Source: an uncultured Coriobacteriaceae bacterium (GTDB lineage Bacteria > Actinomycetota > Coriobacteriia > Coriobacteriales > Atopobiaceae). Taken from it: DNA of 64,000 nucleotides. The position numbers were made by a program, and so were the translations under genes. The notes below the pieces were generated by a model, which saw nothing but the letters and a program-made list of their open reading frames with translations, did no database searches and had not been told where the DNA came from. Every line of letters starts with the position of its first letter. Position 1 is the first letter of the stretch. The stretch lies in assembly GCA_902773995.1 (NCBI GenBank), contig CACYGL010000004.1, positions 1-64,000 on the forward strand, written 5' to 3'. Below are positions 1-64,000 of this stretch, piece after piece.

Positions 1-297
1 TCAGGCGCTCGCTGGGCTCGATGAGCCCCTTGGCATACAGGCAAAGCCTAGCCCTTGCAGCCTAGCGAGAACGGTACGGAAAAGCGGTACCACCCCCAAA
101 CCTAAATCTGGGCTTGACTAAACACAGGATTCCTGCCCCGCAGTGACCGGGAGTCGCCCCCACCAGCCAGAAACGATAGCCAGACAAGTCCAACAGGTGT
201 CCGAGCTACGCACGGCCGAAGGTACGGTGGACGCGTCCCCGTTGGAGAGAAAAGGATAGGCGGGCACACGTAAACGTGAGCTTTGGGGCCCAAAAAT
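1..297 (-). promoter_or_regulatory. possible T-box-like leader of a minus-strand gene lying left of the window
   Basis: No open reading frame here looks coding. Read on the minus strand, positions 97-84 give GGGGGTGGTACCGC, which matches 9 of 10 bases of the T-box core (UGGNACCGCG) found in leaders of aminoacyl-tRNA synthetase and amino-acid genes. It is followed at 28-14 by a hairpin-forming GGGCTCATCGAGCCC. A nine-base match in 64 kb could occur by chance, and I could not draw a confident stem I or specifier loop. The regulated gene would start left of position 1. The alternative is plain intergenic DNA. Confidence 0.3.
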
Positions 298-540
298 GCA
301 TCGAACTCACCTTCGTTACACAGAATCGGCGTCTCCATGCATCGAAATGGCCTTCGTTACACCCAGTTTTCGTGATGAGGTAATTAGGTTTCCTATATCT
401 TGTGATATATAAAACTTTTAACATCAATATATTGTGTGTCAAATGGCTTCATACTTGGACATTCGCCAATATTACGTGTAACGAAGGCGAGTTCGGCGCA
501 ACGAAGCCAATTCTTGTGTAACGAAGGCGAGTTCGGCGCA
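298..540. repeat. repeat family A, copy 1: 243-bp nested inverted-repeat element
   Basis: Two direct copies of a ~24-bp unit on the left (298-321 and 340-363, reading roughly GCATCGAACTCACCTTCG then TTACAC) face two inverted copies on the right (476-499 and 516-539, GTGTAACGAAGGCGAGTT then CGGCGC). Between them is an AT-rich core of ~110 bp containing ATATTGTGTGTCAAA. A second element with the same layout and almost the same length (242 bp) lies at 28088-28329. The arms would fold into a long imperfect stem. It carries no ORF with coding character. It resembles a MITE or REP-type palindromic element; I do not recognise a named family. Confidence 0.75.
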
Positions 541-651
541 ACGCGCGACCGTCTACACGGCGCGCCGCTCGCTTCCAAGGCCCAACATTGGGGGCGCCGC
601 CTCCGCATGCGACGCATACAATGAATCGAGTCACAACCACGGGAGGTACCC

Positions 652-1212
652 ATGAAGCTCCTCATCGCATCCGACATCCACGGCGCGGCCGATTGGTGCG
701 CGCGACTCATGGACGCCATTGACGCTGAGAACCCCGACCGCGTGGTTCTTCTCGGCGACCTGCTCTACCACGGACCGAGAAACGACCTTCCCGAGGACTA
801 TGCGCCCAAGAAGGTCATCGGTATGCTCAACGGCATTGCCGAGAAGGTCATCGCCGTGCGCGGCAACTGCGAGGCCGAGGTCGACCAGATGGTGCTCGAC
901 TTTCCCTGCATGGCTGAGTACAACATCCTGCTTGATCCTGATGCCAACGGCGGGGCGGGAATGACCATCTTCCTCACGCACGGCCACGCGTGGGGACCGG
1001 GGATTCACAACTCGGTCGACGTATGGCCCGAGCTGCCGCAAGGCTCGGCGCTGGTGTACGGGCACACGCATAAGAAGGTTAACCAAACGAGTGACTCGCA
1101 CCCAGGAATCACCGTGTTCAACCCGGGCTCGGTTGGCATTCCCAAGGACGGAACTCACAGCTATGGCGTCTACGAGGACGGTCACTTTGAGTTCCGCGTG
1201 TGGGACGAGTAG
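652..1212 (+). CDS. yfcE: YfcE-type metallophosphoesterase
   Basis: A 186-residue cytoplasmic calcineurin-like phosphodiesterase of the YfcE/MJ0936 family. The metal-binding motifs appear in order: DIHG near residue 9, GDLLYHGP near 55, GNCE near 92, THGH near 126 and GHTHK near 150, followed by NPGSVG. The length fits a single-domain member. The ATG is preceded by GGGAGG at good spacing (GGGAGGTACCC-ATG). The gene is monocistronic: a strong terminator follows at 1237 and the next gene is convergent. The physiological substrate is unknown; family members hydrolyse phosphodiesters in vitro with Mn2+ or similar metals. Confidence 0.9.
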   Translation: MKLLIASDIHGAADWCARLMDAIDAENPDRVVLLGDLLYHGPRNDLPEDYAPKKVIGMLNGIAEKVIAVRGNCEAEVDQMVLDFPCMAEYNILLDPDANGGAGMTIFLTHGHAWGPGIHNSVDVWPELPQGSALVYGHTHKKVNQTSDSHPGITVFNPGSVGIPKDGTHSYGVYEDGHFEFRVWDE

Positions 1213-1236
1213 AACGGACGCATACCCGCAAACGCA

Positions 1237-1274
1237 ACGGTGCCCAGAGCGGATTCGCTCTGGGCACCGTTTTC
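1237..1274 (+). terminator. rho-independent terminator after yfcE
   Basis: A perfect 15-bp stem (1237-1251 with 1256-1270) with a GATT loop is followed by TTTTC. It ends the yfcE transcript and lies between convergent genes. Confidence 0.9.
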
Positions 1275-1300
1275 AATCGAACTTCTATAGTCCTCTTCCT

Positions 1301-1648
1301 CTATGCTTGCGCTTTCTTGAGCTGAGAGTAGCCAACAAAGCACAGAATCATTTCGGCAATAACGAAGAAGAAGTACGGGATGAAGAGCACCATGGCCACT
1401 GCATAAAGAATGCCAGCCGTAAGCGCAAAGGCCGACTTCTTCAAAAACGTCGCGAGAGCATTGAACACCACAGCAAGAGCAACCAATACCAGGTGCGGCA
1501 TGACCATAGCTGTTGCAACTGCGGCTCCAAGCTGTTCAGACGAGGTTCCCGACCCAGCATTTGCCCCTGACCAGTAAACCAGGCTATACACCAGATACGC
1601 TGCTCCAATAATCAGGGCGATAAGCAGCGGCTTGTTGATCTTCTTCAT
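1301..1648 (-). CDS. small four-helix membrane protein, unknown function
   Basis: A 115-residue protein with about four hydrophobic segments (roughly residues 7-27, 42-65, 67-85 and 86-108) and a Lys-rich start (MKKINK), suggesting an integral membrane protein with a cytoplasmic N-terminus. I recognise no family motif. It lies 21 bp downstream of the Ltp-repeat lipoprotein gene on the same strand and is probably co-transcribed with it. The ATG has a weak upstream GGAG. The function is unknown; membership of a surface or host-interaction module with its neighbour is inference only. Confidence 0.7.
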   Translation of the reverse strand: MKKINKPLLIALIIGAAYLVYSLVYWSGANAGSGTSSEQLGAAVATAMVMPHLVLVALAVVFNALATFLKKSAFALTAGILYAVAMVLFIPYFFFVIAEMILCFVGYSQLKKAQA

Positions 1649-1669
1649 GTGAACTCCAATCGTAGCTTG

Positions 1670-2365
1670 TTACAGATTGTCGACGGCGTACTGAGCCTCA
1701 TCGGCAGTGAACTGCTCACCATACTCAGAGGTCAGCTGGTCGTAGATCGCACTTGGTGACATGTGCATATCATCCTGGTAGGACTTTGCCTTTGCCAGGG
1801 CGTTCGCATTCCAATCTGCCTGCACGTTGTCGACGGCGTACTGAGCCTCATCGGCAGTGAACTGCTCACCATACTCAGAGGTAAGCTGGTCAAAAATACC
1901 CTGCTTAGACATGTGCATGCTGTCGGAATAGCTCTCCGCCTTGGCAAGCGCGTTGGCGTTCCAATCCGTCTGCACGTTATCGATTGCGTACTGAGCAGCC
2001 TCAGCGGAGAACTGGCCACCGTATTCGGAGGTCAGCTGGTCGTAGACCCCCTGCTTGGACATGTGCATGGTGTTGGCATAGGAGTTTGCCTGCGCAAGAG
2101 CGGACGCATACTCCGCTGGCACATCATCCTTTGGAGCCGCTTCGGAAGTAGTCGCCTTAGACTCAGTAGCCGACGAGTCATCAGTACTAGATGTCTGTGA
2201 CTCCGTATTCGCTGTCTCCTCCTGCGTCGTCTGCGAGGTAGATGCAGACGAGCTACTGGTCGAGGACCCCTTTGATCCCCCGCAGCCAGCGGTAGAAAAA
2301 GCTACCAGCGCAACCGCAACCATCAGAACGACCTTAACCTTGCCCTTCTTCTTTCCCTCTGCCAT
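1670..2365 (-). CDS. lipoprotein with three Ltp-type repeats
   Basis: A 231-residue secreted lipoprotein. A basic N-terminus and hydrophobic stretch lead to a lipobox (STAGC, Cys at ~28), then a Ser/Thr-rich linker to about residue 80. Three 50-residue repeats follow, each with a MHMS motif, YDQLTSEYG (or FDQLTSEYG) and AQYA(I/V)DN. These match the Ltp (host cell surface-exposed lipoprotein) repeat, known from phage TP-J34 Ltp, which blocks DNA injection, and from many Gram-positive surface lipoproteins. Repeats 2 and 3 are nearly identical at DNA level over ~60 bp, so the last duplication is recent. The start is supported by AGGAG before the ATG. Confidence 0.8.
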   Translation of the reverse strand: MAEGKKKGKVKVVLMVAVALVAFSTAGCGGSKGSSTSSSSASTSQTTQEETANTESQTSSTDDSSATESKATTSEAAPKDDVPAEYASALAQANSYANTMHMSKQGVYDQLTSEYGGQFSAEAAQYAIDNVQTDWNANALAKAESYSDSMHMSKQGIFDQLTSEYGEQFTADEAQYAVDNVQADWNANALAKAKSYQDDMHMSPSAIYDQLTSEYGEQFTADEAQYAVDNL

Positions 2366-2454
2366 GGCTACTCCTGCCCACGAGTGACTACCTTCAAGAA
2401 CGCTGAACCGATGCTATGGCTGGCTGGCAAAGCCTTCATTAGCTGGCAGCTAAA

Positions 2455-2916
2455 TCACTGCGGGCGGTCTTGCGAGCGGTGGTCGCCACGGGACTTTCCC
2501 GGCATGATGGTTCGCTCGCCGTGCGCCCAGAGAAGGTCGTCGCACTGCTCGATGCCCATACCGTGATGGAGCGCATACGCAACGATGAGATCTCGGCGGC
2601 AATCCGGCCGCAGGCGGCATGCGCCACCGCGTTCGAGCAGCTCAGAGGTGTCGCGAATCCCCAACTGCATCCCAAAGGCAAGCTGCAGCAGCTTGTCGCG
2701 CGAGGCGCGCCTGGTTCCCGCAAGGATCTGATACGCAAAAGTTTGATTAAGGCGGCTTTGGTGGATGGCATCGTTTCTCGACATACCACTTGCCGCCAAG
2801 CAATCGCGAGCCCAGGCCGAAAGATCTCGCTCGTCGAGAGACGCACGGGCCAAGACCTCGTCAAGATCCGCGTCACGCGCTATGGCATACCAGGAATCTT
2901 CCACGTCCGCCTCCAT
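2455..2916 (-). CDS. HTH domain protein, paralogue of the 4239-4700 gene
   Basis: About 153 residues. It contains an XRE-like helix-turn-helix (residues ~45-85, with NQTFAYQILAGTRRASRDK) and a C-terminal conserved block (RRDLIVAYALHHGM then DDLLW and GERT). The same layout recurs in the protein encoded at 4239-4700 (NPTFCYQIFEGTRRPGRD, RRDAIIIFCLEHGM, DDELW, GEKT), so the two are paralogues around one kinase gene. The start is uncertain: a TTG lies two codons upstream at 2922 and no good ribosome site is visible. Probably a DNA-binding partner or target of the kinase; that is inference from context. Confidence 0.7.
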   Translation of the reverse strand: MEADVEDSWYAIARDADLDEVLARASLDERDLSAWARDCLAASGMSRNDAIHQSRLNQTFAYQILAGTRRASRDKLLQLAFGMQLGIRDTSELLERGGACRLRPDCRRDLIVAYALHHGMGIEQCDDLLWAHGERTIMPGKSRGDHRSQDRPQ

Positions 2917-3000
2917 CCGCAATGGATGGTGGCAAAACGCCGGAGCGCTTTCATTAGCTTGCTGCTAAAAGACGAGTCGGCTACTGCCGAGGACCGCGCG

Positions 3001-4239
3001 CTAGCCTCCGGGAGTCAACGCCACGAAAGTCGCGAGGACGACGATGAACGCGAGAAGCACGCCCAGCGTCATGAGCAGCCGCTTTGCCAGAAGGATTACC
3101 CGGGCAGAGCGACGTCTGTACCTCATCGCAGCGTACGGTCCCGCTCCCAACAGTGCCGCCGGAATCTCCTCGACCAGGAGAAGGACAAGGTAGACGCTAG
3201 CGCCGAGAACCACCAGAAGCGATTCCACCGGATGGTCGTCAACCATCGCGTTGGTGGTGTAGACCGCAGCCGAGGCAAAGAGAATGCCAACAAACACGCC
3301 GAGAACCACCAGGGCAATGGTAAGCGCCTGCATCCACGGCTTTGCCTCGGAGAACGCCGCCACCAGCTGGTGTGGCCTTGCCAGCGAACGGGGAATCTTC
3401 TCGCGCTTGCCGGTCTTTGCGCTCGGAGCCTTGTCGACGGTCGCGGCAGCCGCGTCCGGCACCGCCCGCAACACGGCATCACGCAGCGCCCCCGCGCTCT
3501 GGTAGCGCTCGCTCGGCTCGAAACTGCAGGCCTTCTCGACAATACGCCGCAGCTCAGGCCGCACAATGGCCGCATCCGCAAGCGCCGCCGCATACCCCTC
3601 GGCATCTGGCGTGACACCCGTGAGCATGTAGCCCAGCAGACAGCCAATGGAGTAGACGTCGGAGCGGCCGTCAGTCTGGGCAAAGCCGTACTGCTCGGGG
3701 GACGCAAAGCCCCAGGTACCAAGCCGCGTGGTGTCACGCTGCGCGCCCTCGACGTATGCACGCGCAATGCCAAGGTCGATAAGGACGGCGCCGCGCGGAG
3801 AGAGGATGACGTTCCTGGGCGACACGTCGCGATGAACAATACCCTGCTCGTGGAGGGTAGCAACCGCATCGCACACGTCGGCGACCACATGCGCTGCCGC
3901 AACCTCGCCCATGCAGCCGGCCTCTGCCACGCACGAGGCAAGCGATGCCCCATAGACGTACTCGCGGACAATAACCACCTGGTCAGGCAGGCCGTACGTC
4001 TCAACCACACGAGGCAGATGCTCGCCGCCAACGGACGAGAGGCGCGAGAAGACCTCGACGTTCGCAACGTCGCGCTTTACGCGTTTGCGGACCAGCGGCC
4101 CCTCGCCCAGGTGCTCTGCGCCAGGCCTGCTCACGACCTCGGTCGAGCCGGCCTCCCCGTGTGCGAGCACGCGCTCCACGCGGTAGGACTCGTCCTTCTC
4201 GAGCGCAGCCATGAGCTGCGTGTCTGAGGGCGCGTCCAC
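3001..4239 (-). CDS. membrane-anchored Ser/Thr protein kinase
   Basis: About 412 residues. The kinase domain spans ~10-260: a glycine-containing loop (VLAHGEAGS), a candidate ATP-binding Lys in RKRVKRD, the catalytic loop HRDVSPRN, a DLG in place of DFG, and a P+1/APE-like segment (GFASPEQYG). The C-terminal part has three or four hydrophobic segments, so the kinase is tethered to the membrane facing the cytoplasm. I chose the GTG at 4239: it overlaps the TAG stop of the upstream HTH gene by one base and has GGGGAGG in front, giving tight translational coupling. No PASTA domains are present, so it is unlikely to be a PknB-type cell-wall sensor. Confidence 0.85.
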   Translation of the reverse strand: MDAPSDTQLMAALEKDESYRVERVLAHGEAGSTEVVSRPGAEHLGEGPLVRKRVKRDVANVEVFSRLSSVGGEHLPRVVETYGLPDQVVIVREYVYGASLASCVAEAGCMGEVAAAHVVADVCDAVATLHEQGIVHRDVSPRNVILSPRGAVLIDLGIARAYVEGAQRDTTRLGTWGFASPEQYGFAQTDGRSDVYSIGCLLGYMLTGVTPDAEGYAAALADAAIVRPELRRIVEKACSFEPSERYQSAGALRDAVLRAVPDAAAATVDKAPSAKTGKREKIPRSLARPHQLVAAFSEAKPWMQALTIALVVLGVFVGILFASAAVYTTNAMVDDHPVESLLVVLGASVYLVLLLVEEIPAALLGAGPYAAMRYRRRSARVILLAKRLLMTLGVLLAFIVVLATFVALTPGG

Positions 4240-4700
4240 TACGCCTCCCCGTCGAGCAGGGTCTTCTCGCCCAGGCGCCACAGCTCGTCATCCGTCTGCG
4301 CGCGGTCCATGCCGTGCTCGAGACAGAAAATGATGATGGCGTCGCGGCGGTTGCGCGACCACAGCTCGGAGGCGCCGGCAAGCCGCAGCAGGCGCTGCGC
4401 CTCAACGAGCGAGCAACCCAGCCCAAAGGCCAGCATAATCGCGCTGTCGCGACCGGGGCGCCGCGTGCCCTCGAAGATCTGGTAGCAGAACGTGGGGTTG
4501 AGCCCGGACGCACGGATGACCTGCGATTTCTTGAGCCTGTGCGCTTCTCGCACAGCCTCTGCGTACTCCGCGAGCGAGCGCTCCTCCAGGCTAGCGCGCG
4601 CAAGGTACTGCTCGGGCGTCGCCGACGCCAGCAGCTGCTCCAGAAGCTCCGCGGTGAGGCGCACGGACCCGCCCGCAGCCTCGCCCTGCTCCCCCGGCAT
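4239..4700 (-). CDS. HTH regulator coupled to kinase and metA
   Basis: 153 residues with an XRE-like helix-turn-helix (residues ~55-100: KKSQVIRASGLNPTFCYQIF) and a conserved C-terminal block. Its ATG (4700-4698) overlaps the metA TGA by one base (TGATG), and its TAG overlaps the kinase GTG, so metA, this gene and the kinase form a translationally coupled cistron. It is a paralogue of the gene at 2455-2916. Genes of this shape commonly sit next to Ser/Thr kinases and are likely to be regulators or substrates of them; the target here is unknown. Confidence 0.75.
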   Translation of the reverse strand: MPGEQGEAAGGSVRLTAELLEQLLASATPEQYLARASLEERSLAEYAEAVREAHRLKKSQVIRASGLNPTFCYQIFEGTRRPGRDSAIMLAFGLGCSLVEAQRLLRLAGASELWSRNRRDAIIIFCLEHGMDRAQTDDELWRLGEKTLLDGEA

Positions 4701-5665
4701 CAGAACTTGTCGACCATGCCATCAGCGTCCGCGTGGAGCTGGCGGATGGTCTGGGGAATGAGGTCCAGGTCGTAGGGGGTCATCTGGTAGACCCAGTTGA
4801 GCCAGTTGCGGTAGAGCAGGTTCGCGTGGGCGCGCCACGTGAAGATGGGCTGGCTCTCGGGGTTGTCGTCCGGGAAGTAGTTCTCGGGCAGGCGGATGGG
4901 CAGCCCCTTGTGGAAGTCGCGCCAGAACTCGTCAGAGAGCGTGTCTCGGCCGTACTCAAAGTGGCCCGTCACGTAGACCTCGTGGAAGTCTGCGGTGGCA
5001 ATAATGGCCGGGCCGCTGGTGAAGCCCTCCGAGAGCACATGCAGCTCGGGGTGGCGGGCAAGCTCGTTGGTGTCGATGGCGGCGTGACGCGAGTGCGGCA
5101 TGTAGTGCACCTCGTCGAAGCCGTTGGTGAGGAAGTTGTACTCGTCGCACAGGCGCTGCGGGAAGACGCCAAAGAGCTTGGAGCCCAGCTGCTTCTTGGG
5201 GATGTGGTACAGGTGCCAGAGTCCGGCCATGGCGCCCCAGCACAGGTACATGGTGGAGAGCACGTGCTCCTGCGACCAGTCGATGATCCCGCAGAGCTCG
5301 TCCCAATAGTCAACGTCCTCGAAGTCCATCTGCTCTACCGGCGCGCCCGTGATGATGAGGCCGTCATAGTTCTTGTCGGCAAACGAGTCAAACGTGTCGT
5401 AGAACTTCACGAGGTGGTCCTGCGAGACATGCGTGGACTCGTGCGTGGAGACGCGCATGAAGTCGCAGCTCACCTGCAGCGGCGACTTGGAGATGAGGCG
5501 CAGGATCTGGGTCTCGGTCTCGATCTTGGTGGGCATGAGGTTGAGAATCGCCACCCTCAGCGGGCGGATCTCCTGACGCTCGGCGACCTCTTCCTCGAGG
5601 GCGAAGATGCGCTCCTCATGCAGGATCTTCTTGGCGGGCAGGCCGTCTGGGATGTTGATGGGCAT
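4700..5665 (-). CDS. metA: homoserine O-acetyltransferase (MetA family)
   Basis: A 321-residue cytoplasmic enzyme that activates homoserine for methionine synthesis. The catalytic residues of the MetA fold are in place: Cys142 (YLCWGAMAG), His235 and Glu237 (VTGHFEYGRD). Residue 111 is Glu (ITGAPVE). In this family Glu111 marks acetyl-CoA users and Gly111 succinyl-CoA users, so I call it an acetyltransferase despite its common name. The start MPINIPDGLP is the standard family start and has GGAG upstream. It heads a coupled operon with an HTH gene and a Ser/Thr kinase. I saw no SAM riboswitch upstream. Confidence 0.92.
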   Translation of the reverse strand: MPINIPDGLPAKKILHEERIFALEEEVAERQEIRPLRVAILNLMPTKIETETQILRLISKSPLQVSCDFMRVSTHESTHVSQDHLVKFYDTFDSFADKNYDGLIITGAPVEQMDFEDVDYWDELCGIIDWSQEHVLSTMYLCWGAMAGLWHLYHIPKKQLGSKLFGVFPQRLCDEYNFLTNGFDEVHYMPHSRHAAIDTNELARHPELHVLSEGFTSGPAIIATADFHEVYVTGHFEYGRDTLSDEFWRDFHKGLPIRLPENYFPDDNPESQPIFTWRAHANLLYRNWLNWVYQMTPYDLDLIPQTIRQLHADADGMVDKF

Positions 5666-5937
5666 GTGTGTCTCCTTGGCTGGTACGAACGGGCAAGACG
5701 GACGTGCATCGACGACGACAGTCGCGACGCAACTAGCGCATTCGACACATTCGCGCCGTGAGTGGAGCCATATTTGCCCTGTTCCAGCTCATGCAGAGTC
5801 CTTCTCGCCACGCGCACCCCAACTGGCACGCACGCCATCACAGTATAGAGGAGAGCGCACGGACTGTCCCCCGTTTTCATGCGGCGATATTGTCGTGATG
5901 GTGGAAAAGCGCACGTACATGCCCCATACTGTGCAGC

Positions 5938-7206
<1,269 letters not shown>

Positions 7207-7279
7207 GGCCGCGGAGAGACACCGTCCAGTCCCGCCACGCCAACGAGTAAGCCACGACTCACCCACAAGAGGGAATCTC

Positions 7280-8569
7280 ATGAAGCAACAGCGTCCATAT
7301 CCGCAGGTCATCGTCACGAGAAAGGCTGCCCGGGCGCTTGCCAGCGGACACCCTTGGGTCTTCGAGGGCGAAGTCCTGCGCATGGAGCCCGCGCCCACGG
7401 ATGGGCGCATGGCTCAGAACGGCGACGTGGTGGATGTGGTCGAGGAGAACGGCACCTGGCAGGGCGTGGGGCTTCTCTCCGAGCAGAGCAAGATTCGCGT
7501 GCGTGTGGTGAGCCGCAACGCCAACGACCGCATTAACGAGGCGTTTTGGGCACGCAAGCTTCAGTGGGCATGGGAGTATCGCAAGGCCACCATGGGCTCG
7601 CGCGCACTGCCAGGCTGCGAGCCGGACACCAACTGCTGCCGCGTGCTCTTCTCGGAGGCAGACGGGTTTCCGGGACTTGTCGTTGACCGCTACGAGGACG
7701 TGCTTGTCTCGCAGGTGGGAACCGTTGGCATGCAGCGTCTGCGCCCCACGCTCTACCCGCTGCTGCTCGACGTGCTGCGCGCAGACGGTCAGGACATCCG
7801 TGGCATCTACGAGAGAAACGACGCACCTTCCCGTCTCAAGGAGGGCCTTGCGCAAGAGAAGGGCTGGTGGGTCGAGGGCGACCGGCCTGTTCCGGAAAGC
7901 GCCCGCGTGGTTGCATGCGAGAATGGCATTGCCTACGACCTTGACCTCGAGAACAGCCAGAAGACCGGGTTCTTCCTCGATCAGAAGTACAACCGTCGCG
8001 CCGTGCGCGAGCTGGCGCGCGGCCGCCGTGTGCTTGACTGCTTCTGCCATGTGGGGCCGTTTGGCCTCAACGCCGCTGCGGGCGGCGCCGCGTTTGTGCG
8101 CGAGGTCGACGTAAGCCAGACGGCCATCGACCTTGCGCGTGAGAACGCGCACCTCAACGGCCTTGACGCAACTATGGGCTTCACCTGCGCAAACGTGCTG
8201 GAGTACCTACCTGCGCTTGTCTCGGACAAGAAGCGTCTACGCGAGGAGGGCGGGCCCTTCGACCTCATCGTCTTGGATCCCCCGGCGTTCACCAAGAGCC
8301 GTGGAACCGTCGACCATGCCGCTCACGGCTATCGTGAGATTAACGAGTGGGCCATGCGGCTCCTGCCGCGCGGCGGCTACCTTGCCACCTGCAGCTGCAG
8401 CCACTTTATGACGCGCGACCTTCTCGCCCGCGCCATTGCCGAGGCCGCACACAACGCCAACGTCCAGCTGCGTCAGATCGAGGAGCGCCAGCAGGCGCCC
8501 GACCACCCCATTCTCTGGGGCGTTCCCGAGACCCACTACCTGGACTTCTTTGTGTTCCAGGTGGTATAG
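7280..8569 (+). CDS. rlmI: class I SAM-dependent rRNA methyltransferase (RlmI-like)
   Basis: About 429 residues. An N-terminal PUA-like domain (VTRKAARALASGHPWVFEGE) is followed by a Rossmann methyltransferase domain with VLDCFCHVGPFGLNAA (SAM site) and the catalytic-type motif LDPPAFTKS. This is the architecture of RlmI, which makes 5-methylcytosine in 23S rRNA. I chose the ATG at 7280 because AGAGGG precedes it and the protein then begins at the PUA domain; the open frame extends upstream into the helicase gene without coding character. It follows the helicase by 73 bp and may be co-transcribed, giving an RNA-processing pair. Confidence 0.85.
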   Translation: MKQQRPYPQVIVTRKAARALASGHPWVFEGEVLRMEPAPTDGRMAQNGDVVDVVEENGTWQGVGLLSEQSKIRVRVVSRNANDRINEAFWARKLQWAWEYRKATMGSRALPGCEPDTNCCRVLFSEADGFPGLVVDRYEDVLVSQVGTVGMQRLRPTLYPLLLDVLRADGQDIRGIYERNDAPSRLKEGLAQEKGWWVEGDRPVPESARVVACENGIAYDLDLENSQKTGFFLDQKYNRRAVRELARGRRVLDCFCHVGPFGLNAAAGGAAFVREVDVSQTAIDLARENAHLNGLDATMGFTCANVLEYLPALVSDKKRLREEGGPFDLIVLDPPAFTKSRGTVDHAAHGYREINEWAMRLLPRGGYLATCSCSHFMTRDLLARAIAEAAHNANVQLRQIEERQQAPDHPILWGVPETHYLDFFVFQVV

Positions 8570-8588
8570 GGGAATTCTCAAGCGTCGC

Positions 8589-9719
8589 CTACCACGATGA
8601 CCCGCGCAGGTACTCCGCCATGTGTGGGGTCGATAGGCGCACGTACCCCTTGCCGTCTGCCTCAATCACGTGCTCTTTTATGAGGCTTGCACGGTACTTG
8701 CTCACCCAGCTCGAGCTCCTGTTACACCTCCGAGCGATGTCTGCCACCGCGGTGGAACCGGGAGCGTCGACGGCAACCGCCTTCACGAATTCCCTCTGGG
8801 CGGGAGTAAGCCCGTCCATGATTGGTGCGCAGACCGCCTCGCCAAACGCTATCACGGCATCGCTGATACCGCGATCAACATCGGTACACTCAATGATCCG
8901 TGACCCTCTCCGGTCCGCGGACTGCCACATGTAGTAGCCAACGAGCTGCACCATATACGGGTAGCCCGCTGCAGCCCGCGCCGCAGTCAGGGCGTCTTCC
9001 TGGCTGATTTCCTTGCCGGACTCCCTGACCACGTCCACATATGCCGCACGAACATCACTGAGAGGGACCTCAGCCAGAATCTGCTGCTGGCTGCGACGCA
9101 AGAAAGTGAGAACCTTGTTGTTGAGCACTTCGTCGACCATCGACGGCAAGGCAGCAAAGACAAACGCCACGCCGTGCTTCTTTGCATCCGAGACGTCACG
9201 CATATCCTCGTCCCTCAGGACGTGCTGGATGGCCGTGGCCACGGCGACAAGATCTTCCTCGGAGGCAGCCTGCGCCTCATCGATGGTGAAGAGAACGCCC
9301 TTGCCATCTGGCATACGCTTGAGCTTGGCCTCGATGGCCTCTCTCAGCGTGAGCGCAGCGTTACTTGGCGAGATGCTGACGCTCCCCAAACTTGCGGAGA
9401 CCATTCCGCCCACTCCCACGGCAGGGCTGATTGTCGCGCCCCCAAACCTCAGACCACCAGAGGAGAGAGCCGCCACCAACCGCTCGCACAGACCATGCGA
9501 TGCGGTATCAGAAACCACAACCCAATCGTGCTTTTTGGCAACGCGCCCCAGTTCGGTAAGCATGACCGTCTTTCCAAACCCACGCTGACCAGAGATGAGC
9601 ATAAGCCTGCCGGGAGCCCCAGCACCATTGTCCAAGGCATCCTCAAAGTCTCGTATGACGGACTCCCGCCCAATGAGGATGGGCGGCATCTTGCCAGCAG
9701 TGGGCTTGAATGGGTTCAT
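8589..9719 (-). CDS. AAA ATPase with C-terminal winged-helix domain
   Basis: 376 residues. An N-terminal ATPase domain has Walker A GQRGFGKT (~residue 46) and Walker B VLFTIDEAQ, preceded by the IGRE motif (PPILIGRESVI) typical of Orc1/Cdc6-like and STAND-type ATPases. After ~300 the segment with TPAQREFVKAVA and SSSWVSKYRASLIKEHVI looks like a winged helix. This is the layout of stand-alone archaeal-type AAA/wHTH proteins, often on mobile or defence loci. Three 20-bp direct repeats lie just upstream (9734-9793), a likely binding site for the protein itself. It is convergent with rlmI. The function is unknown. Confidence 0.8.
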   Translation of the reverse strand: MNPFKPTAGKMPPILIGRESVIRDFEDALDNGAGAPGRLMLISGQRGFGKTVMLTELGRVAKKHDWVVVSDTASHGLCERLVAALSSGGLRFGGATISPAVGVGGMVSASLGSVSISPSNAALTLREAIEAKLKRMPDGKGVLFTIDEAQAASEEDLVAVATAIQHVLRDEDMRDVSDAKKHGVAFVFAALPSMVDEVLNNKVLTFLRRSQQQILAEVPLSDVRAAYVDVVRESGKEISQEDALTAARAAAGYPYMVQLVGYYMWQSADRRGSRIIECTDVDRGISDAVIAFGEAVCAPIMDGLTPAQREFVKAVAVDAPGSTAVADIARRCNRSSSWVSKYRASLIKEHVIEADGKGYVRLSTPHMAEYLRGSSW

Positions 9720-9733
9720 TGGCCACGCCTCCC

Positions 9734-9793
9734 GCGTTTCACACCGTCTTCCACGAACTTATACCGTCTTACACGATTTTATACCGTCTTATA
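9734..9793 (-). repeat. three 20-bp direct repeats (iterons or operators)
   Basis: On the minus strand there are three head-to-tail 20-bp units, TATAAGACGGTATAAAATCG, TGTAAGACGGTATAAGTTCG and TGGAAGACGGTGTGAAACGC, sharing AAGACGGT. They end 15 bp before the ATPase ATG. The spacing (about two helical turns) suits cooperative binding on one face of the DNA. They may act as operators for autoregulation, or as iterons if the ATPase is a replication-type initiator. Confidence 0.8.
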
Positions 9794-9836
9794 CTGTCCG
9801 GTGCGCCGCCCGCGCGGCTGGCTCGCCTCCAGGCCC

Positions 9837-10334
9837 CTAGCCCCTGCTCTTCCGGCGCGCACGGAAGAACGCGCGCAGCTGGTTGGCGGCCTCGTCCGCC
9901 AGCACGCCTGACGTCACCTCAAACGCATGGTTGAGCCGTGGGTCGTGGCTCACGTCAAAGAGCGTGCCCAGAGCGCCGCCTTTGGGGTCGGGCGCACCGT
10001 ACACGCAGCGGTCCACGCGCGCGTTTACCATGAGCCCCGCGCACATGAGGCACGGCTCGAGCGTCACGTAGACCGTGCACCCCGAGAGCCGCCAACGGCC
10101 CAGCGCACGAGCGGCCTCCTCCATGGCGAGAAACTCGGCGTGCGCCGCAGGGTCTGCGTCCTCCTCGCGACGGTTGTGCGCACGGGAGACAACCTGCCCG
10201 TCGCACACCACCACCGCACCTATCGGCACCTCGCCCTCTTCTGCGGCAGTTGCAGCCTCGTCCAGGGCAAGACGCATGAACCCAAGATCCACTTCGGCAG
10301 CATGTTGGTTGTTGTCCTGCTCGTCTCGGTCCAT
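9837..10334 (-). CDS. tadA: tRNA-specific adenosine deaminase
   Basis: A 165-residue zinc-dependent deaminase that converts the wobble A34 of tRNA-Arg(ACG) to inosine. Zinc and catalytic motifs are HAE (in DPAAHAEFLAME) and PCLMC (in TLEPCLMCAG), with the TadA-type VPIGAVVV near the start. A GxxDPKGGALGT segment and the C-terminal basic tail (FFRARRKSRG) fit TadA better than cytidine deaminases. The N-terminus has a short acidic extension (MDRDEQDNNQ). It is divergent from tRNA-Ser 75 bp away. Confidence 0.92.
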   Translation of the reverse strand: MDRDEQDNNQHAAEVDLGFMRLALDEAATAAEEGEVPIGAVVVCDGQVVSRAHNRREEDADPAAHAEFLAMEEAARALGRWRLSGCTVYVTLEPCLMCAGLMVNARVDRCVYGAPDPKGGALGTLFDVSHDPRLNHAFEVTSGVLADEAANQLRAFFRARRKSRG

Positions 10335-10408
10335 TCCTCGCCCCTCTCATTGCGGTCGCGGACCCAACTTTTCCAGCGTATGCGTTAGGATATATCCACG
10401 CACCCAAC

Positions 10409-10494
10409 GGAGGGGTGGCAGAGTGGTTGATTGCAGCGGTCTTGAAAACCGCCGGGCGCCTTGCGTCTCGAGGGTTCGAATCCCTCCCCCTCCG
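10409..10494 (+). tRNA. tRNA-Ser (anticodon UGA)
   Basis: An 86-nt cloverleaf. The acceptor stem GGAGGGG pairs with CCCCTCC, discriminator G is at 10494, the anticodon stem is GCGGT/ACCGC and the loop CTTGAAA gives anticodon TGA, which reads UCA (Ser). The T-arm is GAGGG-TTCGAAT-CCCTC, and the long variable arm is as expected for a serine tRNA. The 3' CCA is not encoded. Confidence 0.97.
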
Positions 10495-10580
10495 CCTCAC
10501 GCGTCCCATCACGAAGCACCGCACGCCGTCCACGTCTCCAGCACGTCCGCCACGGTCCGCCCGCCTGAAGGGAGCCCCTC

Positions 10581-11132
10581 ATGATCGCTCTTGTCATCAT
10601 CATTGCCATCATCGTTGTTCTTGTCGTCTGGTTTGTGAGCATCTACAACGGCATCGTCCGCAAGGACAACCGCTGCGACAACGCCTGGCAGACCATCGAC
10701 GCGCAGCTGCAGCGCAGGAATGACCTCATCCCCAACCTGGTAGAGACCGTCAAGGGCTACGCCGCGCACGAGTCGGGCACGCTCTCGGCCGTCACGCAGG
10801 CGCGCGCCGCCGTCATGTCCGCCAAGACGCCTGAGGACAAGATGGCCGCCTCCAACGTGCTCTCCGACACGCTGAAGTCGCTCTTTGCTGTGTCCGAGGC
10901 ATACCCCGAGCTCAAGGCAAACGCCAACTTCCAGCAGCTGCAGTCCGAGCTCTCGGACACCGAGAACAAGATCAGCTATGCGCGCATGAGCTTCAACGAC
11001 TGCGTGCTTGAGTACAACAACGCCATCGAGACCTTCCCCGGCAACGTCGTGGCCGGCTCCAAGTTCAAGGAGCGCCAGGGCTTCGAGGTGCAGTCCGAGG
11101 CAGTGCGCCAGGCGCCGCAGGTCAAGTTCTAG
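10581..11132 (+). CDS. lemA: LemA family protein
   Basis: 183 residues: one N-terminal membrane helix (residues 2-23, rich in I and V), then the LemA helical domain with the family motif NGIVRKDNRCDNAWQTID and QLQRRNDLIPNLVETVKGYA. The C-terminal part (FNDCVLEYNNAIETFPGNVV) is the usual closing motif. LemA proteins are membrane-attached, mostly extracytoplasmic helical proteins of unclear role. AAGGGAG precedes the ATG, and a strong terminator follows at 11163, so the gene stands alone. Confidence 0.93.
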   Translation: MIALVIIIAIIVVLVVWFVSIYNGIVRKDNRCDNAWQTIDAQLQRRNDLIPNLVETVKGYAAHESGTLSAVTQARAAVMSAKTPEDKMAASNVLSDTLKSLFAVSEAYPELKANANFQQLQSELSDTENKISYARMSFNDCVLEYNNAIETFPGNVVAGSKFKERQGFEVQSEAVRQAPQVKF

Positions 11133-11162
11133 TCTCGTCTCGGCGAGAAACGCAGGTCCAGT

Positions 11163-11195
11163 GCCGGTGGGGCAACGCCGCCCCACCGGCTTTTT
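11163..11195 (+). terminator. rho-independent terminator after lemA
   Basis: A 10-bp stem GCCGGTGGGG/CCCCACCGGC with an 8-nt loop is followed by TTTTT. Confidence 0.9.
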
Positions 11196-11502
11196 GCTGC
11201 AGAGGCCCGCGGCGGCACCAGCCTCTGCACCCTAACGTGGAGATTAAAGAATCGTTACGCAAACGCGATAGGGCCAACAACCCCTCGTCATGGGCCCTCG
11301 TGTACAATGACCTGTGCGCATGGCAAAGCGTGTTGTGCGCGGTCATCAAAGGTCAAAGAGAAAGGCTTCCATGAAACCCCGACCTCACAGTCGATGACCC
11401 CTCCGGCGTGCTATTGGCAGCCCGCCGCATGGGGTGCCGTTCCACCACATATGCCGTGTGCGTAGCCTTACCCGGGTGCACGCCGGCAGAGAAGGAGCAC
11501 GC
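11196..11502 (+). promoter_or_regulatory. long leader before the MgtE_N/Nramp-like gene pair
   Basis: About 300 bp without a gene. A TACAAT-like -10 is visible at ~11303, which would give a transcribed leader of ~190 nt with several GC-rich self-complementary stretches. The leader length and a downstream divalent-metal transport operon make an RNA metal sensor conceivable, but I do not find the conserved blocks of the M-box or yybP-ykoY motifs. GAAGGAG precedes the ATG. Confidence 0.3.
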
Positions 11503-13356
11503 ATGATTTACCTCTCCCAACTCCTGGGAAACCCGGTTCTCGACCTCAACGGCGAGAAGATAGGCACCGTTTCTGACCTGGGCATCGCCACTGGCGAAGT
11601 CTTTCCCCGCGTCACCAGCCTTGCGTTCATGGGCCCCGGCCACACCCCGTTCATGATCAGCTGGCGCAAGTACGTCGACACCTACGACGAGCACGAGGTG
11701 CACCTTAAGGTCGTCGCCACCGACATCCGCTTCTCCTACCTGCAGCCCAACGAGGTCCTTCTCGCGCGAGACATTCTCAACAAGCAAATTGTTGATACCC
11801 GCGGCATGCGCGTGGTGCGCGTTAACGACCTCAAGCTCTCGGACACCAACTCCTCTCAGCTGCGCCTCCTTGGCGCCGAGGTGGGCATCCGCGGCATCCT
11901 GCGCTCGCTTTCCCCCGGCATCGAGCGGCTGGCGCTGCGCATTGCGCACACGTTTGGCAAGCAGCTTCCCGAGAAGATCATCGCGTGGAGCTACATGGAC
12001 CTCGTCGAGCGCGACCTCTCCGACGTCAAGCTCTCGGTCTCGCACAAGACCCTCGACGACATGCACCCCGCCGACATCGCAGACATCATCGAGCGCCTTG
12101 ACCCGCGCCTGCGCGGGCAGGTCTTTGCCCAGCTCGACGACGAGCAGCGCGCCGGCGCCATGGCCGAGCTGGACGACGACGCCATGGCCGCACAGATTAT
12201 GGGCAGCATGGACGAGGCCGACGCATCGCGAATCCTCTCCGAGATGGACCCGGACGACGCAGCCGAGCTTGTCTCGGAGCTCGACTACGACAAGGCCGAG
12301 AAGCTCCTCAAGCTCATGGGCGTCAACGAGCAGAAGGCCATTCGCCAGCTTTTGGGCTACCGCGAGGACACCGCCGGCCGCATCATGACCTCCGAGGTGG
12401 TCTCGCTTCCCGAGGACAAGACCGTTGCCGACGCCGTCGAGCGCCTGCGCGGGCTGGACGAGGACTTCGAGAGCGTGCGCTACGTCTATCTCACCGACGA
12501 GGACGAGAAGCTCTCCGGCGTGATCACGCTGGGACGCCTTATCGTGTCTGACCCGGACACCCACCTGGAGGACATTGCCACCACTGAGCTCAAGACCGCC
12601 AGCCCCGAGGACGACCAGGAGGACGTGGCCCAGGACATCGCCAAGTACAACCTGCTGGCCATGCCCGTTGTCTCTGACGAGGGCAAGCTGCTGGGCATTG
12701 TCACCGTCGACGACGCCCTGGACGTCCTGGAGGAGGAGCACGCCGAGGACCTGCAGATTGCCGGCGGCACCAGCTCTGACGCGGACGGCACCGAACACGC
12801 GCACGACCTGGTGTGGCTGCTTCGCCGAAACGCCTGGTTCTTCTTCTGGATCGTTGCCACGGCCATCATTTCCTTTGCGTTCAAGACCGATACCGGCACC
12901 TTCACGGTGGCGCTTCTCGCCTGTGCGGCAATGCCGCTCGCCCTTGTGGTGGCCGACGACTCCGTGAGCTATGTCACCAACTTCTTCCTGGAGAACGACC
13001 CGGACGACGAGGACTCGCCCTCCACGCTTGGCTTCACGCTGCGCAGCATTGGGACTGGCCTTGTCTTTGCCTTCATCTGCACGCTGCTGGTGCTTGCCTT
13101 TGTGAGCCTTGCGCTGCCGGACGCCTCCGACGCCGCGCTGGCACATGCGCTTCGCCTGGGATTTACCGCCGCGGCCATCTCGGTGCTGGTCTCGTTCGCC
13201 CTTACGCCCATCTACCTGGTGATTCTTCGCAAGCGTGACGAGAGGAACCAGGAGACCTCGGGTTTTGCGCTCGCCCTCATCTCTATGATCGTCGCCGCCG
13301 TGGTGTTTGCCATCGCCATCGCCGTGACCGGCACGACCGGAATCGTCCTGGGGTAG
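11503..13356 (+). CDS. PRC-barrel / MgtE_N / CBS membrane protein
   Basis: About 617 residues. In order: a PRC-barrel-like domain (1-~85), a second conserved segment (~90-170), an MgtE N-terminal superhelical domain (~180-290, with HPADIADIIERLDP and DPDDAAELVSEL), two CBS domains (~295-430), then five hydrophobic helices. The last region lacks the MgtE pore signature (GGNAGxQ), so this is probably not an MgtE channel itself. The start ATG has GAAGGAG upstream. The stop is 3 bp before the Nramp-like gene, so the two are co-transcribed; a role as Mg-sensing partner of that transporter is inference. Confidence 0.85.
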   Translation: MIYLSQLLGNPVLDLNGEKIGTVSDLGIATGEVFPRVTSLAFMGPGHTPFMISWRKYVDTYDEHEVHLKVVATDIRFSYLQPNEVLLARDILNKQIVDTRGMRVVRVNDLKLSDTNSSQLRLLGAEVGIRGILRSLSPGIERLALRIAHTFGKQLPEKIIAWSYMDLVERDLSDVKLSVSHKTLDDMHPADIADIIERLDPRLRGQVFAQLDDEQRAGAMAELDDDAMAAQIMGSMDEADASRILSEMDPDDAAELVSELDYDKAEKLLKLMGVNEQKAIRQLLGYREDTAGRIMTSEVVSLPEDKTVADAVERLRGLDEDFESVRYVYLTDEDEKLSGVITLGRLIVSDPDTHLEDIATTELKTASPEDDQEDVAQDIAKYNLLAMPVVSDEGKLLGIVTVDDALDVLEEEHAEDLQIAGGTSSDADGTEHAHDLVWLLRRNAWFFFWIVATAIISFAFKTDTGTFTVALLACAAMPLALVVADDSVSYVTNFFLENDPDDEDSPSTLGFTLRSIGTGLVFAFICTLLVLAFVSLALPDASDAALAHALRLGFTAAAISVLVSFALTPIYLVILRKRDERNQETSGFALALISMIVAAVVFAIAIAVTGTTGIVLG

Positions 13357-13359
13357 CCC

Positions 13360-14619
13360 ATGGCAGAGGCAAAGAACAGCACTAAGAAGACAACCAAGCA
13401 GGCCGGACGCTTTGCGATTCTCGCAGCCATGGGGCCGGGCCTTCTCACCGCCATGGCCGGCAATGACGCTGGCGGCATCGCGACGTACTCCTCGACCGGC
13501 GCCACATACGGCTACGGCATGCTCTGGACCGTGCCGCTCATGTGCATCCTGCTCATCGTGGCGCAGGAGACCGCCGCGCGTATGGGCTGCGCCACGGGCA
13601 AGGGCTTCGCGGCGCTTATCCGCGAGCAGTTTGGCGTGCGCGTCTCGGCCATTGCCATGCTTGCGCTTATCATCTCCAACTTTACGGTGACGCTCTCCGA
13701 GTTTGCCGGCATTGCCTCGGGCATGGAGCTCTTTGGCATTCCGCTGCAGGTGAGCGTGCCCATCGCGGGCATTGCCACCTGGCTTCTCACGCAAAGCGGC
13801 TCCTACCACCGCGTCGAGAAGATCCTGCTGGCGCTCTCGTGCGTGTTTCTCACCTACATCGTGAGCGGTATCATCTCCAACCCCGACTGGGGCCTGGCCC
13901 TAAAGGACACGGTGGTCCCGCAGTTCTCGAGCGACCCCGGCTACGTGTCGCTGCTGGTGGCAAACGTTGGTACCACCATCTCGCCGTACATGCTGTTCAT
14001 GGTGAGCTCCAACGTGGTCGAGAAGAACCTCAAGGGCTCTGACATCCCCGGCCAGCGCGCCGACAACGTCTCAGGCGTGATTGCGGCGGAGATCACCACC
14101 TGGTTCATCATCCTCACGACCGGCACCGTGCTCTACCCGGCAGGCGTCACCGTGAACAGCGCGGCCGACGCGGCGCAGGCGCTTGTGCCGCTTGCGGGCC
14201 AGTACGCCTCGGCGCTCTTTGCTGCGGGCCTTGCGGGTGCGTCGTTCCTGGCGGCGTGCGTGCTGCCCGGCATCACAGCGAGCGCCGTGTGTGAGGCCTT
14301 TGGCTGGGAGCGCGGCGTCGACCGCAGCTGGAACGAGGCGCCGGCGTACCGCGCCATCATCACCGGCATTACGATCCTATCGGCGGGAATCGTGCTTATC
14401 CCCAACGTTGACCTCTTTGGCATCATGATGCTGGCGCAGGTCATCAACGGTGTGCTGCTGCCGGTGCTCATGGTGTGCATGGTTCTTATCGCCAGCGACA
14501 AGCGCGTCATGGGCCAGTACGTGAACGGGCATGTGTGGACGGTCCTCACGTGGTTCACCATCGTGGTGGTTATCGTGCTCACGATCATCATGTTTGTGCT
14601 GCAGGCAATGGGCGTGTAG
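13360..14619 (+). CDS. Nramp-related divalent metal transporter, NRMT-like (Mg2+/Mn2+)
   Basis: 419 residues with about 11 membrane helices. The Nramp TM1 motif DPGN is replaced by DAGG (in MAGNDAGGIATYSS) and the TM6 motif region GATVMPHN becomes GTTISPYM, so the canonical soft-metal Met is absent. The same kind of change defines the Nramp-related Mg transporters (NRMT), of which an Eggerthella lenta member is structurally known, and predicts transport of Mg2+ or Mn2+ rather than selection for Fe2+/Mn2+. It follows an MgtE_N/CBS gene by 3 bp, in keeping with Mg2+ homeostasis. Substrate preference is inferred from motif changes. Confidence 0.8.
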   Translation: MAEAKNSTKKTTKQAGRFAILAAMGPGLLTAMAGNDAGGIATYSSTGATYGYGMLWTVPLMCILLIVAQETAARMGCATGKGFAALIREQFGVRVSAIAMLALIISNFTVTLSEFAGIASGMELFGIPLQVSVPIAGIATWLLTQSGSYHRVEKILLALSCVFLTYIVSGIISNPDWGLALKDTVVPQFSSDPGYVSLLVANVGTTISPYMLFMVSSNVVEKNLKGSDIPGQRADNVSGVIAAEITTWFIILTTGTVLYPAGVTVNSAADAAQALVPLAGQYASALFAAGLAGASFLAACVLPGITASAVCEAFGWERGVDRSWNEAPAYRAIITGITILSAGIVLIPNVDLFGIMMLAQVINGVLLPVLMVCMVLIASDKRVMGQYVNGHVWTVLTWFTIVVVIVLTIIMFVLQAMGV

Positions 14620-14663
14620 GGGCCAAACCTTTGACGCAGCTTTGCCACTCGCATTGAGAGCGA

Positions 14664-14776
14664 GTCGCCGGAAGCACTTTTGGCAGCAAATGCAACGTAG
14701 AGGCCTCTCCGGCGATTTATTGTCGCCGGAGAGGCCAATTTGACGCAATTTGCAACAAACGGGGCCATCTGGCGAC
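14664..14776. repeat. repeat family E, copy 1: palindromic element 3' of the nucleoside operon
   Basis: The centre is a perfect 14-bp hairpin (14702-14715 with 14723-14736, GGCCTCTCCGGCGA / TCGCCGGAGAGGCC). It is followed by AATTTGACGCAATTTGCAAC and flanked by outer GTCGCC and GGCGAC. A related element lies at 20883-21022, so copies bracket the nucleoside import operon. The hairpin could also terminate transcription from either side. Confidence 0.65.
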
Positions 14777-14863
14777 AACAAGGAGAAAGCATTTCCGCCC
14801 CACAGATTGTGCCCCCGACGTCGGCAGACGCCGAGGGCACAGCTAGGACACATTGCACCGCGA

Positions 14864-15823
14864 CTAGCGATCGCTTGCGTCGTACGGCACACCCGCGGCT
14901 TTGGGCGGGTGGTTCTTGCCGGAGAAGAACACCAGCAGGATCATCGTGAGCACGTACGGCAGCATGAGGAAGAGGTCCGAGTAGTTGCTCGAGAGCCCCA
15001 TGGAGAGGCAGAGCTGGTAGCCACCGGAGCGAGCCAGGCCAAAGACCAGGCACACCGCCGCCGTGGTGGGGATGTTCCAGTTGCCAAAGATCATCGCGGC
15101 AATGGCCAGGTAGCCAAAGCCCATGTAGATGCTGGGCGAGAAGTTCGCCGAGATGGAGTACGCGTAGCAGATGCCGCCAATGCCGCAGAGCGCGCCGGAG
15201 ATCACCACGGAGATGAAGCGCGTCTTGTTGACGTCGCCGCCGGTGGCATCGACTGCCTGGGGGTTCTCGCCGCACGCACGCAGACGCATACCAAAGCTCG
15301 TCTTGTACATGAGGTACCAGGCGGCAATGGCAACCACAGCAATGAACCACTCGTACGGGTACATGTCGGTGAAGAACCAGCCCAGCACGGGAATCTGGCT
15401 CAGCACGGGCACGGTGACCTGGTCAGAGACGCCCAGCACGAACTTGTTCGAGGCGGCACCGGTGAGCGCCTGGTTGGCAACGCTCGTGAAGAACGTGGTG
15501 AGGGCCGCCGCCAGGATGTTCACCACCACGCCGCTGATTACCTGGTTGGCGCGGAACCTCACGCAGAGAAACGCATGTAGAAGCGAGTAGACAGCGCCGC
15601 CGATCATGGACGCCAGCATGGCAACGACAATGACCATCTGGTTATCGCTGCCCATTTGCGGCATGAGGATGACGGCGACAAGCGAGCCAATGAAGGCGCC
15701 AAAGCCCTGGAAGCCCTCGACGGCCAGGTTGGTGACGCCGCTCTTCTCAGAGTAGATGCCGCCAATGGCCATGATGAAGAGGGGTGCCGCAAAGGCCAGT
15801 CCATCGATGAAAACGGTATCCAT
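14864..15823 (-). CDS. nucleoside ABC transporter permease (second subunit)
   Basis: A 319-residue membrane protein of the BPD_transp_2 (RbsC/NupQ-like) family with about 8-10 helices. It starts MDTVFIDGLAFAAPLFIMAI and has the family features SEKSGVTNLAVEGFQG and LRACGENPQAVDATGGDV, the latter being the EAA-like coupling loop for the ATPase. It forms the translocation pore with the permease encoded just upstream (2-bp gap). It is the last gene of a five-gene operon bmpA-deoD-ATPase-permease-permease, which would import purine and other nucleosides. Confidence 0.9.
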   Translation of the reverse strand: MDTVFIDGLAFAAPLFIMAIGGIYSEKSGVTNLAVEGFQGFGAFIGSLVAVILMPQMGSDNQMVIVVAMLASMIGGAVYSLLHAFLCVRFRANQVISGVVVNILAAALTTFFTSVANQALTGAASNKFVLGVSDQVTVPVLSQIPVLGWFFTDMYPYEWFIAVVAIAAWYLMYKTSFGMRLRACGENPQAVDATGGDVNKTRFISVVISGALCGIGGICYAYSISANFSPSIYMGFGYLAIAAMIFGNWNIPTTAAVCLVFGLARSGGYQLCLSMGLSSNYSDLFLMLPYVLTMILLVFFSGKNHPPKAAGVPYDASDR

Positions 15824-15824
15824 G

Positions 15825-17021
15825 CTACTTCTCCCCCTCTCCCGTCATGCCTTCAGCTGCGGCCTCGGCCTTTGCCTTGGCCTTGATCTTTGAATCCTCC
15901 GCACGCTGAACCTTGCGGTGAGCGAGGAACCTAAAGTACCCGCCGCATGCGGAGAAGAGCAGCATGATGCCGACGATGAGCGACGCAATCTCCTTCTGGA
16001 CACCCAGGGTGGAGCTCATGAAGTTGCTGCCGTTCTGGAAGACAGAGACCAGGATGGAGGCAAAGATGCTGCCGATGGGGTTGCCGTTGCCGAGAAGCGC
16101 GACGGCGATGCAGTCGTAGCCCATCTGCGGGAGCGTCTTGGGAACGATCGTCGTGTAGTAGCCGCAGTAGTACGCCACACCGGCCAGGCCCGCAAGCGCG
16201 CCCGAAAGCGCCATGGCCTGGATGAGCCGCTTGCCCACGTTGATGCCGGCGTACTTGGCAGCCTTGGGGTTCTGGCCCACGGCCTTGAGCTCAAAGCCCA
16301 CCACAGTGCGCTTGAAGAGCCAGTCGAGGAAGAACGCCAGCGCCACCGCCAGGAAGATGCCCAGCGGGATGGTGCAGCTGATCCCGCCAATCTGGACGTT
16401 GTAGATCATGAGCGCGGCGTCGGTCGAGCAGGGCAGCGACGAGCGCGTGAGGCCGTTCACGAAGTACATGTTGATGAAGAAGCCCACGATGTAGTTGAGG
16501 ATGTAGTTGATCATGATCGTGGAGACGACCTCATGCACGTTGAAGCGGTACTTGAGGAAGCCCACAAAGGCGCCGAGGAGCGCACCCACCACGGCGCCAA
16601 TGATGATGACCAGCGGCTTGGAGAGAACGGCGGGTAGGTCGCTGTAGCCCACGAGCACCGTTGCCGTGAAGGCGGACGCCACCATCTGGCCGGAGATGCC
16701 AATGTTGAAGAGGCCCGCGCGGAAGCCCACCACAAAGCCCAGCGACGCAAGCAGCATGGGAGCAAGGTAGCCCAGGAAGGTGAAGAAGTCCGACTGTATT
16801 CCGGACCCTCCGCCGTAGCTGCCCTTGGGCGCAAGACCCGAGCCCTGCAGGAAGCTGTAGAAGCCCACAAATGGGTCCTTACCAAGCACCACAAGGAGAA
16901 CGCCCGAGACGAGCAGCGACAGCAGCACGCAGAACACGGGGACCGCGATGTGCGACCAGCGCCCGTCCAGCAGCCGCTGGAACCAGCCCGCCCCTCCTAT
17001 TTTCTTCTCGGCGTCAGTCAT
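15825..17021 (-). CDS. nucleoside ABC transporter permease (first subunit)
   Basis: A 398-residue BPD_transp_2 family permease with about 9-10 helices, the NupP-like partner of the next gene. The coupling-loop motif is ELKAVGQNPKAAKYAGINV. It has a cytoplasmic N-terminus and a long charged C-terminal tail (from ~375, rich in Lys, Ala and Glu). Its start overlaps the ATPase stop by 8 bp, which shows translational coupling. Confidence 0.9.
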   Translation of the reverse strand: MTDAEKKIGGAGWFQRLLDGRWSHIAVPVFCVLLSLLVSGVLLVVLGKDPFVGFYSFLQGSGLAPKGSYGGGSGIQSDFFTFLGYLAPMLLASLGFVVGFRAGLFNIGISGQMVASAFTATVLVGYSDLPAVLSKPLVIIIGAVVGALLGAFVGFLKYRFNVHEVVSTIMINYILNYIVGFFINMYFVNGLTRSSLPCSTDAALMIYNVQIGGISCTIPLGIFLAVALAFFLDWLFKRTVVGFELKAVGQNPKAAKYAGINVGKRLIQAMALSGALAGLAGVAYYCGYYTTIVPKTLPQMGYDCIAVALLGNGNPIGSIFASILVSVFQNGSNFMSSTLGVQKEIASLIVGIMLLFSACGGYFRFLAHRKVQRAEDSKIKAKAKAEAAAEGMTGEGEK

Positions 17022-18552
17022 TGTCCGCCACTCCCATCATGTACCTGCCCACTTCCTGCGAGGTCATGGTGCTCGCCGGGGCCGTCTTGAGAAGCTTGCC
17101 GTTGTAGATAACGCCAATGGTGTCGGCCAGCTGCATGACCTCGTCGAGCTCAAGCGAGATGAGCAGCACTGCCGCCCCGCGGTCGCGCTCGGCGATGATC
17201 TGGTCGTGGATGTGCTCGATGGCGCCCATGTCCATGCCACGCGTTGGCTGCACAAAGATGAGGAGGCGTGCGTGCTGCTCAATCTCACGCGCGACGATGG
17301 CCTTCTGCTGGTTGCCGCCGCTCATGGAACGCGTGATGGTGCGGCCGCCCTGGCCGGAGCGGATGTCGTAGCGCTCAATGAGGTCGTCGGCAAACTCGCG
17401 GATCTTTGCGTGGTCGAGCACGCCGCCCTTGGAGAAGGGCTCCTTGTAGTAGCGGCGCAGCGCGAGGTTCTCGTCAAGCGGCAGGTTCATGAAGACGCCC
17501 ATGCCCTGACGGTCCTCGGGAATGTACGCCACGCCATCCTCGACGCGGTTGCGCACGGTCTCGCTGGTGATGTCCTTACCGTCCAGGGTGACCGTGCCCT
17601 TGTAGGCGTCTTGCATGCCCGCGATGGTATTGGCGAGCTCTCCCTGGCCGTTGCCGGCAACGCCTGCCACGGCAAAGATCTCGCCCTCGTGGATGCTCAG
17701 CGAGACGTCCTGGACAACTTCAAACTTGTCGGCGTTTCTGACCGTGAGGTGGTCGACCTTCAGGACCTCCTTGCCAAAGTGCGGCTCGCCCTTGGTGGTC
17801 TCGAGCTTGACCTCGCGACCAACCATGAGGTTTGCCATGTGCTGCACCGACGTGCTGGCAACGTCCAGGACGTCGACGAGCTTGCCGCGGCAGAGGATGG
17901 CGCAGCGGTCTGCGACCTTCTTGATCTCCTCGATCTTGTGGGTGATGAGGATGATGGTCTTGCCCTGGTCGCGCAGACCGCGAATGATGTCGAGAAGGAA
18001 CTCGATCTCCTTGGGCGTAAGGACGGCCGTAGGCTCGTCGAAGATCAAGATCTCTGCGTTGCGGTAGAGCATCTTGAGGATCTCGACGCGCTGGCGCTGC
18101 GAGACGGCCAGGTCGCCAACCATGTCCGTTGGGTTCACCGCAAGGCCGTACTGCTCGGAGATATCCTTCACGCGCTTGTTGGCCTCTTTGATGTCCACGC
18201 AGGGCAGAAAGCCGGCAAGGCGCTTCTTGGGCTCGACGCCCATCACGATGTTCTCGGCAACGGTGAAGTTGTCGACCAGCTTGAAGTGCTGGTGAACCAT
18301 GCCGATGCCCGCCGCCACCGCGTCATCCGACGAGTCGAACTTCACCTCCTCGCCGCGCAGGTAGATCTTCCCGGCGTCGGGTTGGTACATGCCAAAGAGC
18401 ACGCTCATGAGCGTGGACTTGCCAGCGCCATTCTCGCCGAGAAGGGCAAAGACCTCGCCCTTCTTCACACGCAGCGTGACGTCGTCATTTGCCACGATGC
18501 CCGGAAAGCGCTTCGTGATGTGACGCATGTCAATGATGTAATCGTCTTGCAT
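17014..18552 (-). CDS. nucleoside ABC transporter ATPase (two fused domains)
   Basis: About 512 residues with two ABC cassettes in tandem, as in RbsA/NupO. Domain 1 has Walker A GENGAGKST, the signature-like LAVSQRQRVEI and Walker B ILIFDEPT. Domain 2 has a degenerate Walker A (VAGNGQGEL), signature SGGNQQKA and a Walker B region reading LLIFVQPTRG, where the usual Asp/Glu are replaced. Such asymmetry between the two sites is usual for this family. I chose the ATG at 18552 because GGGAGGAAGCC precedes it; the frame runs further upstream without coding character. Confidence 0.92.
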   Translation of the reverse strand: MQDDYIIDMRHITKRFPGIVANDDVTLRVKKGEVFALLGENGAGKSTLMSVLFGMYQPDAGKIYLRGEEVKFDSSDDAVAAGIGMVHQHFKLVDNFTVAENIVMGVEPKKRLAGFLPCVDIKEANKRVKDISEQYGLAVNPTDMVGDLAVSQRQRVEILKMLYRNAEILIFDEPTAVLTPKEIEFLLDIIRGLRDQGKTIILITHKIEEIKKVADRCAILCRGKLVDVLDVASTSVQHMANLMVGREVKLETTKGEPHFGKEVLKVDHLTVRNADKFEVVQDVSLSIHEGEIFAVAGVAGNGQGELANTIAGMQDAYKGTVTLDGKDITSETVRNRVEDGVAYIPEDRQGMGVFMNLPLDENLALRRYYKEPFSKGGVLDHAKIREFADDLIERYDIRSGQGGRTITRSMSGGNQQKAIVAREIEQHARLLIFVQPTRGMDMGAIEHIHDQIIAERDRGAAVLLISLELDEVMQLADTIGVIYNGKLLKTAPASTMTSQEVGRYMMGVADND

Positions 18553-18597
18553 GGCTTCCTCCCGTGCCTCTCGCAGGGATGCGCTTGCGAGCAGCAC

Positions 18598-19338
18598 CTA
18601 CTCGCCCGCGACGGTCCAGGCGGTCTCCAGGCCAAGGCGCATCATGGTGTCGAAGGAGTTCTGGCGCTCCTCCGCCGTCATGGCCTCGTGCGTGAGGAGG
18701 CTGTCGGACACCGTGAACATGGCAAGCGCCTTCTTGTGGCAGCCCTGGGCCGTCCAGTAGAGGCCCGCAGACTCCATCTCCACCGCGAGCATGCCCAGGT
18801 CCGTGAGGCGCTGGGGCAGGTCGGCGTTTGCCTTGGGATAGTAGAACTGGTCGGACGAATAGACCTGGCCCACGTGGGGATGCACATCGAGCTTCTCCGC
18901 AGCGTCCATGCAGGCCTTGAGCAGCTCGTAGTTGGCAACCGGTGCGAAGGTGCCAGGCAGGCCGTAGATGTCACCGTAGGAGGAGTTCGAGGACGAGCCC
19001 ATGGCAACCACCACGTCACCGAGCTTGACGTTGGGCTGCAGAGACCCAGTGGAGCCAATGCGGATAATCGCGTCGACGTCGAACTGCTCGTAGAGCTCGG
19101 TGGAGTAGATGCCAATCGAGGGGATGCCCATGCCGTGGCCCATCACCGAGACCTGGCGTCCGTTGTAGGTGCCCGTGTAGCCGAGCATGTTGCGCACGTT
19201 GTTGAAGCACACCGGGCTCTCGAGGTACTTCTCGGCGATGCGCTTTGCGCGGAGCGGATCGCCCGGCATGAGGACGATCTTGGCGATTGAGGTTCCCTCG
19301 TTGAGTGCGATGCTTGCGGAAATGGACTCCTTGCCCAT
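18598..19338 (-). CDS. deoD: purine nucleoside phosphorylase, DeoD type
   Basis: About 246 residues. It phosphorolyses imported purine nucleosides to free base and (deoxy)ribose-1-phosphate. Family motifs: VLMPGDPLRAK, GHGMGIPSIGIY, RIGSTGSLQ and the ribose-binding AVEMESAGLY. It lies inside the nucleoside importer operon between bmpA and the ATPase gene, so uptake and salvage are linked. The start at 19338 has AAGGAAGGG upstream; the frame continues upstream without similarity. The related uridine phosphorylase is the main alternative, but the MESAG region and the GSTGS(L/C)Q form favour DeoD. Confidence 0.85.
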   Translation of the reverse strand: MGKESISASIALNEGTSIAKIVLMPGDPLRAKRIAEKYLESPVCFNNVRNMLGYTGTYNGRQVSVMGHGMGIPSIGIYSTELYEQFDVDAIIRIGSTGSLQPNVKLGDVVVAMGSSSNSSYGDIYGLPGTFAPVANYELLKACMDAAEKLDVHPHVGQVYSSDQFYYPKANADLPQRLTDLGMLAVEMESAGLYWTAQGCHKKALAMFTVSDSLLTHEAMTAEERQNSFDTMMRLGLETAWTVAGE

Positions 19339-19480
19339 GGTCACACACCCTTCCTTGCGGCCTTGCCGCCTCCTGTACAGCCCGGGCGGGAGCATGCCTC
19401 CCGCCGAAACCAAAGGGGCCACGACACCTTGCGGCGCCGGGCCCCATGAAGCACGCGATTGGCGCGCCCCGACGCGCCGC

Positions 19481-20662
19481 TTACTTGAGGCCGGGGAAAT
19501 CGTCCGGCTTGTAGTCGTTGGTCGCCGCGGCAGGCACGATGGTGCCGGCCTTGACGGCGTCGTAGCACTCGGAGAGCTTGGAGAGGGCATCGGCGGAGAG
19601 CTGCTGGCGGCCATCCTTCGAGACGTAGCCGGTGGAGTCGGTGTCGGCGCCAAGGAGGTAGTCCTGGCCCTTGAAGGTACCGTCGTAGATGGCAGTGAGC
19701 TGCTTGCAGACGTTGGTGTCCATCACCTTGAGCGTGGAGGTGAGGATGATGTTGTTGCTGCCGTTGGCGCCGTCATCGTACTGGTCGACGTCACAGCCGA
19801 TGGCATAGACCTTGAGCTCGGAGCCGTCAGCCTCCTTGATGGCGGTGAAGGTGCCGTTGCCCGCCGCGCCGGCGGCCACGAAGATCACGTCGCAGCCCTG
19901 GTCGATGAGGGCGGAGCCCACGACCTTGCCGCCAGCCTCGTCGCCGAAGTCGCCAATGTAGTTGCCACCCACGTTGTTGCCAGCGAGGTCGGTGCCGGCG
20001 TAGGAAGGCAGCTCGACGCACTCGGCGGAGGTACCGTAGTGAGCGTTGGCGTAGTTCACGCCGGACATGAAGCCGTACTGGTAGTTGACGTTGGACTGGA
20101 AGGCCATGCCGTTAACAACGGCGACCTTGTTGGTCTTGGTGGAGAGGGCAGCGGCAACGCCAGCAAAGAAGCCACCCTCCTGCTCCTTGAAGGTCATCGT
20201 GCAGACGTTGTCCAGCGTCATAGGGTTGCCGTTGGCGTCGGTGATGGTGGAGTCGACCACGATGAACTTGTGGTCGGGGTTGGCCTGGGCGATGTCACCC
20301 ACGGCGGCGAAGTTATAGCCAGGAAGCACGAGGGCGTCGTAGTCGCCAACGACCTGCTGGACGGTGGGGACCAGGTTGTTGTAGTCCGGCTCCTTGATGT
20401 CGTTCACGGAGCTGTCGGAGTGGTCCTTCAGGAACTCCTGGATGCCGTCGTAGCAGTTCTCGTTGAACGAGCCATCGTCGATTCCCGTGGAGGAGATGAT
20501 GACGACCTTTAGGCCCTTACCAGCGTCGGAGCTGGATGAGCTGGAGTTTGAGCTAGAAGAGCTAGAGGAGCTGGAACCACAGCCAGCGAGCCCCAGCAGG
20601 GTGACGGCAGCGGTGCCCGATGCCATCCCCAAGAAACCGCGACGCGAAATCTGAGCAGTCAT
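19481..20662 (-). CDS. bmpA: BmpA/Med-family nucleoside-binding lipoprotein
   Basis: About 393 residues. It has a twin-Arg-like start (SRRGFLGMASG), a hydrophobic stretch and a lipobox (LAGC), then a poly-Ser linker, then the Bmp (PnrA-like) binding domain with the motif GIDDGSFNENCYDGIQEF, ending in a conserved Pro-rich C-terminus. It captures nucleosides outside the membrane for the permeases encoded downstream. I chose the second Met (20662, AAGGGAG upstream) over one eight codons earlier. A GC-rich hairpin at ~19384-19405, between this gene and deoD, may keep the binding protein more abundant than the rest. Confidence 0.9.
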   Translation of the reverse strand: MTAQISRRGFLGMASGTAAVTLLGLAGCGSSSSSSSSSNSSSSSSDAGKGLKVVIISSTGIDDGSFNENCYDGIQEFLKDHSDSSVNDIKEPDYNNLVPTVQQVVGDYDALVLPGYNFAAVGDIAQANPDHKFIVVDSTITDANGNPMTLDNVCTMTFKEQEGGFFAGVAAALSTKTNKVAVVNGMAFQSNVNYQYGFMSGVNYANAHYGTSAECVELPSYAGTDLAGNNVGGNYIGDFGDEAGGKVVGSALIDQGCDVIFVAAGAAGNGTFTAIKEADGSELKVYAIGCDVDQYDDGANGSNNIILTSTLKVMDTNVCKQLTAIYDGTFKGQDYLLGADTDSTGYVSKDGRQQLSADALSKLSECYDAVKAGTIVPAAATNDYKPDDFPGLK

Positions 20663-20793
20663 AGTACACTCCCTTTTTCCCATGGACTTGTCCCCTCCGA
20701 CTGGGCCTGCCTACCCAAATGCGTCGGATGCTTAACAGCTTAACCGTTGCCGAAGGCCACGGTAGCTTCTACGAGCCTTTTCTCGACCATCGG

Positions 20794-20807
20794 TAACCAA
20801 ATGGTTA
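20794..20807. promoter_or_regulatory. palindrome upstream of bmpA, possible operator
   Basis: TAACCAAATGGTTA is a perfect 6-bp dyad with a 2-bp centre, ~135 bp upstream of the bmpA start in an AT-richer stretch of an otherwise GC-rich intergenic region. The regulator is unknown. Confidence 0.35.
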
Positions 20808-20882
20808 GTAATGGAAATTCTCGCGAGACAAATCGCTCAACTTTTATGGACATTCTGCGATAAGAAACGCTATGCCCGCAGC

Positions 20883-21022
20883 GTCGCCGGCACTCCTTTT
20901 GGAAGGTCGCCGAAAGAGCAGTTTTGTCGACGATTCTCGCCATAGAAAACCCTCCGGCGACGAATTGTCGCCGGAGGGTCGAATTTGACGAGCATTGCAA
21001 CCTTCCGAGCTTACCGGCGACG
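20883..21022. repeat. repeat family E, copy 2: palindromic element 5' of the nucleoside operon
   Basis: The centre is a perfect 13-bp hairpin (20949-20961 with 20967-20979, ACCCTCCGGCGAC / GTCGCCGGAGGGT). It is followed by GAATTTGACG and TTGCAAC as in copy 1, and flanked by GTCGCCGG on the left and CCGGCGAC on the right. It lies between bmpA and the 3' end of mtnA, whose stop codon is 17 bp further right. Confidence 0.65.
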
Positions 21023-21038
21023 ACCGCCGGCGCGCCAC

Positions 21039-22112
21039 CTACAGGTTGTACGGAGCCGAGAGCAGGCCGTTCTCGGTGATAATGCCCGTGATCAGGCTGT
21101 GGTCGGTCACGTCGAACGCGGGGTTGAAGACGTCCACGCCCTCGGGAGCCATGCGCTCCTTGTACCACATCTCGGTGACCTCGTCGGGATCGCGCATCTC
21201 GATGGGAATCTGTGCGCCGGTGGGGGTGTCGTGATCGATGGTCGAGCTTGGGGCGCACACGTAGAAGGGCACACCGTAGTGCTTGGCGAGAATGGCCACG
21301 CCCGAGGTGCCAATCTTGTTTGCCGCATCGCCGTTTGCCGCAACGCGGTCGCAGCCAACAAAGACCACGTCAATGCGGCCCTGCTGCATAAGCATCGAAA
21401 CCATGTTGTCGCACTGGAGCGTAGTGGTGATGCCGGCGTTGTAGAGCTCGAACGACGTGAGGCGGGCGCCCTGCAGCAGCGGGCGAGTCTCGTCGCAGTA
21501 GACGTGCATGTCGGTGCCGGCCCAGCCCTGCTCGAGCGCCGTGTACATGGGGGCCGTGGCCGTGCCGTACTTGGCCGTGGCGAGCGTACCCGCGTTGCAG
21601 TGGGTGAGGATTCCCACGGGCTGGCCTGGCTTTCTCACCTGCTGCATGATCTTGAAGCCAATTGCACCGATGTTGCGGCTAATCTGCACGTCCTCCTCGC
21701 GGATGCGCAGCGACTCCTCGAAGAGCTCCCGCTTGAGCTGATCGACCGGCAGGTCAAGATGGTCGCGGCAGAACGCGTCCATGCGGTTGAGGGCCCAGAA
21801 GAGGTTGACCGCCGTGGGACGGGATGTTGCCAGGTAGTCCGCAATCTCCTTGAACTGGCGGTAGAACTCCTGCTGGTCGGTGGTATCAATCTTGTTGGCG
21901 AGAACCGCGAGGCCCTCGGCCGCAGCTACGCCAATGGCGGGCGCGCCACGCACGCGCAGCTTCTTGATGGCCTCCCAGAGCTCCTCCTTGGTGTGGAGGT
22001 TGATGCGCTTCACCGTGCCAGGAAGCAGCGTCTGGTCGATGATGTCCAGCGACTCGCGGTCCTCCGGCAGCTTCACCGAGATCACGCGGTCGAAGAATTC
22101 CTCTACGCTCAT
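21039..22112 (-). CDS. mtnA: S-methyl-5-thioribose-1-phosphate isomerase family
   Basis: 357 residues of the eIF2B-like MtnA family, which isomerises methylthioribose-1-phosphate in methionine salvage. Catalytic motifs: THCNAGTLAT (the active-site Cys) and VGCDRVAANGD (the Asp), with RVRGAPAIGVAAAEG near the N-terminus. No other mtn gene is next to it, so it may instead serve the related 5-deoxyribose or methylthioribose shunts, in which the same isomerase is used after a phosphorylase such as the neighbouring nucleoside phosphorylase. GGGAGAGGGGAG precedes the ATG. Confidence 0.88.
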   Translation of the reverse strand: MSVEEFFDRVISVKLPEDRESLDIIDQTLLPGTVKRINLHTKEELWEAIKKLRVRGAPAIGVAAAEGLAVLANKIDTTDQQEFYRQFKEIADYLATSRPTAVNLFWALNRMDAFCRDHLDLPVDQLKRELFEESLRIREEDVQISRNIGAIGFKIMQQVRKPGQPVGILTHCNAGTLATAKYGTATAPMYTALEQGWAGTDMHVYCDETRPLLQGARLTSFELYNAGITTTLQCDNMVSMLMQQGRIDVVFVGCDRVAANGDAANKIGTSGVAILAKHYGVPFYVCAPSSTIDHDTPTGAQIPIEMRDPDEVTEMWYKERMAPEGVDVFNPAFDVTDHSLITGIITENGLLSAPYNL

Positions 22113-22182
22113 GTGGTGCTCTCCCCTCTCCCTTCATCTGGGCGCCCGGGGCGAGCAGTGCCGCCGCAGGCTGGCCCAATGC

Positions 22183-23292
22183 CTACTTGCTTGCCTTGTC
22201 GAACTCGTCCTTGAACGAGCCGAACATCTTACCCATGCTGTTGAGACCACGCCCCAGGGCGCGGGCAGCCTCGTCACCGGCGCTGCGGTTGGCCGCGGGC
22301 TTCTTGGCCTTGGCGGCACTTGCGGCGGGCTTGCTCTTGGCGGCGGGCTTTGACGCAGTGCCGGCTGCAGGCTTCTTGACGGCGTAAGTCGTGGGTCCAG
22401 ATGACGTGGCCGCGCGCTCCTCGGCGCCGGCCTTCAGCGTGGCCGTGGGCTCGGACACGCGGACGTCAGCCGCCTCGGTTGCGGGAAGCTGGTTCTTCTC
22501 GGCAGTGGCACGCAGCTCCTCGGCCTCCTCGCGGGCGCGCTCCTCCTCGTTCTCGGCGCGGGCGTCGTCAATGGCGCGCTTGGCCTTGCCCAGCGCCTTG
22601 CCCAGCGCAAACGAGCCCTTGTCAACAGCCTCGCTGGTGGCCTTGCCGGCCTTCTCGCCAAACTCTGCGCCGCGGATCTTTGCCTTTGCCGTGGCCTCGC
22701 CGGCCTTGGCGGCCAGGCCGCCATTGAGCTCCAGCTTGGAGGCCTCGTCCTTCACGATCATGCGCTCCTTGGAGTAGCCCACTAGCATGCTTGGCGGAAT
22801 CTCCACCGAGCCCACCAGGGCCGTTGCCATGCCGCCGTCGCCCACCAGGAACTTTGTCACCTTTCCCGTGGCGTCGTCGAACTCCGCGTCTCCCACGTAG
22901 CCCAGCTCGCGGCCAGACTCCGTGCGGGCGTCCATGCCGGCCCACATGATGCAGGTGTCCCAGTCCACGCCCAAGCGCTCGCGGGCCTTGTCGTCAAAGG
23001 CCTTGTCCTCGTCCACAACGCGGAAGCCCTTCTCGCAGGCGGCCAGCGAGTCATACGCCACAAAGACGTCTTCGCGCTTGACCATGCCCGCAACATCCGG
23101 GCGAGCCACCAGGTAGCCTACCATGGACCGGCCGTCAGGCGTGAACACGGCCATGTGAATCTTGCCGAGCTTGGAGAGGCGCTCGCCGCTCTGCTCGCCT
23201 TCGGGTGCCTGCTCGCCCTTCTTGGGCTTCTTGGCGCGGGCCTTCTTGGTGATGAAGACCTTCTTGCCCTGCATGTCGCTGATCTTGGTCAC
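22183..23292 (-). CDS. PRC-barrel protein with Ala/Lys-rich tail
   Basis: 369 residues. A PRC-barrel-like fold occupies ~45-180 (KIHMAVFTPDGRSMVGYLV and ELGYVGDAEFDD are typical strands). A charged helical stretch follows (~190-265), then a low-complexity Ala/Lys/Pro tail resembling histone-H1-like DNA- or RNA-binding tails. It starts at a GTG with GGGGAGAG upstream. It is the first of three small same-strand genes of structural character in this stretch, with a YtxH protein and a CphA-N-like protein. The function is unknown; PRC barrels often bind proteins or RNA. Confidence 0.7.
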   Translation of the reverse strand: MTKISDMQGKKVFITKKARAKKPKKGEQAPEGEQSGERLSKLGKIHMAVFTPDGRSMVGYLVARPDVAGMVKREDVFVAYDSLAACEKGFRVVDEDKAFDDKARERLGVDWDTCIMWAGMDARTESGRELGYVGDAEFDDATGKVTKFLVGDGGMATALVGSVEIPPSMLVGYSKERMIVKDEASKLELNGGLAAKAGEATAKAKIRGAEFGEKAGKATSEAVDKGSFALGKALGKAKRAIDDARAENEEERAREEAEELRATAEKNQLPATEAADVRVSEPTATLKAGAEERAATSSGPTTYAVKKPAAGTASKPAAKSKPAASAAKAKKPAANRSAGDEAARALGRGLNSMGKMFGSFKDEFDKASK

Positions 23293-23444
23293 GATATCTC
23301 TCCCCTACCGCCCGTGTGCCGGGGAGCGCGGCTGTGCCACGCGGCGGCACGAGCGCCAAGCAAGGTAGCGGGGCACCCTCGGGCACCCCGCCATGTTACG
23401 CACTCATGCACCGCTCTTACGCGAGCCCCGGCGAGATGGACGAC

Positions 23445-23891
23445 CTACTCTGCGGGCTTCTCGGCGTTGTCGACAACCTCGACGTGCACGGACTGCGCGG
23501 CGGACTCGTTGGCGGCGGCTGCATCGCCGGCCATGCTCGAGACGCGGTCGGTCACGGTGTTCACGGCATCGGAGACCTGCGCGGACGTGCTGGAGACCGC
23601 CTCGGAGAGCGAGTCGCGAAGCTGGTCCATGCGCTCGCGGGCAAGGTCGACCTTGGCACGGAGCTCGTCGGTCTTGGCGTCGACGCCAGGACGGACGTCG
23701 CCCAGGCGGTCCGAGACGCTGCGCGCGCCGCGCTCGTAGGTGTCAACGGCAGAGTCCCACGCGTCGTTCATGGCGTCGGCGGCCATGGCGCGGCTCTCCG
23801 CACCCGGGCGAGGAGCCAGCATCATGCCGGCGACGACGCCTGCAGCAGCACCAAAGATGCTGCCAAGGATGAAACTAGCGGTCTTGCTCAT
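23445..23891 (-). CDS. YtxH domain protein
   Basis: 148 residues. A glycine-rich hydrophobic segment (ILGSIFGAAAGVVAGMMLAPRPG) at the N-terminus is the YtxH signature, followed by a long amphipathic, probably coiled-coil region with repeated V/S/D/A patterns (residues ~45-130). Such proteins are small membrane-associated general-stress proteins of unclear action. GGAGG precedes the ATG. Confidence 0.75.
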   Translation of the reverse strand: MSKTASFILGSIFGAAAGVVAGMMLAPRPGAESRAMAADAMNDAWDSAVDTYERGARSVSDRLGDVRPGVDAKTDELRAKVDLARERMDQLRDSLSEAVSSTSAQVSDAVNTVTDRVSSMAGDAAAANESAAQSVHVEVVDNAEKPAE

Positions 23892-23990
23892 GACATCCTC
23901 CTGTCGTTTTGGGACGCAGATGCGACCCTCTTGCTTCCAACCACAAGTTCGGCCAGCGAGTGGCGCGAGCGAAGTACCTTTTGGGGCGTG

Positions 23991-24815
23991 CTACCTCACC
24001 GGACGGGGACGCGGCATGTTGTCCATGTCCCAGTCGCCCTGGTCATGCAGGTCGGCATCCGGTGCCGCGGGCTCGGGCTGAGCCTCGGCGGCAATGTCGT
24101 CCGGCTCGTCGAGCTCCTCGTCCTGGGCGGGGGCGCCAGGCACGGGCACCGGGGTGGGCGAGACGAGCGTGGACTCGGGGCTTGCGGGGGCCTCGGGCGC
24201 TGCGGCGGGCGCGGGCTCCTTGGTGGGCGCGGGTTCCTCGGCAAGCGTGGCCTCGTCCGGCGCCGGCTGCTGGTCCGGGGCTTCTTCCTCGGCAGGGGCG
24301 GAGTCCTGCTCGGCAGCCTCGTCCCCGCCATCGGCCGGCTCGGAGACGCTCTGTACCAGGTTGACGATGCCATCGACAATGGCGTCGACGTCGGGCTCGG
24401 GCTCGCCACCGCCGGTGAACGCCCACTCCATAATCCACGCAGCACTCGAGAGCGCGGAGGTCACCAGGACGTCATCGGGGCACGGGAACACCACGTCAAA
24501 GGCACGCTCGTTGCCGGGCACAGGATAGGTACGGCCGCAGGTGATGTCGCCGGCAATGTTGGTTCGCGCGAGAAGCTCGACCGTCATGTGCTCGAGAAGG
24601 TGAGCAAGCTCCGTGTTACCCATCGAGTCGCGGAAGCGGCGACCAGCGTCACCCATGCACACGTGGTCCGCAATTTCGGGCATGAGATGAAAGACGCGCG
24701 CGGTTGCCTCGATATCCTCGCTGGTCATGAGTGGAGCATCGGGGGCCATCTCAACAAGGGCGTCGAGGTCCCTCGGCCCTACCGTGACTTTCTTGATTTC
24801 CACGAGCTGGGCCAT
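23991..24815 (-). CDS. protein with a cyanophycin-synthetase-N-like domain and acidic Pro-rich tail
   Basis: 274 residues. The first ~135 resemble the N-terminal domain of cyanophycin synthetase (HLLEHMTVELL, CGRTYPVPG, DVVFPCPDDV in the order seen there, where the family has LEH-xxx-EL, GxTR and YNVVF). No ATP-grasp or Mur-ligase domains follow; instead a ~130-residue tail rich in Pro, Glu and Ala. It is not a complete cyanophycin synthetase. The similarity is by eye and moderate. It could be a stand-alone regulatory or scaffold use of the domain. Confidence 0.55.
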   Translation of the reverse strand: MAQLVEIKKVTVGPRDLDALVEMAPDAPLMTSEDIEATARVFHLMPEIADHVCMGDAGRRFRDSMGNTELAHLLEHMTVELLARTNIAGDITCGRTYPVPGNERAFDVVFPCPDDVLVTSALSSAAWIMEWAFTGGGEPEPDVDAIVDGIVNLVQSVSEPADGGDEAAEQDSAPAEEEAPDQQPAPDEATLAEEPAPTKEPAPAAAPEAPASPESTLVSPTPVPVPGAPAQDEELDEPDDIAAEAQPEPAAPDADLHDQGDWDMDNMPRPRPVR

Positions 24816-24980
24816 CGTGCGGCTCCCCTTCTTTTGCGCCCGCGAGTGCGGACAGGCGGTCTAGTCTAGGCTCCATTGTAGTTAAAACCCAGACTGAGCC
24901 GTCGGCGCATGGCCGGACGGCGCGCGCCGGGCGGCAACGCGCAGGGTAGAGCCCAACCAAAGCGCGGCCAAACGCTACCC

Positions 24981-26489
24981 TTAGGCGCCTTGTTCCCCTT
25001 CTTCGCCGCGCGATTCGCCCGAGTCGGCCTTATGTTGCGACTTTTCACGCAATTTGGCGACACGGGACTGGAGCTGCGCGGCGGGGGCGGGCTTCTCGAC
25101 AGGCTCTGCGGCAGGCGAGGAGGCATCGTCCTTCACGGGCGCCTTGCCCTTGTCGTCCTCGGAGGCTTCGGCCTGCTCGTCAGGCGCGGGCTCCTCCTCT
25201 TCCGTGGGCTCAGGGGCCGTCACGCGCAGCATGGCCACGCGGCGGCCGCGCATGGACTGCACGCGGAAGGTGTAGCCGTCCTTGGTGATGACGTCACCGG
25301 GATGCGGGAGCTTGTCGGCCATGTCGGTGATGAAGCCGGCGATGGTCTCGTACTCCTCGTTGTCCTCCACCGGCCAGCCCAGGTCGATGGCGTCGTCCAG
25401 CGAGAAGCGGCCGTCGACGAGCCACTCGCGGTCCGAGAGCTTGGTGAGGTACTTGTTGTCGGGGTCGAACTCGTCCTCGATCTCGCCCACGATCTCCTCG
25501 ACGATGTCCTCGATCGTGATGACGCCGGCCGTGCCGCCGTACTCGTCCACCACGATGACCATCTGGTCGTGGCTCGACTGCATCTCGGAGAGCAGCGGGA
25601 TGATGTCCTTGGTGTCGGGCACGAAGTCCGGCGTGCGCATGTGGCGCGAGATCTTCTCGGCGCCGCGGCCGTCATCGATGATGGGCGAGATGAGGTCCTT
25701 GATGTGGGCGATGCCCACGATGCGGTCAACATTGCCGCGGTAGATGGGGATGCGGCTGAAGCCGGTGCGACGCATGACGGAGAGCACCTCGTTGAGCGTA
25801 GCGTCCTCGCGCATGGCGCACATGTCAACGCGCGGCACCATGACCTCGCGGGCGATGGTGTCACCCAGGTCGATGACCTCGTGGATCATCGATTTCTCCT
25901 CGTCGGAGAGCTCGTCGGAGTCGGTGACCATGTACTTGATCTCGTCCTCCGAGACTTCCTGGCGATCCTCGGTGGATTTCACGTGCAGCAGACGCGCGAT
26001 GCCGTTGGCGCTTGCGGAAGTGAGCCAGATCAGCGGCTTGACGGCATGCGAGAACCCGCGCAGGAAGCCAGCGACGCGCTTGGAGACGCCCTCGGCGTCG
26101 GCCATGGCGATGCGCTTGGGCACGAGCTCGCCCACCACGATGGAGAAGTACGACACGATGAGGGTGATGAGTACCGTGGCCAGGCCGTTTGCGATGTTGA
26201 CGTCCATGCCAAAGCTAGAGAGCCACAGGCCAAGCGGTTCGGAGAGGCTGGTTGCGGCAAACGCAGACGAGAAGAACCCAACGAGCGTTATGGCAACCTG
26301 GATGGCGGCGAGGAACTGCGTGGGGTCCTCGATCATGTCTGCCGCGGTGGCCGCCCTGGCGTCACCCTCCTCGGCGTCATGGTCTAGCAGCACTTTCCGC
26401 GCTGTAGAAAGTGCCATCTCCGACATCGAGAAGTACCCGTTCACAAGGGTGAGCAGAAACGTGACGAGAATCGATAAGGCTATGTCCAT
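24981..26489 (-). CDS. CorC/CNNM-type membrane protein (hemolysin family)
   Basis: 502 residues. DUF21 (CNNM) transmembrane domain ~1-175 (GYFSMSEMALSTAR, the conserved Ser/Glu motif, and GELVPKRIAM), then two CBS domains (~205-330; VPRVDMCAM, DEYGGTAGVITIEDIVEEIVG), a CorC_HlyC domain (~345-425) and a disordered acidic tail. Members export or regulate Mg2+ (and Co2+); old haemolysin annotations are historical. It stands alone. A second magnesium-related locus lies at 11.5-14.6 kb. Confidence 0.9.
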   Translation of the reverse strand: MDIALSILVTFLLTLVNGYFSMSEMALSTARKVLLDHDAEEGDARAATAADMIEDPTQFLAAIQVAITLVGFFSSAFAATSLSEPLGLWLSSFGMDVNIANGLATVLITLIVSYFSIVVGELVPKRIAMADAEGVSKRVAGFLRGFSHAVKPLIWLTSASANGIARLLHVKSTEDRQEVSEDEIKYMVTDSDELSDEEKSMIHEVIDLGDTIAREVMVPRVDMCAMREDATLNEVLSVMRRTGFSRIPIYRGNVDRIVGIAHIKDLISPIIDDGRGAEKISRHMRTPDFVPDTKDIIPLLSEMQSSHDQMVIVVDEYGGTAGVITIEDIVEEIVGEIEDEFDPDNKYLTKLSDREWLVDGRFSLDDAIDLGWPVEDNEEYETIAGFITDMADKLPHPGDVITKDGYTFRVQSMRGRRVAMLRVTAPEPTEEEEPAPDEQAEASEDDKGKAPVKDDASSPAAEPVEKPAPAAQLQSRVAKLREKSQHKADSGESRGEEGEQGA

Positions 26490-26705
26490 GCGCGCGTGCG
26501 CAACCTCCTTGGACGACGCGGGTGCAACTGCGCGCCGGTGACGGCAGTCGCGACTGTTTCCTAATTCTATAAGAATTACCCAGTTAACGCGGAGTCACGC
26601 ACGAGTCGTAACCCAATGGTTCGTATCGTCTTTATGCGTTCGCGAGGGCGCCATATGCGGCTGGTACGATGTGTGGCCCAAAGGCCGACCAGCGAAGGGA
26701 GCGCC

Positions 26706-28031
26706 GTGGCCGAAGACACCGACAGCACGCGGGATCCGCTTGACCCCATTCCCGACGTTGACTGGGCGATGGAGATGGGAGACGCCGAAGACGGACTTGG
26801 GCCCATATCGTATGACCAAGCGAGCGCCAGCGCAGAGGCGGGACATACCCGCGTCATGCCTGTTGCTGCTCCCGGGGCCCGCATGGATGGCACGCAGCCC
26901 AGCCTTTATCGGAGAGATTCTCCCAGTGCAGAGCACGGGTATGCGACAGCCAGCGAAAACGGATATGCCGGGTATACCGGGAGGCCCGATGCGCGAGCTC
27001 AGAAGCCGAGGCGCCGCCCAAAACGGGCCCGGCACGGGTTTCTGAGCTTTATCTTGTGGCTGGTGATGCTCGCATGCCTGGGGCTAATGGCAATCAGGTG
27101 CCTTCCGGCGTCGTACTCCGATGGTCGCGCGGTGCCGGAGCTTGTTTCGTTTGTGCCGGTGCTCTTTGTACCGGTGCTCGCATGCCTGGTTCTGGCTGCG
27201 CTGTGGCGACGCCGGGTTTTGCTCGTTGTGAGTGCAGCGGCTCTCGCAACCATTGCCGTCTGGCACATCGGGTACTTTGTCCCAACGTCGCGCGTGAGCT
27301 CTTCAGCGGTGACGAGCGTGCAGGCGTCGGCCTCTACCAGCGACAACGCCGCGCGCATCATGACGCTCAACACGTACAACGGAAACGCCTCAGCGGCAGA
27401 GATCGTCGCCCTGGTCAAGAGCTACAACGTTGAGGTCCTCTGCCTGGAGGAGCTTACGGATGCCGAGGTGCAGGCGCTGAGCGCGGCGGGGCTCGATGCG
27501 GTTCTGCCGTACCACGTGATTTCCGATGCGGCGTCAGAGATCAACAACGGAGGGCGCAACGGCATCTGGACGGCGGCGCCCATGTCGAATGTCTCCACCA
27601 ACCTACTCCCCATTAACACGAGCTCGATGCCAGCGGCCGATATTGTGGTGGGTGGGACAACGGTGCGCATCGTGGCGGTGCACCCCAACTCGCCCGTGCG
27701 CGGCGCTCAGAGCGAGTGGAGCCAGGGGCTTTCTGTCATCCAGTCGCTTTCTGGGTACAACCATGCCTACCTGCTGTGCGGTGACTTCAACTCGACGTGG
27801 GATCACGCGCGCTTCCGCGAGCTTCTTGGAGACACGTTTGTGGATGCCGGGGAGCAGAGCGGACAGGGGTTCCACATGACATACCCCTCAAGCAGCAAAG
27901 TTCCCTCGCTCATCGAGATCGACCACTTTGTGTATTCGAAGTCCTCTGGCATTGTGGTGAGCAACCTTGAAGCGGTGGCTGTCAGCGGAGCGGACCACCG
28001 AGCACTGATAGGAATCCTCGAAGCGTCCTAG
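26706..28031 (+). CDS. membrane-anchored endonuclease/exonuclease/phosphatase-fold protein
   Basis: About 441 residues. A long disordered cytoplasmic N-terminus (to ~115) is followed by three hydrophobic helices (~115-205) and then an EEP-fold domain facing outside, with MTLNTYNGNASAAEIV, ELTDAEVQAL (the catalytic-type Glu), VAVHPNSP, LCGDFNSTWDH and ADHRALIG at the end. This is the layout of UPF/YafD-like secreted or membrane EEP enzymes. I chose the GTG at 26706 (GAAGGGAG upstream). The substrate is unknown: DNA, phospholipid head groups or other phosphodiesters are all possible. Confidence 0.8.
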   Translation: MAEDTDSTRDPLDPIPDVDWAMEMGDAEDGLGPISYDQASASAEAGHTRVMPVAAPGARMDGTQPSLYRRDSPSAEHGYATASENGYAGYTGRPDARAQKPRRRPKRARHGFLSFILWLVMLACLGLMAIRCLPASYSDGRAVPELVSFVPVLFVPVLACLVLAALWRRRVLLVVSAAALATIAVWHIGYFVPTSRVSSSAVTSVQASASTSDNAARIMTLNTYNGNASAAEIVALVKSYNVEVLCLEELTDAEVQALSAAGLDAVLPYHVISDAASEINNGGRNGIWTAAPMSNVSTNLLPINTSSMPAADIVVGGTTVRIVAVHPNSPVRGAQSEWSQGLSVIQSLSGYNHAYLLCGDFNSTWDHARFRELLGDTFVDAGEQSGQGFHMTYPSSSKVPSLIEIDHFVYSKSSGIVVSNLEAVAVSGADHRALIGILEAS

Positions 28032-28082
28032 GGCGGGGCACCGCAGGTGCCCCGCCCCCTCCCGCGCAACGCGCGGGAGGGG
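28031..28082 (+). terminator. double-hairpin terminator region
   Basis: Two adjacent perfect hairpins, 28031-28042/28046-28057 (12 bp) and 28056-28067/28071-28082 (12 bp), followed by GGTTTG. They end the EEP gene transcript. Confidence 0.75.
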
Positions 28083-28087
28083 GGTTT

Positions 28088-28329
28088 GCATCGAACTCGG
28101 CTCTGTTACACAAAAATTGAGTTATTTGCGCCGAACTGCCCTACGTTACACGTAGTTTCTGGGCAACCCCAAGTAGTGATTGGGCAGTAACCACAACATA
28201 TTGTGTTTATCAAAGCATTTGCCACAATATACAGACTCTAATACCTCGCACTGTCCCAAATACACGTGTAACGAAAGGCAGTTCGGCGCACAAACTCAGG
28301 ATTTTGTGTAACGGAGCCGAGTTCGATGC
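28088..28329. repeat. repeat family A, copy 2: 242-bp nested inverted-repeat element
   Basis: Same plan as the element at 298-540: outer arms 28088-28111 and 28306-28329 pair with one mismatch in 24; inner arms (GCGCCGAACTGCCC then TACGTTACAC, and the inverse at 28264-28290) pair with about three mismatches; the segment between inner and outer arms is also roughly complementary. The ~100-bp core is AT-rich with CACAACATATTGTG and CACAATATAC. Mismatches within this copy are largely matched across its own arms, which points to pressure to keep the hairpin. The right arm ends 10 bp from the stop codon of the nuclease-fold gene at 28340. Confidence 0.8.
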
Positions 28330-28339
28330 ATCGGCGACC

Positions 28340-29314
28340 TTAGCCGAACAGCCGACGCAGGAGCATCGACCTAAGCGCTGCCTCCCGCGCGCTCAGCGGC
28401 TTTCTCCGATAGCCCAACCGCCGCTCAAGCTGCGAGGTCAACGCATTGAGCGCAACCTCATCGCTGGTAATGCCATTTGTCACAACCAGAGGTTTGTAAC
28501 CCACTGACTCAAGCGCGCTCCTTCGACGTTCGTCCTTGGTCTTCTGCTTCGAATTTAAGTGCGTAAGATCGCTGTCGTACTCAACTGTTACGCGTTTGCA
28601 TTCCCAGAGAAAATCTGGCTTCACTTGATCCTGGCCAGCAAGTTCCCTTTGCTCTCCCATCAGTTCAATGGGTTGGTTCATCTCAAAACCTCTAAGCTCA
28701 GCACCACCGCGACGCCTTGAAAGATTGAAGTACACCGCCAAAGCCGTCTCACGAGGTGAATTGGAGTTTGCGACGGCAAGTTCAAGAGCAGAGTCTGCCC
28801 GGATTGAGCCTCGAACTCCCAGCGCCTTTGAGGCACGGATATATTTCGTCAGCTCCCCGTGCGTGATCAACGGGGCAAGATCGACATCCCATCCCTTTTC
28901 CAGCTGGTCAGAGAGTCCGTAAGTGCCAAGCATTTCCATGGCAACCATCGCAAGCTCAACGTCATCCCAGATGCTTGCCAGCTGAACCAGAACCGCGGGC
29001 ATTCGGTATATGTACATCCGCTCGTCGACCCTGAATAGCCCCTCGCCAACCGCCGGCCCGGCCCATCGGTGATCCCTGATAAGCGGGCAGTTATGCCGAG
29101 CGTCTCTCTCACCAATAACGACATCCAGCGGTCCGTCGCAGCAGCAGATTTCCAGCGCCCTGCGTGCCCGCTCCGTTAACGTCAAGTTCCCCGCGCCGAA
29201 CACCACACCAGGCTCCTCCTGTGCCGCCGCGTCACGATTTACCAGCTGTGCCACTCGCGCCGACCGCCAGAAGCTAAGCGCTGACTCAAACCCAATAACC
29301 AGACGCGTACCCAT
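28340..29314 (-). CDS. Vsr/DUF559-like nuclease-fold protein (homologue 1 of 3)
   Basis: 324 residues. The N-terminus (VIGFESALSFWR) and middle part (YRMPAVLVQLASIWDDVELA, NSPRETALAVYFNL) match the layout of the protein encoded at 37217-38413. The C-terminal ~100 residues look like a Vsr/DUF559 restriction-endonuclease fold: KPDFLWECKRVTVEYDSD, then KDERRRSALESVGY and VVTNG. The candidate metal-binding acids are the Asp/Glu in those motifs. It is homologous in plan to an AbiEi-like protein at 54222. It is flanked at its 3' end by repeat A2. Function unknown: defence, a TA-like role or repeat maintenance are options. Confidence 0.7.
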   Translation of the reverse strand: MGTRLVIGFESALSFWRSARVAQLVNRDAAAQEEPGVVFGAGNLTLTERARRALEICCCDGPLDVVIGERDARHNCPLIRDHRWAGPAVGEGLFRVDERMYIYRMPAVLVQLASIWDDVELAMVAMEMLGTYGLSDQLEKGWDVDLAPLITHGELTKYIRASKALGVRGSIRADSALELAVANSNSPRETALAVYFNLSRRRGGAELRGFEMNQPIELMGEQRELAGQDQVKPDFLWECKRVTVEYDSDLTHLNSKQKTKDERRRSALESVGYKPLVVTNGITSDEVALNALTSQLERRLGYRRKPLSAREAALRSMLLRRLFG

Positions 29315-29381
29315 GCACCGTCACCCCCTGAACCTAGATAGGAAGCCGTCAGCCACGTGCAAGACTTCCTCGGAAGACGAA

Positions 29382-29410
29382 CGAGGCCGGCTCATAGAGC
29401 CGGCCTCGAT
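29382..29410 (-). terminator. hairpin downstream of the EF-G-like gene
   Basis: GAGGCCGGCTC-TAT-GAGCCGGCCTC (minus strand) is a near-perfect ~11-bp stem, followed by a weak T-rich stretch (GTTCGTCTT). It lies ~45 bp after the stop of the gene at 29452. Confidence 0.6.
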
Positions 29411-29451
29411 ACCACTATGTACCTGGCAGAACGCCAAGCGTATCCCTACAA

Positions 29452-31527
29452 CTACTTCTCGCCGGCGGCGCGCTTCTCGGCGTACTCGGCGGCAAGCTTT
29501 GCCTGGATGTCATGCGGCACCTGCTCGTAGCCCGAGAGCTCCATCTCGAACTCGCCCGTACCACGCGAGAGCGAGCGCAGGCGCGTGGCGTAGTCCGTGA
29601 CCTCGGCGTACGGGATGGTTGCCTCGATGGTAGTCTCGCCCGCGGCAACGCCTGTACCAGCGGACATGCCCTCAACGCGACCACGCGAGGCGGAAACGTC
29701 GCCCATCACGGAGCCAGCGTAGCTGTCTGGCACGGTGATGCGCAGGTGCGCCATAGGCTCGAGAAGCACCGGCTCGGCCTGGGCAACGGCCTTCTGGAAG
29801 CCAATACGTGCCGCCGTCTTGAACGCCATCTCGTTGGAGTCCACAGGGTGATACGAGCCATCGTACACGGCAACCTTGACGTCGATCATGGGGTATCCAG
29901 CCAGCACGCCTTCGCGCATGGTCTCCTGCACGCCCTTGTCGATGGCCGGGATAAAGCCACGCGGAATGTGCCCGCCCACAACCTCGTCCACAAACTCGTA
30001 GCCGTTGCCGGGGTTGGGCTCGATGCGCAGCCAGCAGTCACCGTACTGGCCAGCGCCGCCGGTCTGCTTCTTGTGGCGACCCTGGGCAGAAGCCACGCGT
30101 CGAATGGTCTCGCGATACGGAATCCGCAGAGCCACGGTGTGTGCCGTCACGCCCGCGCGATCCTCGAGGCGATCAAGCAGCACGCTCACCTGCGCCTCAC
30201 CAATGGCCGAGATAACCGTCTGACCGGTGTCCTCGTCGCGCTCAACCTTGAGCGTGGGGTCGGCATCGGCTGCTTTCTCGAGAAACGCGTACAGCTTGCC
30301 CTCGGTGCCGCGCTTATCAGGCTCGATTGCGATGCGGTAGAGAGAGTTGGGGAAGCGGAACGCCGCAGCCTCGACCTTGCCGGTGACGGAAAGCGTGTCG
30401 CCCGTCATGGCCTCGAGCTTGGGCACCACCACGATGTCGCCGGCCGCCGCAGACTGAACCTCCTCGGTCTCACGACCGCACATGAGGTAGAGGTGCCCCA
30501 GGCGCTCAGTCTTGCGCGTGCGCGCGTTGGTGAGCTCGATGCCCGGCGTAAGCGTGCCCGCCAGAACCTTGAGGAAGGAGAGGCGCCCGTTCTGCGGGTC
30601 GTTGAGGCTCTTGAAGGCAAAGGCAACGGGGCGGTCGTCGTCCGGCGAGATATCGAGCTGCTCGCCATTGACCAGCGGGATGCGACCAAAGTCCGCCATC
30701 GTGGGGAACCAGCCAACAATGGCGTCCATAAGCGAGAAGAGGCCCTCCTCGCGCACGCAGGAGCCAGCAAAGACGGGGACAAACACGCGCTCGGCCATGG
30801 CCTTGCCGAGAAGTCCTTCGAGCTCGGCCTGGGTGATCTCGCCGCCCTCGAGGTAGCGCATCATGAGCTCGTCGTCGGCCTCGACCACAAGCTCGGTGAG
30901 GTTGGCGCGCGCCTCGTCAGCGGCGTCCTTGTACTCGGCCGGGACGTCGGTCACCACGGGCTTGCCGCCCTCGAGGTGGCGCGCCTTCATGTGGACCACG
31001 TCGATGACGCCGCCAAACGCGTCACCGGTACCCATGGGAATGGTGACGGCGCCCAGGTTATTGCCATAGTGCTCGCGCAGCGCCTCAAGCGTCACGTCGT
31101 AGTCTGCGTCCGGCCTGTCGCAGCGGTTCACGAAGATGGCACGCGCAAGCGAGAGGTTCTCGGCCGCATACCACAGGCGCGTGGTCACGGTGCCAAGGCC
31201 GCCCGCCGCGTCAACCACAAAGAGCGCCGTCTCGCACGCGCTCATGGCCGCGTAGGCATCACCGACAAAGTCCGGGTAGCAGGGCGCATCAAGCACGTTG
31301 ATCCGGGTGTCCCCCCAGACGACGGGGGCAGTGGTGGTGGAGATCGAGAAGCCGCGCTCGCCCTCCTCCGCGTCGTAATCAAGCGTGGGCTTGGTGCCGG
31401 CGTGACCGCCCAGACGGGTCGTCTTGCCCGTCAGGTGCAGCATGGCCTCGGCCAGCATGGTCTTGCCCACGCCGCCTTGGCCCACAAGGACCACGTTCTT
31501 GACCTTCTCAGTGCCCTTTGTAGCCAT
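29452..31527 (-). CDS. elongation factor G-like GTPase (EF-G paralogue)
   Basis: About 691 residues with the full EF-G order: G domain, domain II, III, IV and V. G1 is GQGGVGKT and G4 reads NRCD instead of NKxD. G3 reads DAPCYPDF where EF-G has DxPGHxDF, so the Gly that contacts the gamma-phosphate is replaced by Cys, and the switch I RGITI is RGFSI. It is therefore a divergent paralogue of the FusA2/'EF-G-like' kind rather than the main EF-G. Such paralogues act in ribosome protection, recycling or are unassigned. GAGGAGGAACC before the ATG at 31527 fixes the start. Confidence 0.88.
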   Translation of the reverse strand: MATKGTEKVKNVVLVGQGGVGKTMLAEAMLHLTGKTTRLGGHAGTKPTLDYDAEEGERGFSISTTTAPVVWGDTRINVLDAPCYPDFVGDAYAAMSACETALFVVDAAGGLGTVTTRLWYAAENLSLARAIFVNRCDRPDADYDVTLEALREHYGNNLGAVTIPMGTGDAFGGVIDVVHMKARHLEGGKPVVTDVPAEYKDAADEARANLTELVVEADDELMMRYLEGGEITQAELEGLLGKAMAERVFVPVFAGSCVREEGLFSLMDAIVGWFPTMADFGRIPLVNGEQLDISPDDDRPVAFAFKSLNDPQNGRLSFLKVLAGTLTPGIELTNARTRKTERLGHLYLMCGRETEEVQSAAAGDIVVVPKLEAMTGDTLSVTGKVEAAAFRFPNSLYRIAIEPDKRGTEGKLYAFLEKAADADPTLKVERDEDTGQTVISAIGEAQVSVLLDRLEDRAGVTAHTVALRIPYRETIRRVASAQGRHKKQTGGAGQYGDCWLRIEPNPGNGYEFVDEVVGGHIPRGFIPAIDKGVQETMREGVLAGYPMIDVKVAVYDGSYHPVDSNEMAFKTAARIGFQKAVAQAEPVLLEPMAHLRITVPDSYAGSVMGDVSASRGRVEGMSAGTGVAAGETTIEATIPYAEVTDYATRLRSLSRGTGEFEMELSGYEQVPHDIQAKLAAEYAEKRAAGEK

Positions 31528-31760
31528 GGTTCCTCCTCGAGCCGCATGCCAGGGCGGCATCGCCGAGGAGAAGCGCAACGGCGAAGCCACCGTGCCTTTG
31601 TCACTGCGCGGCATCTGCCGCGCGTTGGCTTCACCTTACCCGCGCGAGCTGCGACGGATTCGCACGCATCGGGCAGCGTGGGCGCATGCGCCGCAGGCGC
31701 GATGCCGCAGGCGAGAAGAACGGCGCGTTCGCAGTCCGCACCACTCGCTACCGCAACGCA

Positions 31761-31791
31761 AAACGGCCCCGGACACGAGGTCCGGGGCCGC
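31761..31791 (-). terminator. rho-independent terminator after the radical SAM gene
   Basis: An 11-bp perfect stem CGGCCCCGGAC/GTCCGGGGCCG with a 5-nt loop, followed by TTTT on the minus strand. Confidence 0.9.
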
Positions 31792-31825
31792 GGGTCGCAA
31801 CGTACCAAAAGCAAACCAGCCGCAG

Positions 31826-33298
31826 CTAGTCCTGCTTGACGGCCTCCTCGGCCTTGGCGTCCTCCTCGGCGATGAGCTTTGCCTTGAGGGAGATCTTCTC
31901 GTTGGACATCTTGTCCGCGTAGATCTTCTTGCCGGTGGGGTGCTCCTCAAGCCACAGGCGCTCGGCCTCGGGCGCCCACTTCTCGGCGTAGGGCGTGGTG
32001 CGGGCGCAAAGGTGATCGACGTCCTCCGGCGAGATGTACTCCGTGGACTTGGCGTCCGCCTCGTGCACGATCTTGGGCAGGATCTCGGGGTTCTCGAGCA
32101 TGGGGCAAGGACGCAGCATGTTGTCGTTCCAGGGGTAGTTCTCGCGATACGCCTGGAAGACGGGCTGGTGCAGGCAGTCGAGGAGGTCCTGCTCCTTAAT
32201 GTTGGCGTTGGAGTAGTGAATGAAGACGCACGGCTCAACGTCGCCCTTGGCGTTGATGTGGCAGAACACACGACCGCCGGCGATGCAGCCACCAACGTAC
32301 TCGCCGTCGTTCTGGAAGTCCATCGCAAAGATGGGCTTGCCACCGGTGATGCCGCGCACCTCGCGGATGCGGTGCAGCATGTACTCGCGCTGCTCGACGG
32401 TGGGCATGAGGTCGGCGTTGGCGCCTTCGCCCACGGGCATGTAGTGGAAGTACCAGGCCCAACGGGCGCCCTTGTTGATGATGAGGTCAAGGTACTCGTC
32501 AGACGTGACGGTCTCGGTGTTGGCGCGGGTGTAGGCCGTGGAGGTACCAAAGAGCAGGCCGTTCTTGTGGAGGAGGTCCATGGCGCGCATGACCTCGTCA
32601 TAGGAGCCGTCGCCGCGGCGCGCGTCGTTGGTGTCCTCGTAGCCCTCGAGGGAGATGGAGAACACAATGTTGCCCAGACGCTTGACCTCGTCACAGAACG
32701 GCTGGTCGATGAGGGAGGCGTTGGTGAAGATGTTGAAGAGGCAGTCGTTGTGCTCCTCGGCAAGGCGCAGGACGTCCTTCTTGCGCACCAGGGGCTCGCC
32801 GCCGGTCATCATGTAGAGGTGGCAGCCAAGCTCGGAGCCCTGCGTGACAATCTTGTCGCACTCCTCGTACGTGAGGTTCTGCCACTTCTCGTAGTCAGCA
32901 GACCAGCAGCCAATGCAGTGCTTGTTGCACGCGCTGGTGGGGTCAAAGATGATGATCCAGGGCACGTTGCACTGGTACTTGTCGGCGTTGGCCGTGGTGT
33001 TGCGCAGGCCGCGGAAGGCGGACTCGTAGCCGCCGTTGAGCACGACGGTCTTGAGCACGTGCGGATCGGTCTCGTCGATGACGCTCCAGAGGAACTGCTC
33101 CCACTTGGAGCCGGGATAGAGGCCAGCCTTCAGGCCGCGCGTGACGCCAGGAGCGGTGTCCTTGAGCAGGTTGCCTGCCATGTTGATGAGCTTGTCGAGG
33201 TTCTTCTCGCGATCATCGCCAGAGGCGGCCTTGATGATCTGGTCGAGCGCGACGCTGAACGCCTTGCGCTCTGCCGCGTGAGCAATCTTTGACTGCAT
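31826..33298 (-). CDS. radical SAM protein, B12-free SPASM-like family
   Basis: About 490 residues. The 4Fe-4S/SAM motif is CNKHCIGC near residue 125, preceded by FDPTSA and followed by MTGGEPLVRK (the GGE motif). Cys residues in GGCIAGGRVFCHI, VEPCVF and RPCPML later suggest auxiliary clusters as in SPASM proteins. Family members described as 'radical SAM protein' or 'heme/peptide modification' enzymes share this form, but the substrate cannot be read from sequence. AAGGGAG before the ATG fixes the start. It is monocistronic, with its own terminator. Confidence 0.85.
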   Translation of the reverse strand: MQSKIAHAAERKAFSVALDQIIKAASGDDREKNLDKLINMAGNLLKDTAPGVTRGLKAGLYPGSKWEQFLWSVIDETDPHVLKTVVLNGGYESAFRGLRNTTANADKYQCNVPWIIIFDPTSACNKHCIGCWSADYEKWQNLTYEECDKIVTQGSELGCHLYMMTGGEPLVRKKDVLRLAEEHNDCLFNIFTNASLIDQPFCDEVKRLGNIVFSISLEGYEDTNDARRGDGSYDEVMRAMDLLHKNGLLFGTSTAYTRANTETVTSDEYLDLIINKGARWAWYFHYMPVGEGANADLMPTVEQREYMLHRIREVRGITGGKPIFAMDFQNDGEYVGGCIAGGRVFCHINAKGDVEPCVFIHYSNANIKEQDLLDCLHQPVFQAYRENYPWNDNMLRPCPMLENPEILPKIVHEADAKSTEYISPEDVDHLCARTTPYAEKWAPEAERLWLEEHPTGKKIYADKMSNEKISLKAKLIAEEDAKAEEAVKQD

Positions 33299-33512
33299 TA
33301 CGTGCTCCCTTGCTAATGCGCTTCCCTGTACGCAGATTTTTGACCTGCGTTTAAATCTGAGAGAACTATACGCCCGCCAAGTCAAACATACAAGCAAATT
33401 TTGGCCCCTGCGCTGGGACTACGTAGTTGGCAGGGCGCAAGCGCCCCAACGCGTTTGGTGCGTGTATGCTGAGAGTCACACATGCACCAACCGCCGCGTT
33501 GACTGGAGACCC

Positions 33513-34694
33513 ATGGGATATCGCACCTACACCTGCCCCATCGCAAAGTCCTGCGGTGGCTGTGAGTGGCTGGCGGTACCCTATCCCATCCAGCTCGAGC
33601 GCAAGCAGGCGCTGGTGGAGGACGTGCTGGGGCGCGCGGTGCACCAGGACCACGCAACGCTCGAGAAGATCTGCGGCATGGACGAGCCGCGCAGCTACCG
33701 GCACAAGGCGGCCACGCCGTTTGCGCCGGGCTCGCGCGGGCGCGTGCGCTGCGGGTTCTACGCCGCGGGTACGCACCGCATTGTGCCATGCTCGTCGTGC
33801 CTGGTCGAGGCGCCCGGTACGCGAGACGTGCTCAACGCCGTGGCCCGCGCGGCCGAGAGGTGCAACATCCCTGCCTACCAGGAGGACCGCGGGACCGGCG
33901 TGCTGCGCCATGCCGTGGTTCGCATGGGCTACGCCACCAAGGAATGCCTGCTCACCGTTGTTACCAACGGGCCAAGGCTGCCGCGCGCCGAGAAGTTCGT
34001 GAACGACATACGCCGCAATCAGCCGCAGGTCACAAGTATTGTCCAGAACATCAACGAGCGTCGGACCAACGCGATTCTCGGCCGTGAGTGCATCACGCTG
34101 TACGGCCCGGGCGTCATGCACGACCGGCTGCTGGGCTGCTCGTTTGAGATTGGGCCCACGAGCTTCTACCAGACCAACCCCGCGCAGACCGAGGTGCTGT
34201 ACCGGCTGGCCATTGCCGGGGCGGGCATTATGCCCGGCATGCGGGTGCTCGACGCGTACTGCGGCACAGGGACCATCGGCATCTGCGCCGCGCACGAGTG
34301 CCCGGACGTGGAGGTTGTGGGCGTGGAACAGGTTGGCGGCGCGGTCGCGGCGGCGCGGCGCAACGGCATTGCCAACGGACTGGACAAGCGCTGCCGCTTT
34401 GTGCGCGCGGACGCCACGGAGTACTTGGTTGCCGCGGCGCGAAACGGGCGCGCGGAGCAATTCGACGCGCTGATCATGGACCCGCCGCGCGCGGGCTCGA
34501 CACCCGAGTTCCTCTCGGCGGTATGCGCGCTTGGGCCCGAGCGCGTGTCGTACGTCTCGTGCAACGTGCTCACGCAGGCGCGCGACATCGAGCTGCTGCG
34601 CGAGGGCGGCTACCGGCTTGAGCGCGTGCAGCCGGTGGACATGTTCCCGCACACCAAGCACGTTGAGTGCGTCGCGACGCTCGTGCGGAGGTAG
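33513..34694 (+). CDS. 23S rRNA (uracil-C5)-methyltransferase, RlmD/RumA family
   Basis: About 393 residues. Fe-S Cys motif CPIAKSCGGC at residues ~8-17, with a further Cys pair (VPCSSC). The SAM-binding motif is VLDAYCGTGTIG, followed by DPPRAG (motif IV) and the catalytic Cys in YVSCNVLTQARD. It makes 5-methyluridine in 23S rRNA, or in tRNA in TrmA-like members. A TRAM domain is not obvious, so the shorter RlmD/RlmCD-like form is likely. I chose the ATG at 33513 (GGAG upstream) because the frame upstream lacks similarity. Confidence 0.88.
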   Translation: MGYRTYTCPIAKSCGGCEWLAVPYPIQLERKQALVEDVLGRAVHQDHATLEKICGMDEPRSYRHKAATPFAPGSRGRVRCGFYAAGTHRIVPCSSCLVEAPGTRDVLNAVARAAERCNIPAYQEDRGTGVLRHAVVRMGYATKECLLTVVTNGPRLPRAEKFVNDIRRNQPQVTSIVQNINERRTNAILGRECITLYGPGVMHDRLLGCSFEIGPTSFYQTNPAQTEVLYRLAIAGAGIMPGMRVLDAYCGTGTIGICAAHECPDVEVVGVEQVGGAVAAARRNGIANGLDKRCRFVRADATEYLVAAARNGRAEQFDALIMDPPRAGSTPEFLSAVCALGPERVSYVSCNVLTQARDIELLREGGYRLERVQPVDMFPHTKHVECVATLVRR

Positions 34695-34735
34695 CGGGGC
34701 GACCCGGGGCGGACCGGCGCGGCGCCCTTCTCGGC

Positions 34736-34793
34736 GCTGGTCCCAGCGCTGGCCCCGGGCTGGTCCCAGCGCTGGCCCCGGGCTGGTCCCGGG
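34736..34793 (+). repeat. 23-bp tandem repeat (2.5 copies)
   Basis: The unit of 23 bp begins GCTGGTCCCAGCGCTGG and ends CCCCGG. It occurs at 34736-34758, exactly again at 34759-34781, and half again to 34793. It is GC-rich and internally self-complementary. It follows the methyltransferase gene and may act as a terminator or be a slippage-prone array. Confidence 0.8.
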
Positions 34794-34804
34794 CTAGCAA
34801 TTCT

Positions 34805-34882
34805 AAATGTGCGCAAACAGGTTTGATATTGGCCGAAATTGACGGTTAACAGCAGAAATCGTTGCGCAATTGTACACATTTT
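34805..34882. repeat. repeat family B, copy 1: ~78-bp element
   Basis: It begins AAATGTGCGCAA and ends TTGTACACATTT, with TTTGATATTGGCCGAAATTG inside. Copy 2 (37093-37168) has the same length and differs at 8 of 76 positions by my hand alignment. Copies 1 and 2, in the same orientation, bracket the membrane sigma-factor gene; copy 3 at 38501 is divergent but keeps the ends. Confidence 0.85.
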
Positions 34883-34953
34883 GCTGACATAGGACCCCTG
34901 GGGAGAAGGTCTCGCTGGCGAGAAGGTCTCTTGTAGGCCTGCTCGGGCGACTT

Positions 34954-35547
34954 CTACTCGCTGGCCACTGGCGTTGAGGGCGCAGTGCTCGCCATTCCGC
35001 CGCCAAGAGCCGTGAGCGCAGAGAGGTCCGAGATGTCTGTGAAGACGATCTTCTCGGCAAGCTCTGACGGGGTACTTGTGCCGTCAAGCGCGGTCTCAAC
35101 GAGGGAGGAGCCCTGCACCTCGACGCTCGAGAGGCTCAGGGTGGCCGCGCTATTGGGGGTCGCCGAGTCTCCCTCCTGCGACTCGCTGTAGACGCGCTTG
35201 TACGCACCCGCGCCGCTCGTGGTTGCATAGAGGTCGCTCGCCCCGGCGTAGCCCGCGCTAGTGCTTGCGGGCAGGGTAACGACGCCGTCGAGCTTCTCGG
35301 CCACGCCATCGCCTGCCTTGTAGGTAAAGACGAGCACGTTCCACTGGTAGACGGGCTCGGAGGGCGTGGTTGCCGCCTGGCGTACCAGGAGCTCGGGGTG
35401 GCCGTCGCCGTCGAGGTCCTGCAGTGCATACTGCGGACTCACCGACCCATCGGTAATAGCGGTCATGGGGAAGCCAAAGTTGGGGTTGGAGAAGTCGTAG
35501 GCGCCGGCCGCCACGTCCTGGAGAACCGCCTGGTAGGCGTTGACCAT
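34954..35547 (-). CDS. extracytoplasmic C-terminal part of the membrane sigma-factor protein (frameshifted off)
   Basis: 197 codons from the first in-frame ATG, beginning MVNAYQAVLQDVAAGAYDF. It is the natural C-terminal domain of the protein encoded at 35463-36779: 14 codons of linker with coding character (AEEPAAPEFDNAA) precede this ATG, and the two frames join if one C is added in a run of four (GGGG at 35587-35590 on the plus strand). The domain contains a calcium-type motif (DLDGDGHPELL) and looks secreted. No domain family recognised. It is probably not translated on its own, since no ribosome site precedes the ATG. Confidence 0.6.
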   Translation of the reverse strand: MVNAYQAVLQDVAAGAYDFSNPNFGFPMTAITDGSVSPQYALQDLDGDGHPELLVRQAATTPSEPVYQWNVLVFTYKAGDGVAEKLDGVVTLPASTSAGYAGASDLYATTSGAGAYKRVYSESQEGDSATPNSAATLSLSSVEVQGSSLVETALDGTSTPSELAEKIVFTDISDLSALTALGGGMASTAPSTPVASE

Positions 35548-36779
35548 CGCCGCATTGTCAAACTCCGGGGCAGCCGGCTCCTCGGCGGGGCGTCCGGCGT
35601 CTCTTCCTCCTGGGGAGCGGAGTCCGACTCAGCGGCTGTCGTCTGGTCGGCGGCGCTCCCCGCAGTCGCCGCAGCGTAGATGCCTGCGCCGCCCGCCACC
35701 ACTGCCGCTGCGGCAACGATGGCGACAAGGGCCTTGTGCGCCGCAAACCAGCCGGCCGACTTCATGGCGCCGGCGGCCCCTACCTGGGCGGCGTTTGCGG
35801 TCGAGGCCGTTGCGGCCTGCGCGGTTGCGGCCGTGTCCGCTGGGGCCTGGGCAGTGGACGCGGTCGTGCTTGCCGAGGCCTGCGCAGTTGCGTTCGAAGA
35901 TGTTGTTGCCTGCGACGCCGCAGCCGAAGTCGCTGGCGCCTGCGCGGTTGCAGCACCTCCTGCGGCGGCATCTGCATGCACGGCCTCGAAGAGCCTTGCG
36001 GCGGTAAGGCCAACGGGAGCGGCCTCCAACCCACCCCGCTGCAGCAGCATCCAAAGCACCGGCGCAACGCTGAAGGTGCGGAGCTGGACACCCGTGCGTT
36101 CCGAGTAGGCATCGATCTTTTCCTGAAGCGCCCGACGAGAGCGCATGAGGCGGCTGCGGACGGTGCTTTCGCTGATCCCGTTGGCACGGGCAATCTCGGC
36201 CGAGCTCAGCTCGTTGAGGAAGTGCGCAAAGAAGACGCTCTTCTGCTCTTCGGGCAGCTCGTTGACAAAGCCGAGCAGGATGCGCTGCACGTCCTTGCTC
36301 TCGACGAGGTTCTCGGGAAGGTGCATGGCGTCATCCGAGGAGCTCGCGACCTTCTCGAACTCCTCCTTCCCCTCGGCCTCGTCGTCGATGGAGACGTCAG
36401 CGACGCGGCGAGCGCTCCTGCGGTGGTAGTCAATCGACTCGTTGTAGGCGATGTGCTTCATCCACTTAAGGGTGCCGTAGGGGTTCTCGACGCTCTTGAT
36501 GGAGCGGTAGACCTTCAAGTAGACCTCCTGGAGAACGTCGTCGACGGACTCCTCAGGCACATTCTGCAGGCGAATACACGCCGCAACATAGCCCTTTGTC
36601 TTCTCAAAGAGCTCCGTAAAGGCCGCGTCATCATCACCCTTCTGCATGCAAAGGACCAGGGCCGCTACCTGCTCTCCGTTATTGCGCCTGGACTCCCGGG
36701 CAACCGGCGTTCCGCAGGCCCCACAGAACCGCGCGCCATCCGGGAGCTCGGCCCCGCAATTCTCGTAATAATTGCTCAT
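35463..36779 (-). CDS. zinc-ribbon / ECF-like sigma factor with membrane anchor (frameshifted)
   Basis: Order: a degenerate N-terminal zinc ribbon (YENCGAELPDG, FCGACGTPV; three of four Cys kept), sigma-70 region 2 (~40-115), region 4 with a helix-turn-helix (SSAEIARANGISESTVRSR, ~180-230), a long Ala/Thr-rich linker, one membrane helix (~355-375) and a short wrong-frame tail after ~405. The intact protein would continue as the domain at 34954-35547. A sigma factor tethered to the membrane with an outside domain could sense an external signal directly. The frameshift may be a sequencing error. Repeats B1 and B2 bracket the gene. Confidence 0.8.
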   Translation of the reverse strand: MSNYYENCGAELPDGARFCGACGTPVARESRRNNGEQVAALVLCMQKGDDDAAFTELFEKTKGYVAACIRLQNVPEESVDDVLQEVYLKVYRSIKSVENPYGTLKWMKHIAYNESIDYHRRSARRVADVSIDDEAEGKEEFEKVASSSDDAMHLPENLVESKDVQRILLGFVNELPEEQKSVFFAHFLNELSSAEIARANGISESTVRSRLMRSRRALQEKIDAYSERTGVQLRTFSVAPVLWMLLQRGGLEAAPVGLTAARLFEAVHADAAAGGAATAQAPATSAAASQATTSSNATAQASASTTASTAQAPADTAATAQAATASTANAAQVGAAGAMKSAGWFAAHKALVAIVAAAAVVAGGAGIYAAATAGSAADQTTAAESDSAPQEEETPDAPPRSRLPRSLTMRRWSTPTRRFSRTWRPAPTTSPTPTLASP

Positions 36780-37092
36780 ACCAATTTTCAGCCTTTGCGT
36801 TCAAGGATGATTATCTGTGCTTGAGTAACGACGTTCGCGCTCTATCGCGTTTGACATTGTATGTCTGCATGCCGCCGCCGAGGATGCAGGCAGAGCACGT
36901 CGCTGATGGCGGCGAGTCCAAGTGGACCGGCTCACTCCCTTCTCCCGTCTCTTGCCTTTCATCGCATAAGACGTGAGAGGGACGCCGAACGTCCCGTGTT
37001 TGTTGAGCTTTCTTGGTGGTGCCGGGCGGCGGGGTACTGGACGCTGGGGCAGGTCGAAGGTTCACGGGCACCGGAGCGTCTCATAACAACGC

Positions 37093-37168
37093 AATGTGCG
37101 CAAAAATGTTTGATATTGGCCGAAATTGGCGGTTAGGAGCAGAAATCGCTGTGCGATTGTACACATTT
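37093..37168. repeat. repeat family B, copy 2: 76-bp element
   Basis: It has the same sequence plan and orientation as copy 1 (8 differences in 76 aligned bases), starting AATGTGCGCAA and ending TTGTACACATTT. It lies ~310 bp upstream of the sigma gene start and 49 bp after the stop of the nuclease-fold gene at 37217. The rest of 36780-37216 holds no recognisable gene. Confidence 0.85.
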
Positions 37169-37216
37169 AGGTAACGAGAAGACCGGCCAGCACGCGGGGC
37201 GCCGGCCGTCAGCGCT

Positions 37217-38413
37217 CTACAGCCAGCGGAGATCGTACTCCTTGACGTGCGCCTGCTCGAGCGAGTGACGCTCCAGAAGCCGCAGCTCGCGCGCGTACGT
37301 CTCGCCATCCGCCCACGGCAGCAGCGACCAAACTCGCAGCTGACGGCGCCGCCTCAGCGCACGGGAGGCAATCGCACCTCTCGCCTGCGACACGTCGCGG
37401 TCGTCTCGCTGCTCCAAAAGGTCGCAGACCACGGACATGAGTGCGTCCGTGGCACCGGGGGCGAACAGGTCGTCGCTGGTTACCGGCAGCACCATGAGAC
37501 CACTCGCCGCAAGCTGTCGGTCGCGGAGAAGGTCATCGCGTACCTTTTCGCGAATCTGACGCTTGGTGCGCTCCAGCGCGGCCTCGCCCACGGTGCCGTC
37601 GATGGTTGCCGCGGCCTGCTCGGCAAGCGCGTCAAGGTCGAGGTGCTCGTGTCCGTCATAGTTGATGCCCACGGTTGTCCCCGCAACAAGTATGTCGGGC
37701 ACGCGCGTTGCGGGGCCCTGCTGGTCTCCCCCATGCGAGCGGACAGAAACGCGCTGGTTGAGAACGAGCGGACCCAAGCCATACCCGTATTCAGTCACAG
37801 GCAGCGACATCAACGCCGCAACCACTGCCTCCATGGGCGACCACGCGTTATCCGCAATGGCGGCAAGGGCGGCCCTTGCGTGCGGCACGCTCAGCTTGCC
37901 GCCGTACGCCTTGAGGAACGCAGCGATTCTCGCCACGGAGGTCACAGGCTCCACGCCCAGCGCGGCCTCGCCGATGCGCGGGTCGACGGGGTCGCGCGAG
38001 AACGTCCCGCACAGCTCGTAGCCGAGAAGTGCGAGAGCCGCGGGATCCATGACCTTGGACATCTCAACAAACAGCAGCTCAGGCGAGGAAATAACGAGTC
38101 CCGCGCCAGTGTCGACAAATGAACCCTCGGGTAGCTTACGGGTGTAGCAGATGGTATGCGCGTAGGGGCTGCGAATCCTGGAGGCCGACGTGGGAACGGC
38201 AACCTGGGTGGGGTGCTCCTTGGATGCAGGCGCAGCACCAAACGACGATAGGTCCAGGCGACGCCGCGTCCACTTTGCGCCCTCGTCGAGCGCTGGCGCC
38301 GCAATGTCACAGCGGGAAAGGGCGCTAACGCGAGACCCGCAAGCGGGGCACTTCCCCGAACGGATCGCGCGTAGAACTGCGAGGGCCGACGTACCGTTGA
38401 CAGTGAGCTGCAT
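37217..38413 (-). CDS. Vsr/DUF559-like nuclease-fold protein (homologue 2 of 3)
   Basis: About 398 residues from the ATG at 38413 (AAGGAGG upstream at a long spacing). An N-terminal zinc-ribbon-like CPACG is followed by a helical region that aligns by eye to the protein at 28340: SSPELLFVEMSKVMDPAALA with YRMPAVLVQLASIWDDVELA, and WSPMEAVVAALMSLP with NSPRETALAVYFNL. The C-terminal nuclease-like part has VPDILVAGTTVGINYDG then a basic helix (RQIREKVRDDLLRDRQL) and VLPVTSDDL. Repeats B2 and B3 lie on its two sides. Function unknown. Confidence 0.7.
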   Translation of the reverse strand: MQLTVNGTSALAVLRAIRSGKCPACGSRVSALSRCDIAAPALDEGAKWTRRRLDLSSFGAAPASKEHPTQVAVPTSASRIRSPYAHTICYTRKLPEGSFVDTGAGLVISSPELLFVEMSKVMDPAALALLGYELCGTFSRDPVDPRIGEAALGVEPVTSVARIAAFLKAYGGKLSVPHARAALAAIADNAWSPMEAVVAALMSLPVTEYGYGLGPLVLNQRVSVRSHGGDQQGPATRVPDILVAGTTVGINYDGHEHLDLDALAEQAAATIDGTVGEAALERTKRQIREKVRDDLLRDRQLAASGLMVLPVTSDDLFAPGATDALMSVVCDLLEQRDDRDVSQARGAIASRALRRRRQLRVWSLLPWADGETYARELRLLERHSLEQAHVKEYDLRWL

Positions 38414-38500
38414 GGAGACCCGGACCTCCTTGGGATGCCAGTCGGCCAATCTGCGCGGGGTTACCGCGGTATTGCTGCGGAATTCTCGCCAACGTGGTCC

Positions 38501-38580
38501 AAAATGTGTGCAATTTGACAGCGCTAGAGAAATGCCAACTGGGCTTTTCAGAAAACTTCTCATGCAATTGTACACATTTT
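38501..38580. repeat. repeat family B, copy 3: divergent 80-bp element
   Basis: Ends AAAATGTGTGCAATT and AATTGTACACATTTT form an inverted repeat matching at 14 of 15 positions, the same ends as copies 1 and 2; the middle differs. It lies ~90 bp upstream of the 37217 gene start. Confidence 0.75.
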
Positions 38581-38625
38581 GGGTTTGACAGCTTGGGCCG
38601 AGTTAGGCGGCAAGACACACAGCGC

Positions 38626-38659
38626 GGCGCCCGTCCCTGGGGGTCAGGGGACGGGCGCC
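38626..38659 (-). terminator. strong hairpin after the giant adhesin gene
   Basis: A 12-bp perfect stem GGCGCCCGTCCC/GGGACGGGCGCC just downstream of the adhesin stop. No clear T-run follows on the minus strand, so it may stop transcription poorly or protect the 3' end. Confidence 0.55.
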
Positions 38660-38694
38660 GTTTGACACCGTATTACTGTGTGCCTGGAGCGCCG

Positions 38695-41600
38695 CTACTT
38701 GCTGCGGCGACCCTTCCTCCTCACCACCACGGCAGCTGCGAGCACTGCCGCTGCGGCAACCGCGAGACCAACGGGCAGAGCGGTCTGCGTGGCGTCACCG
38801 GTGTTGGGGATGGTCGGCTTCTTGGGCTCCTCCTTGGCCGGCTCGGGATCCTTCGCGGGCTCGGGCTCTGGCTCGGGCTCCGGGGTCGGCTCAGGCTCCG
38901 GCTCGGGCTCCGGCTCAGGCTCCGGCGCGGGCGCAGTGTAGACGTTCTCGAAGGTCACTGCGTCGGCAGCGGTACCGTCGGAGGTGGTGATGGACGTGCT
39001 CGTCCCCAGGACGCCGGCGCCGTCATCGGTCACCGTGTAGGTCACGTTGTAGACGGTATTGTCGTACGTCCAGCCCTCGGCGTCGCCGGCGACCTCGTAC
39101 ACCTTGTAGGAGTACGTGCCAACCTGGTCAAAGGTGATTGACCCAAGCGAGGCCGTGCCGTCGCCGTTGATGATGCCCGTGGTCACGCCATTCTCGCCGG
39201 CACTGTCGGGCAGGACCGAGCCGTCAAGTGGCACAAGCGCAAAGGTGAACGTGGGGTACGCGTCGGGCTTGTCGCCCGAGACGACCTTGGTCACCGCAGG
39301 CAGCTCGGTGGTCACCGCGGAGGCCTTGTACGCGTTAGTGAACGTGGGCGCCGTGGTCGAGCCGTCGTCGTAGACCGGGTCGGAGACGCTCAGCTTGCCG
39401 TCACCCTTGTCGGTCACCGTGACAGAGACGGTGTGCTTGGTCTGGTCGTAGGTGACGCCGGCCCTGCCATTGGCGACCTCAGAGATGGTATACGTGAAGG
39501 TCTTGGAGGTCTCGCCAGCAAGATCGCCCAGGTGGTACGTGATGGGCGAGAAGGTCACCGTGCCGTCAGCAGCGTTGGTCGCCGTCGTGGTCTGGGGCAT
39601 GGGCGTGCCCTCGGCGGCGCTGAGCTCGAACTCGAACTCGCCCTCGGCCAGGCTGCGGCCCTCAAGGACCTTGGTTGCCGAGAAGGACTTGGCCGTCACA
39701 TGCTGCGCCTCGTAGTTGTTCGTGAACGTGGTGTTCGCGACATCCGTCAGCCTAGCGGTGATCTTGCCATCATGGGAGTCGACAAGCTCGAGCGTGTAGG
39801 TGGCGACGTTCTGGGAGTACGTATAGCCAGCCGCACTGCCCGCAACCTCGCGCGCCGTGTAGGTAACGGTCTTGGTGCGAGCTCCCGTCGTCTCGTCGGG
39901 CTCGATGCCGTCAAAGTCATCCTGCGAGTAGCGCAGTGCGGGGAACTGGATGGAGCCGGAGGCGTCATTGGTCACCTGCTCGCCCACGGGCTGGTCGTGC
40001 TCGTCAAAGAGCTGGAACGAGAACTGCCCGGCCTCGAGCCTGCGGCCCTCGAGGACCTTCTCGGCGGTAAGCACCACCGGGTCGTCCACGCCGGCCTTAT
40101 AGCTGTTGTTGAACGTGGGCGCCAGGCTGGTGACAGAGGCGTGAATCTGGCCCGTGCCGTCATCGGCGGCCACAACGGTCACCGTATGGACGGTGGAGTC
40201 GTAGGTCATGCCAGTGTTGGTGCCGGGGACCTCCTTGAGGTTGTAGGTGTAGATGCCAGGCTTGGTGTAGGTGATGGGGTCAAACGTGATGGAGCCGTCA
40301 GCGTCGTTTGTCGCCTCGCGGACCACCGTGCCGTCCGCGTCGGTGAGCTGGAAGCGGAACTCACCCGCCATGAGCTTGGCTCCGGTGAGCACCTTCTTGG
40401 CCGTGATCGTGACGCCATCGGACTCGGCGGCCTCGTAGCTGTTCTCGAACGTGGGGTTGTTGTCACTGACGGCAGCCACGAGCTGGCCCTTGCCGTTGTC
40501 GGTCACGTTGACCGTGATGACCCGGGTGCTCCTGTCGTAGGTCCAGCCAGCCTTGGAGCCCTGGGTCTCGGTGACGTTGAAGGTGTAGGTGCCAATCTTG
40601 GAGAAGGTCACGTCACCAAAGGAGACGGTCTCGACTGCGCCGTCCGCGATAGAGGCAGACGTCGTGGCCGTGGTAGCGCTGTCCGCGTAGCTGACGCCAG
40701 CGGAGTCGCCAGAGGCGAGCGCAAGGTTGAAGGAGTACGCCTCGGAGCTGTTGTAGCCGGTTACGTGCTTGGTCACCTTGAGAACCGTGTCGCCGGTGAG
40801 GATAACGGGCTTAGCGGTGTAGGTGTTATTGAAGACCGGCACGTCCTTGGTAACGGTGGTGCCATCACTGTTTGTCTTGGTGGCGGACTTGGTAGCAGTC
40901 AGGTTGCCCTGGCCGTCGTCCTTGACGGTCACCGTGATGGTCCACTCGCTCTGATCGTATGTGACACCATCCTTCACGCAGTCCGCGGCATCAGAAGGTA
41001 CGAGCTCATTGACCGTGTACGAGAAAGTCTTGGTGCGGCTGCCGTCACTGGCGGCGTCAACGCCGGCAAGAGCGTCCACGGTGTAGGTGACGGAGCCAAA
41101 GCTCACGTTGCCGTTGGCATCGTTGTGCTTATCGACCGGAATGCCGTCAATATTGGCTTGGAACTCGAACTGGCCGTCCTGGAGCGTGGTTCCTGCGAGG
41201 GACTTGCGCGCCGTTAGGGCAACGGTGATCTCGTTCGTGGTGTAGGTGTTGGTGATGGTGGGGTTGTTGGCCGTGGCGGTAGCCACGAGCTGGCCCTCAC
41301 CGTTGTCGGTAACCTCGACCGTGATCTCGCGCGCAACGGTGTCGTAGGAGACTCCACCCGCGGTGCCCTGGGTCTCGGTGATGAAGTAGTGGTACGTGCC
41401 AGGGGCGGTATACGTGATGTCGCCAAAGACCACGTTGCCGTTTGCGTCGTTCGTGACCGTTGTGGTCTGGGGCATAGGCGCATCGGTCTCCTCGGCGGTC
41501 AGCGTGAAGGAGAACTCGTCGGCCTTGAGGTCGCGACCCTCGAGCACCTTGGTAGCGCGCAGAGCGGTATCGCCGGTAAGCGTGGTCGGCTGAGCAGAGT

Positions 41601-44600
41601 AGGTGTTGGTGAAGGTGAAGCCCGAGCCCTGAACCACAGTGCCCTCGGAGTCGACCTTCTTGGCGACGAGGTGCCCCTGGCCGTCATCCGTCACCTGGAC
41701 CGTCACCGTCTTAGCGCTGGTGTCATTGGTCACACCGGCAACGGTACCGGACTCGGTGATGGTGTAGACGTAAGTACCCGCAGTGTCATACGTGATGGGG
41801 CCAAACTCGACAGTGCCGCCCGCCTGGTTGGTGACGGTGGTCGTCGTGGGCAGCGGGGTGCCCTCTGCTGCGGAGATGGTGAACTTGTACTTGCCGGCGA
41901 TGTCACCGGGGCCCTCGAGGCCAGCAGGCACGGAGAGGACCTTCTCGCCTGCGATGTTGAGTTCGACATCGGTCGCGTCGTAGGCGTTCTTGAACGCAAG
42001 GCCATCCGTGGGGTAGTTGACCTGCGTGCTGAGCGTGCCGTCACCCTTATCGGTAACCACAACGTCAACCGTGAAGGTATCGCTCACGGCGCTCACGCCG
42101 GCAGGCAGGCTCGTGGTGTTCTCGTAGACGCTGTAACGGTAGACGTAGGTGCCAGCCGTCGAGCCATCCTCGGCAATGCCGTTGGCAACGTCCTGCTTGA
42201 TCTGGGACAGCGTGTAGGAGAGGCCCGTCGCGGTACCGTCCCCATAGGTGAACGTGAGGCCAGCAGCAGTGCCTGCGTTAGCTGCAGTGTTCGCGGCCGT
42301 GGCAACAGTGGTGCCCTTGGCGTTGGTCACGGTGAAGCTGAACTCGCCGGCAGTCATGTCCCGGCCAGCAAGCGTCTTGGTCGCGGACAGCGCGGTAGCC
42401 GTGGTCGTGGAAGCCTCATAGCTGTTCGTGAAGGCCAGCTTCGTGGCTCCGTCGGGGTAGTTGACGGTGGTCTCGAGCGTTCCGGCACCGTTGTCAGAAA
42501 CCGTCACGGTGAAGGTAAAGCTCTTCTCGCCGGCTTTCACGCCGCCGCGCAGCGCGGAGGTTTCCTCCATGGCCGTGTAGGTATAGGTATAGGTGCCGTT
42601 GGCGTTTGCTGTGGCAAGGCCGCTGGCTGCATCGGCAGCAAGCTGGTTGGAGTTGTACTCGAATGAGCGGAAGCTCAGCTGCGCCGCCTCGCCGTCATTG
42701 GCGGCAGGGTTCTTGGCCGTGGCAACAACGTTGTCCTTGGCGTCCGTGATGTTGAACGTGAACTCGTCGGCGTCCATGGCGCGTCCGGTAAGGGTCTTGC
42801 TGGCCGAGACGGTCGCGGTGCCCGTGGCGTTGTAGTGGTTCTCGAACGTGGGGTTGTTGCTGTTGTCGACGTACGCAGCGACAAGCTGGCCCTCGCCGTT
42901 GTCAGTCACGGTCACCACAATGTCGGGCTGGGCGGACGAGTAGGTCCAGCCACGTGCAGTGCCTTGGGTCTCGTTGACATGGAAGCGGTACGTGCCCGTC
43001 TTGGTGAACGTGACGTCCCCAAAGGAAACGGTCTGGGTGCCTCCATCCGCAATGGTGCCGGAGGTGGTGGCCTTGTCGTTGGCGATGGTCACGCCGAAAT
43101 CGGTGAGGTCAAAGTCCGGGGTCAGCGTGAACTCGAAGGCCTCGCTCGTGCTATGGCCCATGACCTTCTTGGTCACCTGGATGGCGGTGTCGCCGGTGAG
43201 AGTGACGGGCTGCGCGGTGTAGCTGTTGGTCACGACGGGGTCGTTGTCGGTGATAGAAGACACCTCAAGCTGGCCCTTGCCGTTATCGACCACGGTGACC
43301 GCAACGTTGCGCGGAGTAGTGTCGTAGGTCCAGCCGCTGCCACTCTCGCCCTGCTCGGTGATGGTGAAGTTGTACGTGCCGGGCGCCGAGAAGGTCACGT
43401 CGCCAAACTTGAGGGTCTGCTCGGCGCCATCCGCAAGAGCACCCGTGGTAACAGAGGAACCGCCAGCAGCGATTGCTGCCTGGTTGGCGTCCGTGCTCGA
43501 CTGGGCCAAGACGAAGGTGAAGCCGGTGGATGCGTCGTGGCCCTCGACCTTCTTGGTCACGCGAAGGGCGGCGTCATCGCCAAGGGTCGCAGGCGTGGCG
43601 CCATAGGTGTTGGTGAAGGTGGTCGTGCCGCTTGTCGTGGCGGTCAGCGTGCCGTTGCCGTTGTCGACAACGGTGACCGTCACGAGCTTGCCCGTGGCTG
43701 CCTCGGCGTCGTTGGCCACGCCGTCAACGCTGCCGGACTCGGTGATGCGGTAGTTGTAGGTGCCGGGCTTGGTGAAGGTGATGTCGCCAAAGCTGGCAGG
43801 GGTGCCATTGCCGTCCACATTGGTCACCGTGGTGTTTTCGGGCAGGGGCGCGTCGGCGGTCTCGGCCGCGAGCGTAAAGGTGTACTTACCGGCGATGTCA
43901 CCGGGACCAGTAAGACCGCTGGGTACGGAAAGGTTCTTGGCGACCTCGATCGCAGCGGTTGTGGGCGTGGCGCTATAGGTGTTGGTGAAGGTGAAGTCCG
44001 CGCCCTCCACGGGATTGTCGTTCTCGTCGACTGTCTCGGCGACCAGGTAGCCGCCCTCGTCGGTCACCTTGACCCTAACCGTCTTGGCGTTGGCATCGTT
44101 GTCCACGCCGTCAACGCTACCGGACTCGGTGATGGTGTAGGTGTACTCACCCGGCGCGGTATAGGTAATCTTATCGAAGGTAACGGAGCCGCTGGCGTCG
44201 TTCTGGGCGGTATCGATCACGTTGCCCGAGGCGTCCTTGAGTTCGAACGTGAACTTATCCTTGATGTCTCCGGGGCCGGAGAAGCCGTTGGTTTCGAGCA
44301 CCTTGCTGCCAGAGATCACCAGACGCGCGTCATCTGCGTCGTAGACGTTCTGGAACGACAGCCCCGTGGCATCGCCGGGATACTCAACCTGCGCGCTAAG
44401 CGTACCGTTGCCGTTATCGGTGACCACAACGGTGACCTGGAAGGTGTTCTGCACGGGGGTCACCTTGGTGGGCAGGTTCTCGACGTCCTCTGAGACCGTA
44501 TAGCGATAAACGTAGGTGTCGGCAGTCGCGCCAACCTGGGCCACACCGCTCGCGACGTCCTGCTTGACCTGGTCGATGGAGTAGTTCAGCGTGCCAAAGT

Positions 44601-47222
44601 CAAGCGCCGCGGCTACGCCGTCGCTTGCGGCGTGGTTCGTGGCCGTGGCAACAGCGGCGCCCTTGGCGTTGGTCACGGTGAAGCTGAACTCGTTGGCATT
44701 CATGTCACGCCCGCTGAGGGTCTTGGTTGCGCTGATGGTCGCAGTACCCGTAGCGGTGTAGGTGTTGCTGAACGCGATTGCCTTGCTGGTGCTGTCCTTG
44801 ACGGACCACGCCACCTCGAGGGCGTTGGTGTCGGCATTAGCAGTAACCGTCGCAACCAGCGTGAAGGTGCTTGTGTCGTAGGTATAGCCAGCGGCGCTGT
44901 CGTTGTTCTCGGCAAGCGTGTACTTGTAGACGCCAACCTTGTCGAACTTGATGTTGCCAAAGGTAACGGAACCGTCAGCCGCATTGGTCGCCGTTGTCGA
45001 AGCAGGCGCAGGTGCATCGCCAAGCGCCGTGAGCGTGAACGAGAACTGCCCGGCCGTCAGGTCGGTAGGGTTGAGGGTCTTGTTGATGGTGATGCCGCCA
45101 TCACCGGTAGGGCTGGACTCAACCGGCGTGAACTTGTTGGTGTAGGTCACGGAGTACTTGGTGTTGCCCTGGTCCACGCTGCCAGAGACAGTGTCTCCAG
45201 AGGTGGTACCAGCGCCACCTGTGGCCACGGACGAGAAGATCCAGCCAGCAGGCGAAGACTTCTCGTCAACCGTATACGTAGTGCCAACGGGAAGGTTCTC
45301 GAGGAGGATGCTCTGCCCTGCCGCGAGGGAAAGGGTCGTGGTCTGACCGCTTGTAAGCGTACCCGTGGTGTCACCGATGGCGTAGGAGACGCCCGAGCTA
45401 TCCGGAGTGGTCACGGTGACGTCAAAGTCGAAGCTGGCGTCCGTGGGGTACGTGCCGTCATCGGACGTGGCAACCTTTGCAATCTCGACCTGGCTCTTGA
45501 GGGTGTTGGTAGCGGTTATGGTAGTGAACCCGTCATCGGCGTAGTTGGACACGCCATCCACCATCATGGGGGTGAAGGGCTCGTAGCTCAGCTCGTAGCG
45601 GGAGTCGATGGTAGGCTCGGAGAAGGTCACCTCGCGACCGGCAGTAAGCACCTCACCGTTGACCTCGATGCCGTACGGCACGTGTACCTGGGCCCGGTAG
45701 TTATTGTCGGAGTTGAGCTTCACCGTGGTGAACTGCTCGCCGTCAAGGAGTACGCCGAGCGAGACGTCACCGGTAGGACGATTGACCGCGTTGTCAAGCG
45801 AGTCGACCCATTCCTTGCTCACGGTGATGGTGGGAGTGTCCACGGTCATGGGGTCGGGGTCGGCAAGGGCCACGCTGCCAGTATCGGATTTAGTCGCTAC
45901 ATACAGACCCGAGGACTCCTGGGTATAGGTAAGGCCGGTGGAGGGCGAGGTCCAGGTACCGTCAGCGTGCGGCACGGCATCAGTTGGCAACACGTTGGTG
46001 GTCGTAGTGCTTGTCTGCTCGTAGGACACGTTGGCCGTAGTGTTGGTCTTTATCCCATAAGTACCAGCGGTCGAATCATAGACAATGTCTGTGGGCAGGC
46101 CGGTGGTAGTTCCTGCGTTCTGCAGACGGGCTACCTCAGTGATGGCTTCCTGGCTCGGCCAGACCTTGAAGCTCACGGTATACGTGACACCATGCTCCAG
46201 CGAGCCAAGCGAGGAGAGGTCCCAAGTCACGTTCTTGTTTGTCTCGTCATACGTAGCCTCGGGAGCATCGAGCCAGTCGCTCGTCTCGCCGTCCCTGGTC
46301 TTGGTGTACGTAAAGGCGTCAGCCGACCCCTCCAGCAAAGTGGCAGTAAGCGCCGTGATGCCGTCGGTCACCTTGACGTTGCTGTACGTGAGGTTGTTCG
46401 TGATGGTGTTGATGATGTTGTCGAAGGCAGCGTTGAGCGCCGTGCCGTCGGAGGCGCTGTAGTAGTTGTCGCTCTGGCCGGCGTCGGTCGCGAGGCTCTG
46501 CATTCTATCAACGGAGCCAAACACGCCAACCGAGAAGAGCGTCTTGCCCTCTCGGGCGATTTCCACCGCCTGGTCAGAGGCGTAGTCGTAGTTGATGTCG
46601 TAATAGGAGCCGTCACCATAGACTACGTGGGTATTGCCAAGCGCATCCCGAAGCACATTTCTCTGGTAGGCACCCCACGAACTCCAACTGTCTCCTCTGG
46701 TGTTGCGGAGCGTTGGATTGCCGTCGGACACGAAGATCACGTAGACCTCGGCTCCGGGGCGCGTATAGATGCCCTTGGCAACGCTCAGCGCATCTTCCCA
46801 GTTGGTGGCCCCAGTGGCTCTGAGGCTGTTCACCTGGTTCTGGAACGCTGTGAGGCTGGTCGACTGGGTAAGCCGCGTGGTGGCGTAGTTGTTAAACGAG
46901 ACGAGCGTGAGCGTCACAGCGTCGAGGTTCTCGGTTGTGTTGTTCGAGAACAGCTGCACGGCAAGGTCGTTGACTGCGGACTTTGCCACCGTCAGGCGCG
47001 TCTGGTAACTGTTGTCGGCTCGGTTATTCATCGAGTCGGACGTGTCGAGCACCACGATGACGTCGGCCTGAGGCTCAGCGTGTAGGTGCCGTCGTCATTT
47101 GGCGTAACGATCTTGCTGGTGGCAGGCGGCTCGGCGGCAAACGCCGGCGTTACGCCAATCGCAATGAGCGCTGCGAAGACCGCAAGCAACGCTCGAAATA
47201 GTGTTCTTCCCCTGTGTCTCAT
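38695..47222 (-). CDS. giant VWA and pilin-isopeptide-domain adhesin (frame break near N-terminus)
   Basis: About 2,840 codons. Frame 1 (47222-~47075) has a signal peptide (basic start, hydrophobic core, AFAAEP cleavage region) then DDGTYTLSL. Frame 2 begins ADVIVVLDTSDSMNN, a VWA domain with MIDAS DxSxS, one CnaB-like domain, then by my count 16 Spy0128/FctA-type isopeptide domains (GxYxYxIxE / TFxNxY repeats), an (EP)n wall-spanning tail and an IPNTGD sorting signal with a membrane helix and RRKGRRSK tail. The two frames join at GAGCCTC (~47070), where a stretch of about 15-20 codons seems missing. It would be a cell-wall-anchored surface adhesin or pilus-tip-like protein. Confidence 0.85.
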
Positions 47223-47885
47223 AGTTGACCCCCCAACCTGAAACGCAAACGACCAGACAGATACTCTCCGCTGTCAGAAGTCAGACAGCAATGTGCACGC
47301 TTGTCCTGAAAATGCTGCTATTTACGTATTGCAAAATTCGTGCTTGCATACAGCGGAACGAGATGGATGTATGAGGAACGATTTCCTCGTTTTCGAGGAT
47401 TCGCTTCCGTCCGCCGGCGATTCCCGCTTATCCACCGGCCAAAGCCGCCAAGTCCTTTACGGCATGTACGTATTGGCGTTTGCATGTCGCACCCCCAGCG
47501 TAGTGAGCATTCGTTGGGCATTGCGCTGCGCACAACACCCTCAATTTGCGGATGATATCGAAGCGTCAGAGATTTGAAATCATTCCAAAGGATGAGACGA
47601 GGGATGAGCGGGGCGTATGTCGACCCCGAAGGCATGATTATCTCGCTGGCCGGTGCGTACGCTGGAATCGTCTCGCCGGCGTCGAGCGCGGTCATTGAGC
47701 GCTACCTCAAAAGTGAACACGAAAATGACCGGTCATAACCAGCTCTCTGGGAAAACGCCGCCGTGCGCTTCCCGGAATTGTTTTCGTGTTCACTTTTGGA
47801 TTGGCGAAAAGGGCGTAGCAAGCGCGGCGGACGCCGAGGGCGGTGCAGGGGCCGAGGCTTTGGCCATGCGGCTGTGTCATTGGCA
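47223..47885 (+). other. gene-poor stretch upstream of the adhesin with a small ORF
   Basis: It is about 660 bp. No strong gene. A 48-codon plus-strand ORF at 47592-47738 (containing YVDPEGMIISLAGAYAGIVS) has coding-like composition but no recognised family; its last codons run into repeat D. It may be a remnant of a longer gene. The adhesin promoter should lie in 47223-47350. Confidence 0.35.
47709..47797. repeat. repeat D: 89-bp element with perfect 17-bp terminal inverted repeats
   Basis: Ends AAAAGTGAACACGAAAA and TTTTCGTGTTCACTTTT are perfect inverted repeats around a ~55-bp middle containing ATGACCGGTCAT (a perfect 12-bp dyad). Single copy here. Its size and end structure resemble family B. 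Confidence 0.75.
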
Positions 47886-47888
47886 CAG

Positions 47889-47919
47889 AAAAGCCCCTCC
47901 GGCAGGAAGCCGAAGGGGC
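47889..47919 (-). terminator. rho-independent terminator after purN
   Basis: An 11-bp stem GCCCCTTCGGC/GCCGGAGGGGC (one G-T pair) with loop TTCCT, followed by TTTT on the minus strand. It closes the pur operon. Confidence 0.85.
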
Positions 47920-47945
47920 ACCGAGATGAACGACAATCCCTTGCG

Positions 47946-48560
47946 TTACGCCTGGTCAATCACCACGTGTCCATCTTCGCGCACGTGCACGCGCCCCTCC
48001 GCAAGGAGCTGCGCCACATGCGGGTAGAGCTGGTGCTCGACTTCGTGGATGTGGGCCTCAAGCTGCTCGACCGTCCAGCCCTCCTCGACCGCCACGGGCC
48101 TCTGGGCAATGATTGGGCCGCAGTCGTAAACGCTGTTGGCAAAGTGGACCGTCACGCCCGTGACCTTAACGCCGTAGTCATAGGCGTCCTGGATGGCGTG
48201 CGCCCCCTTGAAGCTGGGCAGCAGCGCCGGATGGATGTTGACCACGCGGTTGGGAAAGCTCGCCAGGATGGGGTCGTGCACCATCCGCATGTAGCCGGCC
48301 ATAAGCACGTAGTCCACGCCAGCGCGGCGAAGCTCGGTGGCTATGACCTCGTCGGCAACCATGGGATCGGCGTAGATCTCCTTGGAGAGCGTGAGTGTCT
48401 GGATGCCTGCCGCCTCGGCGCGCTTAAGACCGTACGCACTCGGGCGCGAGCTCACCACAAGCTCGATGGTGGCATCAAGCTTGCCAGCAGCGATGGCGTC
48501 GATAAGCGCCTGCAGGTTGGTACCCGAGCCACTTATCAGCACTCCCAGCTTAATGCTCAT
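47946..48560 (-). CDS. purN: phosphoribosylglycinamide formyltransferase
   Basis: About 204 residues; it transfers a formyl group from 10-formyl-THF to GAR. Motifs: SGSGTNLQALIDA at the N-terminus, MAGYMR, the catalytic Asn/His in NIHPALLPSFKG and the Asp in SVYDCGPII. The ATG (48560) overlaps the purM stop by 4 bp (ATGA), so the two are translationally coupled. Terminator at 47889 ends the operon. Confidence 0.93.
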   Translation of the reverse strand: MSIKLGVLISGSGTNLQALIDAIAAGKLDATIELVVSSRPSAYGLKRAEAAGIQTLTLSKEIYADPMVADEVIATELRRAGVDYVLMAGYMRMVHDPILASFPNRVVNIHPALLPSFKGAHAIQDAYDYGVKVTGVTVHFANSVYDCGPIIAQRPVAVEEGWTVEQLEAHIHEVEHQLYPHVAQLLAEGRVHVREDGHVVIDQA

Positions 48561-49542
48561 CGATAGGTCACCTTGCCCTCGCCAGCAACGCACTCGCCCA
48601 TCACAAACGGCGAGAACCCCTGGGCAACAAGCCCCTCGCAGACCTCGTCCACGTCGTCGCGGCCGCAGATGATGCTCATGCCAACGCCCATGTTGAAGGT
48701 CTTGTACGCCTCGTCGGGCGTGAGGCCGGCGGCGCGCACCATGTACGTGATGACCGGCGGCACGTCCCATGCAGGACCATCCTCGCCGCCGCGGTCGACC
48801 ACCGCATCAACGTTTGCGGGCAGCGCTCGGTTGAGGTTCTCGGTAATGCCGCCACCGGTGATGTGCGCCATGGCGTGGATGGGCACGCCAGCCTTGAGCG
48901 CGCGCACCAGCCCACCAGCGTAAATGGTAGTGGGGCGCATTACGGCGTCGGCCAGGCTCTCGCCGCCCAGCTCAGGAAGCGGGCGCTCCAGCTCTTCCAC
49001 GGTTTTGCCCTCGATGGCCACCTTGCGTACAAGCGAGTAGCCGTTGGAGTGGATGCCAGAGCTGGGGAGGCCAAGAATCACGTCACCCTCGTGCACCAGG
49101 TGCGGGCCAATCATCTTGGGCCGATCGACCACGCCCACCACAAAGCCGGCCAGGTCGTAGTCGTTGGGGTTCATGACGCCGGGGTGCTCGGCCATCTCGC
49201 CGCCAACCAGCGCGCAGCCGGACACAGCGGCTCGGCACCAATGGGCACCACGTCGTCGACGCACATGGCCACGAGGTCCTCGCCCACCGTCTCGTGCCGG
49301 TCAAGCAGCTGTGCGATGGCAAGCTTGGTGCCCACGCCATCCGTGCCCGAGACCAGCACCGGGTCCTCCATGTCCTTGTACGCAGCCATCGAGAAGCACG
49401 AGCCAAAGCCGCCCAGGCCGCCAATGACCTCGGGCCGATTGGTCGAGGCGACAGCCGCCTTGATCGCATCGACGGCGCGGGCACCCTCGTCCACGTCGAC
49501 TCCGGCATCTGCATACGAGACGTGCTGGGGCTTATCTGCCAT
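48557..49542 (-). pseudogene. purM: phosphoribosylformylglycinamidine cyclo-ligase, internally deleted and frame-broken
   Basis: Frame 1 (49542 to ~49228) reads [20 protein letters not shown] and on through [12 protein letters not shown] and [12 protein letters not shown]; frame 2 (from ~49228 to 48557) resumes at [17 protein letters not shown]. About 30 residues that normally join GAEPL to GCALVGGE (FFLDY... region) are missing and the frame changes there. The rest is a normal PurM, with GGG and DPGD-like nucleotide motifs in the usual order. It overlaps purF and purN at its two ends. Whether this is a real mutation or an assembly gap is open; the enzyme would not be made as is. Confidence 0.85.
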
Positions 49543-51049
49543 CTTGGGCGTCCTTCCTAGCTGGGGTTGCATCGTTGTTCTCGGCATTTCCGCCTGGCTC
49601 GTCCACGGCGCCGGCGGCCTCGAAGCGTGCCGCCGAGTCCTGCTCGACCTCACGCGCAATCTGGTCGATGCTCATGTGCGACTCGAGCGACGCCTGCATG
49701 AGGTTGTGCGGCTTGTAGCCGGGCAGGAACTTCTCCTCGTAGAACGAGCGCGGAATGGCAACCGGGTAGTCGCCGGTAAAGCAGGCCGTGCAGTAGCCGC
49801 CGTGGGGCACGCAGTCGATGAGGCCCTGCGGCGAGAGAAAGCCCAGCGTGTCGGCGCCGATAAAGTCGCGCATCTCCTCGAGCGACATGTTGGCGGCAAT
49901 GAGCTGGTCCTGGTTGGCGGTGTCGATGCCATAGAAGCACGGCCACGTGACCATGGGTGAGGCCGAGCGCATGTGGACCTCGGTGGCGCCGGCGTCGCGC
50001 AGCATCTGGACAATCTGCTTGGACGTGGTGCCGCGCACGATGGAATCGTCCACCATCACGATGCGCTTGCCGCGCACCACGTCGGGCAGCGGGTTGAGCT
50101 TGAGGCGCACGCCCATCTGGCGCAGGGCCTGCGTGGGCTGGATGAAGGTGCGAGCCACGTAGCGATTCTTGATGAGGCCGGTGCCGTACGGCAGCCCCAG
50201 CTCGGCGGCGTAGCCTTCGGCCGCGGGCGTGCCGGAGTCTGGCACCGAGATGACAAGGTCGGCGTCAACGGGGGTCTCGCGGGCAAGGCGGCGGCCCATG
50301 TTGTGGCGCATGAGGTAAAACGAGCTACCGTCCTTCACCGAGTCAGGGCGCGAGAAGTACACGTGCTCAAAGATGCAGTCCGCACGGGGCTGCGGCGGCA
50401 CGCCCTGCTCGGAGCGAAAGCCGTCGTCCGAGATGCGGATAATCTCACCGGGCGCGACCTCGCGCACGTAGGTGGCGCCAACAATGTCCAGGGCGCAGGT
50501 CTCGGAGGCAACGACCCACTCGCCCTCGCCGAGCTTGCCCAGAACCAGCGGACGAATGCCGTGCGGGTCGCGGAAGGCGTAGAGGGCGTTCTCGCGCGCA
50601 AGCACCATGGCATAGCCGCCCTCGAGCATGCGCATGGTGTGCGCGATGCCCGTACGCAGGCGATGCCCGCGCTGCGTGAAGTAGCCAATGAGCTTGGCCG
50701 CAACTTCGCTGTCGGTGCTGGATCGGAAGGGTATGCCCATCTCAATAAGCTCAGCGCGCAGCGCGTCAAAGTTCACGAGCGTGCCGTTGTGGGCCAGCGC
50801 GATAATTACGTCATTGATCATCGAGAGGTGCGGCTGCGCCGACTCCCACCCTTTGGCACCGGCCGTTCCGTACCGGCAGTGGCCAATGGCCACCTTGCCC
50901 GGCATTGCGGCAAGGTCTGCCTCGGAGAAGACCTGCGTGACCAGGCCAAGGTCCTTGCGCACCAGAACGGTGCGCCCGTCCCCCACCGCAATGCCCGCCG
51001 ACTCCTGCCCGCGGTGCTGCAGCGCCCGCAGGCCAGATGCCACCTCGCT
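49532..51049 (-). CDS. purF: amidophosphoribosyltransferase lacking its N-terminal Cys (fused behind sortase)
   Basis: About 505 codons fused in frame after the sortase. They begin [19 protein letters not shown], the usual PurF sequence from ~25 residues in. The N-terminal CGVFG with the catalytic Cys of the glutaminase domain is missing, and no start codon or ribosome site for a separate purF is left. Later motifs are intact: the PRPP loop [26 protein letters not shown] and YGID. As written, glutamine-dependent activity would be lost and ammonia-dependent activity might remain. The tail overlaps purM by 11 bp. A ~75-100 bp loss at the junction is likely. Confidence 0.85.
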
Positions 51050-52027
51050 CTTGGGGACGCACACCAGGATGGTGCGGCCATAGCCGTCAATGTAGTTGCA
51101 GGTGCAGAGGGTGAGCACGTGGCTCGTCTTGCCGATGAGCTCCGAGGCGTCAGAGCGGCTGGTTACGGCCTTGGCGAGAAGATCCGAGAGGTACGAGTGG
51201 AACTCATCGTCACTGGACCAGTCAAAGACGCGCACGTTGGTGTCGTTCTCATCCGTGTAGTAGAGGAAGAGCGGCTCTAGCTCGTACGTGGCGTCCTCGG
51301 TGACGTACCACACGGTGCTCACGGAGTCGAAGGCCTCCTGCTTGTCCATGTCGGCGATGGGCTTGAACATGGCGCCGTTGCGCAGGTGGTGGCCGTAGAT
51401 GATGGTCTGCTGGTCAACCATGCCGGGCGCCTGGTTCTGGTAGTCCATGAACACCTGGCCGCCCAGCGAGTAGTTGCCCTCGGCGTTGGTATGGAGGTAC
51501 TTGTCGTTATCAGACGCCTGGTACACGGGGAAGCTCACCACAGTGTTGGGAATCTGCACCCAGCCCACGACCTCGGGGTTAACGGCCTTGAGGCCCGCCC
51601 AGTCCACCACGGGCGCCGAGGTACCCTGGTCGTCCACCGTGGCGTAGGCAGCGAGCTTCTCGTTCTCCACGTCCTGCTCGTGGTACTGCCACTGCGAGTA
51701 GCCGTACATGCCCGCCGCTGCCACAATGAGCGCAATACCCACAATAAAGAGCACTGTAGAGATGATGCGGTTGCGGCGCTTGCGCGGGTCGCGGGAGCGG
51801 CGGCCAGAGAGGTCGTACGGGTCTGTCTCGCGGTAGTTGTCGCTCTTCATGCGACGGTTGTGGCGAGAAGAACCGGCGCCCTTGCCCGACGGATCGCTGG
51901 TCACCACCGGGATGAAGCCGGCGGAGCGCTGGTCGTCTGCAGAGCCGCGCGGCGCGTCGCTGCGCGAGGGGGCAGCGGATCCGCCGCCGTCCGGCTGGCT
52001 AAAGTGCTTGCCCTGACTGTTTGACAC
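51050..52027 (-). CDS. srtB: class B-like sortase, joined in frame to purF
   Basis: 326 codons before the PurF part. A charged cytoplasmic N-terminus (to ~86) and one helix (~88-108) lead to an extracellular sortase domain. Catalytic His ~213 (IIYGHHLRNG), Cys310 in TLCTC and Arg318 (GYGRTILVC) are all present. The length and the NTVVSFPVYQ and GGQVFMDYQN segments fit class B. It then runs without stop into PurF, so the natural end (a few residues after VCVP) is missing. Its substrate may be the adhesin at 38695 (IPNTG) or another protein; pairing is inference. A sortase inside a pur operon is unusual. Confidence 0.8.
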
Positions 52028-52054
52028 GTGATTGCCTTTCTCGGACGTACTGGG

Positions 52055-52504
52055 CTAGGAGAGCTTGCTTCCCACGTACGCCGCGGCTGCGGGCTTGTCG
52101 AAGTTGCCGTTGGTTGCCTTGGTGAGCGCGCCCATGACCTTGCCCATGTCGCGCTTTGATGTGGCGCCAAGCTCGGCGATGAGGGAATCGGCCAGCCTCT
52201 CTAGGTCGGCGCCCTCGAGCTGGCGCGGCAGCAGCTGAGAGAGGACGTCTGCCTGCGTCGAGAGCTCCTGGATGCGCTCGGCGTGGGACTCGGCGCCGGC
52301 CTTACGCAGGCCATCGAGCTCCTCGGCGGTAACCTTCTGGAGCTTCTTCACAGCCTTGGTGATATCCGCCTCGGTGGCGTCGCGGCGCTCGTCGACCTCG
52401 ACCTGCTTCACGGCCTGGTTAACCTGGCGCAGGATGGAGACGCGGGCCTTGTCGTGCGCCTTCATGGCAAGCTTGATCTGCTCGAGCAGCTCTTCCTTCT
52501 TCAT
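52055..52504 (-). CDS. yqeY: GatB/YqeY domain protein
   Basis: 149 residues, the full length of stand-alone YqeY proteins: helical N-terminal half (KEELLEQIKLAMKAHDKARVSILR) and the YqeY C-terminal domain (LPRQLEG, SKRDMGKVMGAL). The domain resembles the tRNA-binding tail of GatB, but the stand-alone function is unknown. It lies 27 bp upstream of the sortase gene and 57 bp downstream of purE, so it rides in the pur operon. GGAGGAAAG precedes the ATG. Confidence 0.9.
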   Translation of the reverse strand: MKKEELLEQIKLAMKAHDKARVSILRQVNQAVKQVEVDERRDATEADITKAVKKLQKVTAEELDGLRKAGAESHAERIQELSTQADVLSQLLPRQLEGADLERLADSLIAELGATSKRDMGKVMGALTKATNGNFDKPAAAAYVGSKLS

Positions 52505-52561
52505 GTGGTGCTTTCCTCCCTGGCCGCGGGGTGGGCGCGGCCGCGTGCAGACGGCGGGCCT

Positions 52562-53023
52562 CTACGCCTCTGCCATCTGCTGCTTCATGTGGACGATCTT
52601 CTCGCGATACTCCGGCATGGTGGCCCCCAGGATCTGGGTGGCGTAGATTGCCGCGTTCTTGGCGCCGCCAATGGCCACGCAGGCCACGGGCACGCCCGAA
52701 GGCATTTGCACCATGGAGAGCAGGGAGTCCATGCCGCCCAGGTCGCTCGTCTTCATGGGAACGCCCACGATGGGCAGCGGGGTGTAGGCTGCAACAACGC
52801 CGCCCAGGTGAGCGGCCTTGCCCGCGGCAGCGATGATCACCTTGAGGCCACGGTCCGCCGCGGTGGAGGCCCAGTCGTGGACCTTCTGCGGCGCGCGGTG
52901 CGCCGACGCGATAACCAGTTCGTACGGAACGCCCAGCTCGTCAAGCTGAGCGGTGCATGCCTCCATCGCCGGCATGTCCGACTTAGACCCCATGATGATT
53001 CCCACCAGCGGCTTATCCGCCAT
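52562..53023 (-). CDS. purE: N5-carboxyaminoimidazole ribonucleotide mutase
   Basis: 153 residues. It converts N5-CAIR to CAIR in the class I PurE route. Motifs: GIIMGSKSDMP at the N-terminus, ASAHRAP with the catalytic His, and AAGKAAHLGG, PVIGVPM-like PIVGVPMKT and GVPVACVAIGG later. The length fits class I. No purK is seen beside it. It starts the operon purE-yqeY-srtB-purF-purM-purN and is divergent from pyridoxine kinase. Confidence 0.94.
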   Translation of the reverse strand: MADKPLVGIIMGSKSDMPAMEACTAQLDELGVPYELVIASAHRAPQKVHDWASTAADRGLKVIIAAAGKAAHLGGVVAAYTPLPIVGVPMKTSDLGGMDSLLSMVQMPSGVPVACVAIGGAKNAAIYATQILGATMPEYREKIVHMKQQMAEA

Positions 53024-53177
53024 AGGACCCCCTTTGCGTTGGGTTCAGAGACCATCACAGTATAGATGGAGCTGAGCGAACCTGGGCGCTGGGGCCTATC
53101 ATTGACCAACAGCAACAGATGGCACGGGAGGCACCGCGGCACGCGACGCGAGCCAACTACGACCCGAGAGGTATCGC

Positions 53178-54047
53178 ATGGACGCAAAGGACCTTGTTCT
53201 CTACAAGCGAGAGGGCGCATACATTCCGCGCGTTGCCGCGGTGCACGACCTGTGCGGATACGGCAAGTGCTCGTTGGGGATTGCCATTCCCGTGCTCTCT
53301 GCTGCGGGGTGCGACGTGTGCCCGGTGCCCACCTCGCTCTTCTCGGCGCACACAAAGTTCCCCACGTTCTACATGCACGATACGACGCCCATCCTTAACG
53401 ACTACCTGGACGCCTGGGCCAAAGAAGGCATCGAACTTGATGCCATCTATTCCGGGTTCCTGGGGTCTGCGGCACAGGTGGGCGTCATTCAGCGGCTGTA
53501 CCGCGAGCATCCGGCGGCGCTGCGGGTGGTTGATCCGGTGATGGGCGACGGCGGGAAGATGTACCCCACGTACACGGTCGAGCTGTGCGAGAAGATGCGC
53601 GAGCTGGTTGCCGGGGCGGACATTCTCACTCCCAACCTCACCGAGGCGCACCTGCTCACCGGCATGCCGTACCACGGGCAGGATCTCTCGGAGGCTGAGG
53701 TCGAGCGCTACGTGACGCGGCTGGTGGGGATGGGTGCGCGTCTCGTTGTGGTGAAGGGCGTGGTGCGCGGCGACGGCCTTATCAGGAATTATGTGGCTGG
53801 CGAGAAGATCGACCTGGTAGAGGTTGTGGGCGAGCAGTTGCCGTTCATGACGCACGGGACCGGGGACCTGTTTGCCTCCACGCTTACCGGGGCAGTTATG
53901 TGCGGGCGTAGCGTGTACGACGCGGTTGCGTTTGCTACGGATTTCGTGCGAGACGCCATGCGGGTCACGCGGCTGCAGCCGGACAACGAGGTGCGCGGGG
54001 TGTCGTTCGAGAGCCTGCTTGGACAGGTTGCCGCGCTTGTGAGGTAG
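53178..54047 (+). CDS. pdxY: pyridoxine/pyridoxamine kinase
   Basis: 289 residues of the ribokinase-like PdxK/PdxY family, phosphorylating vitamin B6 vitamers. Motifs: AAVHDLCGYGKCSL, substrate-loop VPTSLFSAHT, DPVMGDGGKMY (ATP/metal), TPNLTEA and MTHGTGDLFAS with the GTGD anion hole and catalytic Asp. It stands alone after purE on the opposite strand. PLP supply would support amino-acid enzymes generally. Confidence 0.9.
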   Translation: MDAKDLVLYKREGAYIPRVAAVHDLCGYGKCSLGIAIPVLSAAGCDVCPVPTSLFSAHTKFPTFYMHDTTPILNDYLDAWAKEGIELDAIYSGFLGSAAQVGVIQRLYREHPAALRVVDPVMGDGGKMYPTYTVELCEKMRELVAGADILTPNLTEAHLLTGMPYHGQDLSEAEVERYVTRLVGMGARLVVVKGVVRGDGLIRNYVAGEKIDLVEVVGEQLPFMTHGTGDLFASTLTGAVMCGRSVYDAVAFATDFVRDAMRVTRLQPDNEVRGVSFESLLGQVAALVR

Positions 54048-54103
54048 CCGCGGCGGCGCGCGCGGCGAGTGACTCTCGGCCGGCGGGGCGGCTGCCTCGG
54101 ACG

Positions 54104-54250
54104 TCTCGGCTATGCCGCTGATTTTCGCCGGTTAGGAATTTTCCGAACGGTTAGGGCCCCCTAAACAGCGAGATTGCGCGGCATCTCGGACATGCCGCGG
54201 ATTCCGAACGGTTAGCCTGCCTTAAACGGCGAGATTGCGCGGCATCTCGG
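54104..54250. repeat. repeat family C, copy 1: ~147-bp element overlapping the 3' end of the AbiEi-like gene
   Basis: Two modules in tandem each hold GAACGGTTAG and an inverted arm pair (GCCGCTGATTTTCGCC... with ...GGCGAGATTGCGCGGC). The last codons of the gene at 54222 (PAEMPRNLAV and stop) are encoded by the repeat. Copy 2 (55474-55615) is in the same orientation and differs at about 14 of 142 positions by hand alignment. Confidence 0.85.
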
Positions 54251-55238
54251 CCGGGATCGCCCGCCGGGGAACACCGTAGCGCTCGAGCAGCGCCTTGAAG
54301 AAGGGTCGGTTCTTGGCCTCCTCGAAGCTAAACCGCATGATGGAGGCATTACAGAGTGTGAGGCGAGATTCCCGTCGTCGCTCGGCGAGAAGCGCCTTGC
54401 CAGAGATCTTCTCGCCTGCGCCACTGCGATCCGCGTATTTTGCCGCACCGTCGAGCTCGCCAAATATTGGCCGCGCCACACCCGTCTCCCAGACGTAGTC
54501 AACCCGGAACTCACGCCCGGGATGAGACGGGTCTTCCACAAGCACCTGCAGCTCTGGCACGCAAAATCCCAGCTCGATCATGATGCCGCGCGCCACGGAC
54601 TCTCCACCGTTCTCGGAGCGGCCATCCGCCCAGCCGATGGTCTGAAGCGCCTGCTGAGAACCGCGCACACGCGGCTGAGCCCGCACGAAGCCCACTAGGT
54701 CTTCTCGTGTAAGGCCGTAGTCACGAAGCGCTGAGTCTGCAACGGCGAGACCCGCCGGCATGGAGAGCGTCCGCAGGCAGTCCGCAATGGTCCTGTCCAG
54801 CGGCGTTGCCTTTACGCCTGCCACGACTTCGAATTTCTCCTCATCGCCTGCGCGCGGGCGATGCCTCGCCACGTGCTTGCTTTGATGCCCCTTGCCGCCC
54901 TTTGTATCTAAGATGTGAACGACGGAGGGTGCTGGCTCGGAGACCTGCAGGCCATGGACTATCGCTGCAGAAGTTCCGCAGAACACCCAAGCAGGATGCA
55001 GTGCGGCGACGGCCCTCACTACGTGAAGGGCCTGTGTTGCTGGCGAGAGGGACCTCCAATACGAGGCCCGTGCATACACGTGCGGATGCGGCGCCACCAC
55101 GTCGCCCGATTCCGCACGGCGATCAAGAAGCCTCTTCGTTCGATCGCTTTTCACGCAGAGGCACATGCCCCGCGCTTCCGCCGCGTCGAGCGCCTCCTCA
55201 ACCTCTTCCTGCACCGAATGCCAGTACCCTCTGCTCAC
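54222..55238 (-). CDS. AbiEi-like protein with nuclease-fold C-terminus (homologue 3 of 3)
   Basis: About 338 residues from the GTG at 55238 (GGAGGGGGC upstream). The first ~70 residues contain a helical, possibly DNA-binding part. Then comes an AbiEi-like region (HPHVYARASYWRSLSP, WVFCGTSAAIVHGLQV) as in antitoxins of type IV TA systems, and a C-terminal Vsr/DUF559-like part: VDYVWETGVARPIFGELDG, AERRRESRLTL and FSFEEA. The plan parallels the proteins at 28340 and 37217. No AbiEii-type nucleotidyltransferase toxin is next to it. Repeats C1 and C2 lie directly on both sides and C1 supplies its last codons, so the gene and repeat seem to travel or evolve together. Confidence 0.75.
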   Translation of the reverse strand: MSRGYWHSVQEEVEEALDAAEARGMCLCVKSDRTKRLLDRRAESGDVVAPHPHVYARASYWRSLSPATQALHVVRAVAALHPAWVFCGTSAAIVHGLQVSEPAPSVVHILDTKGGKGHQSKHVARHRPRAGDEEKFEVVAGVKATPLDRTIADCLRTLSMPAGLAVADSALRDYGLTREDLVGFVRAQPRVRGSQQALQTIGWADGRSENGGESVARGIMIELGFCVPELQVLVEDPSHPGREFRVDYVWETGVARPIFGELDGAAKYADRSGAGEKISGKALLAERRRESRLTLCNASIMRFSFEEAKNRPFFKALLERYGVPRRAIPAEMPRNLAV

Positions 55239-55473
55239 GCTTGCCCCCTCCGGCCATTTTGGTGAGCTACTTGTACCAATTCCGGAGGGGTCATTTTCTG
55301 ACAACTGTCTGACAGCTAACTTCCACGCAGCTCAGAGGGGGTGTTTTTCTCCCCTATCTCAAAGGAATTCTGTAAGCGGTAGGACGCCGGCCGCAGGAGG
55401 TGGCCTAGCAAGAGGCGCCGAGAATTGCGGCGGGATGCTTGCACTACAACGTAGCTGTCACCCGTTAGTGGGC

Positions 55474-55615
55474 TCTCGGCTATGCCGCTGATTTTCGCCG
55501 GTTAGGAATTTTCCGAACGGTTAAAGCCCCCTAAACGGCGAAATCATGCGGCATCTCGGACATGCCGCGGATTCCGAACGGTTAGCCCGACCTAAACGGC
55601 GAAATCATGCGGCAT
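55474..55615. repeat. repeat family C, copy 2: ~142-bp element
   Basis: Same orientation as copy 1. It ends 53 bp from the stop of the next gene. The other part of 55239-55668 holds no recognised gene. Confidence 0.85.
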
Positions 55616-55668
55616 TGCAACGGCTCTGTGACCCAGCACCGCGGCGGCGGGCGCGGCAGTCGCCGCCC

Positions 55669-56550
55669 CTACTTTGCGCCGCTGCCAGACCCGCTGCTCG
55701 ACGAGTCGCTGCTGCTCACCGGGGCTTCGCTCTCCGTAGAGCTGCCACCCGTGAGGTCATTGAGAATCGCAACCGGCGTGAACGACGTGGTGACCTGGTC
55801 GCGCAGCTCCTCCTCGAGCGTCTCATCCACTCCAGTGATGCTGCAGTTGAAGTTTACGCCGTTGGAGCTCTGCGTCTTAGACCACACAAACGTGATGAAC
55901 GAGGTCACGTCACCGGTGGGCTTGAGGAAGCCAAAGAACTGCGAGGTCTTGAACTTGCCGTTCTCGTCCATGTGCACGTTCACGTGGTAAATCACGGTAT
56001 TGATGTTGGGGTTGAGAAGGCAGTTCACCGAGAAGGCCGAGGCCTGCACCTGCGAGCCGGCAAAACACTCAAGCGCGTCCTCGGAGGTCGTGTCGATAAC
56101 GGTCACCTCGACGGTACCGGTGTTCTCGTCCGCCTCCTGCACAGAGAAGTCCTCGGGGAACTGCGTGAAGCCGTTGCCCCACTCCACGCCGCCACGCAGC
56201 GCCGATGCCACCGTGGCAACCGTCACATCATGCGCAAGGTCCGCCGTGTTGGAGCGCCGGACCACACCAAACATGACCTGCGCCGCCACCACGATCACGA
56301 GAAAGACCAGCACAAACCCAACGGCGGTCTTAGCGATGACCTTGCCCACGTTAGAGCCCGAGGGGTCATCCGCAGAAAGCGGGTCGATGTCGACACCAGT
56401 ACCCTTCTCCTTGCGGCGGCTGCGTTCGCGGCGGGCAACCTCCGCGTTGGAGTGACCCGTCTCGTCAACGGTCTCGAAGAGCTTCTCGGCCTCGTCGCCG
56501 GTAAGGGCGTTGGTCTGGCGGCGAGCCATCTCGGTTTTTGACTTAGCCAT
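55669..56550 (-). CDS. single-pass membrane protein with extracellular domain, unknown function
   Basis: About 293 residues. A cytoplasmic acidic/basic N-terminus of ~75 residues, one membrane helix (~76-98), and an outside domain of ~165 residues with TGTVEVTVIDTTSEDALE and SVNCLLNPNINTVIYHVNV, then a Ser-rich tail. I know no matching domain family. The ATG overlaps the NUDIX gene stop by 8 bp, so it is co-translated. GGGAG precedes the start. Confidence 0.75.
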   Translation of the reverse strand: MAKSKTEMARRQTNALTGDEAEKLFETVDETGHSNAEVARRERSRRKEKGTGVDIDPLSADDPSGSNVGKVIAKTAVGFVLVFLVIVVAAQVMFGVVRRSNTADLAHDVTVATVASALRGGVEWGNGFTQFPEDFSVQEADENTGTVEVTVIDTTSEDALECFAGSQVQASAFSVNCLLNPNINTVIYHVNVHMDENGKFKTSQFFGFLKPTGDVTSFITFVWSKTQSSNGVNFNCSITGVDETLEEELRDQVTTSFTPVAILNDLTGGSSTESEAPVSSSDSSSSGSGSGAK

Positions 56551-57397
56551 CAAACTCTCCCTCGCCCGCAGGGTCGTTCACGGGACCGGCTGCCTCGCCC
56601 GGGGCAAGGCGGTGCGCAATCGCGTCACAGATAAGGGCGCCCACCACGGTCTTTGCGTCCTCGATCCTGCCGTCGAGAACAGCGTCGACCAGCTCAGAAA
56701 GGTCGACAAGATCCACGTTGATGAACTCGTCGGCATCGGGGCTCGACTGGTGGTAGCTCAGGCCCGTTGCCATGTAGAGGTGGATAAGCTCGTCACAGAA
56801 GCCATCGGACGAGGCGATGGTGGTGAGATAAGCCATCTTCTCGGCCTGCATGCCGGTCTCTTCGGCAAGCTCGCGGTGGGCCGCGTCGAGCGGGTCCTCA
56901 CCGGGGTCCAGCTTGCCTGCAGGAATCTCGACCGTCACGCGGTCCAGCGCCGTGCGGAACTGGCGCACCAGGCAGATGCGGCCCTCGTCCGTGAGCGCGA
57001 CAACCGCAACAGCGCCGGGATGGCGCACGACGTCGCGCACAGCGGTGCGGCCGTCCGGAAGCTTCACGCGCAGGCGGTTGACGTTGAAGATGCGACCGGT
57101 CCAGGCCACGTCCTCTGATACGGGGTGCTCTTCCAGGCTGGCATCGCGGGGGTCATCCTCGCCCAGCACCAGGTCACGGGCCTGTGGGACACCCGAGACG
57201 TGGTCCTGGCTCGAGCGGTCTCCGTCAAAGGTAAGGTCATCGGCCGCCGAGCGCATGTCCGCAGTCGCCGAGCGGAGGTCGTCCATCGTGGGAACCGCCT
57301 CAACGTACTGTGGGCGAATCTGCGAATCATCTGCAGGTGTGCCCTCGTAGGAGTACTCCTCGTCCATCTCGTCGTCCGTGTCCTGCACCCGTGCCAC
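56543..57397 (-). CDS. NUDIX hydrolase, ADP-ribose pyrophosphatase-like
   Basis: About 284 residues. An N-terminal extension of ~90 acidic, low-complexity residues precedes the NUDIX domain. The NUDIX box is complete: GEDPLDAAHRELAEETGMQ with the REx2EExGu core; the flanking VRQFRTALDRVTVEIPAGKLD is typical of ADP-ribose pyrophosphatases. It hydrolyses nucleoside diphosphate derivatives. The start is chosen at a GTG (57397) with GGAGG nine bases upstream; a later ATG (57367) is possible. It is co-transcribed with the membrane protein gene at 55669. Confidence 0.8.
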   Translation of the reverse strand: MARVQDTDDEMDEEYSYEGTPADDSQIRPQYVEAVPTMDDLRSATADMRSAADDLTFDGDRSSQDHVSGVPQARDLVLGEDDPRDASLEEHPVSEDVAWTGRIFNVNRLRVKLPDGRTAVRDVVRHPGAVAVVALTDEGRICLVRQFRTALDRVTVEIPAGKLDPGEDPLDAAHRELAEETGMQAEKMAYLTTIASSDGFCDELIHLYMATGLSYHQSSPDADEFINVDLVDLSELVDAVLDGRIEDAKTVVGALICDAIAHRLAPGEAAGPVNDPAGEGEFDG

Positions 57398-57449
57398 CGC
57401 TCCATGCCTCCAAATACGTCGTCTGCCGCGTTGCGTGAGCGCGCCCGCG

Positions 57450-58745
57450 CTACCCGTTGTTGCGGGGAAGAACCGCCTTGGCACCAATGTCGTGGCGCAT
57501 GGTCTTACCCTCGAAGTCGATAAGGTCGCACGCGGCGTACGCCTGGCGGCGGGCCTCCTCGAAGGTGGGCGCCACGGCCGTCACGTCAAGCACGCGGCCA
57601 CCGGCGGTGACCAGCTGCCCGTTTGCGTCGATGGCGGTGCCGGCGTGATAGACGGTGACGCCATCCAGCGCCTCCGCGCTCTCGATGCCCGAGATGGCCT
57701 TGCCTTTCTCGTAACTTCCAGGGTAACCCGCGCTGGTGAGAACCACCGAGACGGCCCAATCGTCATCCCAGGAAATCATGTCCGGCGAGAGGGTCCCCTT
57801 GTCGCAGGCGAGAAAGACGTCGACAAGGTCCGCCTGCATGCGCGGCAGGACCACCTGGGTCTCGGGGTCGCCAAAGCGCGCGTTGAACTCGAGGACCTTG
57901 GGACCGTCCTTGGTGAGCATGAAGCCACCGTAGAGGCACCCAGAGTACGTGATGCCCTCGGCACGGAGCTCGTCGACCACGCGCTGCTCGATGGCAACCA
58001 TGGCGGCGTGCTCCTCGGGCGTAACCATGGGAACGGGCGAGTAGACGCCCATGCCGCCGGTGTTGGGGCCCTTGTCGCCGTCGAGGGCGCGCTTGTGGTC
58101 CTGCGCCGTGGCAAGCGGCACGAGCGTGGTGCCGTCCGTGAGTGCGAGAAGCGAGCACTCGGGGCCGTCGAGGGTCTCCTCAACGATCACCGTTGCGCCA
58201 GCCTCGCCAAAGCGGCCCGAGAAGCACTCGCGCACGCCGGCCAGGGCCTCATCGACATCCTTGGCAACAATGACGCCCTTGCCCGCGGCCAGGCCGTCGG
58301 CCTTCACCACGCAGGGACCGTCAAGCCGGCGGACGTACTCCTCGCAGGGCTCCTGCTCGGTGAAGGAACGCCAGGCTGCGGTGGGCACGCCTGCGCGAGC
58401 CATGACCTGCTTGGCGAACTTCTTGGAGCCCTCCATGCGCGCTGCGGAGGCGTTGGGCCCAAAGCACGCGATGCCGGCGGAGCGCACGGCATCTGCAACG
58501 CCCTCGACAAGCGGCGCCTCCGGGCCAATGACCACGAGGTCGATGCCGTTCTCGCGGGCAAAGTTTGCCACGTCGACGGGCGAGTTCTGGTCGATTGCGG
58601 CAACCTCGGCCATGGTGTCCATGCCACCGTTACCCGGGGCCACCCAGAGCTTGCCCGCGCGCGGAGACTCGGCAAGCTTGACGAGAAGCGCATGCTCGCG
58701 CCCTCCTGCACCCAGGAGAAGAATATCGACCTTAGACTCGCCCAC
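57450..58745 (-). CDS. purD: phosphoribosylamine-glycine ligase
   Basis: About 431 residues. An ATP-grasp enzyme of purine synthesis. Motifs: LLLGAGGREHAL at the N-terminus, CVVKADGLAAGKGVIV, QDHKRALDGDKGPNTGGMG, LEFNARFGDPETQ. The start is uncertain: I take the GTG at 58745 (AAGGGAGG upstream); an ATG eight codons earlier at 58769 is possible. It lies 66 bp downstream of purA on the same strand. Confidence 0.93.
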   Translation of the reverse strand: MGESKVDILLLGAGGREHALLVKLAESPRAGKLWVAPGNGGMDTMAEVAAIDQNSPVDVANFARENGIDLVVIGPEAPLVEGVADAVRSAGIACFGPNASAARMEGSKKFAKQVMARAGVPTAAWRSFTEQEPCEEYVRRLDGPCVVKADGLAAGKGVIVAKDVDEALAGVRECFSGRFGEAGATVIVEETLDGPECSLLALTDGTTLVPLATAQDHKRALDGDKGPNTGGMGVYSPVPMVTPEEHAAMVAIEQRVVDELRAEGITYSGCLYGGFMLTKDGPKVLEFNARFGDPETQVVLPRMQADLVDVFLACDKGTLSPDMISWDDDWAVSVVLTSAGYPGSYEKGKAISGIESAEALDGVTVYHAGTAIDANGQLVTAGGRVLDVTAVAPTFEEARRQAYAACDLIDFEGKTMRHDIGAKAVLPRNNG

Positions 58746-58811
58746 GTGTCCTCCCTTGTTTCTCGCCATGGCATGACGCGCCCGGGCAACCCAGGCGCGT
58801 CGGCGCAACAT

Positions 58812-60092
<1,281 letters not shown>

Positions 60093-60301
60093 TGCTCCCC
60101 CTCAAAAAGAGTGTGATAGAACGGGCAACCGGCGCTTGGCACACGTCGCCCCTAACCAAGCCAGTATACGGCATGGCCAGCGATTATCGGGAGCCGTGCT
60201 ACCGGGTCCGAAAACATCCCACAGGCGGAACAAGCATTGCTCGGCAAAGGCAGCGTGACGCGTGGCTGGTGGCGCATCTGGCGAGAGGAACGCGGGCCAC
60301 G

Positions 60302-61623
60302 CTAGTCGTCGTAGCGCGTCGTGACCTCGAGGAACTTTGTCTTGTTGCCCACAAAGGTGAGGGGCACGTCGCCAAGGGCACCAGAACGGTTCTTCGCGAT
60401 GATGAAGTTGGTGACGCCCATGTCCGGGCGGTCGTCGCGGGCGGCCTCCTCCTCGTCCATGGAGCGGTCGAGAAGGATGACGATGTCTGCGTCCTGCTCG
60501 ATGGCGCCGGACTCGCGCAGGTCCGAGAGCTCGGGGCGCTTGCCGGTGCGCTCGGTCACGCGACGAGAGAGCTGCGACAGCGCGATGACGGGGCACTCCA
60601 GGTCCTTGGCCATGATCTTGATGCCTCGCGACATCTCCGAGACCTCGGTGGCACGGCTGTCCGCACGGCGCATGCCGGCTGGTGGCGAGAGGAGCTGCAG
60701 GTAGTCCACCACAACAAGGCCAAGCTTCTTGCCATGGAGCATACGGCGGGCCTTGGCGCGGATCTCGGTGACCGTGGTACCGGGCGTATCGTCGATCATG
60801 ATGTCTAGACCCGAGAGCTCGTCTGTGCCACGGATGAGCTCGGGCCACTGGTCGTTCTGAATGTGGGCCGAGCGAATCTCCTGCAGACCAACGCCGGACT
60901 GGGCCGAGAGAAGACGCTGTGCAATCTCGATCTTGCTCATCTCGAGCGAGAAGAACGCGACCGAGGCACCGTTGAACGCCGCGTTCACGGCAAGGTTGAG
61001 CGCGAAGGAGGTCTTGCCCACGCCGGGTCGCGCGCCGATGACGATCATTTGGCCAGGCCGGAGGCCCAGCAGCTTGGAGTCGATGGTGGGGAAGCCCGTC
61101 TTGACGCCCAGCTCGGCGGTCTGGTTCTCGCACATGTCCGAGAGCTGGTCGAAGAGGTCGCTCATGATGCCACGACCTCCTTGGTGTCCTCGGGAGCATC
61201 GTAGGCAAGGGCAGTGATCTGCGCGGCGGCAGAGATCATGCGGCGCAGCGTGGAGTCGCGGCGCAGCATCTCCACGTGGCGGCGCCAGCCCACAAGCGCA
61301 AGCGAGTTGTTGCCAAGGTCCAGGAGGTATGGTCTGCCGCCCACGCGCTCCAGTTCGCCCTGGCTTTTGAGGAAGTCCGCGAGCGAGATGGTATCAACCG
61401 CCATGTTGCGGTCGAACATCTCGCGCATGGCCAGGTAGATCTTGCGATTGGAGGGGATGTAGAAGTCGTCAGGCTCCAGCTCGATGAGGCACTCCTGCAG
61501 CACGTCCTGCGAGATCATCATGGCCGAGAGGACCGAGGACTCCGCCTCAGGGTCCTGCGGCATCGCAACGTCCGACGTTGCCGTCATCTGGGTTGGGTTG
61601 ATGTCGTAGCCGTCCTGTGCCAC
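60302..61623 (-). pseudogene. dnaB: replicative DNA helicase, frame broken at the domain linker
   Basis: The N-terminal domain (61623-61162) runs from MAQDGYDINPTQMTATSDVAM through EAESSVLSAMM to DAPEDTKEVVAS and stops; the RecA-like domain (61165-60302) starts GIMSDLFDQLSDM in another frame and carries Walker A ARPGVGKTSFA, Walker B VVVDYLQLL and GDVPLTF near the end. About 23-25 residues of the usual linker (following KEVV) are missing at 61160-61165. The gene is in its usual place after rplI. As written there is no intact DnaB; a true lethal mutation is unlikely, so an assembly fault is the first explanation. Confidence 0.85.
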
Positions 61624-62123
61624 GAGCCGTGCTCCCTCCTGCTTTCGTGCCGCTGTCTGTTCTCTGGATGCTACCGCAACGCACGCGTGCGAACGCTGAT
61701 TGACCGCCCGGCCATTGCAAGCCCTCTACCTGCGGCAAAGGAAAAAGCGGTGGAGTCTTCTACACGCGATGTTGAAAACCTCTCTCGCTGAGCGGGCGTT
61801 TTGAGACTTTTCAACGTTTTCAACAATTTGGCGAATGGTGTGTTGGTAATCGAGAAGCCCGATTTGCAGAATCGCCTTAAATATTCATTACGTACGAGAC
61901 AAGCCAGCGTGTTTGGCCCAATTATTCGGAACTTGCGCGTTTTCCCAGGTAACAAGGCCTATAAAATGCATTTTTCGAGCGTTTGCCCCGCATGCCACAC
62001 GTGCATGCGGGGCAAATTTGTGGTAGTGCGCTTACCAACCGAGTCTGGCGACCCCCCGCCCCTGACCTGCGGGAATTGTTGAAATCCCCAGTTGGAGGCA
62101 GGTTTGGTCGAAAACTCCGAGAG
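61624..62123. other. gene-free stretch with terminator hairpin between rplI and dnaB
   Basis: 500 bp, AT-richer than the surroundings. It contains a perfect 14-bp hairpin TTTGCCCCGCATGC/GCATGCGGGGCAAA (61982-62016) that could terminate rplI transcription on the minus strand, a TATAAA-like box at ~61960, and a cluster of GTTGAAAAC/GTTTTCAAC-type repeats at 61768-61827 upstream of dnaB. I see no ORF with coding character. Confidence 0.6.
61982..62016 (-). terminator. perfect 14-bp hairpin downstream of rplI
   Basis: Stem 61982-61995 with 62003-62016, loop CACACGT. AT-rich on both sides, so it could work in either direction. Confidence 0.65.
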
Positions 62124-62663
62124 CTACTCGGCAGCCTCGGTGGTCTCAGCGGCCTCGTCCGCGGCCTCAGTGGCCTCGGGCTCGGCGGCCTCCTCGGCCG
62201 CAGGCTCCTCGGCGACAGGCTCGTCGCCCACGAGGACGATGACCTTCGCGTTAATGTCGCGGTAGAGGTTGATCTCGACGGCGTGGCGACCGGCGGTCTT
62301 GATGGTGGCGCCACGAACGATGCGCTTGCGGTCGACGTCGACGCCGAGCTGGGCCTTGATGGCCTCGACGATCTGCTGCGAGGTGACGGAGCCAAAGAGC
62401 TGGCCCTCCTCGCCAATCTTCGCGTCGACCTTCACGAGCTTCTCGTCGAGGACAGCCTTGGTGGCCTCGGCGTTGGAGATGCGCTCGGCCTCGCGCTTGG
62501 CGATGCTGTCGCGGCGCTGCTCGAGCTGCTTGAGGTTACCCGGGGTGGCAGGCTGGGCAATCTTGTTGCGGAAGAGGTAGTTCTCCGCATAGCCCTGGGC
62601 CACGTCGACGACGTCGCCCTCTCCGCCCTTGCCCCGGAGCTCACCCAGGAGGATGACTTTCAT
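62124..62663 (-). CDS. rplI: 50S ribosomal protein bL9
   Basis: 179 residues. MKVILLGELRGKGGEGDVVDVAQGYAENYL is the bL9 start in conserved form (KVILL, GxxGDVVxVxxGYxRNYL). The C-terminal domain has GEEGQLFGSVTSQQI and INLYRDINAKVIV. After ~150 it carries a ~30-residue Ala/Glu extension absent in most bL9. It lies in the usual rpsF-ssb-rpsR-rplI-dnaB order, here with a DUF2232-like gene between rpsR and rplI. Confidence 0.94.
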   Translation of the reverse strand: MKVILLGELRGKGGEGDVVDVAQGYAENYLFRNKIAQPATPGNLKQLEQRRDSIAKREAERISNAEATKAVLDEKLVKVDAKIGEEGQLFGSVTSQQIVEAIKAQLGVDVDRKRIVRGATIKTAGRHAVEINLYRDINAKVIVLVGDEPVAEEPAAEEAAEPEATEAADEAAETTEAAE

Positions 62664-62678
62664 GGGACACTCCTTCGT

Positions 62679-63650
62679 TCAGTCGGCTATGCCGACTTCT
62701 GATCTTCCGGCAACGATGGTGCACGCACCTGCGAACGCCCCCACGTGCCTGGTCCTGATGAGCCAGGCGATGATGGCAAAGCCCTGGACCGCAAAGGCAA
62801 TCCTGAGCGCCACCAGGAGGTTGGCCGAGACCATGTTCACGGCGTTGGTATACGCCTGCGGGACCACCCTCACCGCCGCGAGGCCAAGGATGTCGGCCAC
62901 AAGGACGCCAACGAGCCACACGGGCACGTCATAGTCCACAAGCGAGGGCATGGAGACGCGAAGCTCTTCTCGCCTCACCGACGCACGGGCGCCGAGAAAA
63001 GCGCAGACGAACTCGACCAAGGCGACAACGAGGTATGCGCTGGGCCAGTAGAGCTGGAGCATTGCGCGCAGGGCATCAATCTGGGCCGCGGCCGAGACGG
63101 ACGCCACACCAATGCTCTTGGCATACTCGTTCACAAGCTGCGTGATCATGTCGGCAATGGAGGAGTCCATCGACTGCAGCTGGATGGCGTCGACGCCGAT
63201 GAGCGCGAGCGTGCCGCACCCAATGAGCGCAAACGAAACCGAGAGCGACAGTCTGCCGTGCGAGGTGGCCCATGCCGTCCCAATGCCAATGGCGCAGGCA
63301 ACGAGGACGCTCGGCACCGTGGCAACCTGCACCACGAGGGCTACGACCGCCGCCGGCACAAGCGTGCAAGCGAGCGTCGCAAGTGTCTGCAATGGGTTGC
63401 GCGCAGCCAAGGTGATGGCCGCACCGTACCCAATGGCAAAGCACCCGAGCATGGGGATGTACCCGGCTATGACACCGCCGAGCGCGCAAATAACGAGCCC
63501 GGCAACGAGCGACGAACCGCCGCGCGGTGCCTGTGCGCCATCCCCTGTGGGCACAATCCCGCCCTGCTCAGGCGAGTCACCCTTGGAGTTAGACGCATCC
63601 CAGAGCGCAAGCGCCCTGGTCTGCTCGTCTGTACGCTTCTCCACCGTCAT
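62679..63650 (-). CDS. DUF2232-like membrane protein
   Basis: 323 residues with about eight membrane helices in two groups (~50-130 and ~200-305), and a disordered N-terminus with KGDSPEQGG. The position between rpsR and rplI is where DUF2232 (YybS-like) proteins are found in many Gram-positives, and the hydrophobic pattern fits. The family's function is unknown, possibly linked to envelope or small-molecule transport. Confidence 0.7.
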   Translation of the reverse strand: MTVEKRTDEQTRALALWDASNSKGDSPEQGGIVPTGDGAQAPRGGSSLVAGLVICALGGVIAGYIPMLGCFAIGYGAAITLAARNPLQTLATLACTLVPAAVVALVVQVATVPSVLVACAIGIGTAWATSHGRLSLSVSFALIGCGTLALIGVDAIQLQSMDSSIADMITQLVNEYAKSIGVASVSAAAQIDALRAMLQLYWPSAYLVVALVEFVCAFLGARASVRREELRVSMPSLVDYDVPVWLVGVLVADILGLAAVRVVPQAYTNAVNMVSANLLVALRIAFAVQGFAIIAWLIRTRHVGAFAGACTIVAGRSEVGIAD

Positions 63651-63680
63651 GACCTAGTGGTTCTTTCTCGAACCCCGCAC

Positions 63681-63847
63681 CTAGCCGCGGTTGCGGCCGC
63701 CGCGGCTGGAGACCACGGGGACGGTGTAGGGCAGGAGCGCCATAACGCGGGCGCGCTTGATGGCAACCGCGATATCGTGCTGGTGCTGCGTGCAGGCGTG
63801 CGACGCGGCTGGCGCTGAAACTCTTGCTTTTTCTGCTGCTGAGCCAT
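63681..63847 (-). pseudogene. rpsR: 30S ribosomal protein bS18, internally deleted and frame-broken
   Basis: Frame 1 (63847 to ~63800) gives MAQQQKKQEFQRQPRR; frame 2 resumes CTQHQHDIAVAIKRARVMAL and ends VSSRGGRNRG with TAG at 63681. About 38 residues between them (the KYCxFC...RRVT region) are missing. The remaining 167 bp is not a multiple of three. Microhomology (CGC/GCACG) is visible at the join. bS18 is essential, so I expect an assembly error. Confidence 0.9.
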
Positions 63848-63894
63848 GTCTGGTTTGCCTTTCTAACGGCGGCCCTGGGGCCGCCTTGCTGTTA

Positions 63895-64000
63895 CTAGAA
63901 CGGAATGTCCTCGTCGTAGACGTCTGCCGCAGGGGGCGTGGAGACGGGCGGCGCGGCAGGTGCGGGTGCGGAGTAGCCCGGCTGTGCGGGGTACTGCGCG
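63895..64000 (-). CDS. ssb: single-stranded DNA-binding protein, C-terminal end
   Basis: The gene continues past the right edge. The visible 35 codons give a Pro/Ala-rich tail ending DVYDEDIPF, the acidic SSB tip that recruits partner proteins. It is upstream of rpsR as in the usual ribosomal-replication operon. Confidence 0.93.
   Translation of the reverse strand, partial: AQYPAQPGYSAPAPAAPPVSTPPAADVYDEDIPF

What the first reader, a model, noticed from the sequence alone, without database searches (positions are those of the whole stretch)
298..540. Repeat family A: two ~242-bp nested inverted-repeat elements, 28 kb apart
Elements at 298-540 (243 bp) and 28088-28329 (242 bp) share the same design: two ~24-bp arm units on the left, an AT-rich core, two inverted units on the right. 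In the second copy mismatches are matched across its own arms, suggesting selection for the folded form. I know no named family with this layout.
Basis: seen in the sequence. Interest (0 to 1): 0.65.

Follow-up and report, generated by a model that had tools for sequence, protein, structure and literature searches.

The report
Four-site inverted-repeat elements, fixed length
One genus of gut bacteria (Tractidigestivibacter and close Olsenella relatives) carries dozens of short non-coding DNA elements between genes, each with four copies of a 24-base site at fixed spacing around a variable centre; the sites and spacing are kept while the rest changes, so something still reads them, but what it is remains unknown.

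Summary
Window 297-540 and 28087-28330 are two of 17 complete "family A" elements in this genome. Each has four copies of TGTAACG-N6-AGTTCG-NNGC(A), at offsets 40/137-141/40, total 240-244 bp in all 59 elements examined. All 8 genomes of the genus carry them. None of 387 other genomes of the order does, except one likely contaminated contig. A second, sister family B (unit CCGTCCGATAG-N4-TTTTTATGCA; 40/145-146/40, 250-251 bp in 17/17 lineages) has the same plan. A and B replace each other at the same intergenic sites in different species. At orthologous sites the units diverge far less (91% identity) than core (72%) or flank (75%), so the sites are held by selection after insertion. Facing arms match each other more than chance (p<=0.003), but only within units, not in spacers or core, so a long RNA hairpin is not supported. 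No inversion was seen in any ortholog pair. No autonomous partner, clean target duplication or Rfam match was found, and the two RAYT loci examined are flanked by other repeats. Best reading: REPIN/MITE-like elements that now act as four-site protein-binding platforms. The protein and function are unknown.

The parts
297..540 (.). Family A element 1 (E01), 244 bp with terminal T/A
297..320 (-). E01 outer-left unit (LO)
   Evidence: 0 mismatches to the unit pattern
338..361 (-). E01 inner-left unit (LI)
   Evidence: 1 mismatch
362..476 (.). E01 core: variable sequence, fixed length; TACTT motif at 452-456
477..500 (+). E01 inner-right unit (RI)
   Evidence: 0 mismatches
517..540 (+). E01 outer-right unit (RO)
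   Evidence: 0 mismatches
28087..28330 (.). Family A element 2 (E02), between the 26616-28031 (+) and 28340-29314 (-) genes
28087..28110 (-). E02 outer-left unit
   Evidence: 1 mismatch
28127..28150 (-). E02 inner-left unit
   Evidence: 0 mismatches
28151..28266 (.). E02 core; AAGTAG at 28171-28176 and TACCT at 28242-28246 are the facing third motifs
28267..28290 (+). E02 inner-right unit
   Evidence: 0 mismatches
28307..28330 (+). E02 outer-right unit
   Evidence: 0 mismatches

Best explanation
These are non-coding intergenic elements of two sister families (A and B), spread in the past like REPIN/MITE elements and now long resident. Each works as one four-site, two-fold symmetric protein-binding platform. 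Each 24-25-bp unit, preceded by an A-tract, is a site for a genus-specific DNA-binding protein (A and B being two specificity classes). Two sites per arm, 40 bp apart, face two inverted sites across a core whose length matters but whose sequence largely does not, so bound arms can be brought together with the core as a loop. Shown here: repeats, geometry, restriction to one genus, purifying selection on units and length at fixed loci, A/B replacement at the same intergenic sites, the whole element as the unit kept. Inferred: the protein, the loop, and any host function (chromosome organisation or insulation between genes would fit).
For: Geometry 40/137-141/40 in 32 divergent A lineages and 40/145-146/40 in 17/17 B lineages although cores are near-saturated. 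In ortholog pairs of 75-90% element identity, units are 90.8% identical versus spacer 72.9%, core 72.3%, flank 75.4%; indels per 100 nt are 0.16 in units versus 2.33 in flanks. Exact units occur inside four-site elements; isolated ones are decayed or hybrid remnants. A and B units share 13 of 25 positions in register (p=0.002 by shuffling) and a similar spacer motif. A and B occupy the same intergenic site in different species at the E02, E07 and E09 loci. Core orientation follows the flanks in orthologs, so elements are inherited vertically.
Against: No binding protein was identified and no host phenotype is known. Spacings are not whole helical turns (40 bp is about 3.8 turns). Copy number varies from 3-5 to about 25 per genome and several loci lack any element in sister species, which is odd for an essential function. 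Facing-arm matching is not needed for simple protein binding.
Confidence: 0.5

Rival explanations
1. Still-mobile selfish elements like REPINs or MITEs, moved in trans by a transposase that binds the four units; unit and length conservation reflects the need to be mobilised.
For: Terminal inverted repeats beginning TGCA and ending TGCA, size below 500 bp, intergenic, copy number expanded in different lineages (A: 17 in G000, 1 in G004; B: about 15 in G004, 4 in G000). REPINs also have conserved ends, a spacer conserved in length more than sequence, and compensatory changes (PMC3116915).
Against: No near-identical copies in any genome: best within-genome identity 0.57-0.72. No element with these paired ends and a gene inside was seen in eight genomes. 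No clear target duplication. Y1/RAYT genes are present, but the type examined is flanked by other palindromic repeats, and G004 has no PF01797 match while holding about 15 B elements. Conservation persists after insertion.
Confidence: 0.3
2. A structured RNA: the element is transcribed and folds into two stacked stems, for example as a bidirectional terminator or processing signal.
For: Very stable predicted folds; LO-RO and LI-RI matching.
Against: Spacers and core do not pair within elements; no excess of G-U-compatible mismatches; the same unit sequence is required in tandem on one arm; a 115-nt loop of fixed length but free sequence is unlike an RNA; no Rfam family; no bias to convergent genes (25 tandem, 17 divergent, 14 convergent by rough ORF calling).
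Confidence: 0.08
3. Site-specific recombination sites (conserved arms around a variable 6-8-bp centre matched between inverted partners) that invert the element.
For: The A unit is an imperfect palindrome TGTAACGAA-N6-TTCGATGCA with 7 of 9 half-site matches; centres match between inverted partners.
Against: Core and arm orientation equals flank orientation in every unambiguous ortholog pair. Partner centres are usually not identical (about 66% match).
Confidence: 0.04
4. Neutral relics of an old burst of a miniature transposon.
For: Half elements, solo units and hybrid junctions exist.
Against: Units evolve several times more slowly than core and flank at the same loci, and total length is held within 4 bp.
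Confidence: 0.05

Closest known systems
REPINs (paired REP sequences forming hairpins) with RAYT transposases
   Same: Intergenic, inverted conserved ends, spacer conserved in length rather than sequence, compensatory changes, long persistence in a lineage, singlets as remnants (PMC3116915).
   Different: Four units of 24-25 bp instead of two REPs; 240-251 bp instead of about 100; tens rather than hundreds of copies; A/B units not found at the RAYT loci examined, and B is abundant in G004 where no PF01797 match was found.
Bacterial MITEs
   Same: Under 500 bp, no genes, terminal inverted repeats (PMC10969869).
   Different: No autonomous parent, no clear target duplication, no near-identical copies, and length held within 4 bp where MITE families such as QMITE1 range from 39 to 400 bp (PMC10969869).
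Transposon ends with several transposase sites per end (Tn7, IS21, Tn402, Mu; own knowledge)
   Same: Repeated about 22-bp sites in each end, opposite orientation at the two ends, TG...CA termini.
   Different: Both ends sit within 250 bp with no transposase between or elsewhere with the same ends.
Integron attC and tyrosine-recombinase core sites (own knowledge)
   Same: Paired inverted boxes around a variable centre; pairing limited to the boxes.
   Different: No inversion observed; partner centres not identical; no linked recombinase or cassettes found.

Membership tests
REPIN/RAYT | Inverted conserved ends with a spacer kept for length | tested here: met
REPIN/RAYT | Cognate RAYT gene associated with the same repeats | tested here: not met
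   A/B units absent around RAYT loci L264-L268; the loci examined in detail have other palindromes (CGGGATT..CCCCGGCAA, TGAGACAAAGGGAC); G004 has no PF01797 match but about 15 B elements
REPIN/RAYT | GTAG- or CGTC-type tag at the foot of a palindrome | tested here: inconclusive
   A unit lacks both; B unit contains CGTC but is not palindromic
MITE | Terminal inverted repeats, under 500 bp, non-coding | tested here: met
MITE | Target site duplication | tested here: inconclusive
   None visible; element-less sites differ across the whole intergenic region; duplications fade with age
MITE | Autonomous transposon with the same ends | tested here: not met
   No such element seen in 8 genus genomes
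MITE | Copies nearly identical from recent spread | tested here: not met
   Best within-genome identity 0.57-0.72
Site-specific inversion system | Both orientations of the segment found | tested here: not met
Known structured RNA | Match to an Rfam family | tested here: not met
   Only a tRNA in the window

The most novel reading that the evidence does not exclude
A new kind of chromosomal nucleoprotein site: a four-site, two-fold symmetric element of fixed length, in two sister specificity classes that replace each other at the same intergenic slots, read by an unknown genus-specific protein with a host function.
Probability: 0.35. Interest if true: 0.75.

Novelty: new variant of a known kind. 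Interest (0 to 1): 0.57.

Why it matters
Few dispersed bacterial repeats combine free sequence with length held within 4 bp and clear selection on sites after insertion. That combination says a protein complex probably still reads them, and the two families swapping at shared sites give a natural experiment in changed binding specificity. The sequences are ready-made bait for finding the protein and for testing whether REPIN-like repeats can become chromosome-organising elements.

Tried and rejected
Structured RNA as a whole (no spacer or core pairing). Invertible switch. RAYT/REPIN membership. Spread by plasmid or phage (no hits; the 14 IMG/VR hits are lone units consistent with chance). Terminator between convergent genes (mixed contexts). 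In-place conversion of A into B at a shared locus: same-locus A and B cores are no more alike than random A-B pairs. Tyrosine recombinases as the partner: present in all genera, no genus-specific pattern. The same layout with other units in sister genera: not found in about 220 kb from five genomes, mostly G009 and G012. First family-B search failed because I mis-set the spacing by one base, corrected.

Full report
OBSERVATION. The two elements are present as described: 297-540 and 28087-28330 when the conserved terminal T and A are included. Each holds four copies of TGTAACG-N6-AGTTCG-NNGC, two inverted on the left and two direct on the right. They are far beyond chance (11 matches in the window against 1.46 expected) and fold strongly as single strands.

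FAMILY A. The window is the start of contig 4 of a 2.2-Mb, 92-contig genome. The same pattern gives 33 exact units there, none for the reversed control, and 17 complete elements. All seven other genomes of the genus carry the family, with 1 to 13 elements each. Record titles name Tractidigestivibacter scatoligenes, T. montrealensis, "Jeddahella massiliensis" OL-1 and Olsenella strains. In a search of 395 genomes of the order, the tandem-unit pattern occurs in 8 of 8 genomes of the genus and in none of 387 others, except one MAG contig. That contig's element is identical to the Jeddahella one, so contamination is likely. No match was found in Rfam (window scan), plasmids or phages; viral-contig hits are lone units.

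GEOMETRY. All 59 complete A elements have offsets of about 40, 137-141 and 40 bp and total 240-244 bp. Cores are near-saturated between elements. Conserved core positions are few: TACTT about 25 bp and an A-tract about 8 bp before the inner unit, and an ATATTGT-like motif near the centre in many. The unit is an imperfect palindrome, TGTAACGAA-N6-TTCGATGCA.

FAMILY B. At the E02 locus of G002 and G005 the A element is replaced by a different element next to a leftover A outer unit. This revealed a second family with unit CCGTCCGATAG-N4-TTTTTATGCA, the same 40-bp period and 250-251 bp total in 17 of 17 lineages. It too is confined to the genus. A and B units match at 13 of 25 positions in register (shuffle p=0.002) and share a spacer motif, so they are probably sister families. 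A scan that assumed no unit sequence found only A and B in 400 kb of G002.

SLOT SHARING. At the E09 locus the orthologous intergenic site holds A in G000, B in five other species, half a B in G006, and a lone A unit in G007 with the same central bases as the outer units of E09. At the E07 locus it holds A in G000 and G003 and B in five others. Same-locus A and B cores are not unusually alike, so this is replacement, not conversion of one into the other. Whether it reflects insertion hot spots or functional slots is open; I estimate under one such coincidence by chance, but the estimate depends on the assumed number of intergenic regions.

SELECTION. For ortholog pairs at 75-90% element identity, unit identity is 90.8% versus spacer 72.9%, core 72.3% and the adjacent 80-bp flanks 75.4%. 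Several pairs diverge in the core with no gap at all while flanks stay high. These pairs are not independent of each other, so I give no p-value. Core orientation follows the flanks even at about 60% core identity, so most are true vertical orthologs. Constraint acting after insertion argues against neutral relics.

ARM MATCHING. Over 32 lineages clustered at 82% identity, the variable unit bases match between LO and RO (p=0.0004) and between LI and RI (p=0.0028), but not between tandem units; spacers and cores do not match (first seen). Shuffling does not remove shared ancestry. In family B the four units resemble each other more generally. Template switching between inverted repeats homogenises arms without selection (PMC8604942; PMC8794818), so this signal alone does not prove that a folded form is used.

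MECHANISM. Site conservation, fixed length with free sequence, two-fold symmetry and absence of working single units fit a multi-site protein-DNA complex. The nearest described objects are REPINs, whose spacer is also conserved for length and hairpin-forming ability (PMC3116915). RAYT-type genes exist in most of the genus, but no A/B units lie at the loci examined, and G004 has no match while carrying about 15 B elements. MITE features are only partly met (PMC10969869). I therefore do not file the elements under either family, though they may have spread in a similar way.

LIMITS. Gene contexts are from rough ORF calling. The partner protein, transcription and function are untested.

Noticed in passing
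L151 and L193 (G002 contig 2, about 460769-461058): A family B element with five units: one unit plus spacer is perfectly duplicated in the right arm, keeping the 40-bp register.
   Followed up: partly
L268:1042-1114 and 1916-1988; L266:1367-1426 and 2220-2300: RAYT-like Y1 transposase genes flanked by palindromic repeats CGGGATTNAACTCCCCGGCAAYGG; another RAYT locus (L265) is flanked by TGAGACAAAGGGACWGTCCCTTTGTCTCA. Apparent cognate REPs in this genus.
   Followed up: partly
L038, about 100-150 bp left of element E10: A hairpin-rich stretch (GCCCTCCGGCGCCAATCTGGCGCCGGAGGGC) has dozens of similar copies across the genus genomes; it looks like a repeated terminator-type palindrome.
   Followed up: no
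window 1-97: The contig starts inside a sequence with six or more 79-95% copies in G004, probably why the assembly breaks here.
   Followed up: no
L115 (G046, MAG UMB00006): A contig assigned to another family of the order carries an A element identical to that of Jeddahella, with matching flanks; likely contamination of the MAG.
   Followed up: partly
L250 (G007 contig 25): At the E08 locus this species has an ATPase-like gene (about 1.3 kb) between the flanking genes instead of the element.
   Followed up: no
L243, about 7880-8100 (G004): At the E07 locus G004 has neither A nor B but several direct repeats of GTGCGTACGCACRACC, perhaps another repeat family.
   Followed up: no
window 47708-47798: Perfect 18-bp inverted repeat CAAAAGTGAACACGAAAA / TTTTCGTGTTCACTTTTG, 55 nt apart, next to a second 24-bp imperfect inverted pair at 47418-47670.
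   Followed up: no
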